From Candidatus Lindowbacteria bacterium RIFCSPLOWO2_12_FULL_62_27 (lineage in GTDB: Bacteria; Lindowbacteria; 2-12-FULL-62-27): a stretch of 64,000 nucleotides of DNA. The notes beneath the pieces were generated by a model. It saw only the letters and a program-made list of their open reading frames with translations. It was not told where the DNA came from and made no database searches. The position numbers were made by a program, and so were the translations under genes. Below are positions 1 to 64,000 of this stretch, piece by piece. Location of the stretch: NCBI GenBank assembly GCA_001784175.1, contig MFPR01000019.1:1-64000 (forward strand). Reading direction: 5' to 3'. Positions within the stretch are counted from its first letter, which is position 1, and each line of letters begins with the position of its first letter.

Positions 1-3000
1 GTGCGCGCCATCGACGATCTCGCGAACGGGGGATCATATTCAACAACGCGAGGATTTGTGACGGACACGCTCGTGAACCAGGTGAGCCTGAGCCAGCCGT
101 CGGACGGCCACGAGACGACGGCGATCGACTTTCAGGTGAGCTGGAGCGCGAATGCGGACAGCGTGGGGGTGGACAGCTACGCGGTGGAGGTCTCGAAGAA
201 CACGGGCTTTACGAACATCGCGTTTACGGACACGGTGGACCAGGCGTTCACGGCCGACACGGTGACGGGGCTGTACAATGACACGTACTACTGGCGCGTG
301 CGCGCGATCGACGATCTTGCGAACGGCGGGTCGTATTCGGCGACACGTGGATTGGTGACGGACACGATCGTGAACGCGCCGACGTTGTCGCAGCCTGCGG
401 ATGGCCACGAGACGAGCGTGATCGACTTATTGGTGAGCTGGAGCCTGTCGGACAGCGTGGGGATCGACAGCTTTGCGATCGAGGTATCGAAGAACGCGGG
501 CTTCACGAACATCACCTTCACGGACACGATCGACGGCGCGACGGGCCTGACGAGCGACACGATGACGGGGTTGTACAACGACACGTACTACTGGCGGGTG
601 CGCGGGGTGGACGATCTGGCCAACGGCGGGTCCTTTGCGTCTGCCCGAGGATTTGTGACGGACACGATCGTGAACCAGGTGAGCGCGAGTCTGCCGGCGG
701 ACGCGCATGAGACGACGGCGATCAATTTCCAGGTGAGCTGGAGCGCGGTGTCGGACAGCGTGGGCGTGGACAGTTACGCGGTGGAGGTATCGAAGAACAC
801 GTCCTTCACGAACATTGCGTTCACGGACACGGTGGACCAGGCGTTCACGGCGGACACGGTGACCGGTCTCTATAACGACACCTATTACTGGCGTGTGCGC
901 GCGATCGACGATCTTGCGAACGGCGGATCATACTCGACGACGCGAGGATTTGTGACGGACACGATCGTGAACCAGGTGAGCCCGAGTCAGCCCGCGGACG
1001 GCCACGAGACGACCGCCATCGATTTCCAGGTGAGCTGGAGCGCGGTGAGCGACAGCGTGGGCGTGGATTCATACGCGGTAGAGGTCTCCAAGAACACGTC
1101 GTTCACGAACATCACATTTACGGACACGATCGACCAGGCGTTCACGGCGGACACGGTGACGGGGCTGTACAACGATACATACTACTGGCGCGTGCGTGCG
1201 ATTGACGATCTGGCGAACGGCGGGTCGTACTCGGCGACGCGCGGATTTGTGACGGACACGATCGTGAACCAGGCGAGCCTGAGCCAGCCGGCGGACGGTC
1301 ACGAGACGACGGCGATCGATTTCCAAGTGAGCTGGAGCGCGAACGCCGACAGCGTGGGCGTGGACAGTTACGCGGTGGAGGTATCGAAGAACACGTCCTT
1401 CACGAACATCGCGTTCACGGACACGGTGGACCAGGCGAACACGAGCGACACGGTGACGGGATTGTACAACGACACGTACTACTGGCGCGTGCGAGCGACG
1501 GATGATCTGGGCAATGGCGGATCGTTCTCGGCGACACGGGGATTTGTGACGGACACGATCGTGAACCAGGTGAGCGCGAGCCTGCCGGCGGACGGTCACG
1601 AGACGACGGCGATCGACTTTCAGGTGAGCTGGAGCGCGGTGAGCGACAGCGTGGGCGTGGATTCATACGCGGTGGAGGTATCAAAGAACACATCGTTCAC
1701 GAACATCACGTTCACCGACACGGTGGACCAGGCGTTCACGGCCGATACGGTGACGGGGCTGTACAACGACACCTATTACTGGCGCGTGCGCGCGATGGAC
1801 GACCTGGCGAACGGTGGATCGTTCTCGGCGACGCGGGGGTTCATCACCGACACGATCGTAAGCCAGGTGAGCCTGAGCCAGCCGGCGGACGGCCACGAGA
1901 CGACGGCGATAGATTTTCTGGCGAGCTGGAGCGCCGTCGGGGTGGACTCGGTGGGGATCGACAGCTACGCGGTGGAGGTGGCGAAGAGCACGGGATTCAC
2001 GAACATCACGTTCACGGACACGGTGGACGGGACGCGGTCGGATGACACGGTGACGGGGCTGTACAACGACACGTACTTCTGGCGGATGCGGGCGATCGAC
2101 GATCTGGGCAACAGCGGGCAGTATTCGAGCACGCGCGGGTTTGTGACGGACACGCTCGTGAACCAGGTGAGCGCGAGCCTGCCCGCGGACGCGCACGAGA
2201 CGACGGCGATCGACTTCCAAGTGAGCTGGACGGCGGTGAGCGACAGCGTGGGTGTGGACAGCTACGCGGTGGAGGTATCGAAGAACACGTCCTTCACGAA
2301 CATCGCGTTTACGGACACGGTGGACCAGGCGAACACGAGCGACACGGTGACGGGTCTGTACAACGACACGTATTACTGGCGTGTGCGCGCCATCGACGAT
2401 CTCGCGAACGGGGGATCATATTCAACCGCGCGAGGATTTGTGACGGACACAATCGTGAACCAGGTGAGCCTGGGTCTGCCCGCGGACGGCCACGAGACGA
2501 CGGCGATCGACTTTCAGGTGAGCTGGAGCGCGAATGCGGACAGCGTCGGTGTCGACAGTTACGCGGTGGAGGTGTCGAAGAACACAGGCTTCACGAACAT
2601 CACGTTCACGGACACGATCGACCAGGCGTTTACGGCCGACACGGTGACGGGACTGTACAACGATACATACTACTGGCGTGTGCGCGCGATCGACGATCTG
2701 GCGAACGGCGGGTCCTATTCGACGACGCGAGGGTTTGTGACCGACACCCTCGTCAATCAGACGAGCCTGAGCCAGCCCGCGGACGGCCACGAGACGAACG
2801 TGATCGACTTTTTGGTGAGCTGGCAGACGACGGCCGACAGCGTGGGCGTGGACAGTTACGCGATGGAGGTATCGAAGAACACAGCGTTCACGACCATCGC
2901 GTTCACGGACACGGTGCGGGGCGCGCTCACGGGCGACACGGTGACCGGCCTCTACAACGACACCTATTACTGGCGCGCGCGCGTGATCGACGATCTGAGC

Positions 3001-6000
3001 AACAGCGGGCAGTATTCGGCGACACGGGGATTCGTGACGGATACGATCGTGAATCAGGTGAGCCTGAGCCAGCCGGCGGACGCGCACGAGACGACGGCGA
3101 TCGACTTCCAAGTGAGCTGGACGGCGGTGAGCGACAGTGTGGGCGTGGATAGTTACGCGGTGGAGGTATCGAAGAACCCGGGCTTCACGAGCATCGCGTT
3201 CACGGACACGGTGGACCAGGCGTTCACGGCGGACACGGTGACCGGCCTCTACAACGACACGTACTACTGGCGCGTGCGCGCGATCGACGATCTGGGCAAC
3301 GGCGGGTCCTACGCGTCGACGCGGGGCTTTGTGACGGACACGATCGTGAACCAGGTGAGCCTGAGCCAGCCGGCGGACGGCCACGAGACGACGGCGATCG
3401 ATTTCCAGGTGAGCTGGAGCGCGAATGCGGACAGCGTCGGTGTCGACAGTTACGCGGTGGAGGTGTCGAAGAACACATCGTTCACGAACATCACGTTCAC
3501 CGATACGGTGGACCAGGCATTCACGGCCGACACGGTGACGGGGCTGTACAACGACACGTACTACTGGCGCGTGCGCGCGATCGACGATCTCGCGAACGGT
3601 GGATCGTACTCGGCGGCGCGCGGGTTCGTGGCGGACACGATCGTGAATCAGGCGAGCCTGAGCCAGCCTGCGGACGGTCACGAGACGAACGTGATCGACT
3701 TCCAGGTGAGCTGGAGCGCGAACGCGGACAGCGTGGGCGTGGACAGTTACGCGGTGGAGGTATCGAAGAACACGGCGTTTACGAGCATCGCCTTCACGGA
3801 CACGGTGGACGGCGCGCTCACGGCCGACACGGTGACCGGCCTCTACAACGACACTTACTACTGGCGCGTGCGTGCGATCGACGATCTGGCCAACGGCGGG
3901 TCCTATGCGTCGACGCGGGGGTTTGTGACGGACACGATCGTCAATCAGGTGAGCCTGAGCCAGCCGGCGGACGCGCACGAGACGACGGCGATCGGCTTTC
4001 AGGTGAGCTGGAGCGCCGTGAGCGACAGCGTGGGCGTGGACAGCTACGCGGTGGAGGTATCGAAGAACACGGCGTTTACGAACATCGCGTTCACCGACAC
4101 GGTGGACCAGGCGAACACCCTCGACACGGTGACGGGCCTCTACAACGACACCTACTACTGGCGCGTGCGCGCCATCGACGATCTGGGCAACGGCGGGTCC
4201 TACGCGTCGACGCGGGGATTCGTGACGGACACGATCGTGAACCAGGCGAGCCTGAGCCTGCCGGCGGACGGCCACGAAACGACGGCGATCGACTTTCAGG
4301 TGAGCTGGAGCGCGAATGCGGACAGCGTGGGTGTGGATTCATACGCGGTGGAGGTATCGAAGAACACGTCCTTCACGAACATCGCGTTCACCGACACGGT
4401 GGACCAGGCGTTCACGGCGGACACGGTGACGGGACTCTACAACGACACGTACTACTGGCGCGTGCGCGCGATCGACGATCTTGCGAACGGCGGATCGTAT
4501 TCGGCGACGCGCGGGTTTGTGACCGACACGATCGTGAACCAGACGAGCCTGTCGCAGCCCGCGGACGGTCACGAGACGAACGTGATCGACTTCCAGGTGA
4601 GCTGGATCGCGAATGCCGACAGCGTGGGCGTGGACAGTTACGCGGTGGAGGTATCGAAGAGCACGGCGTTTACGGCCATCGCCTTCACGGACACCGTGGA
4701 CCAGGCGAACACGGCCGACACGGTGACGGGACTCTACAACGACACCTATTACTGGCGCGTGCGCGCCATCGACGATCTGGGCAATGGCGGGCCGTACGCG
4801 TCGACGCGGGGATTCGTCGCGGACACGATCGTGAACCAGGTGAGCGCGAGCCAGCCGGCGGACGCACACGAGACGACGGCGATCGACTTCCAAGTGAGCT
4901 GGAGCGCGGTGAGCGACAGCGTGGGCGTGGACAGCTACGCGGTGGAGGTATCGAAGAACACGTCGTTCACGAATGTCACGTTCACGGACACAGTGGACCA
5001 GGCGAACACCCTCGACACGGTGACGGGGCTGTATAACGACACGTACTACTGGCGGGTGCGCGCCATCGACGATCTGGGCAACGGCGGGGCCTTCTCGACG
5101 ACGCGCGGTTTCCTGACGGACACCATCGTGAGCCAGGTGACGCTGTCCCAGCCTGCGGACGGCCACGAGACGAACGTCATCAATTTCCTGGTGAGCTGGG
5201 CGGCGGTCGGAACCGATTCCGTGGGAATCGACAGTTATGCGGTGGAGGTATCGAAGTCGACGGCCTTCACCAGTATCATCTTTTCCGACACCGTGGACGG
5301 CTTGAGGTCGGACGACACGGTGACTTCGCTGTACAACGACACATACTTCTGGCGAATGCGGGCCTTGGATGATCTCGGCAACAGCGGGCAGTATTCGTCG
5401 TCCCGGGGATTCGTCACCGATACGATCGTGAATCAGGTGAGCCTGAGCCAGCCGGCGGACGGGCATGAGACGACGGCGATCGACTTTCAGGTGAGCTGGA
5501 GCGCCGTGAGCGACAGCATCGGTGTGGACAGCTACGCCGTGGAGGTGTCGAAGAACACGTCGTTCACGAACATCACGTTCACAGACACGATCGACCAGGC
5601 ATTCACGGCCGACACGGTGACCGGCCTTTATAACGATACATATTATTGGCGCGTCCGCGCCATCGACGATCTGGCCAACGGCGGGTCCTACTCGGCCACG
5701 CGGGGCTTCGTCACGGACACCCGCGTCAATCAGGCGAGCCTGTCGCAGCCGGCCGACGGCCATGAGACGACGGCGATCAACATTCTCGTGAGCTGGAGCG
5801 CGGTCAGCGACAGCGTCGGCGTCGACAGTTACGCGGTGGAGGTGTCGAAGAATACAGCCTTCACCAACATCACCTTTACGGACACGCTCGACCAGGCGAA
5901 CACGAGCGACACGGTGACCGGCCTTTACAACGACACGTACTACTGGCGCCTGCGCGCGATCGACGATCTGGCCAACGGCGGGTCCTACTCGGCCACGCGG

Positions 6001-9000
6001 GGCTTCGTCACGGACACCCTCGTCAATCAGGTGACGGTGTCGCTGCCGGCCGACGGCCACGAGACGACCAATTTGAAGCCGGTCGCCCGTTGGAGCGCGG
6101 TTTCGGACAGCGTCTCCGTCGATTCCTATGTGGTGGAAGTATCCAAACTCCTGACCTTCGAAACAACCGTGCTGGTCGACACGGTCGACGGCGCCCTGAC
6201 CCAGGACACCCTTTCGACCCTGCCCGACCCCGACACCTACTACTGGCGCGTGCGCGCGATCGACGATCTGGCGAACAAGGGGCCGTATTCGGATACGCGC
6301 GGGTTTGCCCTCGTCACGCCCGCCACGCTGCTCATCTTTGAAGACGCCACGTTCACGGACGTCGTGGACACGCTCCTCACTCGGGACCTCATTTTCGTTG
6401 AAGTCTCCGACACGGACGAGAGCCGGAACGAGTCGGCGGTCGAAACCGTGACGGTCACCGCCTATGTCGCCGACGACGCGGCCGGCCTGGTCATCGACAC
6501 ACAGACGCTGATCCTGACGGAGACGTCGAATTCTTCCGGGATATTCCGAAGCGGCGCCATCCTGGTCACGGACACGGTCATTCCGGCCTTGAGCGACGGC
6601 ATTCTGAGCTGGGGCCGGTCGGACACGCTGCACGTGACCTATACGGACGCGAACTGCTCGGTCGACTCCTCCTACGACACCGCGCTGGCGCTGGAAATCG
6701 CGACGAGCGCGCGGGTGATCTTCTACGAGGACACGGCCTACGGAGACGAAGTCGACACCTATCTCACGCGGGACCTGATGTACGTGGCGGTCCATGACAC
6801 CGACGAGAACCGCAATCCGCAGTCTCTGGATACGGTGCAGGCGACCGTGTACGTGGGGAACGGCTACGCGGAGGGGACGGGGTCGGCGGGGGTGAGCGCG
6901 CAGGGGCTGGTGCTGGACACGCAGACCCTGGTGCTGACGGAGTCGGGCAAGGCGACCGGCGTATTCCAGAGCGATACGATCACGCTGACCGATACGGAGG
7001 TGCCGGTGACCGAAAACGGCCGCCTGAGCTGGGGCCGGCAGGACACCGCGCAGGTGACCTATACGGACGTGACAGGCACCAGCGAGACGTCGACCGATAC
7101 GGCGCTGGCGCTCGAAATCACGACAACCCTGGCGATCCAGCTCTTCGAAAACCAGGCCCTGACCGACGACGTCGACACCTACCAGACACGCGACCTCCTG
7201 TTCGTCATGGTGTCCGACACGGACGAGAACCGCAATCCGCAGATGAAGGACACCGTGAGCGTCATTGTCTACGTGGGCAACGGCACCGCGGGCAACGGCG
7301 CGGCCGGGCTCGTGATTGACACGGAGACACTGACGTTGACAGAGAGCGCTGAGACCTCCGCAATTTTCCAGAGCGACACCGTGGTCACGACCGATACGAA
7401 GGTACCCACCGTGAACGACGGCGTCCTGAGCTGGGGCCTCTCCGACACGATGCATCTTGTCTACACCGACGTGACGGGCACGAGCGAGACGGGGAATGAC
7501 ACCGCGCTGGCGCTCGAAATCAAGACGACGGCCGCCGTCCAATTCTACGAGGACGCGGCCTACACGGACGACGTCGACACCTTCCAGGTGAGAAACGACG
7601 TCGTGTATGTGGTCGTGTACGACACCGACGAGAACAAGAACCCGCAGTCGCCGGCGGAAACGGTGACCGTCACCGTGTATGTGGGTGACGCAAGCTGCGA
7701 GGCGGGAACCGCCATCGGCCTCGTGCTGGACACGGAGACGCTGGTGCTGACGGAGAGCGGGGAGACGACAGGAATCTTCCGCAGTGCGGCCATCGCGATT
7801 GTCGACACGGAGTTTCCGCTGGTCGCGGCCAACGGCCGGCTGGCGGCCGGATTGAACGATACGATTCACGTCACGTACACGGACAGCAACGACGCGACGG
7901 ACGCCCGGAGCGACACCGCGCTTCTGGTCGACGCGGCGACGGCGAGCGTGACGCAGATCTTCGAGGAGGCCGGATTCACAGATGAGGTCGACACGCTGCT
8001 CTCCCGGGACGTGATGTTCGTCCAGGTGACCGACACGGACGAAAACTGCGATCCGCAGGACCGGGACACCGTGCAGGTCACCGTGTTCGTCGGCAACGGC
8101 TATGCCGAAGGCTCGAGCGCCCAGGGCCTGGTGATCGACACGGAAACGCTGACGCTGACGGAGACGGGTGAAACCAGCGGCGTCTTCCGCAGCGACACGA
8201 TCGTGGTCACCGACACGAAGGCGCCCGTGGTGAACGACGGCGTCGTGAGCTGGGGCCGGAACGACACGCTGACCGTGAGGTACGGCGACAAGAACGGTTC
8301 CGACACGACGACGGACACGGCGCTGGCGCTTGAAATCGCGACCGCCGCGCGCGCAGTCCTCTATGAGGACGCCGCCTTCGGCGACGAGGTCGACACCTAC
8401 CAGACGCGCGACGTCCTGTACGTGGCGGTCCACGACACGGACGAGAATCGCAATCCGCAGTCGAAGGACACGGTCTCCGTCACGGTCTACATCGGAAACG
8501 GCTCGGTGGAGGGGTCCGACACGCAGGCGCTGGTGCTCGACACCCAGACGCTGGTCCTGACCGAAAGCGGCGAGACCACGGGCGTGTTCCAGAGCGCCGC
8601 GATCGCGCTGACCGACACGGAGAAACCCGCCGTGGAGAACGGCATGGTGAGCTGGGGCAGGAGCGACACGCTGCACATCGTCTACACCGACGTGACCGGC
8701 ACAAGCGAGACCACGACCGACACGGCGCTGGCCCTTGAGATCGCCGCCACCGCGCGCGTAATCTTCTACGAGGACGCCGCCTACGGCGACGAGGTCGATA
8801 CCTACCAGACGCGTGACATCATGTACGTCGCGGTCCATGACACGGACGAAAACCGAAATCCGCAGTACAAAGACACCGTCCAAGCGACCGTCTACGTGGG
8901 CAACGGCTACGCCGAGGGCTCGTACGCCCAGGGTCTCGTGCTCGACACGCAGACCCTGGTCTTGACCGAGAGCGGCGAGACCACGGGCGTCTTCCAGAGC

Positions 9001-12000
9001 GCCGCGATCGCGCTGACCGACACTGAGGTGCCGGTCACCGAAAACACGCGCCTCTCCTGGGGCCGCAGCGACACGATGCACGCGACCTACACGGACGTGA
9101 CGGGCACGAGCGAGACCACGAACGACACGGCGCTGGCGCTCGAGATCGCGACCGCTTCCGTCGTCCAGCTTTACGAGGACAGCGACTACACGGACGCGGT
9201 GGACACGTACCTCGTACGGAACGACGCCATGTTCATCTGGCTGGCGGACACCGACGAAAACCGCAATCCCCAGATGATCGACACGGTGAGCGTGACGATT
9301 TATGCGGGAGACGACGCGAGCGCGCTGGTGACCGACACCGAGATTATCGTGATGACCGAGACAACTGAAACCAGCGGCATCTTCCGCTTCTCCGGCCTGA
9401 CCGTCGCGGATACGGGAGTCTCGACATCCCAGAACGGGAGCCTGAACTGGGGCACGAGCGACACGGCGCATGTCTCCTACACGGACGTGACCGGCGGGAC
9501 GTCGGATGCGGCGTCCGATACGGCGTTGTCGATCGCTGTTCCGACCCAGAGCGTGGTACAGGTTTACGAGGACGCCCTCTACACAGACGATGTCGACACC
9601 TATCTGACGCGTGACATTCTTTACGTCGCCCTGTACGACACGGACGAGAATCAGAACCCGCAGAGCGTTGAAACCGTCACGGTGACCGTCTATGTCGGAA
9701 ACGGATACACGGAAGGCTCGACCGCGCAGGGTCTGATCATCGACACGGAAACGCTGACCTTGACGGAAGCGACCGACACGCCGGGAGTCTTCCGAAGCGG
9801 CGCGGTCGTCCTCACCGACACGACGAAGCCGGTCGTCAGCGACGGCGTCGTGAGCTGGGGCCGGGCGGACACGCTGACCGTAAAATATCTGGACAACGAC
9901 GACGCAACGGACACCTCGGCCGATACGGCCCTGGCGATCGAGATCGCCTCGACCGTGGCGTTGCAGTTGTTCGAGGACAACGGATACGCCGACGGCGTCG
10001 ACACCTATCTGACGCGCGATGTCATGCATCTTTGGGCGCAGGACACGGACGAAAACCGCAATCCCAGTCTCAAAGACACGATTGCGGTGACCGTGTACGT
10101 CGGCAACGGCGCCGCCGAGGGTGCGAGCGCGGCGGGACTCGTGCTGGACACGGAGGTGTTGACCCTGACGGAAACGACGGAGACGTCGTCGATCTTCGTG
10201 AGTGACACGGTCAACCTGACGGATACGAAGCTCCCCGGGGTGAGCGACGGCGTCATCAGTTGGGGCCGCTCGGACACGCTGCACGTCACCTACACCGACG
10301 TGACCGGCACGAGCGAATCGGCCAACGACACTGCGCTGGCCATTGAAAGCGCAACATCCGCACGGGCGATTTTCTATGAGGACCCGGCCTACGGCGACGA
10401 AGTCGACACCTACCTCACGCGCGACGTGATGTACGTGGCGGTTCATGACACGGACGAAAACCGCAACCCGCAACTGAAAGACACGGTACAGGTGACCGTC
10501 TACGCCGGGAACGGCTACGCCGAAGGCGGCTACGCGCAGGGCCTGGTGCTGGACACGCAGACGCTGGTCCTGACGGAGAGCGGCGAGACCACAGGGATAT
10601 TCTGGAGCGACACGGTGGTCCTGACCGACACCCTGACGCCGGCCGTCGAGAACAACCGCCTGAGCTGGGGCCGGCAGGACACGCTGTTTGTGACATACAC
10701 CGACGTGACAGGCACGAGCGAAACGGCGAACGACACGGCGCTGGCGCTTGAAATCGCGACGACCGCGCGGGCTGTCCTGTACGAAGACGGCGCCTACGGC
10801 GACGAGGTCGACACGTACCTGACACGTGACGTGATGTACGTGGCCGTCCACGACACAGACGAAAACCGAAACCCGCAATTCAAAGACACCGTGCAGGTGA
10901 CCGTCTACGTCGGAAACGGCTACGCCGAAGGGTCCTACGCGCAGGGTCTCGTGCTGGATACGCAGACGCTGGTGCTGACCGAGAGTGGCGAGACGACGGG
11001 CGTCTTCTGGAGTGACACACTGGTTCTGACCGACACAAGGACGCCGGCGGTGGAGGACAACCGCCTGTCGTGGGGCCGGTCGGACACCCTGCAGGTTGCC
11101 TACTCCGACGTGACGGGATCAAGCGAGTCCGCAACGGACACCGCGCTCGCGCTCGAAATCGCCAGCGCCCTCACACTGCAAATATACGAAAACGAAGGAA
11201 ACACGGACGACGTCGACACCTACCTGACCCGCGACGTCATGCACGTGTGGGTCATGGACACGGATGAGAACCGCAACCCGCAAATGCGCGACACCGTGCA
11301 GGTGACGGTCTACGTCGGAAACAGCTACTCCGAAGGAGGCTACGCCCAGGGCCTCGTCCTCGACACGGACGCGATCACGCTCACGGAGAGTTCCGAAACC
11401 TCGGGCATCTTCCGCAGCGACACCGTGAACCTCACCGATACAAAGTGGCCCGTCGTGAACGACGGCGTCGTGAGCTGGGGCCGCGCCGACACGCTGCACG
11501 TGCTCTACAGCGACGTCACGGGCACAAGCGAGAGCGGCAACGACACGGCGCTCGCGCTCGAGATCGCCACGACCGCCCGCGCCGTCCTGTACGAGGACGC
11601 CGCCTACGGCGACGAGGTCGACACGTACTTCACGCGCGACTTCCTGTACGTGGCCGTGCACGACACGGACGAAAACCGCAATCCCCAGGCCAAAGACACC
11701 GTGCAGGTGGTGGTATACATCGGCAACGGCACGGCCGAGGGCACGGCGTCATCGGGGATCGAGGCGGCGGCGCTGGTCATCGACACCCAGACGCTGGTCC
11801 TGACGGAGAGCGGCGAAACCACGGGCATCTTCCAGAGCGGCGCGATCCCGCTGACCGACACCGAAAAACCGGTCGTCGAAAACAGCCGGCTCAGTTGGGG
11901 CCGCTCCGACACCCTGCACCTCGTCTACACCGACGTGACCGGCACAAGCGAAACGACGAACGATACGGCGCTCGCCCTCGAAACGGGGACGGCGATGACG

Positions 12001-15000
12001 ATCCAGTTGTACGAGGACGCCAATTTCACCGACGACGTCGACACCTATTTGAAGCGCGACGTCATGTACATTCAGGTGCAGGACACCGACGAGAACCGCA
12101 ACCCGCAGGTGAAGGACACCGTCAGCGCGATCGTCCGGGTCGGCAACGACACCGATGGATCCTTCATCGACACCGAAACGATTGTCCTGACGGAAACAAG
12201 CGAAACGAGCGGCATCTTCCGCAGCGCTGCCATCAATCTGACCGACACGACCAGCCCGGTCGTCGGCGACGGCGTGGTGAGCTGGGGGCTCTCCGACACG
12301 ACGCACGTCGTGTACGTCGACGCGAGCGACGGCGCGGACCAGGGCTTCGACACGGCGCTGGCCATTGACATTCCGACGCCGAGCCGCGTGCTGTTCTACG
12401 AGGACGCGGGCTACGGCGACGAGGTCGACACCTTCTACACGCGCGACTTCCTCTACCTCGCCGTGCACGACACCGACGAAAACCGCAGCCCGCAGGGCGT
12501 CGACACGGTGACGGTGACGATGGTCGTCGGGAACGACCGGGACGGCCTCGTGCTCGATACGGAGACGCTGATCCTCACCGAGTCCGGCAGCACCACCGGC
12601 ATCTTCCGCAGCGACACGATCAACCTCACGGACACGAAGGTGCCGGCGGTCAACGACGGCATCGTCAGTTGGGGCGTGAGCGACACGCTGTTTGTGAAAT
12701 ATACGGACGCGAACGACGCGTCGGACAGCGCGACCGACACGGCCCTGGCGCTGGAGATCGCCAGCGCGGTGTCGATGCAGCTTTACGAGAACCACGGCAA
12801 CACCGACGACGTGGACACCTACCTGACGCGGGACGTGATGCACGTGTGGCTGATGGACACGGACGAAAACCGCAACCCGCAGTCGCGGGACACCGTGACC
12901 GTGACCGTCCACGTCGGCAACGGCGTGGCGGAGGGCGGCGCCGGGCAGGGGCTGGTGATCGACACGGAAACGCTGACGATGACGGAAACGGCGGAGACCT
13001 CGGGGATTTTCGTGAGCGACACCGTCAACCTCACCGACACGAAGGTCCCCGCCGCAAACGACGGCGTCGTGAGCTGGGGCCGGTCCGATACGCTGCAGGT
13101 CGTCTACACGGACGTGAGCGGGACGAGCGAGTCCGCAAACGACACCGCGCTGGCGATCGAAATTCCGTCCACGGCCGCCCTCCAGCTCTTTGACGACCTC
13201 GCGCTCACCGATCCCGTGGATACGTACCTCACAATCGACGCGATGTACGTGATGGTCCAGGACACCGACGAGAACCGCAATCCGGAACTGCGCGACACCG
13301 TCTACGTCACGGCCTACATCGGAAACGGCAGTTCCGTCGGCGGCGGCGCCGCGCTGGTCCTCGACACGATGACCATCGTTCTGACGGAAAGCGCCGAAAC
13401 CTCGGGCCTCTTCCGGAGCGACACCCTCACCCTGACGAACGTTGTGGTCCCGTCAACCTCCGACAGTGTTCTCTCCTGGGGCGAGATCGACACCCTGCAC
13501 GTCGTCTACGTCGACGCGCTGGGAACAAGCGAATCGGCCGGTGATACCGCGCTTGCGATCGAGGATCCGAAGACATCGACGGTCGAGATATATGAGGAGC
13601 TCACCTTCACCGACGTCGTCGATACGCTCTTCACGAGGGACGTCCTGTTCATCCAGGTGACCGACACCGACGAGAACCGCAACCCGCAGTCGACCGACAC
13701 CGTGAGCGTCACGATCTACGTCGGCAACGGCTACGCCGAGGGCGCCTCCGCCCAGGGACTCGTCCTTGACACCGCCACATGGGTGCTCACGGAGGTGAGC
13801 ACGGCCGCCTCCACATTCCGCAGCGACACGATCCCGCTGTCCGACACGGTCGTCCCGTCCGCATCCGACGGATTCCTGAGCTGGGGCCGGGCGGACACGC
13901 TGCACGTCACGTATACGGACGCGACCGCCGCCACCGACGCGAGCTACGACACGGCCCTGGCGCTCGAAATCGCGCAGACCGCGCGTGTCATTCTCTACGA
14001 GGACAGCGCGTTCTCCGACGATGTCGACACCTATCTGACCCGGGACCTCATGTTCGTGGCGGTGCATGACACGGACGAGAACCGCAATCCGCAACAGAAA
14101 GACACCGTGAGCGTGACCGTCTACGTGGGGAACAACTACGAGGGGCTGGTCCTCGATACCGAAACGCTCGTGTTGACGGAGAGCGGAGAAACGACCGGCG
14201 TCTTCCTGAGCGACACCGTGACCCTGACGGACACGGAGCAGCCGTCGGCCGAGAACAGCCGCATCAGTTGGGGCCGGTCCGACACGCTCTACGCAGGCTA
14301 CACGGACGTGACGGGTACGAGCGAAACCGCGACTGACACGGCCCTGGCGCTTGAAATCGCGTCGACCGCCGCTCTGCAGCTCTTCGAAGACGCGAATTAC
14401 ACGGACGACGTCGACACGTATCTCACGAGAGACGCAATGTACGTCTGGATGATGGACACGGACGAAAACCGCAACCCACAGAGCAAGGACACCGTGACCG
14501 TCACGGTCTATGTGGCCAACGCGACCTACGGCGGCGGCGCGGCCGCGCTGGTGATCGACACGGAAACCCTGACGCTGACCGAAAGCGGCGAGACCACGGC
14601 GATCTTCCGCAGCGGGTCTCTGACCGTGACCGATACGAAAGTCCCGTCCGTCAACGACGGCGTCCTGTCCTGGGGAGCTTCCGACACTCTGCACGTCGCG
14701 TACACCGACGCGACGGGCACTTCGGAGGAACGCTCGGACACGGCGCTTGCGGTTGAAATCGCGACCGCCGCCGCCGTCTACTTCTACGAGGACAGCGGCT
14801 ACACCGACATCGTCGACACCTATCTCATGCGCAACGACCTCGCCTATCTCGTGGTCTACGACACCGACGAGAACCGCAACCCGCAGGCCATCGAAACGGT
14901 GACGGTCACCGTTCATGTCGGCGACACGACCGGGCTCGTCCGAGACACCGAAACCTTCGTCCTCACAGAATCCGGCGAGACCACCGGCATCTTCCGCAGC

Positions 15001-18000
15001 GTCGCCGTCAACCTTGTCGATTCGGACGCGACCTCGCCCGCGTCGAACGGCAGGCTCGAGGTCCGAAAAGCCGACACCCTCCACATGGCCTACACCGATT
15101 CCAATGCCGGAACGGACATCGCCTACGACACCGCCCTCGTCAAATGGGTAACGAACGTCACGCTGGTCAGCCCGGCCAACGGCCACGAAACAACCAACGC
15201 CAAACCCGTGGTGCGCTGGAGCGGGGATGCGGACAGCGTGCTGGTGGATTCCTTCGTCGTCGAGGTCTCGAAGGTCTCGACGTTTGCTTCGACGGTGCTG
15301 GTGGACACGGTGGACGGAACGCTCGAGCAGGATTCCTTGGCGTCCCTCCCCGACAACGACACCTACTACTGGCGTGTCCGGGCCATCGACTACCTCGGCA
15401 TCGTCGGGTCCTACTCGGCGGAAACCCGATGGTTCACGATCGACACCAACGTCAATCAGGTGAACCTGTCTCTGCCGGCGGACGGCCACGAGACGTCGGC
15501 CGCAAGCTTCCTGTTGAGCTGGACCGCCGTGATCGACAGCGTCGGCGTCGACAGCTACGCGGTGGAGGTGTCGAAGAACACGGCCTTCACGAACATCGCC
15601 TTCACGGACACGCTCGACGCCGCGCTCACGAACGACACGGTCACCGGCCTCTACAACGACACCTACTACTGGCGCGTCCGCGCGATCGACAACTTGGCCA
15701 ACGGCGGCGCCTACGCAGCCACTCGCGGGTTCGTCTCGGACACCCTGGTGGGCAAAGTATCGCTCGTGACGCCGGTCGAGGCCTTCGAAACGGCCTCCAT
15801 CGTGCTCGTGGTGACTTGGACCGGCCTCTCAGACAGCGTTGGCATTGACAGCTACGCCCTGGAGGTTTCCCGCAACTCGGCCTTCACGAATATGACAATC
15901 CAGGACACGATCGACGGCTCGCTCACCACCTTCACCTGCACCAACCTCATCGCGGACACGTACCACTGGCGTGTCCGTGCGGTCGACGATCTCGGTAACA
16001 ACGGCGCCTACTCCGATTCCCGCTACTTCATCACCGATACGTCGGTCCAGCCCGTCACCTTCCTCCTGCCGGCGGATGGCCACGAAACGAATGCGTCGCC
16101 CTTCACGCTGACGTGGGCGGCCAACTCGGACAGCTCGGGAATCGACTCGTACGCGGTCGAAGTCTCAAAGAATACGCTGTTCACGGACATCGTGTTTACC
16201 GACACCATCGACGGCAGTTTCACCACCGACACGATCTCCGGCCTCTACAACGACACCTACTACTGGCGCGTGCGGGCGATGGACAATTTCCAGAACCCCG
16301 GGCCCTTCGCGGCCATCTGGGGATTCATCATGGACACCAACGTCAATCAGATTTCAACCGTCCTGCCGGCCGCGGGCCACGAGACGACCGCGACCAGCGT
16401 CGTCATGAGCTGGACCGCAATCACGGACAGCGTCGGCGTCGACTCCTACGCCGTCGAGGTTTCAAAGAATTCGGCCTTCACCAACATGGTCTTCACGGAT
16501 ACCGTCGACGCCGCCCTCACGACCGACACCGTCACGGGCCTCTATAACGACACCTACTTCTGGCACGTCCGCGGCGTCGACGACCTCGGCAACACCGGCC
16601 TCTACTCGACCACGATCGGATTCGTCACCGACACCATCGTCGACTCCGTTACGCTCTCTCTGCCCGCCGACGGCCACGAGACCAGCGTGATCGACTTCCT
16701 GGTAAGCTGGATCAGCGCCGGCGCCGATTCGGTGGGCTTCGACTCCTTCGCGCTGGAGGTTTCAAAGAGCACCGCCTTCACCTCCGTCGTCTTCACCGAC
16801 ACGCTGGACGGCGCATTCACGAGCGACACGGTGACCGGCCTCTACAACGATACGTACTACTGGCGAATGCGCGGCGTCGACGATCTGGCCAATGCCGGCC
16901 CCTACTCCGCCATCCGGGGCTTCGTGACCGACACGATCGTCGCCCAGGTCAGCGCAAGCCAGCCGGCCGACGCGCATGAAACGAGCGCCATCAACTTCCT
17001 GGTGAGCTGGACCGCAGTGACGGACAGCGTCGGCGTGGACAGCTACGCGGTCGAAGTGTCCAAGAATTCGGACTTCACGAACATCGCCTTCACCGACACC
17101 GTCGATCAGGCCAACACGTCCGACACGGTCACCGGCCTCTACAACGACACGCACTTCTGGCGCGTCCGGGCGATCGACGACCTCGGCAACGGCGGCGCCT
17201 TCTCGACCACGCGCGGCTTCGTGACCGACACGATCGTGAACCAGGTGTCCGCGAGCCAGCCGGCGGACGGCCATGAGACGACGGCCATCAGCCTCGTTGT
17301 GAGCTGGAGCGCCATCTCGGACAGCGTGGGCGTGGACAGCTACGCGCTGGAGGTGTCGACGAACGCGACGTTCACCGCCCTCGCGTTCACCGACACCGTC
17401 GACCAGGCGATCCTCAGTGACACGGTGACCGGCCTCTATAACGATACATACTACTGGCGCGTCCGGGCGATCGACGACCTCGCGAACGGCGGCGCTTATT
17501 CGACCACCCGCGGCTTCGTCACCGACACGCTGATCGCCCAAGTCAGCCTGTCCCAGCCGGCGGACGCGCACGAAACGAGCGCGGTCAATTTCCTCGTGAG
17601 CTGGCAGACACTGTCCGACAGCGTCGGCATCGACAGCTACGCGCTGGAAGTCTCGAAGAACACCGCGTTCACCAACATCGCCTTCACCGATACGGTCGAC
17701 GGCGCCCTGACGTCCGACACGGTGACCGGCCTCTACAACGACACCTACTACTGGCGCGTCCGCGCGATCGACGATCTGGCCAACGCCGGCGCGTTTTCCT
17801 CCACCCGCGGCTTCGTCGCCGACACGATCGTCGCCCAGGTGAGCGCGAGCCTCCCGGCCGACGCGCATGAAACGAACGCCATCAACTTCCTGGTGAGCTG
17901 GAGCGCCGTGACGGACAGCGTGGGCGTCGACTCCTACGCGGTGGAGGCGTCGAAGAACACAGCCTTCACGAACATCGCCTTCACCGACACGGTCGACCAG

Positions 18001-21000
18001 GCCAACACGTCCGACACGGTCACCGGTCTTTACAATGACACGTACTACTGGCGCGTCCGCGCGATCGACGATCTGGCCAACGCCGGAACTTATTCCTCCA
18101 CCCGCGGCTTCGTTACCGACACCCTCGTCGACACCCTGACGCTGTCCCTGCCGGCCGACGCGCACGAAACCTCGGCGATCAACCTCGTCGTGAGCTGGAG
18201 CGCCGGCGCCGACAGCGTGGGCGTCGACAGCTACGCGGTCGAGGTGTCAAAGAACTCGGCCTTCACGAACATCGCCTTCACCGACACCGTCGATCAGGCC
18301 AACACGTCCGACACCGTCACCGGCCTCTACAATGACACGTACTACTGGCGCGTCCGCGCGATCGACGACCTCGCCAACGGCGGCGCATTCTCGACCGCAC
18401 GCGGCTTCGTCACTGACACCATCGTCAATCAGGTGTCCCTGAGCCTGCCGGCGGACGGCCACGAGACGACCTCGAACAGCGTCGTCGTGAGTTGGAGCGC
18501 CAACGCCGACAGCGTCGGGATCGACTCCTACGCTGTCGAGGTTTCCCTCAGCACGGCCTTTACCTCGATGGCCTTCACCGACACGGTGGATCAGGCGCTC
18601 ACGAGCGACACGGTGACCGGCCTGTACAACGACACCTACTACTGGCGCGTCCGCGCGATCGACGACCTCGCCAACGGCGGCGCCTATTCGTCCACGCGGG
18701 GATTCGTCACCGACACCCTCGTCAACGCCGTGGCGCTGTCCCTGCCGGCCGACGGCCACGAAACGAGCGCGGCGAACTTCCTGGCGAGCTGGAGCATGAA
18801 CGCGGACAGTTCCGGCATCGATTCGTACGCCGTCGAAGTCTCGAAGAACACCGCCTTTACCTCCATCGCCTTCACCGACACCATCGATGGCGGCCAGACA
18901 AGCGACACGCTGACGGGCCTGTACAACGACACGTATTACTGGCGCGTCCGGGCCATCGACAACCGCGGTAATTTCGGCGTCTACGCCACGACGCGCGGGT
19001 TCGTCCACGACTCGAACGTCAACAAAGTCTCGCTGTCCGGCCCGTCCACGGGATCGTCCACGAACGACTCCCGGCTGACGCTCGCATGGAGCGCGATCAC
19101 CGACACCGTGGGTGTCGATTCCTACGTCCTTGAACTCTCAAAGTCCCCGGATTTCTCGTCGATCTTCTCGACCGACACCTTCGACGCGACCGTTACCTCG
19201 GACTCGAGCGAAACCGGCCTGATCTCGGACACCTACTACTGGCGCGTCCGGGCCGTCGATTACCTGCGGAACGCCGGCCTGAACTCCGACACATTCCAGT
19301 TCCTGATCGACACAACGCCCATCACGACCACCATCGTCTCGCCGGCCGACGCCCATGAAACCAGCGCGCGCCGGCCGGTCTTCCTCTGGACCTCCAACGC
19401 CGAAACCTTCACGCTCCAGATCGCCCGCGATTCGGCCTTTACCAACATCTTCTCCTCCACGACGGCCGTGAACGTCAGCGTCCTTCAGCCCGATACCAAT
19501 CTCACGATCGAGGACACCCATTACTGGCGTCTCATCAGCCGCAACCGCGCCGGCACCTTCGATACGACCAGCGCCCGCGGATTCCTGCTCGACACCACCG
19601 TCCGGCAGGTCACCCTCGTCGCGCCGGTCTACGACACCATCACGCCGGACACCACGCCCACGTTCTACTGGAGCGCCATCGCCGACAGCGTCGGCATCGA
19701 CTCCTACGTGCTCGAAATTTCCAGCGCCGACACGTTCGGCCCCATCGTCTATGTCGACACGGTCGACGGGACCGTCACCGTCGACACCGTTACGCCCGGC
19801 CTTGTCGCCGACACCTACTGGTGGCGCATCCGGGCCATCGACGATCTGGGCAACATCGGCCCCAACTCCGACAGCCGCACCATCGGCATTGACACCGGGT
19901 CGCCCTTCCAGGCCGTCGGGTCGGTCAACATCATCAGCGGCAACCACCAGCTCGCCGAAGTTCAGCAGACCCTGACCCTCCCGTTCCGCGTCCGTGTCCT
20001 CGACACGACCGTCCTGACCCTGCCGGTGCCCAACTCGCCGGTCCGGTTCGTGATCTCGCGGCCCAGCGGCGGCGACGGCTATTTCGGGATTGCGGGGATC
20101 ACCTCCAAGACCGCCTTCACCGATTCGGACGGGTACGCCTCCGAGACGCTGACGCTCGGAACCAAAGGCGGCGTGTATGAAATCCAGGCCATCTCCGACT
20201 CCCGGCCCAGCCTCTACGCCATCTTCCTCGCCTATGCCGACGGTATCGAGATCACCGCAAGCAAATGGAGGATGATCAGCCCCAACAAGGTCACGCTGAG
20301 CGCCACGACGGTGGATGCGTCCATCAAGGACGATCTCTCCGACGCGCTCGTCTATTGGTGGAATGAGAGCACGACGGAAGATCCCACGTTCTCGAAATAC
20401 GTCAAGCCCACGACCATCAGCCGCGGGACCGGATACTGGGTGTACAGCAAGACCGGCGGCAAGCTCGTGACGCAGGGAACCGCCGGATTCGACACCCTCA
20501 CCTACGCGCTCACCACGGCGTGGAACATGATCGGCACCGGGCATTACTTCTTCGTCGACTGGGATTCCAGTGTCCGCTTCCAGACCGCCACGTCCGGCGC
20601 CCTGACGCCCACGGAGGCGGCGAGCGCGGGCCTCATCGAAAACGCCGTCTACTGGTACAATGGCAACGGCTACAGTTGGGGCCCGGACGCCCGGACGACC
20701 ACGCTGACCCGCATCCAGCTCAAGCCGATGGTCGGATTTGCTCTCTATGTATTGCAATCCTGCTCTATGGTGATCTATCCCAACCCGGCCACGCCGCTGG
20801 ACACGTCCACCGAAATCTACGACCAGTCGCCGAAATTCAACGCCGCCCTCTACCAGGATCCCTCCGAGCAGGACTGGGCCGTCCGGGTCGTCGCTCATCG
20901 CGGCGCGATTCAGGACGTGCAGAACTACATCGGTGTGAAGGCCACGCCGGACGAAGCCCGCCTCTCCGCCCGGCGCGAGCCGCCGCCCGTCGCGCTCGAG

Positions 21001-21603
21001 TACCTCAGCGTCGCCTTCGAAGACGCCCAGGGCGTCCAGCGGTCCGCCAGTTTCGTCGATCCGATCACGACCGCGAACGTCTGGACCGTCAAGCTCGCCA
21101 CCGACCTCCAGGGGCCGGTGCTCGTGTCGTTTGACGGCGTGGCCGGCGTTCCGAAAAAATACGACGCCTACCTGGTCGGCGGCCCGCAGGGCCCGATGAA
21201 CCTGCGCGAGCAGACCACGGTCCTCATGTCCGACGTCGGCACCCTGCGCGCGCCCAGCCAGTACAGCGTCATTGTCGGCCTGCCGGAATTTCTGCTGCCG
21301 TACCTGTCGGCGCCGCTGGCCAAGGATCAGTCCTTCGTCTATCCCAATCCCGGCCCGGATCCCAACACGGGGTTCATGACCTTCAAGTACAACCTCGGCG
21401 CCGCCGCTCCGGTCACCATCCGCATCTTCGACGTCGCCGGCCGCCTCGTGAAACAGGTCGAGGCCCTGGGCATGCCGGGATCCAACAAGACCGTCTGGGA
21501 CACGACCGACCGCTTCGGGCAGCGGGTCGGATCGGGCGTGTATATTTACATGATTAACTCGAGCGGAACCAAACTCGTTGATAAACTGGCCATCGTGAGG
21601 TGA
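1..21603 (+). CDS. Giant secreted repeat protein, 3' part (FN3-like and DTDEN repeats, FlgD/T9SS-like C-terminus)
   Basis: The frame is open from the first base, so the N-terminus lies outside the window; 7,200 residues are visible. Residues about 24-2105 hold 21 complete FN3-like units of about 99 residues (PADGHET..., DSVGVDSYAVEVSKN, GLYNDTYYWRVRAIDDL). Residues about 2106-5048 hold 22 units of about 134 residues, each with a DTDENRNPQ motif that looks like an acidic Ca2+-binding loop. Residues about 5049-6630 hold 16 more FN3-like units. An Ig-like domain, two Trp-rich stretches and a terminal module (FVYPNPGPDP..., YDxxGRLVK-like IFDVAGRLVK, GSGVYIY, VDKLAIVR) follow. This module resembles FlgD-Ig/type IX sorting domains, so export to the surface is likely. 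Role as adhesin, stalk or sheath is inferred. It stops just upstream of a barrel gene, suggesting one transcript. Confidence 0.93.
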   Translation: MRAIDDLANGGSYSTTRGFVTDTLVNQVSLSQPSDGHETTAIDFQVSWSANADSVGVDSYAVEVSKNTGFTNIAFTDTVDQAFTADTVTGLYNDTYYWRVRAIDDLANGGSYSATRGLVTDTIVNAPTLSQPADGHETSVIDLLVSWSLSDSVGIDSFAIEVSKNAGFTNITFTDTIDGATGLTSDTMTGLYNDTYYWRVRGVDDLANGGSFASARGFVTDTIVNQVSASLPADAHETTAINFQVSWSAVSDSVGVDSYAVEVSKNTSFTNIAFTDTVDQAFTADTVTGLYNDTYYWRVRAIDDLANGGSYSTTRGFVTDTIVNQVSPSQPADGHETTAIDFQVSWSAVSDSVGVDSYAVEVSKNTSFTNITFTDTIDQAFTADTVTGLYNDTYYWRVRAIDDLANGGSYSATRGFVTDTIVNQASLSQPADGHETTAIDFQVSWSANADSVGVDSYAVEVSKNTSFTNIAFTDTVDQANTSDTVTGLYNDTYYWRVRATDDLGNGGSFSATRGFVTDTIVNQVSASLPADGHETTAIDFQVSWSAVSDSVGVDSYAVEVSKNTSFTNITFTDTVDQAFTADTVTGLYNDTYYWRVRAMDDLANGGSFSATRGFITDTIVSQVSLSQPADGHETTAIDFLASWSAVGVDSVGIDSYAVEVAKSTGFTNITFTDTVDGTRSDDTVTGLYNDTYFWRMRAIDDLGNSGQYSSTRGFVTDTLVNQVSASLPADAHETTAIDFQVSWTAVSDSVGVDSYAVEVSKNTSFTNIAFTDTVDQANTSDTVTGLYNDTYYWRVRAIDDLANGGSYSTARGFVTDTIVNQVSLGLPADGHETTAIDFQVSWSANADSVGVDSYAVEVSKNTGFTNITFTDTIDQAFTADTVTGLYNDTYYWRVRAIDDLANGGSYSTTRGFVTDTLVNQTSLSQPADGHETNVIDFLVSWQTTADSVGVDSYAMEVSKNTAFTTIAFTDTVRGALTGDTVTGLYNDTYYWRARVIDDLSNSGQYSATRGFVTDTIVNQVSLSQPADAHETTAIDFQVSWTAVSDSVGVDSYAVEVSKNPGFTSIAFTDTVDQAFTADTVTGLYNDTYYWRVRAIDDLGNGGSYASTRGFVTDTIVNQVSLSQPADGHETTAIDFQVSWSANADSVGVDSYAVEVSKNTSFTNITFTDTVDQAFTADTVTGLYNDTYYWRVRAIDDLANGGSYSAARGFVADTIVNQASLSQPADGHETNVIDFQVSWSANADSVGVDSYAVEVSKNTAFTSIAFTDTVDGALTADTVTGLYNDTYYWRVRAIDDLANGGSYASTRGFVTDTIVNQVSLSQPADAHETTAIGFQVSWSAVSDSVGVDSYAVEVSKNTAFTNIAFTDTVDQANTLDTVTGLYNDTYYWRVRAIDDLGNGGSYASTRGFVTDTIVNQASLSLPADGHETTAIDFQVSWSANADSVGVDSYAVEVSKNTSFTNIAFTDTVDQAFTADTVTGLYNDTYYWRVRAIDDLANGGSYSATRGFVTDTIVNQTSLSQPADGHETNVIDFQVSWIANADSVGVDSYAVEVSKSTAFTAIAFTDTVDQANTADTVTGLYNDTYYWRVRAIDDLGNGGPYASTRGFVADTIVNQVSASQPADAHETTAIDFQVSWSAVSDSVGVDSYAVEVSKNTSFTNVTFTDTVDQANTLDTVTGLYNDTYYWRVRAIDDLGNGGAFSTTRGFLTDTIVSQVTLSQPADGHETNVINFLVSWAAVGTDSVGIDSYAVEVSKSTAFTSIIFSDTVDGLRSDDTVTSLYNDTYFWRMRALDDLGNSGQYSSSRGFVTDTIVNQVSLSQPADGHETTAIDFQVSWSAVSDSIGVDSYAVEVSKNTSFTNITFTDTIDQAFTADTVTGLYNDTYYWRVRAIDDLANGGSYSATRGFVTDTRVNQASLSQPADGHETTAINILVSWSAVSDSVGVDSYAVEVSKNTAFTNITFTDTLDQANTSDTVTGLYNDTYYWRLRAIDDLANGGSYSATRGFVTDTLVNQVTVSLPADGHETTNLKPVARWSAVSDSVSVDSYVVEVSKLLTFETTVLVDTVDGALTQDTLSTLPDPDTYYWRVRAIDDLANKGPYSDTRGFALVTPATLLIFEDATFTDVVDTLLTRDLIFVEVSDTDESRNESAVETVTVTAYVADDAAGLVIDTQTLILTETSNSSGIFRSGAILVTDTVIPALSDGILSWGRSDTLHVTYTDANCSVDSSYDTALALEIATSARVIFYEDTAYGDEVDTYLTRDLMYVAVHDTDENRNPQSLDTVQATVYVGNGYAEGTGSAGVSAQGLVLDTQTLVLTESGKATGVFQSDTITLTDTEVPVTENGRLSWGRQDTAQVTYTDVTGTSETSTDTALALEITTTLAIQLFENQALTDDVDTYQTRDLLFVMVSDTDENRNPQMKDTVSVIVYVGNGTAGNGAAGLVIDTETLTLTESAETSAIFQSDTVVTTDTKVPTVNDGVLSWGLSDTMHLVYTDVTGTSETGNDTALALEIKTTAAVQFYEDAAYTDDVDTFQVRNDVVYVVVYDTDENKNPQSPAETVTVTVYVGDASCEAGTAIGLVLDTETLVLTESGETTGIFRSAAIAIVDTEFPLVAANGRLAAGLNDTIHVTYTDSNDATDARSDTALLVDAATASVTQIFEEAGFTDEVDTLLSRDVMFVQVTDTDENCDPQDRDTVQVTVFVGNGYAEGSSAQGLVIDTETLTLTETGETSGVFRSDTIVVTDTKAPVVNDGVVSWGRNDTLTVRYGDKNGSDTTTDTALALEIATAARAVLYEDAAFGDEVDTYQTRDVLYVAVHDTDENRNPQSKDTVSVTVYIGNGSVEGSDTQALVLDTQTLVLTESGETTGVFQSAAIALTDTEKPAVENGMVSWGRSDTLHIVYTDVTGTSETTTDTALALEIAATARVIFYEDAAYGDEVDTYQTRDIMYVAVHDTDENRNPQYKDTVQATVYVGNGYAEGSYAQGLVLDTQTLVLTESGETTGVFQSAAIALTDTEVPVTENTRLSWGRSDTMHATYTDVTGTSETTNDTALALEIATASVVQLYEDSDYTDAVDTYLVRNDAMFIWLADTDENRNPQMIDTVSVTIYAGDDASALVTDTEIIVMTETTETSGIFRFSGLTVADTGVSTSQNGSLNWGTSDTAHVSYTDVTGGTSDAASDTALSIAVPTQSVVQVYEDALYTDDVDTYLTRDILYVALYDTDENQNPQSVETVTVTVYVGNGYTEGSTAQGLIIDTETLTLTEATDTPGVFRSGAVVLTDTTKPVVSDGVVSWGRADTLTVKYLDNDDATDTSADTALAIEIASTVALQLFEDNGYADGVDTYLTRDVMHLWAQDTDENRNPSLKDTIAVTVYVGNGAAEGASAAGLVLDTEVLTLTETTETSSIFVSDTVNLTDTKLPGVSDGVISWGRSDTLHVTYTDVTGTSESANDTALAIESATSARAIFYEDPAYGDEVDTYLTRDVMYVAVHDTDENRNPQLKDTVQVTVYAGNGYAEGGYAQGLVLDTQTLVLTESGETTGIFWSDTVVLTDTLTPAVENNRLSWGRQDTLFVTYTDVTGTSETANDTALALEIATTARAVLYEDGAYGDEVDTYLTRDVMYVAVHDTDENRNPQFKDTVQVTVYVGNGYAEGSYAQGLVLDTQTLVLTESGETTGVFWSDTLVLTDTRTPAVEDNRLSWGRSDTLQVAYSDVTGSSESATDTALALEIASALTLQIYENEGNTDDVDTYLTRDVMHVWVMDTDENRNPQMRDTVQVTVYVGNSYSEGGYAQGLVLDTDAITLTESSETSGIFRSDTVNLTDTKWPVVNDGVVSWGRADTLHVLYSDVTGTSESGNDTALALEIATTARAVLYEDAAYGDEVDTYFTRDFLYVAVHDTDENRNPQAKDTVQVVVYIGNGTAEGTASSGIEAAALVIDTQTLVLTESGETTGIFQSGAIPLTDTEKPVVENSRLSWGRSDTLHLVYTDVTGTSETTNDTALALETGTAMTIQLYEDANFTDDVDTYLKRDVMYIQVQDTDENRNPQVKDTVSAIVRVGNDTDGSFIDTETIVLTETSETSGIFRSAAINLTDTTSPVVGDGVVSWGLSDTTHVVYVDASDGADQGFDTALAIDIPTPSRVLFYEDAGYGDEVDTFYTRDFLYLAVHDTDENRSPQGVDTVTVTMVVGNDRDGLVLDTETLILTESGSTTGIFRSDTINLTDTKVPAVNDGIVSWGVSDTLFVKYTDANDASDSATDTALALEIASAVSMQLYENHGNTDDVDTYLTRDVMHVWLMDTDENRNPQSRDTVTVTVHVGNGVAEGGAGQGLVIDTETLTMTETAETSGIFVSDTVNLTDTKVPAANDGVVSWGRSDTLQVVYTDVSGTSESANDTALAIEIPSTAALQLFDDLALTDPVDTYLTIDAMYVMVQDTDENRNPELRDTVYVTAYIGNGSSVGGGAALVLDTMTIVLTESAETSGLFRSDTLTLTNVVVPSTSDSVLSWGEIDTLHVVYVDALGTSESAGDTALAIEDPKTSTVEIYEELTFTDVVDTLFTRDVLFIQVTDTDENRNPQSTDTVSVTIYVGNGYAEGASAQGLVLDTATWVLTEVSTAASTFRSDTIPLSDTVVPSASDGFLSWGRADTLHVTYTDATAATDASYDTALALEIAQTARVILYEDSAFSDDVDTYLTRDLMFVAVHDTDENRNPQQKDTVSVTVYVGNNYEGLVLDTETLVLTESGETTGVFLSDTVTLTDTEQPSAENSRISWGRSDTLYAGYTDVTGTSETATDTALALEIASTAALQLFEDANYTDDVDTYLTRDAMYVWMMDTDENRNPQSKDTVTVTVYVANATYGGGAAALVIDTETLTLTESGETTAIFRSGSLTVTDTKVPSVNDGVLSWGASDTLHVAYTDATGTSEERSDTALAVEIATAAAVYFYEDSGYTDIVDTYLMRNDLAYLVVYDTDENRNPQAIETVTVTVHVGDTTGLVRDTETFVLTESGETTGIFRSVAVNLVDSDATSPASNGRLEVRKADTLHMAYTDSNAGTDIAYDTALVKWVTNVTLVSPANGHETTNAKPVVRWSGDADSVLVDSFVVEVSKVSTFASTVLVDTVDGTLEQDSLASLPDNDTYYWRVRAIDYLGIVGSYSAETRWFTIDTNVNQVNLSLPADGHETSAASFLLSWTAVIDSVGVDSYAVEVSKNTAFTNIAFTDTLDAALTNDTVTGLYNDTYYWRVRAIDNLANGGAYAATRGFVSDTLVGKVSLVTPVEAFETASIVLVVTWTGLSDSVGIDSYALEVSRNSAFTNMTIQDTIDGSLTTFTCTNLIADTYHWRVRAVDDLGNNGAYSDSRYFITDTSVQPVTFLLPADGHETNASPFTLTWAANSDSSGIDSYAVEVSKNTLFTDIVFTDTIDGSFTTDTISGLYNDTYYWRVRAMDNFQNPGPFAAIWGFIMDTNVNQISTVLPAAGHETTATSVVMSWTAITDSVGVDSYAVEVSKNSAFTNMVFTDTVDAALTTDTVTGLYNDTYFWHVRGVDDLGNTGLYSTTIGFVTDTIVDSVTLSLPADGHETSVIDFLVSWISAGADSVGFDSFALEVSKSTAFTSVVFTDTLDGAFTSDTVTGLYNDTYYWRMRGVDDLANAGPYSAIRGFVTDTIVAQVSASQPADAHETSAINFLVSWTAVTDSVGVDSYAVEVSKNSDFTNIAFTDTVDQANTSDTVTGLYNDTHFWRVRAIDDLGNGGAFSTTRGFVTDTIVNQVSASQPADGHETTAISLVVSWSAISDSVGVDSYALEVSTNATFTALAFTDTVDQAILSDTVTGLYNDTYYWRVRAIDDLANGGAYSTTRGFVTDTLIAQVSLSQPADAHETSAVNFLVSWQTLSDSVGIDSYALEVSKNTAFTNIAFTDTVDGALTSDTVTGLYNDTYYWRVRAIDDLANAGAFSSTRGFVADTIVAQVSASLPADAHETNAINFLVSWSAVTDSVGVDSYAVEASKNTAFTNIAFTDTVDQANTSDTVTGLYNDTYYWRVRAIDDLANAGTYSSTRGFVTDTLVDTLTLSLPADAHETSAINLVVSWSAGADSVGVDSYAVEVSKNSAFTNIAFTDTVDQANTSDTVTGLYNDTYYWRVRAIDDLANGGAFSTARGFVTDTIVNQVSLSLPADGHETTSNSVVVSWSANADSVGIDSYAVEVSLSTAFTSMAFTDTVDQALTSDTVTGLYNDTYYWRVRAIDDLANGGAYSSTRGFVTDTLVNAVALSLPADGHETSAANFLASWSMNADSSGIDSYAVEVSKNTAFTSIAFTDTIDGGQTSDTLTGLYNDTYYWRVRAIDNRGNFGVYATTRGFVHDSNVNKVSLSGPSTGSSTNDSRLTLAWSAITDTVGVDSYVLELSKSPDFSSIFSTDTFDATVTSDSSETGLISDTYYWRVRAVDYLRNAGLNSDTFQFLIDTTPITTTIVSPADAHETSARRPVFLWTSNAETFTLQIARDSAFTNIFSSTTAVNVSVLQPDTNLTIEDTHYWRLISRNRAGTFDTTSARGFLLDTTVRQVTLVAPVYDTITPDTTPTFYWSAIADSVGIDSYVLEISSADTFGPIVYVDTVDGTVTVDTVTPGLVADTYWWRIRAIDDLGNIGPNSDSRTIGIDTGSPFQAVGSVNIISGNHQLAEVQQTLTLPFRVRVLDTTVLTLPVPNSPVRFVISRPSGGDGYFGIAGITSKTAFTDSDGYASETLTLGTKGGVYEIQAISDSRPSLYAIFLAYADGIEITASKWRMISPNKVTLSATTVDASIKDDLSDALVYWWNESTTEDPTFSKYVKPTTISRGTGYWVYSKTGGKLVTQGTAGFDTLTYALTTAWNMIGTGHYFFVDWDSSVRFQTATSGALTPTEAASAGLIENAVYWYNGNGYSWGPDARTTTLTRIQLKPMVGFALYVLQSCSMVIYPNPATPLDTSTEIYDQSPKFNAALYQDPSEQDWAVRVVAHRGAIQDVQNYIGVKATPDEARLSARREPPPVALEYLSVAFEDAQGVQRSASFVDPITTANVWTVKLATDLQGPVLVSFDGVAGVPKKYDAYLVGGPQGPMNLREQTTVLMSDVGTLRAPSQYSVIVGLPEFLLPYLSAPLAKDQSFVYPNPGPDPNTGFMTFKYNLGAAAPVTIRIFDVAGRLVKQVEALGMPGSNKTVWDTTDRFGQRVGSGVYIYMINSSGTKLVDKLAIVR
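73..6315 (+). repeat. FN3-like repeat block 1, 21 complete units of about 297 bp
   Basis: The phrase GTGAACCAGGTGAGC or a close variant recurs every 297-300 bp from position 73 to about 6022. Neighbouring units are nearly identical in DNA as well as protein, which indicates recent tandem duplication or homogenisation. Codons end mostly in G (GTG, ACG, CTG). Confidence 0.92.
6316..15145 (+). repeat. DTDEN repeat block 2, 22 units of about 402 bp
   Basis: The encoded motif DTDE(N/S) recurs 22 times between about 6410 and 14865, a mean spacing near 402 bp. Each unit reads roughly (F/Y)YED...DVDTYLTRD...DTDENRNPQ...DTETLTLTESGET...SWGRSDTL...YTDVTGTSE...DTALALEI. Units fall into a few subtypes, for example YGDEVDTY...VHDTDEN against TDDVDTY...QDTDEN. 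Confidence 0.9.
15146..19890 (+). repeat. FN3-like repeat block 3, 16 units of about 297 bp
   Basis: The same FN3-like unit returns after the DTDEN block, counted from 16 copies of the inter-unit linker. The amino-acid consensus matches block 1, but synonymous positions are mainly C-ending (GTC, ACC, CTC). The first few and last three units are more divergent than the middle ones. Confidence 0.88.
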
Positions 21604-21611
21604 TGCTTGCC

Positions 21612-23090
21612 ATGAATCGCATTCTAAAGTGGTCTTCCGTGGGACTGATCTCTCTTGCCGCTTGCCTGCTGCCGGTCGCGTCTCCGGAATCCCGCGCCCA
21701 GCTTTCCGAAGAGGAGCTGCGCCGGGAGCGGCTCGAGACCGTCGAGGAACTGCGGCGCACGGAAACAGAATGGGAAAAGTACATCCGGAGCCGCGGCTGG
21801 AGCGTCAGTTACGGCGGATGGCTCTCCTCCTCCTTCGGCTCCTCCGACAACGACGACCGGAACCGGTCGGTCCAGGATTCGCTCGATCACACCTGGGACC
21901 AGGAATTCCGCTGGTTCTACTCCGGGCGCAGCGGCACCGGCCGCACCCGCTGGTACGCGCGGTTCGGAACGAACTACACCTTCTCGAGCGCCATCATCCC
22001 GTCCATCCGCCACTCCGACTGGGTCCAGCCGGGAATCGACATGATCTATATGGAAAGGGATTTCAAATCGGCCCGCCGCAAGCACACGTTGACCGTCGGC
22101 CGCCAGTTCGTCCAGGTCGAAAACTCCATCGCGCTCGCGCAGGTCGCCGACGGCCTCAAATACGATCTTCGCACGGCGCGCCAGACGTTCGAGGTGTTCC
22201 TGCTCCGGCAGCAGTCGGGCGACAACAACGTCGATTTCCTGGCGCCCCGCGCGGGCCGCACCCGACGCTGGTTCACGGGGCTTCAATATACGGCGTCGTA
22301 CCTTCCCACGCAGTCTGTGAATTTCTTCTGGGTCTGGAACAACGACGGCAATTCCGAATCGCCCGACGCCGCCGGCCAGCGCCACCAGCTTGATTCGCGG
22401 TACCTCGGCCTGACGCTGTCGGGCAGATTCTTTTCAAAATTGAAATATGATCTCCAGTACATTCAGGAGTTCGGCACGACCTACTCCGGATCGAACGCGA
22501 CCAACGCCTCCAACACGGCGCCGAGCGCGAAGATCAAAGTCGACGCCAACGCATTCACCGGCGGCCTGAAATACTATTTCGGCGGCATTCTCAGCATGGT
22601 CGCGCACTCCACATATTATTCCGGCAGCGGCGACCCCGACGCCATCGACGCCTTCACCAGCACGGGCGGCAGCGGCTCCCTGGACGGCAGCGGCACGGGC
22701 GGCCGGGACAAACGATTCATGGCATTCGGCGGGAAAAGCCTGGGCTATGCCCTCGCGCCAACGCTCACAAACCTTAGCGTCATCAAAAACGGCTTCAGCC
22801 TGAAACCCTTCGGCTGGTCCGAAAACCGCTTCTGGGAGGACCTGAGCGTCCACCCGCAGGTGTTCTTCTACCGCCGGAACGAGCCCACGGGCAAAACGTC
22901 GGATCCCTACATCAACATCGGCGCCGGCGCGTCGGCGAAGGTCGGCCACGAAGTCGACCTCGACATCTCGTGGCGGCTCATGAGCGACGTGAAATACAAT
23001 CTCAAGTGGGGCAAATTCTTCCCGGGATCCGCCTATCCGACACGCTCGGCGGAGTCGATCCTGCGCTTCCGGATATCGGTGGACCTGTGA
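21612..23090 (+). CDS. Outer-membrane beta-barrel protein, alginate-export (AlgE)-like
   Basis: The 492-residue product begins with a signal peptide (MNRILKWSSVGLISLAACLL..., cleavage likely after SRA) and a short charged helix (SEEELRRERLETVEELRR). It then has alternating beta-strand-like segments rich in Tyr/Trp/Phe (WYARFGTNYTF, HTLTVGRQFVQVENS, KLKYDLQYIQEFG) and ends in Phe-Arg-Ile-Ser-Val-Asp-Leu. This suits a long outer-membrane barrel of the alginate-export type. ATG 21612 is preferred over GTG 21600 and ATG 21603 because GAGGTGA lies 8 nt upstream. The start sits directly after the giant gene and the stop overlaps the FecR gene (TGATG), so the three genes look co-transcribed. It may export or dock the giant protein or another polymer; substrate unknown. 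Confidence 0.72.
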   Translation: MNRILKWSSVGLISLAACLLPVASPESRAQLSEEELRRERLETVEELRRTETEWEKYIRSRGWSVSYGGWLSSSFGSSDNDDRNRSVQDSLDHTWDQEFRWFYSGRSGTGRTRWYARFGTNYTFSSAIIPSIRHSDWVQPGIDMIYMERDFKSARRKHTLTVGRQFVQVENSIALAQVADGLKYDLRTARQTFEVFLLRQQSGDNNVDFLAPRAGRTRRWFTGLQYTASYLPTQSVNFFWVWNNDGNSESPDAAGQRHQLDSRYLGLTLSGRFFSKLKYDLQYIQEFGTTYSGSNATNASNTAPSAKIKVDANAFTGGLKYYFGGILSMVAHSTYYSGSGDPDAIDAFTSTGGSGSLDGSGTGGRDKRFMAFGGKSLGYALAPTLTNLSVIKNGFSLKPFGWSENRFWEDLSVHPQVFFYRRNEPTGKTSDPYINIGAGASAKVGHEVDLDISWRLMSDVKYNLKWGKFFPGSAYPTRSAESILRFRISVDL

Positions 23091-24289
23091 TGGCCCGCGC
23101 CGTGCGTGCCGCCCGGATTCTGCTCCTGGGACTGATCGTGTCCGCGGTCGCCCTTGCCGCCGCGCGCCCGGCCCGCGCGGCGTCGATCGTGGAGGGGAAG
23201 ATCACGGAAGTCTCCGGCGCCGTGGAGGTCCGCAAGCGCGGCGGCGAGGACTGGATCGCGGCCTACCCCGGCATGAAGATCACGCCGGGCGACCAGATCA
23301 CCACCGGCATCGGCGGCCGCGCGGTTCTGGAGCTCAAGGACAGCAAAACCGAAATCCTCGCGCTCACGCAGTTCGTCGTCGGCCGGTGCGTCGAGGACGA
23401 GAAGACCAATTACTCCGAGCTGTTCCTCCAGATCGGCAAGGTCGCCTCCGAGGTATCGAAGCAGTCCGCCAAGGCCAACAAATTCAATATCGTCACCCCG
23501 ACCACCGTGGCCGGCGTGCGGGGAACCCGAATGACCGTGTCTCACCTGCCGGCGCTGGGAACGCAGGTGCAGATCCTCGAAGGCCGCGGCTACACCATCC
23601 CTCTGCCCCCGCCCGCGCCGATGCCGGCCCTGACCGTTCCGGCCGCGCGGGAGGAAAAGAAGGCGAAAGAGGAGAAAGAGAAAAAAGAGAAGGAAGACAA
23701 GAGGGAGGCGAGAGAGGATCGCAAGGAGGAGCGGAAAGCGGAGAGAGAAGAACGCCGCGCGGAACGGGCCGAAGCGCGCGCCGCCCCCGCCGAACCGCTG
23801 ACGATCGAGCAGATCATGACCGCCTCGGCCGCCTCGCCGGAAGCCGCCGTCGAGGTCTTCAACCAGTTCCTCGAAAGCTTCGACCAGTCGATCTCGCCTG
23901 ACCTCAAAACCGAGGACCTCGGCGTGCTGGACGTCAAGACGTTCGAGACCGTGATCGAAGTCGACGTCGGCCAGCGGGTCGAAATGACCTCGGCGACCGC
24001 GACCGACTTCTCCGCGATCGTCACCCCGACCCGCGCCCTCGAACTCGACGCCCTGACCTCCCTGGCGCCGGCCGGCCTCTCCGCCACCGAGATCCAGGCC
24101 ACGACCACCACCGTCGAATCGACCGTCGCCCCCGAGGCCGTTCAGATCCGGCAGGAACTCTCAACCTCCAATCAGGTCACCGAAAGCGCCACCGCCACGT
24201 CCACCTCCCAGGGCGGGTTGCCTCCCTCCACCGAACTCGTCCCGCCTTCCTTGCCGGACCGCACGAACAAAAGCAACTTGACGAATTAG
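23090..24289 (+). CDS. FecR-domain periplasmic protein with charged helical linker
   Basis: The 399-residue product has an N-terminal signal or anchor (residues 1-30, ending ARPARA|AS). A FecR-type domain follows (about 31-150: GKITEVSGAVEVR, GDQITTGIGGRAVLELKD, FNIVTPTTVAGVRGTRMTV). After a proline-rich hinge, residues about 185-235 form a highly charged Lys/Glu/Arg helix. The rest is Thr/Ser/Glu-rich. FecR domains in such contexts sit in the periplasm, but the ligand is not known. The start ATG overlaps the stop of the barrel gene. The charged helix is encoded by a nearly pure purine tract at about 23646-23760. It is not a classical FecR sigma regulator: no ECF sigma gene is adjacent. Confidence 0.8.
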   Translation: MARAVRAARILLLGLIVSAVALAAARPARAASIVEGKITEVSGAVEVRKRGGEDWIAAYPGMKITPGDQITTGIGGRAVLELKDSKTEILALTQFVVGRCVEDEKTNYSELFLQIGKVASEVSKQSAKANKFNIVTPTTVAGVRGTRMTVSHLPALGTQVQILEGRGYTIPLPPPAPMPALTVPAAREEKKAKEEKEKKEKEDKREAREDRKEERKAEREERRAERAEARAAPAEPLTIEQIMTASAASPEAAVEVFNQFLESFDQSISPDLKTEDLGVLDVKTFETVIEVDVGQRVEMTSATATDFSAIVTPTRALELDALTSLAPAGLSATEIQATTTTVESTVAPEAVQIRQELSTSNQVTESATATSTSQGGLPPSTELVPPSLPDRTNKSNLTN

Positions 24290-24299
24290 GCCGCGCAGC

Positions 24300-24758
24300 A
24301 TGTCCGAAGGAGCGGTGGCCACCAACCGCAAGGCGTTCGCCGACTACGAAATCCTTGAGAAATACGAGGCGGGTCTCGCGCTCCTCGGCAGCGAAGTCAA
24401 ATCGCTCCGGCAGGGCAACGCCAATTTACGCGACGCCTTCGCCACCCTCCACGGCAGCGAACTCATGCTGCTCAACTGCCACATCGGCCCCTACAAACAA
24501 GCCGGCCCCCTCGGCCACGCCCCGACCCGCTCCCGCAAGCTTCTCCTGCACAAGGAGGAGATCAAACGGCTGATCGGGAAAGTCCAGCAGAAAGGCCTCA
24601 CGCTGATCCCGCTGAAAATTTACTTCAACAAGAAAAATCTCGCCAAGGTGGAACTCGCGCTCGGCAAGGGCAAAACCCACGCCGACCGGCGCGAGGACAT
24701 CAAGCGCCGGGACGTGAGCCGGGAGATTTCGAGGGCGTTAAAACAGAGAAACCGCTGA
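24300..24758 (+). CDS. smpB: SsrA-binding protein SmpB
   Basis: The 152-residue product is full length for SmpB and carries the family signatures NRKAFADYEILEKYEAG, LLGSEVKSLRQG, NLRDAF, HIGPYKQAG, LIPLKIYF, KVELALGKGK and the basic C-terminal tail THADRREDIKRRD. SmpB binds tmRNA and brings it to stalled ribosomes for trans-translation. It starts 10 bp after the FecR gene. Its stop abuts the stop of the convergent glycosyltransferase gene, leaving no room for a terminator between them. No tmRNA gene was recognised nearby. Confidence 0.97.
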   Translation: MSEGAVATNRKAFADYEILEKYEAGLALLGSEVKSLRQGNANLRDAFATLHGSELMLLNCHIGPYKQAGPLGHAPTRSRKLLLHKEEIKRLIGKVQQKGLTLIPLKIYFNKKNLAKVELALGKGKTHADRREDIKRRDVSREISRALKQRNR

Positions 24759-26402
24759 TCACCGACCTTCCGGCGCCACGTGGGTGACCCTGTAAACCGC
24801 GAACTGATCGATGTAGTCTTCCTTCGAAAAACCGAACGGCGCCGGCCCGTAGAGCGAGCTGTAAAATCCCGCGTGGGACGTGGGGCTCATCAGGTGAAAC
24901 GGGTATGGGTTGGGAAACGCGCGCTGCGTGACGGGCTGCATCGGCACCTGGATCTTCCGGACGTTCGTGTTGATCCCCGGCATCACGATGAGGTCTCCGG
25001 CCGCGAGGTCCTGCCCCTGATAATTGAACGGCCCGGCGCCTTCGCGTTCCATGTAATATTGAAAGCCCCAGTGGCCTGAAAACCATATCCGCGGGTGATC
25101 CCGTTTCAGGTCCCGCACGGTGGTCTCAACGAACGTCCGGCTCGCGTTGGCATGCCGAAGGTCCACGAGCGCCAGGAGGAACGACAGGCCCAGCGTCAGC
25201 GCCACGGCGACCTTCAGCCACGACGTCCAGTACGCGGCGCCGCCGCCCTCCATCGACTCCAGCCAGCGCACGAGGAGCAGCGCGGACGGGAAGGCCGCCG
25301 GAAGGATCACCCGCGCGGCCACCGTCCAGTTGAAGAACATCGCAAACGCGATCGTCCCGCCGAGCCACAAGACCAGCAGCGCCGAATCGGCGTCGGGCCG
25401 GGCCCGCCACGAAGCGGCGGCGAACAGCGCCGTCACGACTCCGCCGGCGGCCATGACAATCCAAAGACCCCGGATGTCCTCCGGTACCCGGCCCAGGCCC
25501 AGCCACAGGACGGCGCCGACCAACACCGCCCCCGCCGCAAGACCCGCCGGCCGCAGGCGAATCGCGAGCGGAAACAGGAACAGCGGCCACGCGAGCGTCC
25601 CCCCCAGAAACGCCATCGTGTTCGCGGTCTGTTGCCGCAGGTCCCTCGTTGTCTCGACGGCGTAGGAGGCGGCGCTCAGTGGATGAATCACGCCGCCGTG
25701 CGCTTTCGAGTACCAGCTCCACAGGACCAGCATGGCCACCGGCATGAGAAGTCCCGCGAGATGGACCGTCCAGCGGCGGTGTTTGTAAAGAAAATAGACG
25801 GCGAGGAGCGGCACAAGCGCAGCGGCAAAATACTTGGTCATCACCGCCGCACTCGCGGCGGCGCCGGCGCCCCAGAGCCGGGCGCCGTCCGGGTGAAGAC
25901 ATAAATAAACGGACAGCAGCCACAGCCCCAGCATCGGGATCTCCGCCATCACGTTCCCCGCGCTCACCAGAAACGCCGGGCTGGCCACCGTCAGGGCCGC
26001 CGCCAAAAACGCGTTCCGGCAGAATGACTGCGCGATCAAGTACATCAGCGCGGCGCATCCGGCGGCCATGACCGCATACACCGCGTGGAAAACAAACTCG
26101 CGCCCGCCCGCGGCCGCCGACACCGCCGCCAGGACATACGCGTTCAAAGGCGGATTGTTGCTCGTGACCCACCGCGACTGCGGCGACCGGTACCAGTTCC
26201 ATTCATAATCATACGGCCGCAGGGGCGCTTCCAGAATCTGCCGGGCATCCCGCAGAAACGCCGTGTCGTCCAGGTGAAACGCCTTGTTCAAAAACGGCGC
26301 CAGAATCGCCAGCGTGATCAGCCCGGCCAGCCACGGCCGGCTCAGCCGGGACAACTGCGCCGGGCCGGCCTCCTCTTTCTCCGCGCGCTTGTGTCGTTTC
26401 AT
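24759..26402 (-). CDS. Polytopic GT-C glycosyltransferase, family 39/ArnT-like
   Basis: The 547-residue integral membrane protein has about ten hydrophobic segments. The first loop contains HLDDTAFLRDARQIL, the paired Asp typical of GT-C enzymes that use polyprenyl-phosphate sugars, and a downstream NNPPLNAYVLA motif also typical of the family. It probably moves a sugar from a lipid carrier onto protein, lipid A or a glycan outside the inner membrane; the acceptor is unknown. The ATG at 26402 is preferred to a TTG at 26411, because the bases upstream of it belong to a palindromic repeat. No Shine-Dalgarno sequence is visible before it. It converges on smpB and diverges from the diguanylate cyclase gene. 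Confidence 0.82.
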   Translation of the reverse strand: MKRHKRAEKEEAGPAQLSRLSRPWLAGLITLAILAPFLNKAFHLDDTAFLRDARQILEAPLRPYDYEWNWYRSPQSRWVTSNNPPLNAYVLAAVSAAAGGREFVFHAVYAVMAAGCAALMYLIAQSFCRNAFLAAALTVASPAFLVSAGNVMAEIPMLGLWLLSVYLCLHPDGARLWGAGAAASAAVMTKYFAAALVPLLAVYFLYKHRRWTVHLAGLLMPVAMLVLWSWYSKAHGGVIHPLSAASYAVETTRDLRQQTANTMAFLGGTLAWPLFLFPLAIRLRPAGLAAGAVLVGAVLWLGLGRVPEDIRGLWIVMAAGGVVTALFAAASWRARPDADSALLVLWLGGTIAFAMFFNWTVAARVILPAAFPSALLLVRWLESMEGGGAAYWTSWLKVAVALTLGLSFLLALVDLRHANASRTFVETTVRDLKRDHPRIWFSGHWGFQYYMEREGAGPFNYQGQDLAAGDLIVMPGINTNVRKIQVPMQPVTQRAFPNPYPFHLMSPTSHAGFYSSLYGPAPFGFSKEDYIDQFAVYRVTHVAPEGR

Positions 26403-26486
26403 AAGGCTCAATATTCAATGTTCAATGCTCAATTTTCAAGGTGGAAAACTTGAGAATTGAAAATTGAACATTGAATATTGAGCCTT
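26403..26486. repeat. Palindromic word-repeat element (TTGAA family)
   Basis: Two 38-nt arms (26403-26440 and 26449-26486) are inverted copies with 3 mismatches around an 8-nt loop. They are built from variations of ATTGAA/TTGAAAA. The element fills almost the whole gap between two divergent genes and begins directly at the ATG of the glycosyltransferase gene. Confidence 0.9.
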
Positions 26487-26512
26487 GATCTGTAAGCATA
26501 CCCTCGCAGGGG

Positions 26513-28399
26513 GTGAGTCGGATCGAGCAGAATATTCTCCGGTCATTGCGGATTGTCCGGCCGGGCGGGTCCTTCAAACTGGCCTACAAAATTCACGTCC
26601 TCGTCACCCTGGTGGTGATCGTGGTCGAGGCGGTCATCGTCTTTTTTGCGCTGGCCGAATACCGCACCAGCATGTACGAGCAGCTCCTCCGCCGGTCCTT
26701 CAACAACCTCCAGACGGTCGATGACCGGTTCCAGGCGCGGCTCTGGACCCGGACCGGCCGGCTGCGCGGCATGACCACCAAGAGCCTCACCGCGAAGACC
26801 CGGCTGCCGCAGGAACTCGTGTACCAGATCGAAAAGGTTTTCGACGCGGCCATCCAGACGGATCCCTCGATCACCTACTTCATCCTCTACACCCGCGCCG
26901 GCGCGCACGTCTATCCGGGCGCGCCGCGGTCGAAGGCGGCCTCCCTCCGGCAGGACGCCGCGGCCGTTCAGCACATCGAGCACGTCGGCGCGCGATACAA
27001 CGAGCACAGCGGATACATCGAAGTCTACCGGACGCTCCTCGACAAGGAGCAGAACCCGTGGGCCCGGGTCGAAATGGGCGTCAACCCGTCGGTGGTCCGG
27101 GACGGGATCCTGAGGACGATCTGGAGCAGCGTCGTGATCGCGTGGGTGGCCGCCATCGCCGGACTCTACGCCGCCTTCCGGTTTTCCGACGTGATCCTCG
27201 TGCCGATCCAGCGTCTCCGCAAGACCGCCGAGTCCCTGTCGGCCGGCGATCTCACCCAGCGCGCGACTGTCACCACCCGCGACGAGATCGCCGACCTCTC
27301 GGCTTCATTCAATACGATGGCCGACCACCTGCAAAAACGGATCGAGGACCTCCGCGCCATCCAGATGCTCAGCACCGAAATCAGCGCCACCCTGACCCAG
27401 AACGACCTTCAGCGCGTCATCGCTCAGACATTCCACAAAATCGCCCATGCCGATTTCTGCGCCCTCCTCGCCCGCGCCGACCATTCCTCCGTCCTCACGG
27501 TGGCCGCGGGCATCGGCGTCGCCAATTCGGAGCTTCAGATGCAGACCGCCACGCCTGTCCTCGCGGAGGCCTGCGGACACAGCCGCGAGGTCCTGACGAC
27601 CATCGCGGCCGCGCCGGACCTCGCGCGATTATTCCTGCCGGACGGACCCGCGCTGGCCGCGCCGCTCCCCGGAACCACGGTGGATCGCCCGCTCGTGCCG
27701 ATCCCCCCTCCGCCGCCTTCCGCGCCGCTCATGGTCCTGCCCTTCATCTATGACGGCGAGGTTCGCTCGGTTCTCCTCCTGGGCGGCGAGAAGCTCAAGA
27801 AGGAGGACGAGGACATCAACTTTTTCCGGACCCTCTCCGGCCACGCGTCGGTGGCCCTGCAAAACGCGCGGCTCTATCAGCTCTCCATCACCGACGGCCT
27901 CACCGGTCTTTATCTTCGCCGCCATTTCCTTTTCGAGCTTGAACGCCTTCTTACTCCGCCGGCCGACGGCGGCCGACTGGCGCTCCTCATGACGGACATC
28001 GACCACTTCAAAAATGTCAATGACTCTTTCGGCCATCCCGAAGGCGATTTCATCCTGATCCACGTCGCCCGCACGATCTGGAAAACCCTCCGCACCCATG
28101 ACGTCACCGGCACCGGCCGCGCCTACGACATGGTCGGCCGTTACGGCGGCGAGGAATTCATCGCGCTCGTCCGCAACGTCACCCCGGAGGGCGCCCAGCG
28201 GTCGGCCGAACGCGTCCGGGCCGCGATCGAGGGCCAGGTTTTCAAGAGCGACAAGCGCGAGCACCGGATCACGACCAGCGTCGGCGTCTGCCCCTTCCAG
28301 CCGGGCCTCACCGTGCAGGACTGGATCGACCGCGCCGACCAGGCCCTCTATCAATCCAAATCCGGCGGCCGCAACCGCGTGACGGTGTACCATGGCTAG
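26513..28399 (+). CDS. Membrane diguanylate cyclase (sensor, HAMP, GAF-like, GGDEF)
   Basis: The 628-residue product has TM1 at about 25-45 (VLVTLVVIVVEAVIVFFAL) and a periplasmic sensor of about 150 residues. TM2 lies at about 205-225, followed by a HAMP domain (VPIQRLRKTAESLSAGDL, DEIADLSASFNTMADHL) and a GAF-like region at about 285-460. A GGDEF domain (about 465-628) follows, with SITDGLTGLYLRRHF, DIDHFKNVND and the active site GGEEF. An RAYD tetrapeptide five residues before GGEEF matches the inhibitory I-site, so product inhibition is expected. It should make c-di-GMP from GTP at the inner membrane. It starts with GTG after a GGGG-type ribosome site. The next gene overlaps by 8 bp. Confidence 0.93.
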   Translation: MSRIEQNILRSLRIVRPGGSFKLAYKIHVLVTLVVIVVEAVIVFFALAEYRTSMYEQLLRRSFNNLQTVDDRFQARLWTRTGRLRGMTTKSLTAKTRLPQELVYQIEKVFDAAIQTDPSITYFILYTRAGAHVYPGAPRSKAASLRQDAAAVQHIEHVGARYNEHSGYIEVYRTLLDKEQNPWARVEMGVNPSVVRDGILRTIWSSVVIAWVAAIAGLYAAFRFSDVILVPIQRLRKTAESLSAGDLTQRATVTTRDEIADLSASFNTMADHLQKRIEDLRAIQMLSTEISATLTQNDLQRVIAQTFHKIAHADFCALLARADHSSVLTVAAGIGVANSELQMQTATPVLAEACGHSREVLTTIAAAPDLARLFLPDGPALAAPLPGTTVDRPLVPIPPPPPSAPLMVLPFIYDGEVRSVLLLGGEKLKKEDEDINFFRTLSGHASVALQNARLYQLSITDGLTGLYLRRHFLFELERLLTPPADGGRLALLMTDIDHFKNVNDSFGHPEGDFILIHVARTIWKTLRTHDVTGTGRAYDMVGRYGGEEFIALVRNVTPEGAQRSAERVRAAIEGQVFKSDKREHRITTSVGVCPFQPGLTVQDWIDRADQALYQSKSGGRNRVTVYHG

Positions 28400-28985
28400 C
28401 AGAAAACTCCTCACCGCTGTCGCCGTCCTGCTGGTCATCACCGGCTGTGTCACCGATCCCTCGCACGACATGATCGAGGAATTCGTGTCCATGGAGCAGG
28501 CCCGGATCGCCGGCGAATCTATCGGCGAGGACCGCGCCTCCCGCAAAAAATGGCAGGACCGCACGGAGCGGATCAAGAAAATTGTCGGCAAGGATTTCGT
28601 GACCTACATCCACGACATGCGCGGAACCCGGGGGCTGGCCATGGTCGAAAACGTCGAAGTCTACGTCGACGGCGCCGACATCGGCGAGAAGGTCAAGCTG
28701 CGGATCCGCAAATCCCCCAGCGGCGCCGGACTCGGCGACATCCTCGAGCGGCTGGGCAGCGCCCGCGTGGCCGCGCAGGGCGAGGAGGCGGAGGAAGGGC
28801 AGATTTACTCGCTCGAAATCATCGGCCGCACGCCGGCCGGCGATTATTACGGGCTGATCGATAAGACGAAAGCATACGTGCTCGGCGCGCGGAAAGTCGG
28901 CGAAAAGGTCCGCGCGAAAGTGATGGGGTTGGACACGCTGGACGGCAGGGAGGACGTGGTGTACCTGAAAATAATCGGATCCTGA
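28392..28985 (+). CDS. Small lipoprotein with two TRAM/OB-like segments
   Basis: The 197-residue product begins with a lipoprotein signal (LLTAVAVLLVITGC, lipobox Cys at residue 18). A charged helical region (about 30-65) is followed by two similar segments ending VEVYVDGADIGEKVKLRIRK and KAYVLGARKVGEKVRAKVMG, which have the look of TRAM/OB-fold strands; this resemblance is inference. It overlaps the end of the diguanylate cyclase gene by 8 bp, so the two are probably translated together, and the lipoprotein may act with the cyclase's periplasmic sensor. No enzymatic motif is seen. Confidence 0.72.
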   Translation: MASRKLLTAVAVLLVITGCVTDPSHDMIEEFVSMEQARIAGESIGEDRASRKKWQDRTERIKKIVGKDFVTYIHDMRGTRGLAMVENVEVYVDGADIGEKVKLRIRKSPSGAGLGDILERLGSARVAAQGEEAEEGQIYSLEIIGRTPAGDYYGLIDKTKAYVLGARKVGEKVRAKVMGLDTLDGREDVVYLKIIGS

Positions 28986-28987
28986 TT

Positions 28988-29389
28988 TTAGACCGCCTGC
29001 CGCCCCGCAAACCCGGCGTCCAGATCGTGCCAGTGTCCGATTTCGCTTTCGCCCTCCTTCCAGCACAAATACACTTCCCGGCCGTCCCGCTGCGAATAAA
29101 AATCGACAAGGATCGGCGCCAGGCCCTTGACCTCGCATGAGTATTTCGTCTTGAGCCCGAGGATCATCCTCTGGATCTCCCGCTCCGACCGGCCCAGCGA
29201 CTTGGCGAGCTGGTCGATGTACGTGGCCGAAATGTCGCCGCCGTTGAGCGCGATGGCGAGCATGATCTCCGACAGCGCCTTCTGCTTCTCCTGCCGCGCG
29301 TCCTCCGCCTTCCGGATCCTCGCCACGATCCCCCGGACCTCCGGCAATACGGCGTTGGCCTCATCGAGCGTGTAGTATTTCTTACTCAA
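28988..29389 (-). CDS. DUF2203 family protein
   Basis: The 133-residue product matches the small DUF2203 family: an N-terminal YYTLDEANAVLPEVR segment, a central helical region, and the hallmark end VYLCWKEGESEIGHWHDL-DAGFAGRQ. Function is unknown. The start is a TTG embedded in the last codons of nfo (8-bp overlap), and no better in-frame start keeps the conserved N-terminus. It is the last gene of an OMT-nfo-DUF2203 operon and converges on the lipoprotein gene with 2 bp between the stops. Confidence 0.9.
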   Translation of the reverse strand: MSKKYYTLDEANAVLPEVRGIVARIRKAEDARQEKQKALSEIMLAIALNGGDISATYIDQLAKSLGRSEREIQRMILGLKTKYSCEVKGLAPILVDFYSQRDGREVYLCWKEGESEIGHWHDLDAGFAGRQAV

Positions 29390-30251
29390 GGAGCCCCCTC
29401 AGCGTTCGCAAATTCATCACGTCCTCCTTCATGTCCGGCCCCTTCGGCGTTTCCAGCACCATGGGAAGGCCGCCGAACCGGCGGTCATTCAGAAGAAACC
29501 GGAACGCGTCGAGGCCGATTTCTCCCCGGCCGATGTGCTCATGCCGGTCTACCCGGCTTCCCAGGCCTCGCAATGAATCGTTCAGGTGAAAGGCCCGGAC
29601 GGCCCGCAGGCCGACGGCCCGGTCGAGTTCGCTCATCGTCGCCTCGTATCCCCGCCGCGACCGGATCTCATATCCGGCCGCAAAAATATGGCACGTATCA
29701 ACGCACACGCCCAGCCGCCGCGCCCCCGCCGCACCGAGCTTGGAGCGCACGGCCCGGCGCAAGGATCGGAGATGCTCGAATTTCCAGCCGAGCGAATTCC
29801 CCTGGCCGGCGGTCGTCTCAAGCAAAATGCCGGCCCGAAATCCCGCTGTTTTCTTGAGCAGTCTCGTCAGAGATTCCGCCACCCGCCCAAGGCCCCACGC
29901 CTCGCCCCGGCCGCCGTGACTCCCCGGATGCAGAACAACCCACGCCAGCCCCAGCGTCTCCGCGCGGACCAGCTCGTCCTGCATCGACGCCATCGATCGG
30001 CGATGAATGTCCCTGTCCGACCCGCAGAGGTTGATCAGGTATCCGGCGTGCGACACGAGATTGCGCCGCCCAAAGGCCCGCGCGCGATCCCGGAATCGCC
30101 TGACCTCCGCCGCCTCCAGCGGCGCCTCCCGCCAGCATTTGTTGTTCTTCGCAAATATCTGCGCCGCCTCGCACCGGATCCGCTCCGCCCGCTCCAGCCC
30201 CACGCTCACCCCTCCAGCCACCGACACATGCGCGCCCAAAAACGGCGTCAT
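29382..30251 (-). CDS. nfo: Endonuclease IV (AP endonuclease)
   Basis: The 289-residue product has the length and motifs of Nfo: FLGAHVSVAGGVSVGLERA at the start, AAQIFAKNNKCW, NLVSHAGYLINL, VVLHPGSHGG, ILLETTAGQGNSLG, LGVCVDTCHIFAAGYEI, AFHLNDSL, DRHEHIGRGEIGLDAF and LPMVLETPKG. The His, Glu and Asp of these motifs are the ligands of the family's tri-zinc site. It cleaves 5' of abasic sites in DNA repair. The ATG overlaps the stop of the methyltransferase gene (ATGA). An in-frame upstream extension is open but lies inside that gene and is not conserved-looking. Confidence 0.96.
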   Translation of the reverse strand: MTPFLGAHVSVAGGVSVGLERAERIRCEAAQIFAKNNKCWREAPLEAAEVRRFRDRARAFGRRNLVSHAGYLINLCGSDRDIHRRSMASMQDELVRAETLGLAWVVLHPGSHGGRGEAWGLGRVAESLTRLLKKTAGFRAGILLETTAGQGNSLGWKFEHLRSLRRAVRSKLGAAGARRLGVCVDTCHIFAAGYEIRSRRGYEATMSELDRAVGLRAVRAFHLNDSLRGLGSRVDRHEHIGRGEIGLDAFRFLLNDRRFGGLPMVLETPKGPDMKEDVMNLRTLRGLLE

Positions 30252-30901
30252 TCCGCAATCTTCAGGCTGATCCCGACCCCGTCCCGCACCGGAACGACCG
30301 ACGTGACGTATCGCCGGTCGGCCAGGATCAGGTCCGTGTAGCGCTTCACCCCAAGCGTACTCGCCTCGGTGTTCTGCATGTCGATCACGCGCCCGTCCCA
30401 CAGAAGATTGTCCACGATCACGAGCGCTCCAGCCCGCAGGCGGTCCTTGAACGACTGATACGCGCGCGGGTACTGCTCCTTGTCGATGTCCATGAACAGA
30501 ATGTCGGGCGAAGCGCCGCTCTTTTCGAATGATTCGATCGCGTCGCCTTCGTGGAACCGCACGCGATCCAGTATCTTCGCGCGCGAAAGGTAAGCCCGGG
30601 CCTTCTCCCGGTTCTCCCCGCTCCGGTCCGTGTGATGCACCTCGCCGCCCGGACCGACCGCCCGCGCGAACCACAGGGTCGAATAGCCGTAGCCGGACCC
30701 CAGTTCGAACACGACGCGCGCGCGCCTAAGAAGGGTCAGCACCTGGAGGAGCCGGCCCACCTGCGGACCGACAATCGGAAAATTTCGCTCGATCCCGACG
30801 GCCTCCATCTCGAGGAGAACCTCGTCCTCTTTGGCCGCCGCAAGCTGCGTGAGATACGCGTCAATGTACGGATTGATGACCTCCAGCCGTCCCGTGTCCA
30901 T
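30248..30901 (-). CDS. SAM-dependent O-methyltransferase (family 3, CCoAOMT-like)
   Basis: The 217-residue product shows the class I fold of bacterial O-methyltransferases: FPIVGPQVGRLLQ, the SAM-binding ELGSGYGYSTLWFA, VHHTDRSGENREKA, DILFMDIDKEQYP (metal-ligand Asp region), ALVIVDNLLWDGRV and a C-terminal strand VRDGVGISLK. The acceptor is unknown; this family often methylates catechol-like hydroxyls with Mg2+. ATG 30901 is chosen over a TTG at 30913. It heads the OMT-nfo-DUF2203 operon and diverges from the DUF1338 gene. Confidence 0.9.
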   Translation of the reverse strand: MDTGRLEVINPYIDAYLTQLAAAKEDEVLLEMEAVGIERNFPIVGPQVGRLLQVLTLLRRARVVFELGSGYGYSTLWFARAVGPGGEVHHTDRSGENREKARAYLSRAKILDRVRFHEGDAIESFEKSGASPDILFMDIDKEQYPRAYQSFKDRLRAGALVIVDNLLWDGRVIDMQNTEASTLGVKRYTDLILADRRYVTSVVPVRDGVGISLKIAE

Positions 30902-30949
30902 CCCACCCAGCAAAAATCAAACCCCGCCCCTCCGTCAACCCCTGAACGG

Positions 30950-30977
30950 TTGAATTATTCTTGAAATCTTATAAAAT
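30950..30977 (+). promoter_or_regulatory. Candidate sigma70-type promoter for the DUF1338 gene
   Basis: TTGAAT (30950-30955) and TAAAAT (30972-30977) are separated by 16 bp. The expected transcription start is near 30984, only about 5 nt before the GTG at 30989, so the message would have almost no leader. No Shine-Dalgarno sequence is visible. Confidence 0.45.
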
Positions 30978-30988
30978 GACGTTCACTT

Positions 30989-31957
30989 GTGAAAATGAAA
31001 ACAACGAGCGCGGTGCTTCAGGCACCCCATCGGCCTATTCCGGTTCGTGATGAAAAGGAAAAACTGGCGTTGAACCTGTTCGACGCCCTCTGGGTCCGCT
31101 ACCGGCGGCGCGTGGCGCATGTGCGCGCCTACGAGCAGGTCATCCGTCGGCACGGCGCGACGTTCGTGAACGACCACATCGCCTTTCGGACCCTCGCCCT
31201 CCAGAAACCGATGACCGGCATTTTCACCCTTTCCAGAATTTTCATGTCTCTGGGCTGGTCGCCGGCCGCCTGCCATGAATTCCCGGACAAGCACATGAGT
31301 TCCATTCACCTTGAACACGCCAACACCCTCTTTCCGAAACTGTTCGTCACCGAACTCAAAACGTGGGAACTCCCGGACGCCGCGCGGAAAATCATCCGGC
31401 AGGCGATCAAATCCCACGGGCCGCAATTCTCCGATAACGATCTCACGGACCTCCGGAACGCAAACCAAATCCGGCCCGCCCGGCGGCGGGCTCTGCTCAA
31501 GTCGCTCATCCGGTTCTTCACCGCGCTGCCATGGAAGATCCCGCGGCGCGAGTGGGTGGCGGCGATCGACCGGGAAACGCAGTTCGGCGCGTGGGTGCTT
31601 CTGAACGGCTATGAGGTCAACCACTTTACCGCCTCGGTCAATTCCCACGGTGTCGCGAGCCTCGATGACATCGACAAGACAGTTGCCGCCATGAAAAAAG
31701 CCGGCGTGCCGATGAAAAAGGAAATCGAGGGCGCGCCGGGCAGCGTCCTGCGGCAGACCTCGACGGAATCGGTCGTCCTGCCCTTTCGGGTGCGCGGAAA
31801 ACGCGGGCCGGAAAAACTCGACTGGACCTGCGCCTATTTCGAAATCGCCGAGCGCGGCTATTGGGTGGACCCGCTGAGCGGCCTCCGGCGGCGGTTCGAG
31901 GGATTCCTGGGCGCACAGGCCACGCACCTGTTCGACATGACGAGGCTGCAAAAATAA
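30989..31957 (+). CDS. DUF1338 protein, 2-oxoadipate dioxygenase/decarboxylase-like
   Basis: The 322-residue product resembles the DUF1338/HglS group of Fe(II)-dependent vicinal-oxygen-chelate enzymes. Candidate metal ligands are the His of VNDHIAFRT, the His of EVNHFTASVN and the Glu of AYFEIAERG, which lie in the order expected for the family. Characterised members convert 2-oxoadipate to 2-hydroxyglutarate in lysine catabolism; the substrate here is not certain. GTG 30989 or ATG 30995 could both start it. No lysine-degradation genes are nearby, so the assignment rests on family resemblance only. Confidence 0.82.
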   Translation: MKMKTTSAVLQAPHRPIPVRDEKEKLALNLFDALWVRYRRRVAHVRAYEQVIRRHGATFVNDHIAFRTLALQKPMTGIFTLSRIFMSLGWSPAACHEFPDKHMSSIHLEHANTLFPKLFVTELKTWELPDAARKIIRQAIKSHGPQFSDNDLTDLRNANQIRPARRRALLKSLIRFFTALPWKIPRREWVAAIDRETQFGAWVLLNGYEVNHFTASVNSHGVASLDDIDKTVAAMKKAGVPMKKEIEGAPGSVLRQTSTESVVLPFRVRGKRGPEKLDWTCAYFEIAERGYWVDPLSGLRRRFEGFLGAQATHLFDMTRLQK

Positions 31958-31966
31958 ATATATGGT

Positions 31967-33310
31967 ATGCTGTGGCCGATGAGTGTCCTGTGTCTGATCG
32001 TGGCGTTGCTCTGTCCCGTAACCGCGTGGGCCGCGCCGGCGTCTGAGATCGAGAAAGGTTTTCTGGCGGAGATCAAGGCCAATCCCGAAGACGGCGCCGC
32101 CTATTATGCCCTCGGCCTGATCCGCTTCAAGGAAAGCCGGCTCGCCGAGGCCAACTACTATTTCAAGTCCGCCGCGCGGCTCATGCCGGACGACCCCAAC
32201 TGCCGGGTGCGGCTCGGCATGACCCTTGAGCGCATGGGCCTGACAGAACGCGCGCGGGCCATGTTCGGCGAAGCCCTGAAGCTCGACCCGGACCACGCGG
32301 AGGCCCGGGCGCATCTTGAGCCGCCCTCCGGAGGCGATGACCCGGGTCCCGCCATCCCAAAAGATACATCCCCCCCACCTATTATTTTTGAGAAATCACC
32401 GCCGCCTGCTCCTGCGAAACAGGCGCCCGTAGAGAAAAAGGATACATCTCCCCCCAAGATCGACGTAAACGAGGCCCGCGCCGGTTTCCGGGCCGAATCC
32501 CGCGACCGGATCCTGGCCGAAACTCGCCCCTTGGTCGCCGTCGTCGATACGATCCCGCGTCTTCGCCTGCCGCCTCCATCCCCGGACACGGCCGTGGCCC
32601 GGCGCGATACGCCGGCGCAGGCGCGCGAGACGCACGAGGCCCGCAAGGCGCCGGACTTGGCCAGGCTGCCGGCCCCGAAACTTCAGTGGCCGGTCTCTAC
32701 CGCCGCCAAACCGGAAACGGCCCTCGTGCGTCCGCCGGCGCCGGCTCAGTCGTCGGCGCCTCCGCCACCACCGCCCCCGCCGCCCCCTCCTCCCGCGCCC
32801 GAAATCTCCGCGTCGCGCGAGGACCTGAGCCGCGTCCACGAGCTGATTCGCGTCACCGAACTGTCCATCCGCGGCATGGAGCGTCAAGCCGAGACGATCC
32901 GGGACAAGGTGCGTGAAACGGAGAAAGGCATCGACGGCCTCGGCGCCCGGACGGACCAGAAGGAGAGCGAGATCAAAAAACAATACAAGGAACAGATTCT
33001 CCGCCAGGAGGCCGAGCTCGAACGGCTCCGCCAGAGGCTCCGCGCCCTCGAAGAGCGCCAGTGGATGGAACCCCGCGTCACGTGGAACCCGCCGCCCCCG
33101 ACGCCCTCCCTCGCCGGCTTGAACCTCAACACCGCCACGCTCAAGGAGCTCGAATCCCTCCCCGGCGTCGACCGCCGGCTGGCCGAGAACATCCTCTGGT
33201 ATCGCGAGAACGTCGGGCCTTTCCTCGGACCCCGCGATATGCTATTTGTGCCGGGCATGACGGAAGACCGCTATCTGGATCTCATCAACCGCGGGGTGGA
33301 CGTGCGTTGA
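31967..33310 (+). CDS. Exported TPR protein with C-terminal helix-hairpin-helix (ComEA-like) domain
   Basis: The 447-residue product has a signal peptide (cleavage near AWA|AP) and about two and a half TPR repeats (residues about 30-120: AAYYALGLIRFKESRLAEA). A long Pro/Ala/Thr-rich linker follows, with a run of 12 prolines near residue 270. A coiled coil (about 285-365) comes next, then a helix-hairpin-helix at the end (NLNTATLKELESLPGVD, NILWYRENVGPF). ComEA-type HhH domains bind DNA in the periplasm or act as structural modules, so a DNA-uptake or envelope role is possible but unproven. ATG 31979 is an alternative start. The stop overlaps the TTG start of the STAS gene. Confidence 0.78.
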   Translation: MLWPMSVLCLIVALLCPVTAWAAPASEIEKGFLAEIKANPEDGAAYYALGLIRFKESRLAEANYYFKSAARLMPDDPNCRVRLGMTLERMGLTERARAMFGEALKLDPDHAEARAHLEPPSGGDDPGPAIPKDTSPPPIIFEKSPPPAPAKQAPVEKKDTSPPKIDVNEARAGFRAESRDRILAETRPLVAVVDTIPRLRLPPPSPDTAVARRDTPAQARETHEARKAPDLARLPAPKLQWPVSTAAKPETALVRPPAPAQSSAPPPPPPPPPPPPAPEISASREDLSRVHELIRVTELSIRGMERQAETIRDKVRETEKGIDGLGARTDQKESEIKKQYKEQILRQEAELERLRQRLRALEERQWMEPRVTWNPPPPTPSLAGLNLNTATLKELESLPGVDRRLAENILWYRENVGPFLGPRDMLFVPGMTEDRYLDLINRGVDVR

Positions 33311-33666
33311 AAAAGAAGGATTTTTACACCGAGGTCGACAAGGTCGGCGACCAGGACCGGGCGACGCTGGTCAAGATCCACGGATTTTTGGACGAGGCGA
33401 CCGCGCCCGAAATGGACAAGCAGCTCGTGTCGATGATCGACAAGGGCCGCATCCGGTTCGTCTTTGACTGCACCGAGATGAAGTACATCGCTTCCAGCGG
33501 CATCGGCGTCTTCATCCGGCTCTTCGGCGTCGTTTCCGAAAAGGACGGCGATTTCGTGTTCATCCATGTCCGCCCCGAAATCCAGCGCATCTTCTCCATG
33601 CTCGGGCTTGAAAAGCTCTTCAAGTTCCGACCCAGCCTCCAGGCGGCCCTGAAAGAATTCTCGTAA
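33307..33666 (+). CDS. STAS-domain protein, anti-sigma factor antagonist-like
   Basis: The 119-residue product is a stand-alone STAS domain: ATLVKIHGFLDEATAPEMD, IRFVFDCTEMKYIASSGIGV and FIRLFGVVSEKDGDFVFIHV. The Ser-Ser pair before GIGV is where SpoIIAA-type proteins are phosphorylated. It may take part in a partner-switch or in scaffolding with the adjacent kinase. The start is a TTG overlapping the previous stop (TTGA); no ATG keeps the whole domain. No anti-sigma kinase gene is adjacent. Confidence 0.88.
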   Translation: MKKKDFYTEVDKVGDQDRATLVKIHGFLDEATAPEMDKQLVSMIDKGRIRFVFDCTEMKYIASSGIGVFIRLFGVVSEKDGDFVFIHVRPEIQRIFSMLGLEKLFKFRPSLQAALKEFS

Positions 33667-33668
33667 TC

Positions 33669-35309
33669 TTGCTCCGGAAAACGAAAACGCGGGCCCGGAC
33701 GCGGCCGGGTCAGCGCCTCCGGCGCCGGCCGTCCCCCGCGCCGGACCTGACCTATCCGCCCGGCGATTTCGCCGACAACGTCATTCGCAGCATGGTTGAC
33801 ACCCTGATCGTGACGGACGCGCGCGGGGTGGTCCGGCGCGTCAACGAAGTGACGTGCAGGCTGTCCGGCTATGTTGAACGCGAACTCGTCGGCCGGCCGG
33901 TGGGGATCCTGTTTGTCGAGCAGAAAAAAATGCCGTTCATGGAATACTGGATGAAAAAACTGGACACCGGCATGGTCGCCCGGGACGTCGGCATGACCCT
34001 GCGGACCAAATCCGGCGTCGACATCCCCATGTTCTTCTCCGGGTCCGTCATGAAAAACCGCCGCGGCGACGTCCTCGGCAGCGTCTTTGTCGGCCGCGAC
34101 ATGCGCGAGACCCAGAAACTCATGCAGTCCTCGACCGAGGCCATCCTCGACGCGCGCCAGAAAGCCACCGAGCTTCGGAAACACGCCCAGGAGCTGGCGG
34201 ACCAGAAGGCCTACAACGAGGAGATCGTGTCGGCCATCCCGACCGCCCTCCTTGTCCTCAATACCGAGTTCGACATCCTGTCCGTGAACCGCCGCTATCA
34301 GGAACTCTTCGGCCTCGGCGCCGAGGAGGTGTACCTCCGGCCCTTCGTCGAATGCGTGGGCGAGATCAGCGACGAAACGCGTGCGCGGATTCTCGAGCGC
34401 CTCGAACAGCTCAAGTCCCAGGGCGGGGCCATGGCAAGTTTCGAGTTCCCGTTCCTCCGGGCCGACCGCGCCTCCGGCGCCGAACCCGCGGCGAAAATCG
34501 TCTCGATGTCGGCCGTCGTCCTTCGGCTGACCCGCGACGTGAGGCTCCTCATCCTGCTGGAAGACGTCACCGAATCCAAGCGCCTCATGGAGCATCTGGT
34601 CCGGAGCGAAAAGCTGGAGGCGACCACCAACCTCGCCGCCGGCCTGGCCCACGAAATCAAAAACCCGCTCGGCATCATCCTCGGCCATATTCAGCTTCTG
34701 TCCATGAAACTCAAAGCCCAACAGGCCGCCGATGGCGACGTGAAGCACAGCGTCCAGGTCATCGAAAAAATGGTCGACCGCGCGACCTCGCTGGTCCGCG
34801 GCCTCATGGATTTCGCCCGCGAAACCGAAGTGCGGCCCAAGCCCATTCAGCTTCACGAGTTCCTCTCCGGCATCCTCGACATGGTCTTCCCCCGCATGAA
34901 CGAACACAAAATCCACCTCATCCAGCAGTATCCCCGGCGACGGCCCATGACCATCCGCGCCGACGAAACCATGATGACACAGCTCTTCACCAACCTCCTC
35001 TTCAACGCCATCGAAAGCATGACCGACGGCGGGGAACTCCGCGTCGAAACGCTAGCCGTCGAGGAGACGAACATGGCGCAGGTCCGCATCGCCGACTCCG
35101 GATGCGGCATTCCGCCCGAACATCTCGCCCGCGTCTTTCAGCCGTTTTTCTCCACCAAACCCAAGGGCACCGGCATGGGCCTGCCCGTCTGTTACGGGAT
35201 CGTCGAAAAGCACGGCGGCCAGATCGACATCCAGAGCGAGGCCGGCCGGGGCACGACCGTCACCGTGTGGCTGCCGCTGCACGCGCCGAAGCACGCCGGA
35301 ACGCCCTGA
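33669..35309 (+). CDS. Cytoplasmic PAS-PAS sensor histidine kinase (NtrB-like)
   Basis: The 546-residue product lacks membrane segments. PAS domain 1 lies at about 38-150 (IRSMVDTLIVTDARGVVRRVN) and PAS domain 2 at about 190-305 (IVSAIPTALLVLNTEFDILSVN). A HisKA region carries the phosphoacceptor in GLAHEIKNPLGIILGH (about residue 326). The ATPase domain has N-box LFNAIESM, DSGCGIP and TKPKGTGMGL. It should phosphorylate the sigma54-type regulator encoded 5 bp downstream. The start is a TTG 2 bp after the STAS stop; the first 30 residues are Arg/Pro-rich, and a later start is possible. Confidence 0.93.
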   Translation: MLRKTKTRARTRPGQRLRRRPSPAPDLTYPPGDFADNVIRSMVDTLIVTDARGVVRRVNEVTCRLSGYVERELVGRPVGILFVEQKKMPFMEYWMKKLDTGMVARDVGMTLRTKSGVDIPMFFSGSVMKNRRGDVLGSVFVGRDMRETQKLMQSSTEAILDARQKATELRKHAQELADQKAYNEEIVSAIPTALLVLNTEFDILSVNRRYQELFGLGAEEVYLRPFVECVGEISDETRARILERLEQLKSQGGAMASFEFPFLRADRASGAEPAAKIVSMSAVVLRLTRDVRLLILLEDVTESKRLMEHLVRSEKLEATTNLAAGLAHEIKNPLGIILGHIQLLSMKLKAQQAADGDVKHSVQVIEKMVDRATSLVRGLMDFARETEVRPKPIQLHEFLSGILDMVFPRMNEHKIHLIQQYPRRRPMTIRADETMMTQLFTNLLFNAIESMTDGGELRVETLAVEETNMAQVRIADSGCGIPPEHLARVFQPFFSTKPKGTGMGLPVCYGIVEKHGGQIDIQSEAGRGTTVTVWLPLHAPKHAGTP

Positions 35310-35314
35310 GCGCG

Positions 35315-36754
35315 ATGTCCGCGAAGCAGATCCTCGTCGTGGACGATGAGGAAGAGTTCGGCTGGTTTCTGAAGAAGGCGCTCGAACAGGAGGGGTACCA
35401 GGTCGATCACGTTCTCTCCGCCGAAGCCGCCCTCCAGCGGGCGCTGTCGAAGGACCCGGTGGACCTGATGATTCTGGACCACAAGATGCCGGGCATGAGC
35501 GGCGTCGATCTCTTGAAGCGGCTGAGTTTCGAGAAGAAACTTCCGCGGACCATCATGATGACCGCCTTCGGGCACCGCGCCATGGCCGTCGAGTGCCTCG
35601 AGCTTGGCGTGTTTGACTTCGTCCAAAAACCCTTCAACCTCGACAACATGCTCTTCCGCGTCTACCGCGCGTTCGAGGGAAAGGCCGGCGCGCCGGACGC
35701 GGTCGGGGGAAAATCCAAGTGGCGCAAGAGCACCGCCGGGATCACCTACGCCAGCCCCGTGATGAAAAATATTCTGAACACGATCGACAAAGTCGCCAAG
35801 GAAAACGTGCCGGTCCTGATCCTCGGCGAAACCGGCACCGGCAAGGAACTCATCGCGTCGGCCATCCATCACAACACCTACAATCCCCGCAAGGACCGGA
35901 CCTTCATCGCGATCAACTGCAGTTCGCTTTCGGAATCGCTTCTCGAAAGCGAGCTGTTCGGGCACGCCAGGGGCGCCTTCACCGGCGCGGTGGGCACGAA
36001 GCTCGGCATATTCGAGGCCGCAGCCGGCGGCACGCTCTTTCTGGACGAGATCGTCGACGCTTCGCCGGCGATCCAGGCCAAGCTCCTGCGGGTCCTCGAC
36101 TCGGGCGAGTATTTCAAGCTCGGCGAGACGCGGCCCCGCAAGGCCGACGTGCGGATCCTCGCAGCTACCAACCAGGATATTCCGGACCGGATCGCCGCCG
36201 GCGCGTTCCGGGAGGATCTGTACCAGCGACTCAAGGGCGTCCAGATTTTCATCCCGCCGCTCCGGGAGCGCCCGGAGGACATCCCGATCCTGATCGATTT
36301 TTATCTCGACTATTACAACCGCCTCGCCGAAAAGGACGTAACCCTGAGCGACGACGCGCGGGCGGCGCTGACAAAATACGAATGGATCGGAAACATCCGC
36401 GAGCTCAGCCACCTCGTGCAGAACCTCGTGATCGTCTCCGAAGGCTCCGTGGTCCGGCTGTCCGACCTGCCCGATTCCGTCACCCGGACGGCGGCCCAAA
36501 CCCGCCCGAAGGGAACGGCCGGCCCGGTCATCAACATGGAGAGCATCCCGCCGGGCGCGTCGCTTTCGGAACTTCGGGCCGGCGCCCTCGAGCAGGTCGA
36601 GCGCGCCTATTTCGTGCAGCTTCTGAAAGCGCACCACGGCAAAATCCAGGCGGTGGCCGACTCGGCCAAAGTCACGCGCCGGCACGTGTCGCAGAAACTG
36701 AAAGAACTCGGAATCAACCCCAAACAGTACAAGGTCCGCAAGCGCAAAAAATGA
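35315..36754 (+). CDS. NtrC-family sigma54-dependent response regulator
   Basis: The 479-residue product has a receiver domain (residues 1-120) with DDEE, the phosphoacceptor Asp in LMILDHKMPG, and the KPF switch Lys. An AAA+ domain (about 140-375) follows, with Walker A GETGTGKE, the sigma54-contact motif GAFTGA, Walker B TLFLDEI and the arginine-finger region FREDLYQRL. The C-terminal HTH (KIQAVADSAKVTRRHVSQKLKELGI) resembles Fis-type helices. It should activate sigma54 promoters when phosphorylated by the adjacent kinase. The ATG at 35315 gives a clean receiver N-terminus. Its stop overlaps the HDOD start (ATGA). Confidence 0.95.
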   Translation: MSAKQILVVDDEEEFGWFLKKALEQEGYQVDHVLSAEAALQRALSKDPVDLMILDHKMPGMSGVDLLKRLSFEKKLPRTIMMTAFGHRAMAVECLELGVFDFVQKPFNLDNMLFRVYRAFEGKAGAPDAVGGKSKWRKSTAGITYASPVMKNILNTIDKVAKENVPVLILGETGTGKELIASAIHHNTYNPRKDRTFIAINCSSLSESLLESELFGHARGAFTGAVGTKLGIFEAAAGGTLFLDEIVDASPAIQAKLLRVLDSGEYFKLGETRPRKADVRILAATNQDIPDRIAAGAFREDLYQRLKGVQIFIPPLRERPEDIPILIDFYLDYYNRLAEKDVTLSDDARAALTKYEWIGNIRELSHLVQNLVIVSEGSVVRLSDLPDSVTRTAAQTRPKGTAGPVINMESIPPGASLSELRAGALEQVERAYFVQLLKAHHGKIQAVADSAKVTRRHVSQKLKELGINPKQYKVRKRKK

Positions 36755-37614
36755 CACTCGACCCGCGCGCGCGGGAGGTTCTGCAAAGGATCGAGGGCAT
36801 TGCGGCCCTGCCGACCATCGCCCGCCGGGCGATCGACCTTCTGGACAACCCGCATTCGAACGTCGACCAGATCTGCGCCGTGGCCTCGGTCGACCCGGGC
36901 CTGGTGACGCTCCTTCTTCGCACCGTCAACTCCGCCTACTTCGGACTGCGCTCGCGCGTGACGTCGGTCAAGCACGCGCTGGTGATTCTGGGCATCGAAA
37001 AATTCCGCCGGCTGATCGTGGCCTCGGCCCTCATGCAGAAATTCCGGGGCGTGTCCAAGGCCGTCGACGAGGCCTTCTGGGACCACGCCCTGCACGCGGC
37101 CCAGTGGTCCAAGGAAATCGGCCGGCATCTGCGGCTCGACAACCCCGACGACCTGTACATCTGCGGCCTCATCCACAATACGGGCCATTTCGTGATCCTC
37201 CTGTATTTCAAATCCGAATCCAAGATCATCGAAGCCGCCGTCCGGTCCGGCGCGCCGCCGGTCCGGGCCGAAAAGGACATCCTGGGATGGACCCACGCCG
37301 AAATCGGCGCCTGGCTGTTTCACCACTGGAAAATGCCGGAAGAAATCATCGAAAGCGCCTTCTATCATCACCACGACCTGCGCCGCGTCAAACCCAAAAA
37401 AGACCTGCGCTCCTCAACCCTCGTCGTCCATCTCGCCGCCGCCCTCACCGACATCGATCCCGCGTCCGGCGCCTACGACTACGACGAGAAACTGGAAAAA
37501 ACCTTCCGGTCGCACGAGGGCCTGCTGGCCTTGCAGGACATCGACGCCGTCAAACTCTCAGACGAAGTCAGCGCCGCCTGCGAGGCGGTCAGAAAAATAT
37601 TTGCTAAGTCCTGA
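36751..37614 (+). CDS. HDOD-domain signalling protein
   Basis: The 287-residue product is a stand-alone HDOD domain: LPTIARRAIDLLDNPHSNVDQI, VDPGLVTLLLRTVNSAYFGL, KHALVILGIEKFRRLIV and GLIHNTGHFVILLYF. In the last motif the catalytic HD pair reads HN, as expected for the non-hydrolytic HDOD group. Such proteins work as signalling adaptors in motility, biofilm and stress responses. It is translationally coupled to the response regulator. Its last codons (EAVRKIF) are encoded by a 19-bp sequence that recurs at 38797-38815, so its present C-terminus (AKS) may result from insertion of the following islet. Confidence 0.9.
   Translation: MTLDPRAREVLQRIEGIAALPTIARRAIDLLDNPHSNVDQICAVASVDPGLVTLLLRTVNSAYFGLRSRVTSVKHALVILGIEKFRRLIVASALMQKFRGVSKAVDEAFWDHALHAAQWSKEIGRHLRLDNPDDLYICGLIHNTGHFVILLYFKSESKIIEAAVRSGAPPVRAEKDILGWTHAEIGAWLFHHWKMPEEIIESAFYHHHDLRRVKPKKDLRSSTLVVHLAAALTDIDPASGAYDYDEKLEKTFRSHEGLLALQDIDAVKLSDEVSAACEAVRKIFAKS
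37580..37598. repeat. 19-bp direct repeat, left copy (3' end of HDOD gene)
   Basis: GCGAGGCGGTCAGAAAAAT is found here, inside the HDOD coding sequence, and again exactly at 38797-38815. The two copies bound the nucleotidyltransferase/broken-vapC islet. Confidence 0.9.
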
Positions 37615-38269
37615 TAATCTCCGCGACCACCGTCCGGATTTTGCCGGTCATCCACTGGAGTTCCTGGTCGGTGAGCGCCAGCTTGGTTCCCTCGACGTTG
37701 ATCACCTCCAGCCGCCGGTTGATGGCGGCGACCAGCTCATGTGTCTCCAGGGTGCGTTTCAGGTCTTCACAGGCAACGCGAAAGGCCTCCGGATAACACT
37801 CGTGGAGAACGCACAAATCGTGGATGTCCGTCGGTTCGATCCGGTTCACGATGCAGCGCATTTTTTCAACGGCCATGTCCTCGGGGGACAGGACCGGCAG
37901 TTGCAGGTCCGGATCGATCAGAACGCTTAGAGGCCTCCATATCTTGCCGATGTCGACCTTGATCGGCTTTCCCGCGGTCGGGTACTCCACATAAATCTGG
38001 CAAAAATGCTCGCCCCGGCGCTCGACCCGGTGGCCGATCTTGTCTTTCTCGCAGGTCTGCACAAGCTCTCGCATGGCCCTGTAACTCGACACTTCTTCCT
38101 TTGGGCTGAACACATCGATATCCGTGCTGGTCCTCGCCTGCCGCGGATTTCGCAGCGTGAGCCATGTGCCGCCGCCCAGCGCGAAATTCTCGCGGATCAG
38201 CGGATGGGCCATCACCCATTGGGCAAGCGCCAGGACATCCTCGCGAAGAATGACGCGTTGTTCAGCCAT
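37604..38269 (-). CDS. AbiEii-type nucleotidyltransferase (toxin-like)
   Basis: The 221-residue product carries the minimal nucleotidyltransferase motif FALGGGTWLTLR (residues 29-40) followed by TSTDIDVF (residues 48-55), whose DxD binds metal and nucleotide; IKVDIGKIW (103-111) may supply the third acidic residue. The C-terminal part contains KMRCIVNRIEPTDIHDLCV, typical of AbiEii/MNT-like proteins that cap tRNA or modify a partner. The ATG at 38269 overlaps the end of the upstream small gene by 8 bp, the usual layout of an antitoxin-toxin pair. It converges on and overlaps the HDOD gene by 11 bp. Its C-terminal half is homologous to the end of the fusion protein at 46393-47124. Confidence 0.85.
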   Translation of the reverse strand: MAEQRVILREDVLALAQWVMAHPLIRENFALGGGTWLTLRNPRQARTSTDIDVFSPKEEVSSYRAMRELVQTCEKDKIGHRVERRGEHFCQIYVEYPTAGKPIKVDIGKIWRPLSVLIDPDLQLPVLSPEDMAVEKMRCIVNRIEPTDIHDLCVLHECYPEAFRVACEDLKRTLETHELVAAINRRLEVINVEGTKLALTDQELQWMTGKIRTVVAEIIRT

Positions 38270-38594
38270 AGAGACCTTCAACCAGTCCAAGGCGCGCGTT
38301 CCGTTCGAGGGCGGTGGGGGCGGACCGCGCAAATCGCAGGGCGGTTCGTCGGTTGAGCGCTTTGGGTATGAGTTGCGGGGCCCTCGTATACAGCACGCGG
38401 GCGATTTCCATGAGGGTCATCCGGCCCTCCTCCCTCCAGAAAATGGGCCTTAACTCCCTTGGGATATCGATTGCCCACCGGGTTCTTGCGGCCTCGACCG
38501 CCGCCGCCCGCTTGGCGGCGCTTCGGATCCCCTTGGTGGCCCTGCCTCCCAGCCTTCCCAGCGCCACGGCATGCGGGTTTTTTCGTCTTCTCAT
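38262..38594 (-). CDS. Small basic protein, likely antitoxin partner of the nucleotidyltransferase
   Basis: The 110-residue product begins KNPHAVALGRLGGRATKG, a Gly/Ala/Arg/Lys-rich start seen in small proteins encoded just upstream of nucleotidyltransferase genes. The second half (IFWREEGRM, TRAPQLIP, LGLVEGLYG) aligns with residues 71-131 of the fusion protein at 46393-47124 (ILWRERPGRM, TRLPALLP, MMDELYG). A role as antitoxin is inferred from position, overlap and this homology. A strong promoter lies directly upstream and would yield a leaderless message. Confidence 0.75.
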   Translation of the reverse strand: MRRRKNPHAVALGRLGGRATKGIRSAAKRAAAVEAARTRWAIDIPRELRPIFWREEGRMTLMEIARVLYTRAPQLIPKALNRRTALRFARSAPTALERNARLGLVEGLYG

Positions 38595-38600
38595 AGGCTA

Positions 38601-38629
38601 TTTATACAACAGCGCTGTCGCATTATCAA
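38601..38629 (-). promoter_or_regulatory. Promoter with palindromic operator, leaderless, for the nucleotidyltransferase islet
   Basis: On the minus strand TTGATA (38624-38629) and TATAAA (38601-38606) are 17 bp apart. The A of the ATG at 38594 is the seventh base after the -10 box, so transcription should begin at or next to the start codon. A perfect 10-bp palindrome, ACAGCGCTGT (38609-38618), lies in the spacer and is a good candidate for an autoregulatory operator. Confidence 0.7.
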
Positions 38630-38657
38630 TGGACCCCCATTTTTCATATCGAGATTA

Positions 38658-38812
38658 TTAAACGTACCAGTCTTCGGTCCGAAGACCCGTAAACAGGCGG
38701 AAGTGTTTGGTGTTGTGGGTGACGAGGGTGGCGCGGTGGACGAGGGCCGTGGCCGCGATGAAGGTGTCCACGTCGCCGACGGGACGGCCCCGGCCGGCGA
38801 GGCGGTCAGAAA
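38658..38812 (-). pseudogene. vapC: 5'-truncated vapC (PIN toxin) remnant
   Basis: On the minus strand the frame reads ...LAGRGRPVGDVDTFIA, then ATALVHRATLVTHNTKHF and TGLRTEDWYV and a TAA stop. It matches the last third of the intact VapC at 47174-47617 almost residue for residue. The 5' two-thirds, including the first acidic residues and the start, are missing; homology ends at GCGAGGC, where the sequence switches to that of the HDOD 3' end. This copy lacks the 48-bp insertion present in the intact gene. It lies upstream of the antitoxin-like gene, in the same order as vapC and the fusion gene in the second islet. Confidence 0.85.
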
Positions 38813-38815
38813 AAT
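38797..38815. repeat. 19-bp direct repeat, right copy
   Basis: Identical to 37580-37598. Reading on from here in the HDOD frame (GAG GCG GTC AGA AAA ATC TTT GGA AAT CCG) stays open to a TGA near 38861, which may be the original end of the HDOD gene. Confidence 0.85.
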
Positions 38816-38837
38816 CTTTGGAAATCCGGGGTTTCGT

Positions 38838-38856
38838 CCCCCCTTGAAAAGGGGGG
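38838..38856. terminator. C/G-rich hairpin, possible bidirectional terminator
   Basis: CCCCCCTT-GAA-AAGGGGGG forms an 8-bp stem with a 3-nt loop between the islet and the convergent end of the surface-protein gene. Similar C-run/G-run elements occur as dispersed repeats in many genomes. No T-tract follows directly, so terminator function is uncertain. Confidence 0.4.
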
Positions 38857-38909
38857 ACTGAGGGGGGTTCGCCTTTTCTTCACCTCCTTCCCCGAATCCG
38901 CCCGGACCC

Positions 38910-41900
38910 TTACCTCACAATCGCCAGCTTGTCCACGAATTTCGCCCCGCCGATTTCGAGAATGTAGATATAAACGCCGGACCCCACCCTCTGCCCGTGC
39001 CGGTCGGTCGTGTCCCATTTCAAGGTCGAGTTGGTTCCCGGCGCGCCCGCCTCTTTGAGTTCCTTCACCAGGCGTCCTCCAACGTCATAGATTTTCAGCG
39101 TCACCTCTCCGGCGGATTGTAGATTGTATTTGAATATCATGTTGCCCGCCGCGTCCGGCCCCGGGTTCGGAAAGACGAAGGTCCGATCCTTGCTGAAATT
39201 TGGCGCGAGAAGCGCCGATAGATAGTCCGCATATCCGACAGCCACCATCAACGTCACCGGCGACCGGTCGTCCGTGATCTGCAGGACCGCCGAGGAGGTT
39301 TGGGTCATGTCCACCGCCCCGTCCGGTCCGCCCACGAGAAACGCGCGATATTCCGGCGGCAGCGCGCCCGCATCCCACTTGAGCGTGACGGCGCCCGCCG
39401 GCCCGCGGACGCTGAGGGGCCAGAACGTCGCGGTCTTCACAGGCGCCGCGATGCTCGCGCCGTAATAATGAGCGGTTGGCGCGCCGCCGGGCGCCGCCGG
39501 ATCCTGCTGCATTCCCGACGCGTCTCCGACGAACACCTGCAAGTCTCCATACAGCCCGGGCGCTTTCCAGAGATCGTTCACGTCTTCGCCGTCGGCCGCG
39601 GCAGGCGCTACGCCGATGAAAGAGAACTCGTCCCGGATTTCGCTCTTCGATCCGTAGGCCATGAGACGCAGACGCCAGTTCGTCATGTCCCTCTCCATAT
39701 TCTTATACAAGGCCGCCTGGCGTTTTGAGTTTGCTGTTTGAGGCAGGCGCGGGTTGGGATAAAACACCAGCGTGCAGGCCTGGTTGACTTTGACCCACAT
39801 CCCAACCCACGGTTTGAGCTGCGCCGCCGTGTCGCCGCTTCCCATCGGATTGATGTACTGCTCCGCGCTCTGGTCCCGCCATTGCAAACGCGTGTCGATG
39901 ACCGACGCCGAATTCAACCCGCGCAGCAGGACCACGGGCGCCGTCCCGGACGGATCCGTATCCACGGCGACGTCATCCAGCCAGTCGATGAAATGCGTGA
40001 AAGGATTGCCGATCATGTTGGCCCCGGTCGCGAGCGGCAGGAGGAAGGTGTCCGGGTTCGGGATGGGTGAATCCGCCAGCCCGACGCCAGTCGCAACCGT
40101 GGACTTGAACCAGTACCCACGCCCGGCCGCATAGGAGTCGAATTCCCCATTGGCGGAATTGTTCGGCGCCGACTGACCGGCCACCGATTTATATCTGTCA
40201 AATGTGCCGTTCGCCGAGGCGATGGCGGGATCGTACCAGTAGGATGTCGCGGTTCCGCTGTAGGACAACTGTGAGAGCCCGGCCAAACGGGTGTCCGGAT
40301 GTTTGAACGGCGCGATGAGCGTCCACTTGTTTGCCGGCACATCCCGCCGGTCCGTATACGCCACGAGCGTGCCGTTCCCGCCGCCGGTGGATGCCGACGC
40401 CTTCACGATGTAGACCCCGTTCCCCGCGCCCAGTGTCAGCGTGCAGGCCAAGATGCCGTCCGCCGGCGTGATGGTGGTAGTCCCGGCCGTCACGGATGCG
40501 CCGCCGGCGGCGCCGCTTCCATTATAATCAATCGCGAACGTGACGGTTTCATTGGACACCGTATCGCCGGCGGCGTCATAGACGGCGATCGAAAACGGCG
40601 CCAATTGGCCCGCAGCGACGACTGGATGGTTGCCGCTGAATACCGCAACCGAATCTCCGGCAAGCCCGCCGCCCGTCATGGTCGCCGACGCCGTCACTGC
40701 GATGTATCGAGGAATGTCGATGTAAGTGACTTTGATGGAATCCCCGGGACGGACATAGAGCTTCCCGTCATTGCCGATGTTCGAGGCGCTGATCGACACG
40801 GCCACCGTGCCCTGAAAGGTCGACGAGTTCGCCGACTGTTCGCTCAGCACGACCGTTTCGATCTCGGTTCCCAAGGTGACATTCGTAATCGTCACGGCCG
40901 TGGTTTCGATGGCACCGGCATTGGCGTTGGGATCCGTGTCGTTGACCTCCACCACGATGCTGTCCATGGCGCGCGCCCGGTAGCTCGCCGCCGCCGGCCC
41001 GTTCGGTTGAATCAACCGCACGGCGCCGAAACTCACATTCGTATCGATCCGGAGGACGCGGACCGCGGACGGCGCACCGGTATTCCCTAGGCGGTCGATC
41101 GCCCGGATCCGCCAGGAATAGGTGTCGTTGTACAGACCGCTGACGGTGTCGGCCGTTCGGGAGCCGCCGACGGTGTCCGCAAAGACCAGCCCGGTGAACG
41201 CCGAACTCGTCGACACCTCCACAACGAAACTGTCGATCCCGACGCTGTCGGCGGGCGCAAGCCACGAAACCACCGGCCGGAACTGGCTCGTTTCATGGCC
41301 GTCCGCGGGCAGGAGGGCGCTGACCTGCCTCACGGACGTGTCCAGAATCAGAATGCGTCCGCTCGTCGTTTCATACGTGTTCGTGTCTCTCCCGATCACC
41401 CGCCAGTAGAAGGTGTCCTCGTGTGGAACGTCCCTGAGGATCGATGTGGATTTCGTGTCCACAATGCTGTCCACCAGACTTGTAAACGACGCGTTCTTGG
41501 ACAACTGCCACGTATACGTTTCAGCCTCCTGCGAAGACCACGCAAACCGAACCGTGGCCTGGCTGGTTTCATGTCCGCTCGCCGGCGCGACAAGGGCGAT
41601 TCCCAGGCCCGTATCAGCGACCGTCAGCGCCAGCGTTACGGTCTCCGCCGACGGCAACGACACCGCCGTTGAAGTTGCGCTGAGCAGAAGCGTGTCGGCC
41701 GACCCGTCGGCGGCGGCCGCCGGCGCCTGCACCAGCACGAGGACCACGGTTTCCGCAAGCTCTCGAAGAACGACGGTGCTCACGGGCGGATCGGAGGCGT
41801 CATAGACGCTGTCGCCATCCGCGTCCAGATACATCCCCCTCACAAAATTGGCGGTCGACTCGCCCCGGACCTGATAGGTGTCGTAGCCGTTGCCCAGATT

Positions 41901-42200
41901 CCGTATATGTTTGATGAAGACGTAGCTGTCCGCCGGCTGGATATCGGCGGTCTCAAGATTCGTCGCCACGTCCACCGCCGACAAGAGCGCCACCGTCTCG
42001 TAGGCGGTGTCCGTATAGACGGTCCGGCTGTCTCCAAACAACTGGCCGGTGGATCTCAGGAGCCATGTGTACTGGAATGAGGCCACGTTGGTCAGAAGCG
42101 TGTTCGCCGGCGTGTGCGTTTCGCCGTGGATCGCGGCCGCATGGGGCAGACCGGCGCCGAGACTCATGAGAACAAGAATGAGTGCGATCGTCCGTTTCAT
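38910..42200 (-). CDS. Secreted FN3/Ig-like protein with FlgD/T9SS-like C-terminal module
   Basis: The 1,096-residue product has a signal peptide (MKRTIALILVLMSLGAGLPHA). An N-terminal region with DUF11-like features follows (ADSYVFIKHIRNLGNGYDTYQ, LDADGDSVYDASDPP). Two FN3-like units (ASGHETSQ..., PADGHETSQ...GLYNDTYSWRIRAIDRL), a DTDPNAN motif domain and an Ig-like domain come next. Two Trp-rich stretches and a terminal module (FVFPNPGPDA, IYDVGGRLVKEL, VGSGVYIY, FVDKLAIVR) complete it. The last 350 residues parallel those of the giant protein at 1-21603, so both should use the same export route. The ATG at 42200 is chosen for the signal peptide; the frame stays open upstream but is not protein-like. 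It is the last of four reverse-strand exported proteins. Confidence 0.88.
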   Translation of the reverse strand: MKRTIALILVLMSLGAGLPHAAAIHGETHTPANTLLTNVASFQYTWLLRSTGQLFGDSRTVYTDTAYETVALLSAVDVATNLETADIQPADSYVFIKHIRNLGNGYDTYQVRGESTANFVRGMYLDADGDSVYDASDPPVSTVVLRELAETVVLVLVQAPAAAADGSADTLLLSATSTAVSLPSAETVTLALTVADTGLGIALVAPASGHETSQATVRFAWSSQEAETYTWQLSKNASFTSLVDSIVDTKSTSILRDVPHEDTFYWRVIGRDTNTYETTSGRILILDTSVRQVSALLPADGHETSQFRPVVSWLAPADSVGIDSFVVEVSTSSAFTGLVFADTVGGSRTADTVSGLYNDTYSWRIRAIDRLGNTGAPSAVRVLRIDTNVSFGAVRLIQPNGPAAASYRARAMDSIVVEVNDTDPNANAGAIETTAVTITNVTLGTEIETVVLSEQSANSSTFQGTVAVSISASNIGNDGKLYVRPGDSIKVTYIDIPRYIAVTASATMTGGGLAGDSVAVFSGNHPVVAAGQLAPFSIAVYDAAGDTVSNETVTFAIDYNGSGAAGGASVTAGTTTITPADGILACTLTLGAGNGVYIVKASASTGGGNGTLVAYTDRRDVPANKWTLIAPFKHPDTRLAGLSQLSYSGTATSYWYDPAIASANGTFDRYKSVAGQSAPNNSANGEFDSYAAGRGYWFKSTVATGVGLADSPIPNPDTFLLPLATGANMIGNPFTHFIDWLDDVAVDTDPSGTAPVVLLRGLNSASVIDTRLQWRDQSAEQYINPMGSGDTAAQLKPWVGMWVKVNQACTLVFYPNPRLPQTANSKRQAALYKNMERDMTNWRLRLMAYGSKSEIRDEFSFIGVAPAAADGEDVNDLWKAPGLYGDLQVFVGDASGMQQDPAAPGGAPTAHYYGASIAAPVKTATFWPLSVRGPAGAVTLKWDAGALPPEYRAFLVGGPDGAVDMTQTSSAVLQITDDRSPVTLMVAVGYADYLSALLAPNFSKDRTFVFPNPGPDAAGNMIFKYNLQSAGEVTLKIYDVGGRLVKELKEAGAPGTNSTLKWDTTDRHGQRVGSGVYIYILEIGGAKFVDKLAIVR

Positions 42201-42528
42201 GATCGGTCTTCGGGCGCAGTCTCTCCCCGCCGGGTTGCGAGACTCGCAATCCGTCATCGAAACTACACGCGTCATGATGAACTTGCCCTCCGCCCTGTGC
42301 TCCACGGGTGGAGGATGGTCCCGTACACGAACATCCATAATAAGTGCGCTCGCTCTACTCCAGAGCGTTCGTCGCCTCCTATCTTCGGTTCCCTCGGCGC
42401 GCGCCTGCGTCCTCATGGATGGGCGCGCCTGAAGGTCTTCCGCTCGGGCGGTGATTTCCGCCCATCAGAAACTCGTTCCCGCTACACGCTCCTTCCTCGC
42501 AGTTCCGCCGCGGCGCTTCGTCTTCCGC
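42201..42528. other. Intergenic leader/terminator region without a gene
   Basis: This 328-bp gap lies between two co-directional surface-protein genes. It contains a perfect 6-bp-stem hairpin, GGGCGG-N6-CCGCCC (42446-42463 on the plus strand reads as a palindrome), with no T-tract. I looked for a c-di-GMP riboswitch because of the diguanylate cyclase in the window but could not align the conserved core. Promoter and leader elements for the 1,096-residue protein probably lie here. Confidence 0.5.
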
Positions 42529-43743
42529 TTACTGAATGACCACCCGGTACGCCACGCGCCCGTTGTCGTAGACGCCGTCCGCGAAATTGACCATCCCCTT
42601 CGCGTCGCCGTTGTTCTCGCCCAAGTTCGTCTCCAGCGACCACCGGATCGCGCGCACCTGCTGGTTCACGCCCGTCGTCGGCGCCGTGTCCGACTGGTGA
42701 CCCTCCGTGTCCTTGAAGTCCAGCTCGGTCCCCGGCGCGTCCGTGTCGAACGTCACCGTGATGTCCGAATCCCCGTACGCCGTCGCCGTCTGGTTCGAGT
42801 TCCCCAGGTAAATCCCGCTGTCCGCCGAATTGCGCACATACCGCGTGTTGGTCGGAATCGCGTCCATCAGCTCGCAACCGCGCGCCGTGTCGCCGCCGTC
42901 GTTGTCGAACGTGATGTTGATGATGAGCGTGTCGCCCGGCCGGGACCGGCCCGACGTCTCCTCGGACATCGTCTTGTCCACAAACACGTTCGGCGCCAAG
43001 ACCGTCGTCACCGTCGTGTCGTACTGCGTGTCCCGCTCATTCGACACCGCTCCCACCGGAACGCTGTCCTGCCACCCGTCGCCCGACGTGCCGCCGTTGC
43101 CGACCGGCGCGCGGTTCGTGACCAGAATGAACGCCGCCGTCGTTTCGTTGTCGTTGGCGTCCGTCGGAATCAGCACCACCAAAACCACCGTGTCAGACGC
43201 CCCGGCCGCCAACTGGATGAAGTTGCTCGCGCCCTGGTAGGCGCCGATAATCGTGTCGCCGTTGTCCCAGCCGCCGTCGTTGTCCGAATCCGTGTACACC
43301 TTGTAACTGCCCGTGATGTTCCAGTTTGTGCTCCCGGCGCTCGGCCCCGAATCCCCCTGGCTCGACGGATGTCCCGCCGAGTCGAAATAGATCCGCATCG
43401 TCGCGTTCCCTTCGTTCTTCACGTAGTACGGGTAGCTCGCCGTATCTCCAGCGGCCCACCGCGTGTCCGCGGGCGTCCCGATATTCGCGAGGTCGTATCC
43501 CGTGTCCACCGAAATCTGCGCCACGCTCGTGGGTCCCCGGAAGGCCGAATCGCTGCTGCCGGACGACCTCATGTACGAGACCGACACCTCGCCGCGCGCC
43601 TGCGGCTCCGTGTCGCCTGTCACAAACACGCCGTTCGTGATGCTGTCCGTACTCGCCGTCCCGGCTGCCATGGCGGTCCCCGCCATGAGACCGATCAGCG
43701 CCAGTGCCATCGTTAAAACCAAACCTTTCTTCAATCCGTTCAT
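42529..43743 (-). CDS. Exported DUF11-type surface protein, paralog 1
   Basis: The 404-residue product has a signal peptide (LVLTMALALIGLMAGTAMA|AG). A Thr/Asp-rich beta domain follows (DTGYDLANIGTPADTRWAAGD, KVYTDSDNDGGWDNGDTII with a Ca2+-loop look). A DUF11-like domain (DKTMSEETSGRSRPGDTLII, NDGGDTARGCELMDAIP) and a final beta domain (YGDSDITVTFDTDAPG, YDNGRVAYRVVIQ) complete it. The start at 43743 has AAGGAGG 6 bp upstream, the strongest ribosome site of the cluster. It is the same length as, and very similar to, the next gene, so the pair arose by tandem duplication. Unlike the larger proteins it lacks the FlgD-like end, so its attachment differs or it is an assembled subunit. Confidence 0.85.
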   Translation of the reverse strand: MNGLKKGLVLTMALALIGLMAGTAMAAGTASTDSITNGVFVTGDTEPQARGEVSVSYMRSSGSSDSAFRGPTSVAQISVDTGYDLANIGTPADTRWAAGDTASYPYYVKNEGNATMRIYFDSAGHPSSQGDSGPSAGSTNWNITGSYKVYTDSDNDGGWDNGDTIIGAYQGASNFIQLAAGASDTVVLVVLIPTDANDNETTAAFILVTNRAPVGNGGTSGDGWQDSVPVGAVSNERDTQYDTTVTTVLAPNVFVDKTMSEETSGRSRPGDTLIINITFDNDGGDTARGCELMDAIPTNTRYVRNSADSGIYLGNSNQTATAYGDSDITVTFDTDAPGTELDFKDTEGHQSDTAPTTGVNQQVRAIRWSLETNLGENNGDAKGMVNFADGVYDNGRVAYRVVIQ

Positions 43744-43813
43744 CTCAGTGCCTCCTTTGGCTTTGTTCCCGTCCAACTTCCCTTCATCTATGCTCATGTC
43801 CTCGTGTCACCCA

Positions 43814-45028
43814 TCACTCAATGACGACGCGGTAGGCCACGCGCCCGTTGTCGTAGTCGCCGTTGTTGAAATTCACGGTCCCCTTCGCGTCCCCGTTGTT
43901 CTCTCCCAGCGGCGTCTCCAGCGACCACCGGATCGCGCGCACGGTCTGGTTCGGGCCCGTCGTCGGCGCCGTGTCCGACTGATGGCCCTCCGTGTCCTTG
44001 AAGTCCATCTCCGCGCCCGGCGCGTCCGTGTCGAACGTCACCGTGATGTCCGAATCCCCGTACGACGTGGCCGTCTGGTTCGAATTGCCCAGATAGATCC
44101 CGCTGTCCGCGGAGTTGCGGACGTACCGGGTGTTGTTCGGGATCGCGTCCATGATCTCGACCCCGCGCGCCGTGTCGCCGCCGTCGTTGTCGAACGTGAT
44201 GTTGATGACCAGCGTGTCGCCCGGCCGGGACCGGCCCGGTGTCTCCTCGGACATCGTCTTGTCCAAAAACACGTTCGGGCCGACCACCGTCGTCACCGTC
44301 GTGTCGTACTGCGTGTCCCGCTCCGTGCCCGTGTACGGCACGCTGTCCTGCCAGCCGTCGCCGGTCGTCGAGCCGTTCCCGACCGGCGCGCGGTTCGTCA
44401 CCAAAAGAAACGCCGTCGTCGTCTCTCCGTCGTTCGCGTCGCCCGGGATCGCCACCACGAGAACCATGGTGTCCGACGCATCCGGCGCAAGCTGGATGTA
44501 GTTGGCGGCGCCCTGGTAGGGCCCGATGATCGTGTCGCCGTTGTCCCAGCTCCCGTCGTTGTCCGAATCGGTGTACACCTTGTAACTGCCCGGGATGCTC
44601 CAGTTCGCGCTTCCCGCCGCCGGGCCCGAATCGCCCTGGCTCGCCGGATGCCCCGCCGAGTCGAAATAGATGCGGAGGGTCGCGTTGCCGGTATTCTTGA
44701 TCCAGTAGCCGTAACTGACCGTGTCGCCGATCGCCGCGCGCGAGTCCGGCGGCGTGCCGATCAGCGCCATGTCGTAGCCCGTGTCGACCGTGACGCTCAC
44801 GCCCGCGGAGGTGAAACCGGAGTAGATGGAATCCGGAACGCTGGCTGAAATCTGGTAGGCCACGGACAGCCGGCCCGCGGCCTGCGGAACGGTATCGCCC
44901 GGCGTGAATACCCCGTTCGTAATGGTGGTCTGGCTCGACGTGCCGGCGCCCCGGGCCGGGATGGCGAGCGCTGCCCACACGAGAAGCGCCGCCATCCACC
45001 TCACTGCGGAAGCAGGCCGGATCGTCAT
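43814..45028 (-). CDS. Exported DUF11-type surface protein, paralog 2
   Basis: The 404-residue product has a signal peptide (WMAALLVWAALAIPARG|AG) and the same domain plan as paralog 1, with long identical stretches (YLGNSNQTATSYGDSDITV, EGHQSDTAPTTGPNQ). Differences cluster in the signal peptide, the first 80 residues and around residue 230. The ATG at 45028 overlaps the stop of the upstream gene by one base (TAATG), so they are translationally coupled. A role as a structural surface or appendage subunit is inferred from duplication and export. Confidence 0.85.
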   Translation of the reverse strand: MTIRPASAVRWMAALLVWAALAIPARGAGTSSQTTITNGVFTPGDTVPQAAGRLSVAYQISASVPDSIYSGFTSAGVSVTVDTGYDMALIGTPPDSRAAIGDTVSYGYWIKNTGNATLRIYFDSAGHPASQGDSGPAAGSANWSIPGSYKVYTDSDNDGSWDNGDTIIGPYQGAANYIQLAPDASDTMVLVVAIPGDANDGETTTAFLLVTNRAPVGNGSTTGDGWQDSVPYTGTERDTQYDTTVTTVVGPNVFLDKTMSEETPGRSRPGDTLVINITFDNDGGDTARGVEIMDAIPNNTRYVRNSADSGIYLGNSNQTATSYGDSDITVTFDTDAPGAEMDFKDTEGHQSDTAPTTGPNQTVRAIRWSLETPLGENNGDAKGTVNFNNGDYDNGRVAYRVVIE

Positions 45029-46161
45029 TATTTGACTATAATCTTCAAGGTTAAGGTGTCCGAAGGTGTCGCCGTACTCGGATCCATGCGGTTGTTCCGC
45101 GTGAATCGGACCATCGTGGCCGAGTCGGCCATCGGCGTCTGCCAGACGTCCTCGCCTCCGCCGCCCGTGACGCGATACTCGATGCTCCACCCGCTCTGCG
45201 CGCTCGCCGCCGTGGACGAATCCGCGAAGACGGTATTGGCCGGAAGATAATCGTAGACGACAACGCCCTTGGCGGGCGCATAGCCGTTGTTCCGCACGGT
45301 GATGCTGTAGACCACCGTGTCGCCGGGCCGGGGCCGGCCGGTCGGCGCGCTGGAATCGGCCGACACCGCCTTGACCACATCCACATTCGGCGCCGACCAC
45401 AACGCCGACGAGTCGCTCAAATTCCCGTGGGTGTCCGACGCCACCACATAATAGAATTGACTATCCCCCTGGGATGCAGTTGTGTCGAGACAACCCCGCG
45501 TGTCCACAAGGAGGCTTGCGTTGATGCGCGAGGACAAACGGCTGTCGGTTGTCGCCGACCGGAACACGTGGTAGCCGGACGAGTCCGGCGCGGCCGACGT
45601 GTTCCAAGTCACATAAACGCCGGTCTCCGCCCCGCTCAGATTGGCCACGGCCTGTACTCCGGTCACGAGCGCGGGTTTCTCGTTGTCGATCCCGATATTC
45701 TGCGTCGTGTCCGCCGGCCCGGTTCCCGACGCGTCGGCCACCGCAATCCGCAGTTGAACTCTTGATGTGATCGTATCCGGCAGGTCGGTCTTCGACAACC
45801 ACACAACAGTTTTCGTGTCCCCCAGGGTGGGACAATAAAGGTTTGATATAACCGATGTTCCGCTCAACGTCGCCGTCAGCCAGGTGCTTCCGCTGTCCTT
45901 GCTGAACTCCACCGTCGCGGTGCAAAAGTCGCTGTCTGCGTCTATCGCCAGAAACTGTACAGTGACTGCCGCGGAATAGGTCTCCCCATCAACTGGATTG
46001 AGAATCGTGTCGTAGGGTTGAACGGCGAGTGCGGAGGGACACGGAAGAAACAGTGATGCGACAGCGCCCGTGACGGCCCCAATCCCCGCGCGGAGGAAGT
46101 ATCGGAACAGACCGTTCAAGAAAACATGGCGCCGAGTGGTATCTATTTGGTACTCAGACAT
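45028..46161 (-). CDS. Exported protein with FN3-like domain and C-terminal DUF11 domain
   Basis: The 377-residue product has an N-terminal signal segment (about 25-46: AVTGAVASLFLPCPSALA). An Ig-like domain (NPVDGETYSAAVTVQFLAID) and an FN3-like domain (GVYVTWNTSAAPDSSGYHVF) follow. A C-terminal DUF11 domain (VDVVKAVSADSSAPTGRPRP, NNGYAPAKGVVVYDYLPANT) completes it. It is the first gene of the four-gene reverse-strand surface cluster. About 230 bp of AT-richer DNA upstream should hold the cluster promoter, but I could not fix one box pair with confidence. The ribosome site before 46161 is weak. Confidence 0.8.
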   Translation of the reverse strand: MSEYQIDTTRRHVFLNGLFRYFLRAGIGAVTGAVASLFLPCPSALAVQPYDTILNPVDGETYSAAVTVQFLAIDADSDFCTATVEFSKDSGSTWLTATLSGTSVISNLYCPTLGDTKTVVWLSKTDLPDTITSRVQLRIAVADASGTGPADTTQNIGIDNEKPALVTGVQAVANLSGAETGVYVTWNTSAAPDSSGYHVFRSATTDSRLSSRINASLLVDTRGCLDTTASQGDSQFYYVVASDTHGNLSDSSALWSAPNVDVVKAVSADSSAPTGRPRPGDTVVYSITVRNNGYAPAKGVVVYDYLPANTVFADSSTAASAQSGWSIEYRVTGGGGEDVWQTPMADSATMVRFTRNNRMDPSTATPSDTLTLKIIVK

Positions 46162-46392
46162 AAGCTCGCTAATGCCTTCACCACAACATTGACGGAAGGA
46201 TAAGAATACTTATTGTAATATATACATACAAGGGAAAGCTGGATTTGTTATGTCATAGTGACCCAAATCGGTTGACGGCCCGGGGGGCGGATACTGTGAG
46301 TAACGGGATGGATTGGAGCGGTTGACTACGCTTTGGCTGTCACCGCAAGTCCTGATCTTGCTAAAATTGACTGGAGTTTTCTATATCACGTC

Positions 46393-47124
46393 CTACCCCT
46401 CGAAATGTTTCCCCAATTCCTCCCGCCCGGCCTTGGTGACGGCCCGGACAAGTTTCGGAACGGCCGTCTCCATCCACCGCCGGTGCGCGCGGGTGAGTCG
46501 GACTTTCCCCGCCGGTCCCTCTTCGGTTTCGAGACAGCGATTGATGTAAACCAGGAGGGCGTTGGCCTCCATGCTGGCGATGAGCCGGGCGAGCGCCTTG
46601 TCGAATTCGTCTGGGAATTGTTCGTGGAGCACGCATAGGTCGTACAGATCGGTGGGTTCAATGCGATCAACGACGCACTGGAGTTTCTCCGATACCATTT
46701 CCAGAGGGGAAGGACGTTGTATCCGTGCGACGCCATACAGTTCGTCCATCATGGCCTGTCGGGCAATTTTTTGCAGTCGGGTTTTCGAGGCATTGACGAA
46801 TTTCCGGCAAGCCTCGCGGGAAACGGTCGCCGGCAACAGCGCCGGCAGGCGTGTCGAAATGGTTTTGGCGCGGTCCGCGGCCGACATGCGGCCGGGGCGT
46901 TCTCTCCAGAGAATGGCGCCGGCAAGACGCCGGTCGAGCGGCGGCCGGCCGGGCCGGTACTGTTTCCTGATTTCCACGAATTGCGCAACGGACTCCCGAG
47001 GAATGAGCCATGTCCGCCCTTTGAGCGCGGCGCCCTGAATTCTCCCTTGCCTGCAATATTTGGCGACGAGTTCCTCTGAAACGCCAATGACCTTGGCGGC
47101 GTCCGGGCCGGTCAGGATATCCAT
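46393..47124 (-). CDS. HTH (excisionase-type) fusion to antitoxin and AbiEii C-terminal parts, catalytic core absent
   Basis: The 243-residue product starts with an excisionase-type winged HTH (residues 1-50: GPDAAKVIGVSEELVAKYCR, LKGRTWLIPRESV). Residues 71-131 align with the end of the small antitoxin-like protein at 38262-38594. Residues about 138-225 align with the C-terminal half of the nucleotidyltransferase at 37604-38269 (LEMVSEKLQCVVDRIEPTDL against EDMAVEKMRCIVNRIEPTDI). The first about 127 residues of the nucleotidyltransferase, including GGGTWLTLR and DIDVF, have no counterpart. It looks like a two-gene module collapsed into one gene by deletion, then given a DNA-binding head. It might act as a repressor or antitoxin; it cannot be an active nucleotidyltransferase. 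Confidence 0.8.
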   Translation of the reverse strand: MDILTGPDAAKVIGVSEELVAKYCRQGRIQGAALKGRTWLIPRESVAQFVEIRKQYRPGRPPLDRRLAGAILWRERPGRMSAADRAKTISTRLPALLPATVSREACRKFVNASKTRLQKIARQAMMDELYGVARIQRPSPLEMVSEKLQCVVDRIEPTDLYDLCVLHEQFPDEFDKALARLIASMEANALLVYINRCLETEEGPAGKVRLTRAHRRWMETAVPKLVRAVTKAGREELGKHFEG

Positions 47125-47131
47125 GTTCTAT

Positions 47132-47159
47132 ATTATACGTTTTTCCGAATAGTTTTCAA
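47132..47159 (-). promoter_or_regulatory. Strong promoter, leaderless, for the HTH fusion gene
   Basis: On the minus strand TTGAAA (47154-47159) and a consensus TATAAT (47132-47137) are 16 bp apart. The ATG at 47124 begins eight bases beyond the -10 box, so the transcript should start at or within a base or two of the start codon. No Shine-Dalgarno sequence is present. Confidence 0.7.
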
Positions 47160-47173
47160 GTAAAAAGCGCGTG

Positions 47174-47617
47174 CTATACGTACCAGTCTTCGGTCCGAAG
47201 ACCCGGAAACAGGTTGAAGTGTTTGGTGTTGTGGGTGACCAGGGTGGCGTGGTGGACGAGGGCCGTGGCTGCGATGAAAGTGTCGACGTCGCCGACGGGA
47301 AGTCCCCGGCCGGCGTCAGAGACGCCGGCACTTGGGGCGCCGGAGGCGCTGACCCGGCCGGCGAGGCCGGCTTTGAGTTCTCCGAACCGGCGGCAGACTT
47401 CGCGGTCGATCGGAAGGAGGATGATATTCTCCGCGAGTTCCTCGACCCGCGTCAGGTTGGCCTGCTTCTTCTGGGATCGGCAGGCGCCGTAATAGAGTTC
47501 ACCCAGCGTGGGAGATGCAACCGCCAGATGCTGGAGGCCGGCCTCGCCGGCCTTTTGGACGACGGGCTTGACGCCGTTGAGAAAGTAGATGACCGTGTCG
47601 GTGTCGAGGACGATCAT
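47174..47617 (-). CDS. vapC: VapC-type PIN-domain ribonuclease toxin with a 16-residue insertion
   Basis: The 147-residue product has the PIN acidic set: MIVLDTDTVIYFL (Asp5), TLGELYYG (Glu40) and VGDVDTFIAATALVH (Asp110/112), followed by LVTHNTKHF. VapC toxins cleave RNA such as initiator tRNA or rRNA loops. Its ATG overlaps the stop of vapB by 4 bp. Residues 89-104 (VSASGAPSAGVSDAGR) interrupt the fold directly before the third acidic motif, and are encoded by a 48-bp palindrome-containing insertion. The broken copy at 38658 lacks it. Whether the toxin remains active is unclear; the acidic residues are intact. Confidence 0.92.
   Translation of the reverse strand: MIVLDTDTVIYFLNGVKPVVQKAGEAGLQHLAVASPTLGELYYGACRSQKKQANLTRVEELAENIILLPIDREVCRRFGELKAGLAGRVSASGAPSAGVSDAGRGLPVGDVDTFIAATALVHHATLVTHNTKHFNLFPGLRTEDWYV
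47316..47363. repeat. 48-bp in-frame palindromic insertion in vapC
   Basis: The segment is flanked by 9-bp direct repeats CGGCCGGCG (47307-47315 and 47355-47363). A 37-nt imperfect palindrome (47316-47352) makes up most of it. The broken vapC at 38658 has CGGCCGGCG joined straight to AGGC, the sequence expected of an empty site. Length is a multiple of three. Confidence 0.75.
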
Positions 47618-47868
47618 GCAAGTTCCGCTCTCCCTTCACCGGAGGTTCGTCTCGCATACACGTCCTCGACGATCTCTTCCGGCGACCGCTCATCCATCCA
47701 TGACCCGGCCAGGGCCTTAAGCCGGCCCGCCCGGTCCGACCGTGGCCCCTGCCGGAGCGCTTCGGACAAGAGTTCCGACACAACCTCCGACCGGCTCCGT
47801 TTCTCCCGCCGGGCCCGCCGGTCGACCCGCCTAATCAGCGACTCATCGAGATAAATCGATACCTGCAT
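47614..47868 (-). CDS. vapB: VapB-type ribbon-helix-helix antitoxin
   Basis: The 84-residue product starts with a ribbon-helix-helix DNA-binding domain (MQVSIYLDESLIRRVDRRAR, RSRSEVVSELLSEAL) and ends with a flexible acidic region (ERSPEEIVEDVYARR) of the kind that wraps the cognate toxin. It neutralises the VapC encoded immediately downstream (4-bp overlap) and should repress its own promoter. A promoter and a near-palindromic site lie 30-70 bp upstream. Confidence 0.92.
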   Translation of the reverse strand: MQVSIYLDESLIRRVDRRARREKRSRSEVVSELLSEALRQGPRSDRAGRLKALAGSWMDERSPEEIVEDVYARRTSGEGRAELA

Positions 47869-47898
47869 CGCGCCTCTCCCTCACGTGGTATGGATATA

Positions 47899-47935
47899 AC
47901 ATATTATATTATGTGTATTTTATTCGAAAAGTCAA
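47899..47935 (-). promoter_or_regulatory. vapBC promoter and candidate operator
   Basis: On the minus strand TTGACT (47930-47935) and CATAAT (47908-47913) are 16 bp apart. Overlapping the -10 box is an AT-rich inverted repeat, ACATA-N6-TATGT (47899-47903 and 47910-47914), placed where VapBC-type autorepression would act. Confidence 0.6.
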
Positions 47936-47961
47936 GGACCGGGTGGACCCTTCCGTGACGG

Positions 47962-48423
47962 TCAGGGGGCGGGAGATACGATGGAGAGATCCTTGAAATA
48001 GGCGCGATAGAATCCGAGGTCGCGGGTGAGGAATTGGTCGGCGCAGGTTTGGGCGTGGGACGCGACCAGAAAATCGGGGAGGATGCGGGTTCGCGATCCG
48101 CCGCCGGCCATGGACGGCCCAGTGCCGGTCCTGACACGGATGTCAGAGGACCGGCCGCCGGCGCGGTACTGTTTCCACATGAGCCCCGCGAGGAGGCACG
48201 CATGGCCGGGTGTGGATGCAAGCGAGATTCCGGTGTCGGACATGAATTTCTGAGTCGTCGCCTCCTCTCCGATTTGCGCCGCAAGCTCCGCAAGAACGAC
48301 TTCGCACACCACCAGTTGCCCCTGTTGGAGCGCCGCATAGAGCGCGGCGCTGGACGCGGCGCGCCATTGGGGATCGGGGAGAAGGACGTCGAGCAGGATG
48401 TTGGTGTCGACGGCGGTGATCAT
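47962..48423 (-). CDS. vapC: VapC-type PIN-domain toxin (AbrB-paired) with an 18-residue insertion
   Basis: The 153-residue product has MITAVDTNILLDVLLPD (Asp6), VVLAELAAQIG (Glu46), ILPDFLVASHA (Asp117) and ADQFLTRDLGFYRAYF, the PIN acidic set. Residues 91-108 (RSSDIRVRTGTGPSMAGG) sit between AGG and GSRTRILPD, directly before the third acidic motif, where other PIN toxins run straight on. The ATG overlaps the stop of the AbrB-type antitoxin gene (TCAT on the plus strand). It is unrelated in detail to the VapC at 47174, so this is a second, independent module. Confidence 0.9.
   Translation of the reverse strand: MITAVDTNILLDVLLPDPQWRAASSAALYAALQQGQLVVCEVVLAELAAQIGEEATTQKFMSDTGISLASTPGHACLLAGLMWKQYRAGGRSSDIRVRTGTGPSMAGGGSRTRILPDFLVASHAQTCADQFLTRDLGFYRAYFKDLSIVSPAP
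48109..48162. repeat. 54-bp in-frame palindromic insertion in the second vapC
   Basis: The segment lies between two copies of GCCGCCGGC (48100-48108 and 48154-48162). It contains a hairpin at 48125-48154 (CCGGTCCTGACA, 4-nt loop, TGTCAGAGGACCGG, one 2-nt bulge). It shares GTCAGAG followed by CCGGC with the insertion in the other vapC, in the same orientation. Confidence 0.65.
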
Positions 48424-48638
48424 GAAGGATGCCCGCGCATCTTTTTGACCAGCCGGTCGCTCGACTGGGGCCGCTTGAGGGCGCCGGCCCAGCCCTCGAA
48501 GGGGTTTGGGCCGATCTTCTTGGTAATGACGATCCTGCCGCCGTCGATCGCAAACTCGACTTCGGAATTCTCCTCGATCCCCGTCTTTCGCCGGATCTCC
48601 CTGGGAATCGTCACCTGCCCGCGCCGCGTGACTTTCAT
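48420..48638 (-). CDS. AbrB/SpoVT-type swapped-hairpin antitoxin
   Basis: The 72-residue product begins MKVTRRGQVTIPREIRRKTG, the AbrB DNA-binding signature, and continues SEVEFAIDGGRIVITKK. The C-terminal tail (WAGALKRPQSSDRLVKKMRG) should bind the toxin. The ATG at 48638 has AGGAG about 8 nt upstream; a longer open frame runs upstream but into a palindromic repeat and is not credible. It pairs with the VapC gene overlapping its stop. Confidence 0.92.
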   Translation of the reverse strand: MKVTRRGQVTIPREIRRKTGIEENSEVEFAIDGGRIVITKKIGPNPFEGWAGALKRPQSSDRLVKKMRGHPS

Positions 48639-48688
48639 GCTCACAGCTCCTTTTGTCAGCCCCAGGTAAAGCGCGACGAAAACATCTG

Positions 48689-48789
48689 CCACGAACGAAC
48701 ACGAACTTGGAACACGAACGAACACGAACATTTTCACATGGGATTAATGTTCTTTCGTGTCCGTTCGTGATCGTTCGTGACGTTCGTGG
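48689..48789. repeat. Palindromic word-repeat element (ACGAA family)
   Basis: Arms of about 44 nt (48689-48732 and 48746-48789) are imperfect inverted copies built from (A)ACACGAAC words. It sits just upstream of the AbrB gene. A related element is at 52396-52535. Confidence 0.85.
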
Positions 48790-49618
48790 TCATGGGGTTG
48801 CGATGTTTCCCCTTCTATCTACCAATATCCTATTTCCTATTCCTACTTCTTGTAATATTATTCCGCATCTGGGCGATCCGGTCAAGCCTACTACCAGTAA
48901 ATATATATACTAAAAGCTCTAAAATATGATGAACCCGGATTTCCCGTTTTGAAACTACGCGCGGATCGCGTCGTAACTTCCATGTTAGTCAATAAGCTAT
49001 AATCGTTTCTCTGCATATCATGGGAAGCCACGCTTCTCCTTCTTGCAAAATGGCCCATCCATAAATGACCCATCCGCTGTGTGGTTAACTTTCTACAAAT
49101 TAATAGCTTATAAATAACCTCTTCGCGGCGGAGTCTCTGGGTCGGATTTTGCACTGCTGTATGTATATGTATATTCCTATGGTAATTCGACCCATCTGTT
49201 TCAAGGCTTCTTCGGGGTTCTATCCCGGCCATCCGGTCCCGGATGCCCGGGGCCGGACCGTTGTCACCAGTTACCGATTCCCGATCACCGACTTCCAGAA
49301 ATCCTGATCATGATATCAAGGGCGCTCACACTTGTTGTCTATCCCGTATATATATTTCCAAAAGCAGTTCAAATCCCCTCGATCCCGCCGGTCAGCCGCT
49401 AATCCCATGTCCCTCCGCCGAATCCCCCCAGGTATCCTCACGGCGGTCTTATATACATACAAGTTATTGCGACGCGGTTGGGGTAACTTAACAACTTGCG
49501 GTCTGGCCCAGAAAGTCCATAACTCAATACCCGGCACCATCGCCGCTCTGGGGAAGAGGATCGCGGATTCGATTGTGATTTTTGAGGCGCCCGCGGTCCG
49601 TTGTGGGGCTGGGAACGG
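48790..49618. other. AT-richer region with no convincing gene
   Basis: Base composition drops relative to both sides, and codon bias typical of the neighbours is absent in every frame. Short open frames exist on both strands but none has a recognisable motif or ribosome site. I saw no tRNA or rRNA structure. Its last about 75 bp match the relic units described below. It may be decayed mobile or duplicated DNA. Confidence 0.55.
49545..49618 (+). repeat. Signal-peptide relic A (partial)
   Basis: CTGGGGAAGAGGATCGCGGA and the following GTGATTTTTGAGG match the region just after the signal peptide of the giant gene at 52560. The upstream hydrophobic part is missing here. It ends at the stop of the small coiled-coil gene, as in the other copies. 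Confidence 0.6.
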
Positions 49619-49915
49619 TTATCTAAATTTGAGGAACAGGCCAAGCACGACGGCGGCCTGGCCGAGCCAGAAGAGGAACATCCATTTAATGATTTCGGCG
49701 CGGAGTTTGCCGAGTTCGTCATGCATTTCAACGCGGAGTTTGCCGAGTTCTTCCGCGAGGCGGCGTTCGAATCGTTCGGCGGCGAGTTCAATCACGTCCC
49801 TTTTGTTCTCATTGAGCGCGCCATTGACGACGCCATTGACGAATTCCACCAGCCGGTCGGCGCCGTCCTCGCCCAATTTCTCGCGCAGCGCTTTAGGCAC
49901 CGTCACCACCGGCAT
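49619..49915 (-). CDS. Small coiled-coil protein with C-terminal membrane helix (family X, copy 1)
   Basis: The 98-residue product starts VTVPKALREKLGEDGADRLV, has a predicted coiled coil (about 40-72, heptad-like LAEELGKLRVEMHDELGKLR) and ends with one transmembrane helix (MFLFWLGQAAVVLGLFLKF). It is probably a tail-anchored inner-membrane protein. An excellent ribosome site (AAGGAGGT, 5 nt before ATG) supports it. Function is unknown. A longer homologue lies at 51086-51448 with nearly identical C-terminal DNA. Confidence 0.8.
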   Translation of the reverse strand: MPVVTVPKALREKLGEDGADRLVEFVNGVVNGALNENKRDVIELAAERFERRLAEELGKLRVEMHDELGKLRAEIIKWMFLFWLGQAAVVLGLFLKFR

Positions 49916-50001
49916 GGCAAACCTCCTTCAGCTTTCATCCTTGTCAGTATACCTGCGCCTGCAGAGGGAAGTCAAATGAGCCGGGTATTTCGGATTTTAA
50001 A

Positions 50002-50032
50002 TCCAAAATCCAAAATCCAAAATCCAAAATCC
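50002..50032. repeat. TCCAAAA heptamer array, copy 1
   Basis: Four perfect tandem TCCAAAA units followed by TCC, placed directly upstream of a signal-peptide relic. It resembles the short tandemly repeated repetitive sequences of cyanobacteria. Confidence 0.9.
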
Positions 50033-50050
50033 CAACTCCCAGCCCCGGCC

Positions 50051-50173
50051 CGCCGCCCGAATCTGTCCCGGTTCCTGGTTTCCGGATTCGCGATCCCCTC
50101 CCTCGCTCTCCTCGCGCCGGCGCCGGCGATGGGGAAGAGGATGGCGGATTCTAGTGTGATTTTCGGCGAAGGG
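50051..50173 (+). repeat. Signal-peptide relic B
   Basis: The plus strand would read RPNLSRFLVSGFAIPSLALL then APAPAMGKRMADSSVIF, nearly the same as the signal peptide of the giant gene at 52560. No start codon or continuing gene follows; the frame runs into the antisense of the coiled-coil gene at 50174. Confidence 0.8.
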
Positions 50174-50515
50174 TTATTTTCGGCCGTTGAGGATGGCGGT
50201 GTACAACTGGTCGATGCGGGCGTTCAGATCGGCGAATTTCTGGTCGATGGCGGCGAATTTCTGGTCAATCGCGGAAAACCGCTGGTCCATTTTCTGGTCC
50301 AAGGCTTCAAACCGGCGGTTGATTTCGGACTGGAGGGTGTCAAACCTGGTTTCCACATGCTCGACGCGCCGCCGAAGTTCAGTAACCTCATGTCTGAGTT
50401 CCGACACGTCCTGTCTGAGGTCCGACAAACCTTCTTTCAACGTTTCCGTCCGTTTGTCGATCACGTCATACAGCATTTCATTGGTGATCCGTTTGACGAT
50501 GTCCTGAGCTTTCAT
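50174..50515 (-). CDS. Soluble coiled-coil protein (family Y, copy 1)
   Basis: The 113-residue product starts MKAQDIVKRITNEMLYDVID and is then almost entirely coiled coil, with heptad-like repeats (ETRFDTLQSEINRRFEALDQ and KFAAIDQKFADLNARIDQLY) ending in ILNGRK. No membrane segment is present. The ATG at 50515 follows AGGATGAGGGCG, which is conserved in the paralog at 52051. Function unknown; its regular pairing with family X suggests the two proteins work together. Confidence 0.78.
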   Translation of the reverse strand: MKAQDIVKRITNEMLYDVIDKRTETLKEGLSDLRQDVSELRHEVTELRRRVEHVETRFDTLQSEINRRFEALDQKMDQRFSAIDQKFAAIDQKFADLNARIDQLYTAILNGRK

Positions 50516-50591
50516 CGCCCTCATCCTACCAACCGCATCGAGGGCAGTCAAGATTTCCGTGCCCGTGAACGTGCCCGAACCCGGGATCGGG

Positions 50592-50671
50592 TATTATGGC
50601 CACAAAAGGCGCAAAAGTCACAAGAAAACTCACAAAATTATGTGCATTTTGTGCTTTTTGTGGCTGGATCA
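50592..50671. repeat. Palindromic word-repeat element (CACAA family), copy 1
   Basis: Imperfect inverted arms made of GGCCACAAAA/GCACAAAA words with a short centre. It belongs to the same family as the element inserted at 51912-52031. Confidence 0.85.
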
Positions 50672-50737
50672 TCAACGACCGTTTTGCAGAAGGCTCCGCA
50701 GTCATGACCTGCCGGCAGATCGAGAAAAAGAATCTTG

Positions 50738-50822
50738 AACTACGAAAGGACGCGAAAGGACGCGAAAGGGGCAAATTCCACCATGAAATTTTTCGCGAAC
50801 TTTTGCGTTCCATTCGTAGTAA
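50738..50822. repeat. Palindromic word-repeat element (ACGCGAAAGG family)
   Basis: The left arm carries TACGAAAGGACGCGAAAGGA and the right arm a complementary TTCGCGAACTTTTGCGTTCC with the matching TTCGTAG end. Several mismatches are present. It directly follows the CACAA-family element. Confidence 0.82.
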
Positions 50823-50894
50823 ATGGAATTATCGAGTTTGGCAACTTTTGAAATCCGAAATCCGAATCTCGAAATCCGAAACAAATCAGAATGT

Positions 50895-50924
50895 TCCAAA
50901 TCCAAAATCCAAAATCCAAAATCC
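50895..50924. repeat. TCCAAAA heptamer array, copy 2
   Basis: One shortened and three perfect TCCAAAA units, preceded by several GAAATCCG words (about 50850-50880) and followed by signal-peptide relic C. Confidence 0.88.
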
Positions 50925-50929
50925 CAACC

Positions 50930-51085
50930 GCCGTCCCGCCGCCCGATCCTGTCCCGGTTCCTGGTTTCCGGATTCTCGATTCTCTCCCTTGCGCTCCTTT
51001 CGCCGGCGCCGGCGCTGGGGAAGATGATGGCGGATTCGACTGTGATTTTTGAGGAGCCTGCGATCAGTTGCGGGGCTGGGAAGGG
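50930..51085 (+). repeat. Signal-peptide relic C
   Basis: The plus strand would read SRFLVSGFSILSLALLSPAP then ALGKMMADSTVIFEEP, matching the giant gene start. It ends at the stop of the coiled-coil gene at 51086. It shares extended identity past the signal peptide with relic A. Confidence 0.8.
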
Positions 51086-51448
51086 TTATCTAAATTTCAG
51101 GAACAGGCCAAGCACGACGGCGGCCTGGCCGAGCCAGAAGAGGAACATCCATTTAATGATCTCGGCGCGGAGTTTGCCGAGTTCGTCGTGCATTTCGGCG
51201 CGGAGTTTGCCGATCTCCGAATGGAGGGCGCCGAAGAATTCGGCGCGGAGTTTGCCGAGTTCGTCGTGCATTTCGACGCGGAGTTTGCCGATCTCTTCGG
51301 AAAGTCTGCGGGCGAATTTGTCATCGACCAACGAAACGATTTCAGATCGCAGGGCGCCGTTGGTGCGGGCAACAAACTCCACCAGCCCCTCAACGCCGTC
51401 ATCGCCCATTTTTTCCCTGAGCACGCGCGGAACCGTCATGACGGTCAT
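51086..51448 (-). CDS. Coiled-coil protein with C-terminal membrane helix (family X, copy 2)
   Basis: The 120-residue product shares its ends with copy 1 (MTVPRVLREKMGDDGVEGLV; MFLFWLGQAAVVLGLFLKF). An extra internal coiled-coil unit is present: KLRVEMHDELGKLRAEFFGA is followed by a second KLRAEMHDELGKLRAE, so the rod has been lengthened by internal duplication. Its start overlaps the stop of the next upstream gene by 4 bp. Confidence 0.8.
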   Translation of the reverse strand: MTVMTVPRVLREKMGDDGVEGLVEFVARTNGALRSEIVSLVDDKFARRLSEEIGKLRVEMHDELGKLRAEFFGALHSEIGKLRAEMHDELGKLRAEIIKWMFLFWLGQAAVVLGLFLKFR

Positions 51449-51657
51449 GCCCGTCCGTTCTCCTTCTTCACCTGCGCGAAATACTCCGCCAGACCTTTGG
51501 CCGCCTCGTCCCCGAGTTTATCGAGAAGCAGGTGCGGCATGACCCGGAGGTTCGCGTCCGTGTCCGGCGTGGCGGCATTGAAGAAATCGACCAGCGCGTC
51601 CGCTCCATCCTCGCCCAGTTTCTTCCGCAGCACCTTCGGCACCGTTACAATCGTCAT
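51445..51657 (-). CDS. Short soluble relative of family X
   Basis: The 70-residue product begins MTIVTVPKVLRKKLGEDGAD, as in family X, but then has a second similar segment (HLLLDKLGDEAAKGLAEYFA) and no membrane helix. It may be a diverged or shortened duplicate and is translationally coupled to copy 2 (ATGA). The segment looks like a small helical domain repeated twice. Confidence 0.7.
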   Translation of the reverse strand: MTIVTVPKVLRKKLGEDGADALVDFFNAATPDTDANLRVMPHLLLDKLGDEAAKGLAEYFAQVKKENGRA

Positions 51658-51776
51658 GTCTGAAGTCTACCGATGGCGCCGTCCGAAGTCAACCGTTCCC
51701 GGAGGCCAACCATGACCCGCCGTGCGCCATTGACTTGGATATTTCGGATTGTGGATCGGGGACTGCGGATTTTAAA

Positions 51777-51807
51777 TCCAAAATCCAAAATCCAAAATCC
51801 AAAATCC
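51777..51807. repeat. TCCAAAA heptamer array, copy 3
   Basis: Four perfect TCCAAAA units followed by TCC, preceded by ATTTCGGATT as in copy 1, again directly upstream of a signal-peptide relic. Confidence 0.9.
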
Positions 51808-51812
51808 CAAAC

Positions 51813-52050
51813 GCCGTCCCGCCGCCCGAATCTGTTCCGGTTTCTCGTTTCAGGATTCGCGATTCTCTCCCTCGCTCTGCTCGCGCCGGCGCTGGGGATG
51901 GCGGATTCTAGAAGCTATCTCAAAAATCATTACTGGCCACAAGAAGCACAAGAGTCACAAGATGCTCAAGGGAAACTCGGAATTTTTGTGCCTCCTGTGC
52001 CTCTTGCGGCTAATTTTGAGACAGGTTCTAGTGTGATTTTCGGCGAAGGG
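51813..52050 (+). repeat. Signal-peptide relic D, interrupted
   Basis: The signal-peptide-like sequence (51813-51911, would read LFRFLVSGFAILSLALLAPA) is split by a palindromic element. The relic resumes at 52032 as TGTGATTTTCGGCGAAGGG, identical to relic B. Confidence 0.78.
51912..52031. mobile_element. 120-bp palindromic element inserted with TTCTAG duplication (MITE-like)
   Basis: Relic B reads GATTCTAGTGTGATTTT without interruption. Here TTCTAG (51906-51911) is followed by an imperfect palindrome of CACAAGA words. TTCTAG then returns (52026-52031) and the relic continues with TGTGATTTT. The ends of the palindrome are inverted copies of TCTCAAAAT. No coding capacity; transposition would need enzymes supplied elsewhere. 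Confidence 0.72.
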
Positions 52051-52317
52051 TTATTTTCGGCCGTTGAGGATGGCGGTATAGAGCTGATCGATGCGTCGGT
52101 TGAGGTCGGCGAATTTCCGGTCCATGGCCTCGAACCGGCGGTTGATGTCCGACTGCAGGTTGTCGAATCGCAATTTCAGATGTTCCATTCTCCGGCGCGG
52201 TTCTCCCACGTCCTGTTTGAAGTCCGACAACCCTTCTTTCAACGAGTCCATCCGTTTGTCGATCAAATCATACAGCATTTCCTTGGTGATCCGTTTGACG
52301 ATGTCCTGAGCTTTCAT
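52051..52317 (-). CDS. Soluble coiled-coil protein (family Y, copy 2)
   Basis: The 88-residue product is a shorter version of copy 1 (MKAQDIVKRITKEMLYDLID ... DLNRRIDQLYTAILNGRK). About 25 residues of the central coiled coil are missing. Start context and flanking DNA on both sides match copy 1, so the genes are recent duplicates. Function unknown. Confidence 0.77.
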   Translation of the reverse strand: MKAQDIVKRITKEMLYDLIDKRMDSLKEGLSDFKQDVGEPRRRMEHLKLRFDNLQSDINRRFEAMDRKFADLNRRIDQLYTAILNGRK

Positions 52318-52395
52318 CGCCCTCATCCTACCCACCGCGTCGACGGCAGTCAAGAAAGCGCGGAGAGCTTACGTAAGGGGTCGGTGGAAGGGGGC

Positions 52396-52535
52396 ATGAA
52401 ACAATTTCACACGAATGAACACGAATGTCCGAGCACGAATGAGCACGAATTTTTTTATGGTTTAAACTTCGAAAATCTCTTATTCGTGGGCGTTCGTGTT
52501 CCATATTCGTGTCCATTCGTGTCAAATGTTTCCTC
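52396..52535. repeat. Palindromic word-repeat element (ACGAA family), copy 2
   Basis: The left arm carries CACACGAATGAACACGAATG and the right arm the complementary ATTCGTGTCCATTCGTGTCA. It ends about 25 bp before the start codon of the second giant gene, so any promoter must lie within or beyond it. Confidence 0.85.
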
Positions 52536-52559
52536 TGTTTACCAACCGGGTACGAGCTT

Positions 52560-55500
52560 ATGTTGACCCCCCGCCCGATTCTGTCCCGGTTCCTGGTTTC
52601 CGGATTCGCGATCCTCTCCCTCGCCCTCCTCGCGCCACAGCCGGCGATCGGGAAGATGATGTCGGATTCGATTGTGATTTTTGAAGTCTCTGTTGGGGCC
52701 GGAGCTGTGGCAGATGAGTACATGACGCTGTACAATCCCACGCCGGACTCCAAAGGATTGACGGCGTATCGCATGACACGGGCAACTGCAACGATGGCGA
52801 CTATGAGCGTCATTACGTCGAGAATTGACAGTACTGTTGCAGACACGATTGGCCCTTTTGGATTTTACCGGCTGGTTTCAGTGGGCGCCAATGCCGTTCT
52901 TCGAGGAACAGCAGACAGCGTGTCAAGCACGGCCACCTTGGCCGCGGACAATCAGATAATGCTTGGCCAAGCCACTTCGAACACAAACTATACGGACAGT
53001 AGAGATCGGCTGGGGTGGGGTGCCGTCACTACTCGAAAGTTTACTGAAACGCAGGCGGTGACAGACACTACACCCGGCAATCCGCCAGCCGGCAAGGCGC
53101 TCTATCGTTTTCCGGGCAAGATTGCCGGGGGCATGATCGACCGACAACGAAACGGATTTGATTTTGATACGGCTTTGGTCACGGATACGTTCAACACAGG
53201 GACGCGCCACCGCCGCGTTGTATTTTCATGCACGACGCCGACCAAGGCGGTGCGGGTCGGATTGGCATTCAACCTCTACTGTACGGCCACCGTCGTATAT
53301 GGCGACACCTACTGGATACAGGACACGAACGTGGTCGCCTCCTATAGCGGAGATTCCGCGTGGGCGGATCTGACCGGATGGGGGAAGGACACGCTGGTGG
53401 TGGACAGTTCGGGCGACACGGCGGACACAACGGGGATATTCAGGAACGGGCTTTGTACAATGACGCTGCGGTTTACACCCTTTGCTCGCATCGCCGACAC
53501 GGTTCGGATTGTGGCTTCGGACGCCTATTGTACAGGCTTCATCATTTTGCGCGTTTTCGACTCGCCGACCGCTGATCTTCCCGCGATTGGCCATGAGACG
53601 AACGTGATTGATTTTCTTGTTAGGTGGACCATGTCGGACAGCTCGGGATTCGACAGTTACGAAATCGAGGTGTCAAAGAGCGTTGGCTTCTCGAGCATCG
53701 CCTTTGCCGACACCATCGACATCACGCAGACCAGCGACACGATCACGGGATTGTACAACGACACGTACTATTGGCGCGTGCGGTTCATCGACAATTTCGG
53801 CGTACGCGGGAACTGGTCGGAGACGCGGTCGTTTGTGACGGACACCCTCATCGGCGCGCCGACGGCCTCGTATCCCGCGGACGCGCATGAGACGACGTCA
53901 TCGTCCGTGGTCGTCGGCTGGACGCAGGTGTCGTCCGACAGCGTGGGGATCGACAGTTACGCGGTTGAGGCGTCGACCAATGCGGGGTTCACGGCGATGG
54001 TCTTGACGGACACCGTCGACGGCACGCGCGACAACGACACGGTGACGGCGGCGACGGAGGCCACCTACTCCTGGCGTGTCCGCGCGATCGACGATCTGGG
54101 CAATGGCGGGTCGTATTCAACGACGAGGACATTTGTGCGGACATCGGCGTCGGCGTCGCCGACGCCGAGCGTGAAGGTCGACGGCGACAGTTCGGACTGG
54201 GTGGGGACGCGGTCGAGCACCGTTCACGACACGGTCATATCGCTGGGCGAGTGGATATATTCAGGCGACCCGAATGATGTGCGGGGGGAAGGCACGGACC
54301 CCGACGAGAATTACGACATCACGGAGGCGCGGCTGTCAGGCGATACGCTTCATCTTTTCATGCTCGTCGTCATGGAGGGCATCTCCTCCAACACACTGCC
54401 GTTTGTGGGTCTGTCGGTCGACGTGGATCAAGTTTCCTACGGCATGGACTGGGCCCTGGCGGACGACGGCATGGCGAACGGCTACCCGTCCTCCGACAGA
54501 TATTCCGAAACCAATGTGAGTTTCCATAGGGTGTCCGGCTCAGACACAATCGAGATGTTCGAGGCCAGCGGGTCGTGGGGCGGAAATTGGTGGCATTCTC
54601 CAGTCGCCACGCCCCGTGCCGCGGATTCGATATCGATCAGCACGACGAACGAGGTTGTGGAGGCGGCGCTTCGCTGGGAAGATCTCAGCGTGACGCTGCC
54701 CAAACGGCTCAAATTCGTGCTGGCCAGCGCCGAAAACGACGGCACCTCGTGCGACAACGACGGCACGGTGGACAGAGCCGATGCCGACATCCTTGACGTC
54801 GTCACGCCGTATTACTCCGGCTCGGCGAGTTCATGGACGCGCGACATCATCGACGATGAATACGATTACTCGTTCGTTGTCAACTTCAACAAAAACGGCA
54901 AAGTCAATCACCCGCCGGACACCCCGACTTTGAGCTCTCCGGCGGACGGCACGATTTACACGTCCGCCACCACCGTGACGATGTCGTGGACCCTGAACGA
55001 CGCGACGGCCGACGTCTCCAAGGACTCGATGGTCCATATCCAGATCGGCACCAACTCGGACTCGAACGACGTGCTGGACACGAAGATCCATGGCGCCGAC
55101 CTCGATCTGGACTTCCGGTTCTGGATGGAGGACACCTACTACTGGCGCATCCGCCATGCCGACGATTTCAACACGTCGCCGTGGACGAAGTCCCGGCAAT
55201 TCGGGATACAGCTTTCGGCCACGACCGGGTTCGCCGTGGACGGCGACACGTCGGAGTGGACCGGGACGCCCTCATCGACGGCGCATGACACGGCGATCTC
55301 GAACGGCGAGTTCATCTACACCGGCGTCGCCTACGACATGCGGACCGACCCGGACATCTGGACGGATTCCAACTACGACATCACACAGGTGCGGTTTTCC
55401 GGAGACACGAACCATCTCTACCTCATGGTGGCGATCTCGGTATTGAGCGACCGCCGCGCGCCGCACATTGCGTTCAATGTGGACCTCGATCAGCTTTCGG

Positions 55501-58500
55501 GCGATGGTTCGCTCGACTGGATCGGCCCGGACGACGGCGCGACCCTTGCGGGCACCACGCAGTACGGCGAGACAAACGTTTCTCTGCACGTCGCCGGCCG
55601 GGGGACTTCGTACGACTCGGCCACCTATCCCGAAATCGAGATGTTCGCGCAGGACTGGACGAGCTGGCATTCTCCGTCGGCCGGGTCGTACGATTCGGTG
55701 GCGATCAGCAACGCGAACAACGTGATCGAAGCGGGATTTCGGTGGCCGGACATCATCGGCGGCGGCGGAACGCTTCCGAAGAAAATCCGGATCGCGCTGG
55801 CCTCCTACAGCAACAACACGTCATGGAACAGCAACAGCGCCGCGACGCATGACGTTACGGGATCGGCCGACGCGATGGACAACATCCGGCCGTATGCCGG
55901 CACCACCTGCGCCGCCTGTCCCGCTTCTTGGGACTGGGACCTCGTCGACGCCGATTATGACACGTCGGTCACGATCGAATTCAACAGGACCGGCCGCGTG
56001 AACCATATTCCCGGCCAGCCGTCCGTGTACTCTCCCGCGAACGGTTCATCTTTCTCGGAAGCGGACAATCTCATCACCCTGCAATGGTCGATCAACGACG
56101 CGGACAGTTGGACCGCGCTGGACTCGGCCGTCTTCGTGCAGGTCACCAACCGCCGCGGCATCTTGATTCTGGACACCGAACTCGTCGGCCCCGACGCCGA
56201 TCTCGTCTACCGGTTCCCGGCCGGCGACAGCTTCTACTGGCGTGTGCGGCACTCGGACGATTTCGAAACCTCGCCCTGGTCGGACAGCGGCTATTTCTCC
56301 GTCAGCGACACGATTGACATCAAGACCCCGGTGGACGCGACGGGCGGGACGCAAGAGACGACCAACGCGACGGTGACGCTGACCGGATACGCCGGTTCGA
56401 GCGACACGACGTCCGACACAGTGCAGGTCACGGTGAACGGCGCCGAGACGACCGTGATGTTTCTATCGAGCGCCGGCGTGTGGTCCTGTTCGGCGACGCT
56501 GGCCGACCGTGCCGGCGAATCGGTCATCATCCGGCTGTTCAACAACGGCGTGCAGACGGCGAACGACACGATCAACCTGTTCTATGACGCGACGAAACCG
56601 CGGATCACCAAAATCTCCGACTCGTCCCTGCGGGACGCTTCGAGCGCCAGTGTGAGCGACACGGTGTTTTTCTACATCTTCGACACCGGCGTCGGATTCG
56701 GCGGCGACGGCGGCTGTACGTTGTACTGGCACATCGACAGCGGCGCGAACACGAACTGGTCCGTCGCGACGGAGAGCAGTTCCAGCCCGTCCGGCACGAC
56801 GACGATCGAGGCGATGATTCCGGTCAGCACATTCAATCCGCTGGTCGACACGCAGGTGGGATTCTGGTGGATTTGCCGGGACGACCTCGGGAACCTCATG
56901 GATTCGACTTCGCTGTCCCCCAGTTACCTGGATGTGAGACCCGGCACATTCACAGTCGAGGTCGTCGGCGTCCGGGACATCGTGATCAACGAAATCATGT
57001 GGGGCGGCAGTGGGGGAGAATACATTGAATTGCGGAATATGACGGGCGTGGCCATCCGACTTACGAACTGGGTCCTGAAGGACCTCGCAAGTGACCCGAC
57101 AAGCATGTTCGCCTTCCAATCTGCGGACAGCATCCCGGCCTACGGGTTTTTCCTGGCATTGGATTCGGGTGCGATTGACGACACGAGCAGTCATGCCACC
57201 AGGTTTCCACGGACCAACTCGGCCCTCACTTTGACCAATACTGGAGACTCGATATCGCTGGTCTCCGATGGCGGTCTCGATATTGACTCCGCATGGTTCA
57301 ACGGCGGCTGGCCCGCCGGTTCCGCGACGGGCGACGGCACTTCGATGGAGCGCAAGCCTTCTCCCGGCTACGGCAACGCGTCCTCGGACTGGGACGACTG
57401 CACCACGACTCTTTATCCGGGCACGGGCGGCCGGACCACCGGCACGCCCGGGCACCGCAACACGAACGTGGACAGTGTGACGTTCAGCGTGGTCTCTTCC
57501 GGCGGCACGTATGAAACGAACGCGACGGGGATCACGCTGACCGGCTTCTGCTCCTTGCAGTCCGGAGATTCCGTTTGGATTTTCATCAGCAACACCGCGG
57601 CCGAATCGACGGTTCTCACCAGCGGCGGCGTCTGGAGCGTGTCCGGCATCGATCTTTCGGGCACGAAGCGCGGGGAGAGCATCGCGATCTACACGTTCGA
57701 TGACAGCGTCTATGCCCGATCCGACACGATCACCATCGTCTATGACGCGGTCGTGAGTCAGGTGAGCCTCTCGGCCCCGGCGACCGGCCACGAGACGACA
57801 TCGATCAGCGTGGTGTTGAGCTGGAGCGCGGTGTCGGACACCGTGGACATCGACAGCTACGCGTTGGAGGTGTCGAAGAACACGGACTTCACGAACATGG
57901 TTTTCACGGACACCCTCGACGGCACGCGGACGAACGACACCTCGACGGGTCTTTACAACGACACGTACTACTGGCGAGTGCGCGCGATCGACGATCTGGG
58001 CAACGGCGGCCCGTATTCGGACACGCGCGGATTCGTGACGGACACGATCGTGGGCGCCCCGACGTTGTCGCAGCCGTCGGACGGGCACGAGACGACCTCG
58101 ATCAGCGTGGTGGTGAGCTGGAGCCTGTCCGACAGCGTTGGGATCGACAGCTTCGCGGTGGAGGCGTCGAAGAATACGGCCTTCACAAACATCGCCTTCA
58201 CGGACACGATCGACGGCTCGCGGACGAACGACACGGTGACAGGTCTGTACAACGACACGTACTACTGGCGCGTGCGCGCGATCGACGATCTGGGCAATCG
58301 CGGCCCGTATTCGGACACGCGCGGATTCGTGACGGACACCCTGGTCGGCACGCCGGCGGCCTCGTATCCGGCGGAAGCGCATGAGACGACCGTGACATCC
58401 GTGGTGGTCGGCTGGTCGGCCGTGTCGTCGGACAGCGTGGGGATCGACAGTTACGCGGTGGAGGTGTCGAGGAACGGGGCCTTCACGGAGATGGCGCTGA

Positions 58501-61500
58501 CGGACACGATCGACGGCACGCGGACGAACGACACGGTGTCGGCGTCGACCCCGGCCACCTACTCCTGGCGTGTGCGCGCGATCGACGATCTGGGCAACTC
58601 CGGCGCCTATTCGTCCACGGCGACGTTCGTCCGGACGGTGACCCAGAGCATCACCATCGATGGAGACAGCAATGATTGGCCGGGCACGCCGTCGACGACC
58701 GCTCATGACACGGTGATTTCAAGCGGGGTGTTCATCTACACGGGCGTGGCGGGCGACGAGCGAACGGAGGTGAACGACTGGTCGGACCTCAATTACGACA
58801 TCACCCAGGTCCGTTTCTTCGGCGACACCAATTTCTTCTATGTCCTGGTCGTCATGCAGGACATCACCGACAGCCGCGGCCCGTACGTCGGCCTTGGAAT
58901 CGACAAGGATTCCGCGACCTCGGACGGCGACCTGAACTGGATCGCGGACGAGGACGGCCTGACCGTCGCGGGCGCCAACCACGATCCGGAGTCGTCCGTC
59001 CGGCTGTCCGTGGCGGGCCGGTCGAACGGAAGCGCTCCGGAAATCGAGATCACCGACGAGGCGGCCGGCCTCGGTTCGTGGCAAGCTCCGACGAATTCGG
59101 GCGGGCACGCGGCGACCGCGTACGAATCCGTCGCGATCAGCGTCTCCAACAACGTGATCGAGGCGGCCCTCCAGTGGAAGGATCTCAGCGTCACACTCCC
59201 GGCCAGACTGAACTTGACCCTGGCTGCGTACAGCAACACGACTCCGGCGGACTGGGCCAACAACAACGACGCCACCGCAGACAACGGCGCCATCGACGGC
59301 GCCGACGTGATGACGCCCTATTGCACGAACGGCGACAACGCCTGGGGCCGGGATTTATCGGACGCCGACTTCGACAGTTTCGTGACCGTCGGTTTCAACA
59401 AGACCGGCCAGGTCAACTATCGGCCCTTCGTGCCGACGCAGGACACGCCGGGGAATCTGTATGTATTCACAGAATCGAACAACTCGATCACGTTGCAGTG
59501 GCAGATCAGCGACGCCGACAGCAACGTGGCCAAGGATTCGATGGCCCAAATTCAGGTGACGACCGGCACGGGCCGGACGGTTCTGGACACGAAGATTCAA
59601 GGCTGGGACCCCGACCTCGTTTACAGGTTCCTGTCGGGCGACAGTTATTACTGGCGTGTCCGGTACGCGGACGATTTCGAGACAACGACGTGGACGGACA
59701 GCCTCGTGTTCAGGGTGTCGGACACGATCGACATCAAGACGCCGGTGGACGCGACGGGCGGGACGCATGAGACGACGACGCAGGTGGTGGTGTTGACGGG
59801 TTATGCCGGCTCAGGCGATACGACAACCGACACGGTGCAGGTCACGGTGAACGGGGCCGAGACGACCGTCATGTTTTTATCGAGCGCCGGCGTGTGGTCC
59901 TGTTCGGCGACGTTGCGGGACCTCGCGGGTGAATCAGTGATCGTCCGGTTGTTCAACAACGGCATTCAGACCGCCAACGACACGATCAATCTGTTTTACG
60001 ACGCGACGCCCCCGCGGATCACCCGAATCGGCGACACGTCCGTGCGGAACGACTCGACGGTTCGCGGGTCGTCGGACACGATCTTTTTCTATGTGTTTGA
60101 CACCGGCGTCGGATTCGGCAGCGCCGGCGGCTGTACGCTGTACTGGCACGCCGACACGGGCACGAACATCAACTGGGTGGTCGCGTCGGAGAGCAGTTCC
60201 AGTCCGTCGGGCACGACGACGATCGAAGCGATGATCCCGGCCGCCACTTGGAGCCCGTCCGTGGACACGGATATTGGTTTTTGGTGGGTGTGCCGGGACG
60301 ATCTGGGCAACACGATGGACTCGACGTCGCTGTCGCCCAGCTACATCGAGTCGCGGCCGGGAACCTACACGGTCGACGTCCTCACCGTGGGCGACGTGGT
60401 CATCAACGAAATCATGTGGGGCGGCCGGTCCGGTTCCGGCGAATACATCGAGCTTCGAAACGCGTCGAGCCTGGCCGTCAGTTTGACGAACTGGGTTTTG
60501 CGCGACAAGGGCGGCGGGTCGAGCGGATTTTCGATCACCTTTCAAAGCGCGGACAGCATCCCGGCCGGCGGATTTTTTCTGGTGATGGATTCCGGCGCGA
60601 TCGACGACACAAGCAGCCACTACGTCCGTTTCCCTCCGAAGACCGGCGGCATCGCGTTGACGGACGGCGGCGACTCGATCGAGTTGCTCACCGACGTCGG
60701 CGCCGAGATGGACTCGGCCGTTTTCACAAGCGGCTGGCCGGCAGGCTCTGCAACAGGGGACGGCAAGTCGATGGACCGCACGCCGACGCCGGGCTACGGG
60801 AACACTTCGACGAACTGGGAGAACGGCTGGGACAGCGCAGCCGACGGCGGCCGGGCGAACGGTTCGCCCGGACACCGCAACCCGAACGCGTCGCCGTATG
60901 TGACGGTCTCTCCGGATTCGACGCCGGCGGCGACGGGCGGCCGCGGGGTGTGGACATTCACGTTCACGAACGGCCAGACGGCGTTTACGAGCGGCCGGCT
61001 TGTGATGCAGATCGACACCGGCGGGTCGACCGACCAGACCAACAACTGGACCCAGCCGCAGACGTCGACGTCGTCTTCGCCCGGCTATGTCACCACGAGC
61101 GTGTCGAACGGCACGCTGGGCACGGTCACGACATCCGGCGATTCCGTCATCATCGACGTGACGTCTCTCACGGCGACCACCGGCCAGATCACGATCACGT
61201 ACGGAAGCGTCACGGCCAACACCGGGGGCGCCGCCAAAGTCCGGACGACCACCGGCCGGGCCTATTTCCGTTTTTATTATGATGAGGACAGCACCGTCAC
61301 CGCGCCCGTGCGGGACACGGCCGAGGTGACGATCCCGATCGTTTCGCTGTCCGGCGGATCGTTCGCGGACACCGACCCGGCCTCCAACCCGCAGAGTTTT
61401 ATCGGTTCGGAATACGCCGTGACCATCAAGGTCAAGGACTCGAACAACAACGCGGTGCACGCCGCCCATGTCTGGGCCACGCTGCCGGCCGACGGCGCCG

Positions 61501-64000
61501 ACTCGCAGTTGTCGGAGTACTCGTCGTTCGGCGGCGCCTACGACACGACCGGCAACGGCGTCACGCGGATCGGCGGCTACACGAACGGTTCCGGCAATTT
61601 CCAATTTAATCTGAAAGTTTCCGCGACCGTCGGCCTCAATCAGGTCAAGATCGACGACACGGACGTGTCGTCGCTCGGTCCGACCACCTACTCCGACTCG
61701 GCGCGTCTGCCGTCGCTGGTGATCAGCGAGATCATGTGGGCCGGCGGCGGCGAGTACATCGAGCTGTACAATCCGACGCACGAAACGCAATCGCTCAACA
61801 ATTTCGGCATCTGGACGCAGGCGGCCACGGACGACGCCAACCGGATTCAATCCGTCGACACGGCGACGATGGGCAAGGTCGGATATTTGAACCCATTTTC
61901 CTACGCGCTCATCGCCGGCGCCGCCGATCTGGCCCAGGACAGCGGGTTTTCCCCGGTCAATACCGGCCCCATCGATGTCCCCACGCTGGCGGACGCCGGA
62001 GAAAGTTTCTGGCTCGTGAACGCGCAGGGCGGAACGCTCGATCGCATTTACAAAACCACGACGGGCTTTTTTGCCGGGAGTTCAAACCCCGCCGGAGACA
62101 CGTCGATGGAGCGCGTCAACCCCTCGCGCGGCGGCGGCATTTCCTCGTCCTGGGACGCGTCCGACTCCGTCCTGAACACGTCCGACGGCGGCGGCGGCGG
62201 CGGATCTCCGGGCCGGCCCAACGCGAAGTCGTTGTATTCGACGGAAGTCGACCGGCTGGATTCCTTCATCGGCCGAGCGAACGGATCGACGATGGACACG
62301 GCGCGCGTGACGCTGATTCTAAAAATCGCGAACGGCGACACCCAGCCCAACCAGGAGATCGGTCTATCGGCGGTGGTCAGTCTGGGCCCGCAGAATCAGG
62401 ATTCGACCTGGTACCTCTCCTATCCGTCGACGACCAACAGCGCCGGCACGGCGGCGATCACCGTCTCGGCGAACGGAAACAACACCTCCGGCACCGTTCA
62501 CATCCGTCTGCGCCAGCCGTACGGCGCGACCGACAGCGCGTTCATCGTGTTCGACCGCGGGGACAGCATGGCGTACGTGTTCACGTCCTCCGAGACGAAC
62601 GTATGGGACACATCAGCGACGAATGCGATGCTGGTCTACGTCGCCTTTTACGACTCGTTCTCCGGCATCGACACGGCCATCATGCCGAAACTGCAGTGGA
62701 AGATCGGCGCCGCCGGCACGTTCTCGACCATGACGAACATGACGAACGTATCGGGCGAGACGCACCTGGCGAGGATCGACATCTCGACCGACACGTGGTC
62801 CAAGATCGCGCACGATTCGATCTACTGGCGCGTGACATGGCGCGACAAGGCCGGCAATTACGACACGTCGCCGGACAATAACGCGGCCACGGCCGAATAC
62901 ATCGACAACACGAAGGCGCGGGACACGCTGACCTATCCGACCACGACCGACACCCTGTCGGGCACGAGCGCGAATGTCAAGTTCAAACTGGTGGATGCGG
63001 CGAACGACGCGTGCACGGTCATTCTCAAGTACGACAGTTACAGCAACGGCAACTGGCAAACCATCACGATGAACTCCGGGTACAATCAGCTCTCCTCCAT
63101 CCGCTCGACCCCCGACGGTCTTTTGTACGACACCCTGCAGTGGAACACGATCACGGACCTTCCGGAGACCCGCGTTTACAGCATCCGGCTTCGCATCGAA
63201 GTGTTCGACGGCTACGACACGTATACGGAGACGAGTTCCACGTTCACCGTCGACAATCTGCCGCCCGACACCGCGCAGATCGTGATTCCTGTGGCGATGG
63301 GCAATCTGGAAAACACGACGACGGTCCAGATCCGGTGGAGGTTCACCAGCAGTGTCGCCGACGACACGCAGGGCTCGTGGCTGATGGAGATCGACACAGG
63401 CCCAAATCCGGACTGGGCGCAGCTTGCGGACAGCCAGAGCCGCGGCAACAGCCGGAACGAAACGTACACGGCGCCGCTGGCGGGCGGCCAGCGGTATCAC
63501 GTGCGGATCCGGACGTGGGGCAAGTACGGCGTGGCGGGTCCGTATTCGAGCGACACGTGGTTCTGGGTCCCGCGCCGGGTGATGGACGGGCAGATGAACG
63601 ACTGGCAGCAAGACACGTCGGGCGCGGACACGGACGCGGGATTCGTGGCGGGCGGTGAATTCATCTGGATGGACCGGATCGGGGACAGGCGGAACGACGC
63701 GGCGGTGGATGACGATTATGACCTGCACGAATTCCGGGTCATCTCGGACTCGTACTTCTACTACTTCCTCTTCCGCAACGTATCCATGACGACCACGTCG
63801 ATCCTGTACTCGATCTCGATCGATTCGGACCGGTCGGGTGCGGACACGGATTTGAACTGGTTCGGCGACGAATCGAACGGCGGCGGCAGCACGTCGATGG
63901 GCCGGGGCGGCGAGCAGTACGGCGAGTTCAATTTCGACTATGCCCTGGCCGGCGCCGACTCTCCGATCTGGTTTTACACCGACACGACGGGGACATGGCG
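52560..64000 (+). CDS. Second giant secreted protein, 5' part (lamin-tail, FN3-like and repeated beta domains)
   Basis: The frame is open from ATG 52560 to the window edge (over 3,810 residues) with no stop; the 3' end is outside. It begins with a signal peptide (residues about 1-31: ILSRFLVSGFAILSLALLAP) and a lamin-tail-like start (DSIVIFEVSVGAGAVADEYM). Lamin-tail domains lie near residues 1470-1640 (INEIMWGGSGGEYIELRN), 2614-2780 and 3052-3220. About five FN3-like units carry GHET/AHET and NDTYYWRVRAIDDLG. A repeated domain begins VDGDSSDWVG and continues EFIYTG...NYDITQVRF...LYLMVAIS. The signal peptide is preceded by four decayed copies upstream. The ribosome site is weak. Probably a surface or matrix protein like the one at 1-21603; ligand unknown. 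Confidence 0.88.
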   Translation, partial: MLTPRPILSRFLVSGFAILSLALLAPQPAIGKMMSDSIVIFEVSVGAGAVADEYMTLYNPTPDSKGLTAYRMTRATATMATMSVITSRIDSTVADTIGPFGFYRLVSVGANAVLRGTADSVSSTATLAADNQIMLGQATSNTNYTDSRDRLGWGAVTTRKFTETQAVTDTTPGNPPAGKALYRFPGKIAGGMIDRQRNGFDFDTALVTDTFNTGTRHRRVVFSCTTPTKAVRVGLAFNLYCTATVVYGDTYWIQDTNVVASYSGDSAWADLTGWGKDTLVVDSSGDTADTTGIFRNGLCTMTLRFTPFARIADTVRIVASDAYCTGFIILRVFDSPTADLPAIGHETNVIDFLVRWTMSDSSGFDSYEIEVSKSVGFSSIAFADTIDITQTSDTITGLYNDTYYWRVRFIDNFGVRGNWSETRSFVTDTLIGAPTASYPADAHETTSSSVVVGWTQVSSDSVGIDSYAVEASTNAGFTAMVLTDTVDGTRDNDTVTAATEATYSWRVRAIDDLGNGGSYSTTRTFVRTSASASPTPSVKVDGDSSDWVGTRSSTVHDTVISLGEWIYSGDPNDVRGEGTDPDENYDITEARLSGDTLHLFMLVVMEGISSNTLPFVGLSVDVDQVSYGMDWALADDGMANGYPSSDRYSETNVSFHRVSGSDTIEMFEASGSWGGNWWHSPVATPRAADSISISTTNEVVEAALRWEDLSVTLPKRLKFVLASAENDGTSCDNDGTVDRADADILDVVTPYYSGSASSWTRDIIDDEYDYSFVVNFNKNGKVNHPPDTPTLSSPADGTIYTSATTVTMSWTLNDATADVSKDSMVHIQIGTNSDSNDVLDTKIHGADLDLDFRFWMEDTYYWRIRHADDFNTSPWTKSRQFGIQLSATTGFAVDGDTSEWTGTPSSTAHDTAISNGEFIYTGVAYDMRTDPDIWTDSNYDITQVRFSGDTNHLYLMVAISVLSDRRAPHIAFNVDLDQLSGDGSLDWIGPDDGATLAGTTQYGETNVSLHVAGRGTSYDSATYPEIEMFAQDWTSWHSPSAGSYDSVAISNANNVIEAGFRWPDIIGGGGTLPKKIRIALASYSNNTSWNSNSAATHDVTGSADAMDNIRPYAGTTCAACPASWDWDLVDADYDTSVTIEFNRTGRVNHIPGQPSVYSPANGSSFSEADNLITLQWSINDADSWTALDSAVFVQVTNRRGILILDTELVGPDADLVYRFPAGDSFYWRVRHSDDFETSPWSDSGYFSVSDTIDIKTPVDATGGTQETTNATVTLTGYAGSSDTTSDTVQVTVNGAETTVMFLSSAGVWSCSATLADRAGESVIIRLFNNGVQTANDTINLFYDATKPRITKISDSSLRDASSASVSDTVFFYIFDTGVGFGGDGGCTLYWHIDSGANTNWSVATESSSSPSGTTTIEAMIPVSTFNPLVDTQVGFWWICRDDLGNLMDSTSLSPSYLDVRPGTFTVEVVGVRDIVINEIMWGGSGGEYIELRNMTGVAIRLTNWVLKDLASDPTSMFAFQSADSIPAYGFFLALDSGAIDDTSSHATRFPRTNSALTLTNTGDSISLVSDGGLDIDSAWFNGGWPAGSATGDGTSMERKPSPGYGNASSDWDDCTTTLYPGTGGRTTGTPGHRNTNVDSVTFSVVSSGGTYETNATGITLTGFCSLQSGDSVWIFISNTAAESTVLTSGGVWSVSGIDLSGTKRGESIAIYTFDDSVYARSDTITIVYDAVVSQVSLSAPATGHETTSISVVLSWSAVSDTVDIDSYALEVSKNTDFTNMVFTDTLDGTRTNDTSTGLYNDTYYWRVRAIDDLGNGGPYSDTRGFVTDTIVGAPTLSQPSDGHETTSISVVVSWSLSDSVGIDSFAVEASKNTAFTNIAFTDTIDGSRTNDTVTGLYNDTYYWRVRAIDDLGNRGPYSDTRGFVTDTLVGTPAASYPAEAHETTVTSVVVGWSAVSSDSVGIDSYAVEVSRNGAFTEMALTDTIDGTRTNDTVSASTPATYSWRVRAIDDLGNSGAYSSTATFVRTVTQSITIDGDSNDWPGTPSTTAHDTVISSGVFIYTGVAGDERTEVNDWSDLNYDITQVRFFGDTNFFYVLVVMQDITDSRGPYVGLGIDKDSATSDGDLNWIADEDGLTVAGANHDPESSVRLSVAGRSNGSAPEIEITDEAAGLGSWQAPTNSGGHAATAYESVAISVSNNVIEAALQWKDLSVTLPARLNLTLAAYSNTTPADWANNNDATADNGAIDGADVMTPYCTNGDNAWGRDLSDADFDSFVTVGFNKTGQVNYRPFVPTQDTPGNLYVFTESNNSITLQWQISDADSNVAKDSMAQIQVTTGTGRTVLDTKIQGWDPDLVYRFLSGDSYYWRVRYADDFETTTWTDSLVFRVSDTIDIKTPVDATGGTHETTTQVVVLTGYAGSGDTTTDTVQVTVNGAETTVMFLSSAGVWSCSATLRDLAGESVIVRLFNNGIQTANDTINLFYDATPPRITRIGDTSVRNDSTVRGSSDTIFFYVFDTGVGFGSAGGCTLYWHADTGTNINWVVASESSSSPSGTTTIEAMIPAATWSPSVDTDIGFWWVCRDDLGNTMDSTSLSPSYIESRPGTYTVDVLTVGDVVINEIMWGGRSGSGEYIELRNASSLAVSLTNWVLRDKGGGSSGFSITFQSADSIPAGGFFLVMDSGAIDDTSSHYVRFPPKTGGIALTDGGDSIELLTDVGAEMDSAVFTSGWPAGSATGDGKSMDRTPTPGYGNTSTNWENGWDSAADGGRANGSPGHRNPNASPYVTVSPDSTPAATGGRGVWTFTFTNGQTAFTSGRLVMQIDTGGSTDQTNNWTQPQTSTSSSPGYVTTSVSNGTLGTVTTSGDSVIIDVTSLTATTGQITITYGSVTANTGGAAKVRTTTGRAYFRFYYDEDSTVTAPVRDTAEVTIPIVSLSGGSFADTDPASNPQSFIGSEYAVTIKVKDSNNNAVHAAHVWATLPADGADSQLSEYSSFGGAYDTTGNGVTRIGGYTNGSGNFQFNLKVSATVGLNQVKIDDTDVSSLGPTTYSDSARLPSLVISEIMWAGGGEYIELYNPTHETQSLNNFGIWTQAATDDANRIQSVDTATMGKVGYLNPFSYALIAGAADLAQDSGFSPVNTGPIDVPTLADAGESFWLVNAQGGTLDRIYKTTTGFFAGSSNPAGDTSMERVNPSRGGGISSSWDASDSVLNTSDGGGGGGSPGRPNAKSLYSTEVDRLDSFIGRANGSTMDTARVTLILKIANGDTQPNQEIGLSAVVSLGPQNQDSTWYLSYPSTTNSAGTAAITVSANGNNTSGTVHIRLRQPYGATDSAFIVFDRGDSMAYVFTSSETNVWDTSATNAMLVYVAFYDSFSGIDTAIMPKLQWKIGAAGTFSTMTNMTNVSGETHLARIDISTDTWSKIAHDSIYWRVTWRDKAGNYDTSPDNNAATAEYIDNTKARDTLTYPTTTDTLSGTSANVKFKLVDAANDACTVILKYDSYSNGNWQTITMNSGYNQLSSIRSTPDGLLYDTLQWNTITDLPETRVYSIRLRIEVFDGYDTYTETSSTFTVDNLPPDTAQIVIPVAMGNLENTTTVQIRWRFTSSVADDTQGSWLMEIDTGPNPDWAQLADSQSRGNSRNETYTAPLAGGQRYHVRIRTWGKYGVAGPYSSDTWFWVPRRVMDGQMNDWQQDTSGADTDAGFVAGGEFIWMDRIGDRRNDAAVDDDYDLHEFRVISDSYFYYFLFRNVSMTTTSILYSISIDSDRSGADTDLNWFGDESNGGGSTSMGRGGEQYGEFNFDYALAGADSPIWFYTDTTGTW

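Follow-up and report, generated by a model that had tools for sequence, protein, structure and literature searches.

The DNA analysed was from Candidatus Lindowbacteria bacterium RIFCSPLOWO2_12_FULL_62_27 (GCA_001784175.1, contig MFPR01000019.1, positions 1-64,000, forward strand), and the whole stretch of 64,000 nucleotides is referred to here as the window. Its right-hand end was occupied by a reading frame (52509-64000) that stays open for at least 3830 amino acids and has weak matches to lamin-tail and fibronectin-like domains. Relics of the 5′ end of this frame were found again at 50009, 50895 and 51778, in alternation with small frames of coiled-coil-like character on the minus strand. 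The paralogous copy B (50009-50257, plus strand) was found to be uninterrupted and to contain TA at 50152-50153, whereas in copy D a 118-base hairpin adjoined the gene relic. The hexamer TTCTAG was present on both sides of this hairpin, at 51906-51911 and 52026-52031, with a step of 120 bp between the two occurrences. The original prediction had described B as the uninterrupted and D as the interrupted sequence with TTCTAG on either side, and this description was borne out.

At the point of the insert, copy B contained GGATTCTAGTGTG (fuller context GATGGCGGATTCTAGTGTGATTTTCGG), whereas copy D contained GGATTCTA followed by 118 bp and TAGTGTG; in a fuller reading, the flanks in D were GATGGCGGATTCTAG on the left and TTCTAGTGTGATTTTCGG on the right. 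The two copies are diverged paralogues that agree at 88% over the 109 bases following the insert on its right side. The insert was also found to be absent from three more paralogous starts, at 49545, 51012 and 52645. The insertion in D was thus confirmed, and since B and the three further starts are all without it, the insert is regarded as derived and gained by D. A precise excision from B would leave the same pattern in a comparison of the two copies alone, from which the direction is not readable, but it was considered very improbable because the three other starts likewise lack the element.

The inverted ends of the insert, CTAGAAGCTATCTCAAAA and CTAGAACCTGTCTCAAAA, were found to match at 16 of 18 positions; the inverted ends first proposed were therefore present and were longer than had been claimed. 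The region is full of simple words, which could by chance supply both matching ends and a repeat. However, a flanking inverted repeat of equal quality was reached in none of 300 random flank pairs, and the same ends recurred up to 238 times per genome elsewhere with a reversed-pattern control of about zero, so that chance was left with a negligible probability. Folded as a single strand, the insert formed one hairpin of -24 kcal/mol against -12.7 kcal/mol for shuffled sequence (z -4.4).

The end pair was scanned as a pattern over 84,980 species genomes, and at least 119 loci were found. The pattern demanded TA on the left side only, plus a GAA start and a TTC end. Among the 119 elements listed, the right flank was found to begin with TA in 92 (expected 6%, p 2e-86); this p value assumes independent elements, and copies of the same genome are related, yet the excess is much too large for this to matter. 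A direct repeat of 3 bp or longer was present in 0-1 of the 119 and one of 6 bp in a single element. The target consensus of the elements listed was AYTART, and the sequence information of their aligned ends was about zero beyond position 18. The boundary of the element is ambiguous from D alone because TTCTAGAA is palindromic. Since all the listed elements start with GAA and end with TTC, the TTCTAG of D is read as the TA together with edge bases of the element that equal the TTC and G of the host, which places the element at 51911-52028. On the family evidence, the 6-bp repeat is literally present at D but the target duplication comprises TA only, the agreement of edge and host having arisen by chance. 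The 6-bp target duplication of the original prediction was therefore not upheld, whereas its MITE-like insertion was supported by the empty site, the ends and the TA-flanked relatives.

The element at 51911-52028 was delimited by comparison with the empty copy B and the 119 listed relatives as a MITE of 118 bp, GAAGCTATCTCAAAA...TTTTGAGACAGGTTC, with the 17-bp ends of the GAASCYRTCTCAAAAWT family. The left terminal inverted repeat GAAGCTATCTCAAAAAT was located at 51911-51927 on the plus strand and the right one at 52012-52028 on the minus strand, where it reads GAACCTGTCTCAAAATT. The TA target duplication was present at 51909-51910 (left copy) and 52029-52030 (right copy), as indicated by the empty site GGATTCTAGTGTG of B and the family direct repeat TA. 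The passenger core, a CACAA word-repeat palindrome GGCCACAAGAAGCACAAG...CTCTTGCGGC, was located at 51935-52010 and was recognised from same-genome copies in other contexts. The element is short, is without coding capacity and carries terminal inverted repeats and a target-site duplication, the empty site of which is known from B.

The matches listed for the end pair were distributed among the Desulfobacterota, Proteobacteria (Gamma- and Beta-), Nitrospirota, Bacteroidota, Acidobacteriota, Liptonbacteria and Ignavibacteria. The gap between the paired ends is about 88. The MITE family with these ends can be very abundant in some MAGs. Desulfobacterales/Deltaproteobacteria MAGs (G116, G117 and G120, with loci L064, L088 and L073) were found to contain 112 to 238 matches to the ends. 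In a search of 116 mostly distant genomes, the matches were near the control level in most, and in viral contigs single ends were present and the full IS pair was not found. A text search of the literature for the end sequence returned papers that appear unrelated, judged by title and abstract. The genome of the window contained a single other element with these ends (C33:99028-99179), which had an unrelated core and was without the TA pair.

An IS with perfect ends GAACCCATCTCAAAA was found in the Leptospira weilii plasmid pDO6 (L257). It was 861 bp long and was flanked by TA on both sides, its edges reading TA|GAACCCATCTCAAAAACC ... GGCATTTTTGAGATGGGTTC|TA, and its plasmid relatives, obtained by a plasmid search, were annotated as IS5 family transposase. 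Pontibacter mucosus, a genome that contains the MITE, was found to have these ends on a sequence present in multiple copies at contig breaks, along with two decayed full copies. The fragments of the better decayed copy matched Pfam DUF4096 (PF13340) and DDE_Tnp_1 (PF01609); they also matched NCBIfam transpos_IS5_3 (NF033580) below the whole-protein cut-off, only fragments having served as query. A transposase with matching ends, as had been anticipated, was thus present in Leptospira and Pontibacter, but the genome of the window, the assembly of which is 94% complete and may be missing repeats, yielded no transposase of the DUF4096 type. The D element is accordingly called an orphan MITE, since its genome is without such a transposase. 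The 2-bp direct repeat, the IS5-type parent transposase and the parent length of 861 bp agree with the IS427 group of the IS5 family. These ends were absent from two Deinococcus IS5 relatives, ISDds9 included. An assignment to IS630/Tc1, suggested by the TA target, was dropped because the parent transposase is IS5-type and the TA target is the sole shared trait.

At the similarity cut-off applied, the cores of the 119 listed elements and of the two elements in the window's genome separated into 28 groups. Many cores were palindromic and had the appearance of separate repeats, such as GTCATTCCCGC...GCGGGAATGAC, GTAGGGTGGGC...GCCCACCCTAC and CGCGGATTAACGCGGATT. Among the elements listed, one set of ends was thus shown to wrap about 28 unrelated, mostly palindromic cores in several phyla. 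In Desulfatiglandales SG_15_bin78, two elements (L074 and L107) contained an ordinary core, whereas two others (L147 and L113) retained the outer arms and contained in the middle a palindrome, either of the word type or of CCCCCC/GGGGGG. The two pairs were nearly equal in total length (141-143 bp), and L074 and L147 had about 38 and 27 end bases in common, followed inwards by differing middles. The word palindrome of L147 gave 26 matches in the SG_15_bin78 genome. Four of these (L235-L238) were inside the MITE at different sites in a near-identical arrangement; in two of the four the ends were partly decayed. The remaining located matches had no such ends, so most copies were free. Because the four MITE copies are nearly identically arranged, one composite was most likely formed and then spread. 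A word palindrome can therefore ride the MITE as a unit, the mobility coming from the ends.

In the genome of the window, CACAA palindromes were found in three end types (D, C4 and C43) and once free, at 50598. At C4:222833 (L047:1453-1603) a MITE-like insertion surrounded a CACAA palindrome with the ends AATGCWTATCGGGTTGASACACC / AATGCTTATCGGGTTGAGACACC and a direct repeat TATTCGTT (8-10 bp) at 1445-1452 and 1604-1611 of L047; none of 300 random pairs equalled its flanking inverted repeat in quality. At C43:46773 (L002:1470-1609) the palindrome was present in a third, ACGAGTWACGCA-type set of ends, with a direct repeat GTTCTTAA at 1462-1469 and 1610-1617 of L002 (flanking inverted repeat p 0.017 against random pairs). 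The free copy (50598-50664) was without surrounding end repeats, its best flanking inverted repeat having p 0.94. A CACAA-type fragment was present at C4:218785, where L052 contained a one-ended relative whose word palindrome is another one. A strict pattern for the CACAA palindrome gave 0 matches in 386 genomes, a result that carries no information because the pattern also misses the copies of the window's own genome. The D composite is present in a single copy.

As the contexts differ in this way, the CACAA palindrome is not bound to one mobile set of ends. Of the original prediction, the carriage of a word palindrome as a unit was supported by the SG_15_bin78 composite at four sites, whereas the CACAA family as a mobile unit in itself was not supported. 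When the CACAA copies were checked for the 6-bp duplications expected of them, two had repeats of 8 bp or longer in other ends and one had none. Together with the 92 of 119 listed relatives with TA, against a single one with 6 bp, this makes a CACAA family generating 6-bp duplications highly improbable, the TTCTAG flanks of D being what speaks for it. The flanking ends of the word palindromes at 52408, 48700, 50741 and 26403 of the window were not beyond chance. A near-perfect 38-nt inverted word repeat TCAATATTCAATG was present at 26403-26488 without flanking end repeats, and neither end repeats nor direct repeats flanked two CACGAAY word palindromes (48690-48788 and 52404-52527).

The segment in D is best explained, with a probability of about 0.87, as a non-autonomous IS5-family, IS427-like MITE at a duplicated TA, carrying the CACAA palindrome as a passenger; the lack of a TA pair at C33:99028-99179, the sole other same-end element in the genome, counts against this, as do the failure to find a DUF4096 transposase in the assembly and the single copy of the D composite. 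A DDE transposase acting in trans would have bound both ends and, with a stagger of 2 bases, have integrated the element at CTAG. The palindrome would probably have become the core before the insertion and have been carried as a passenger thereafter, and the source transposase either has since been lost or is missing from the assembly. Alternatively, the MITE could have landed with another core and the palindrome could have entered the centre later, by its own mobility or by repair, which differs from the preferred reading in the order of events only. The three end types and the free copy in the window's genome, along with the swapped cores and retained ends in SG_15_bin78, point towards such a later entry, but no intermediate was present at the D locus and the SG_15_bin78 composite moved as a unit once formed; this order was judged possible though unlikely. 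Rather doubtful is the wider idea that free palindromes enter or replace MITE hairpin centres by a dedicated or repair-based route favouring dyad centres. If it were true, MITEs would serve as interchangeable carriers on which word palindromes, immobile by themselves, are spread from site to site and perhaps from phylum to phylum. The passenger-carrying element in D is a MITE of the ordinary kind, yet the family to which it belongs suggests a testable way in which low-complexity word palindromes can spread, namely by riding inside transposon ends.

Among known systems, the Correia elements of Neisseria are short MITEs of 100-200 bp with a TA target, and their end sequence differs from that of the window element. 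In cyanobacteria, small dispersed repeats and heptameric repeats are likewise low-complexity words scattered through a genome. REP/REPIN sequences are palindromes of 20-40 bp tied to tyrosine (RAYT) transposases (PMC3116915, PMC3733652) and share the trait of a short mobile palindrome; membership was rejected on the 118-bp length, the TA duplication and the ends common to a DDE-type IS. The IS427 group of the IS5 family shares the 2-bp target repeat, the short ends, the DUF4096 and DDE_Tnp_1 domains and the parent length, the Paracoccus IS5/IS427 elements being 832-865 bp long with mostly 2-bp repeats (PMC3281130). It differs in coding for a transposase, whereas the window element is non-coding and its host genome is without such a transposase. 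The BrickBuilt MITE of Porphyromonas gingivalis, with IS5-type ends GAGACCTTCGCA around a 23-nt minisatellite and variable target repeats (PMC4596501), provides an earlier example of an IS5-type MITE with a core of tandem repeats. BrickBuilt was reported as the element of one species, whereas here one set of 17-bp ends was found around about 28 unrelated cores among the listed elements, many of them palindromes, in several phyla, which provides many natural cases for studying how cores are swapped.
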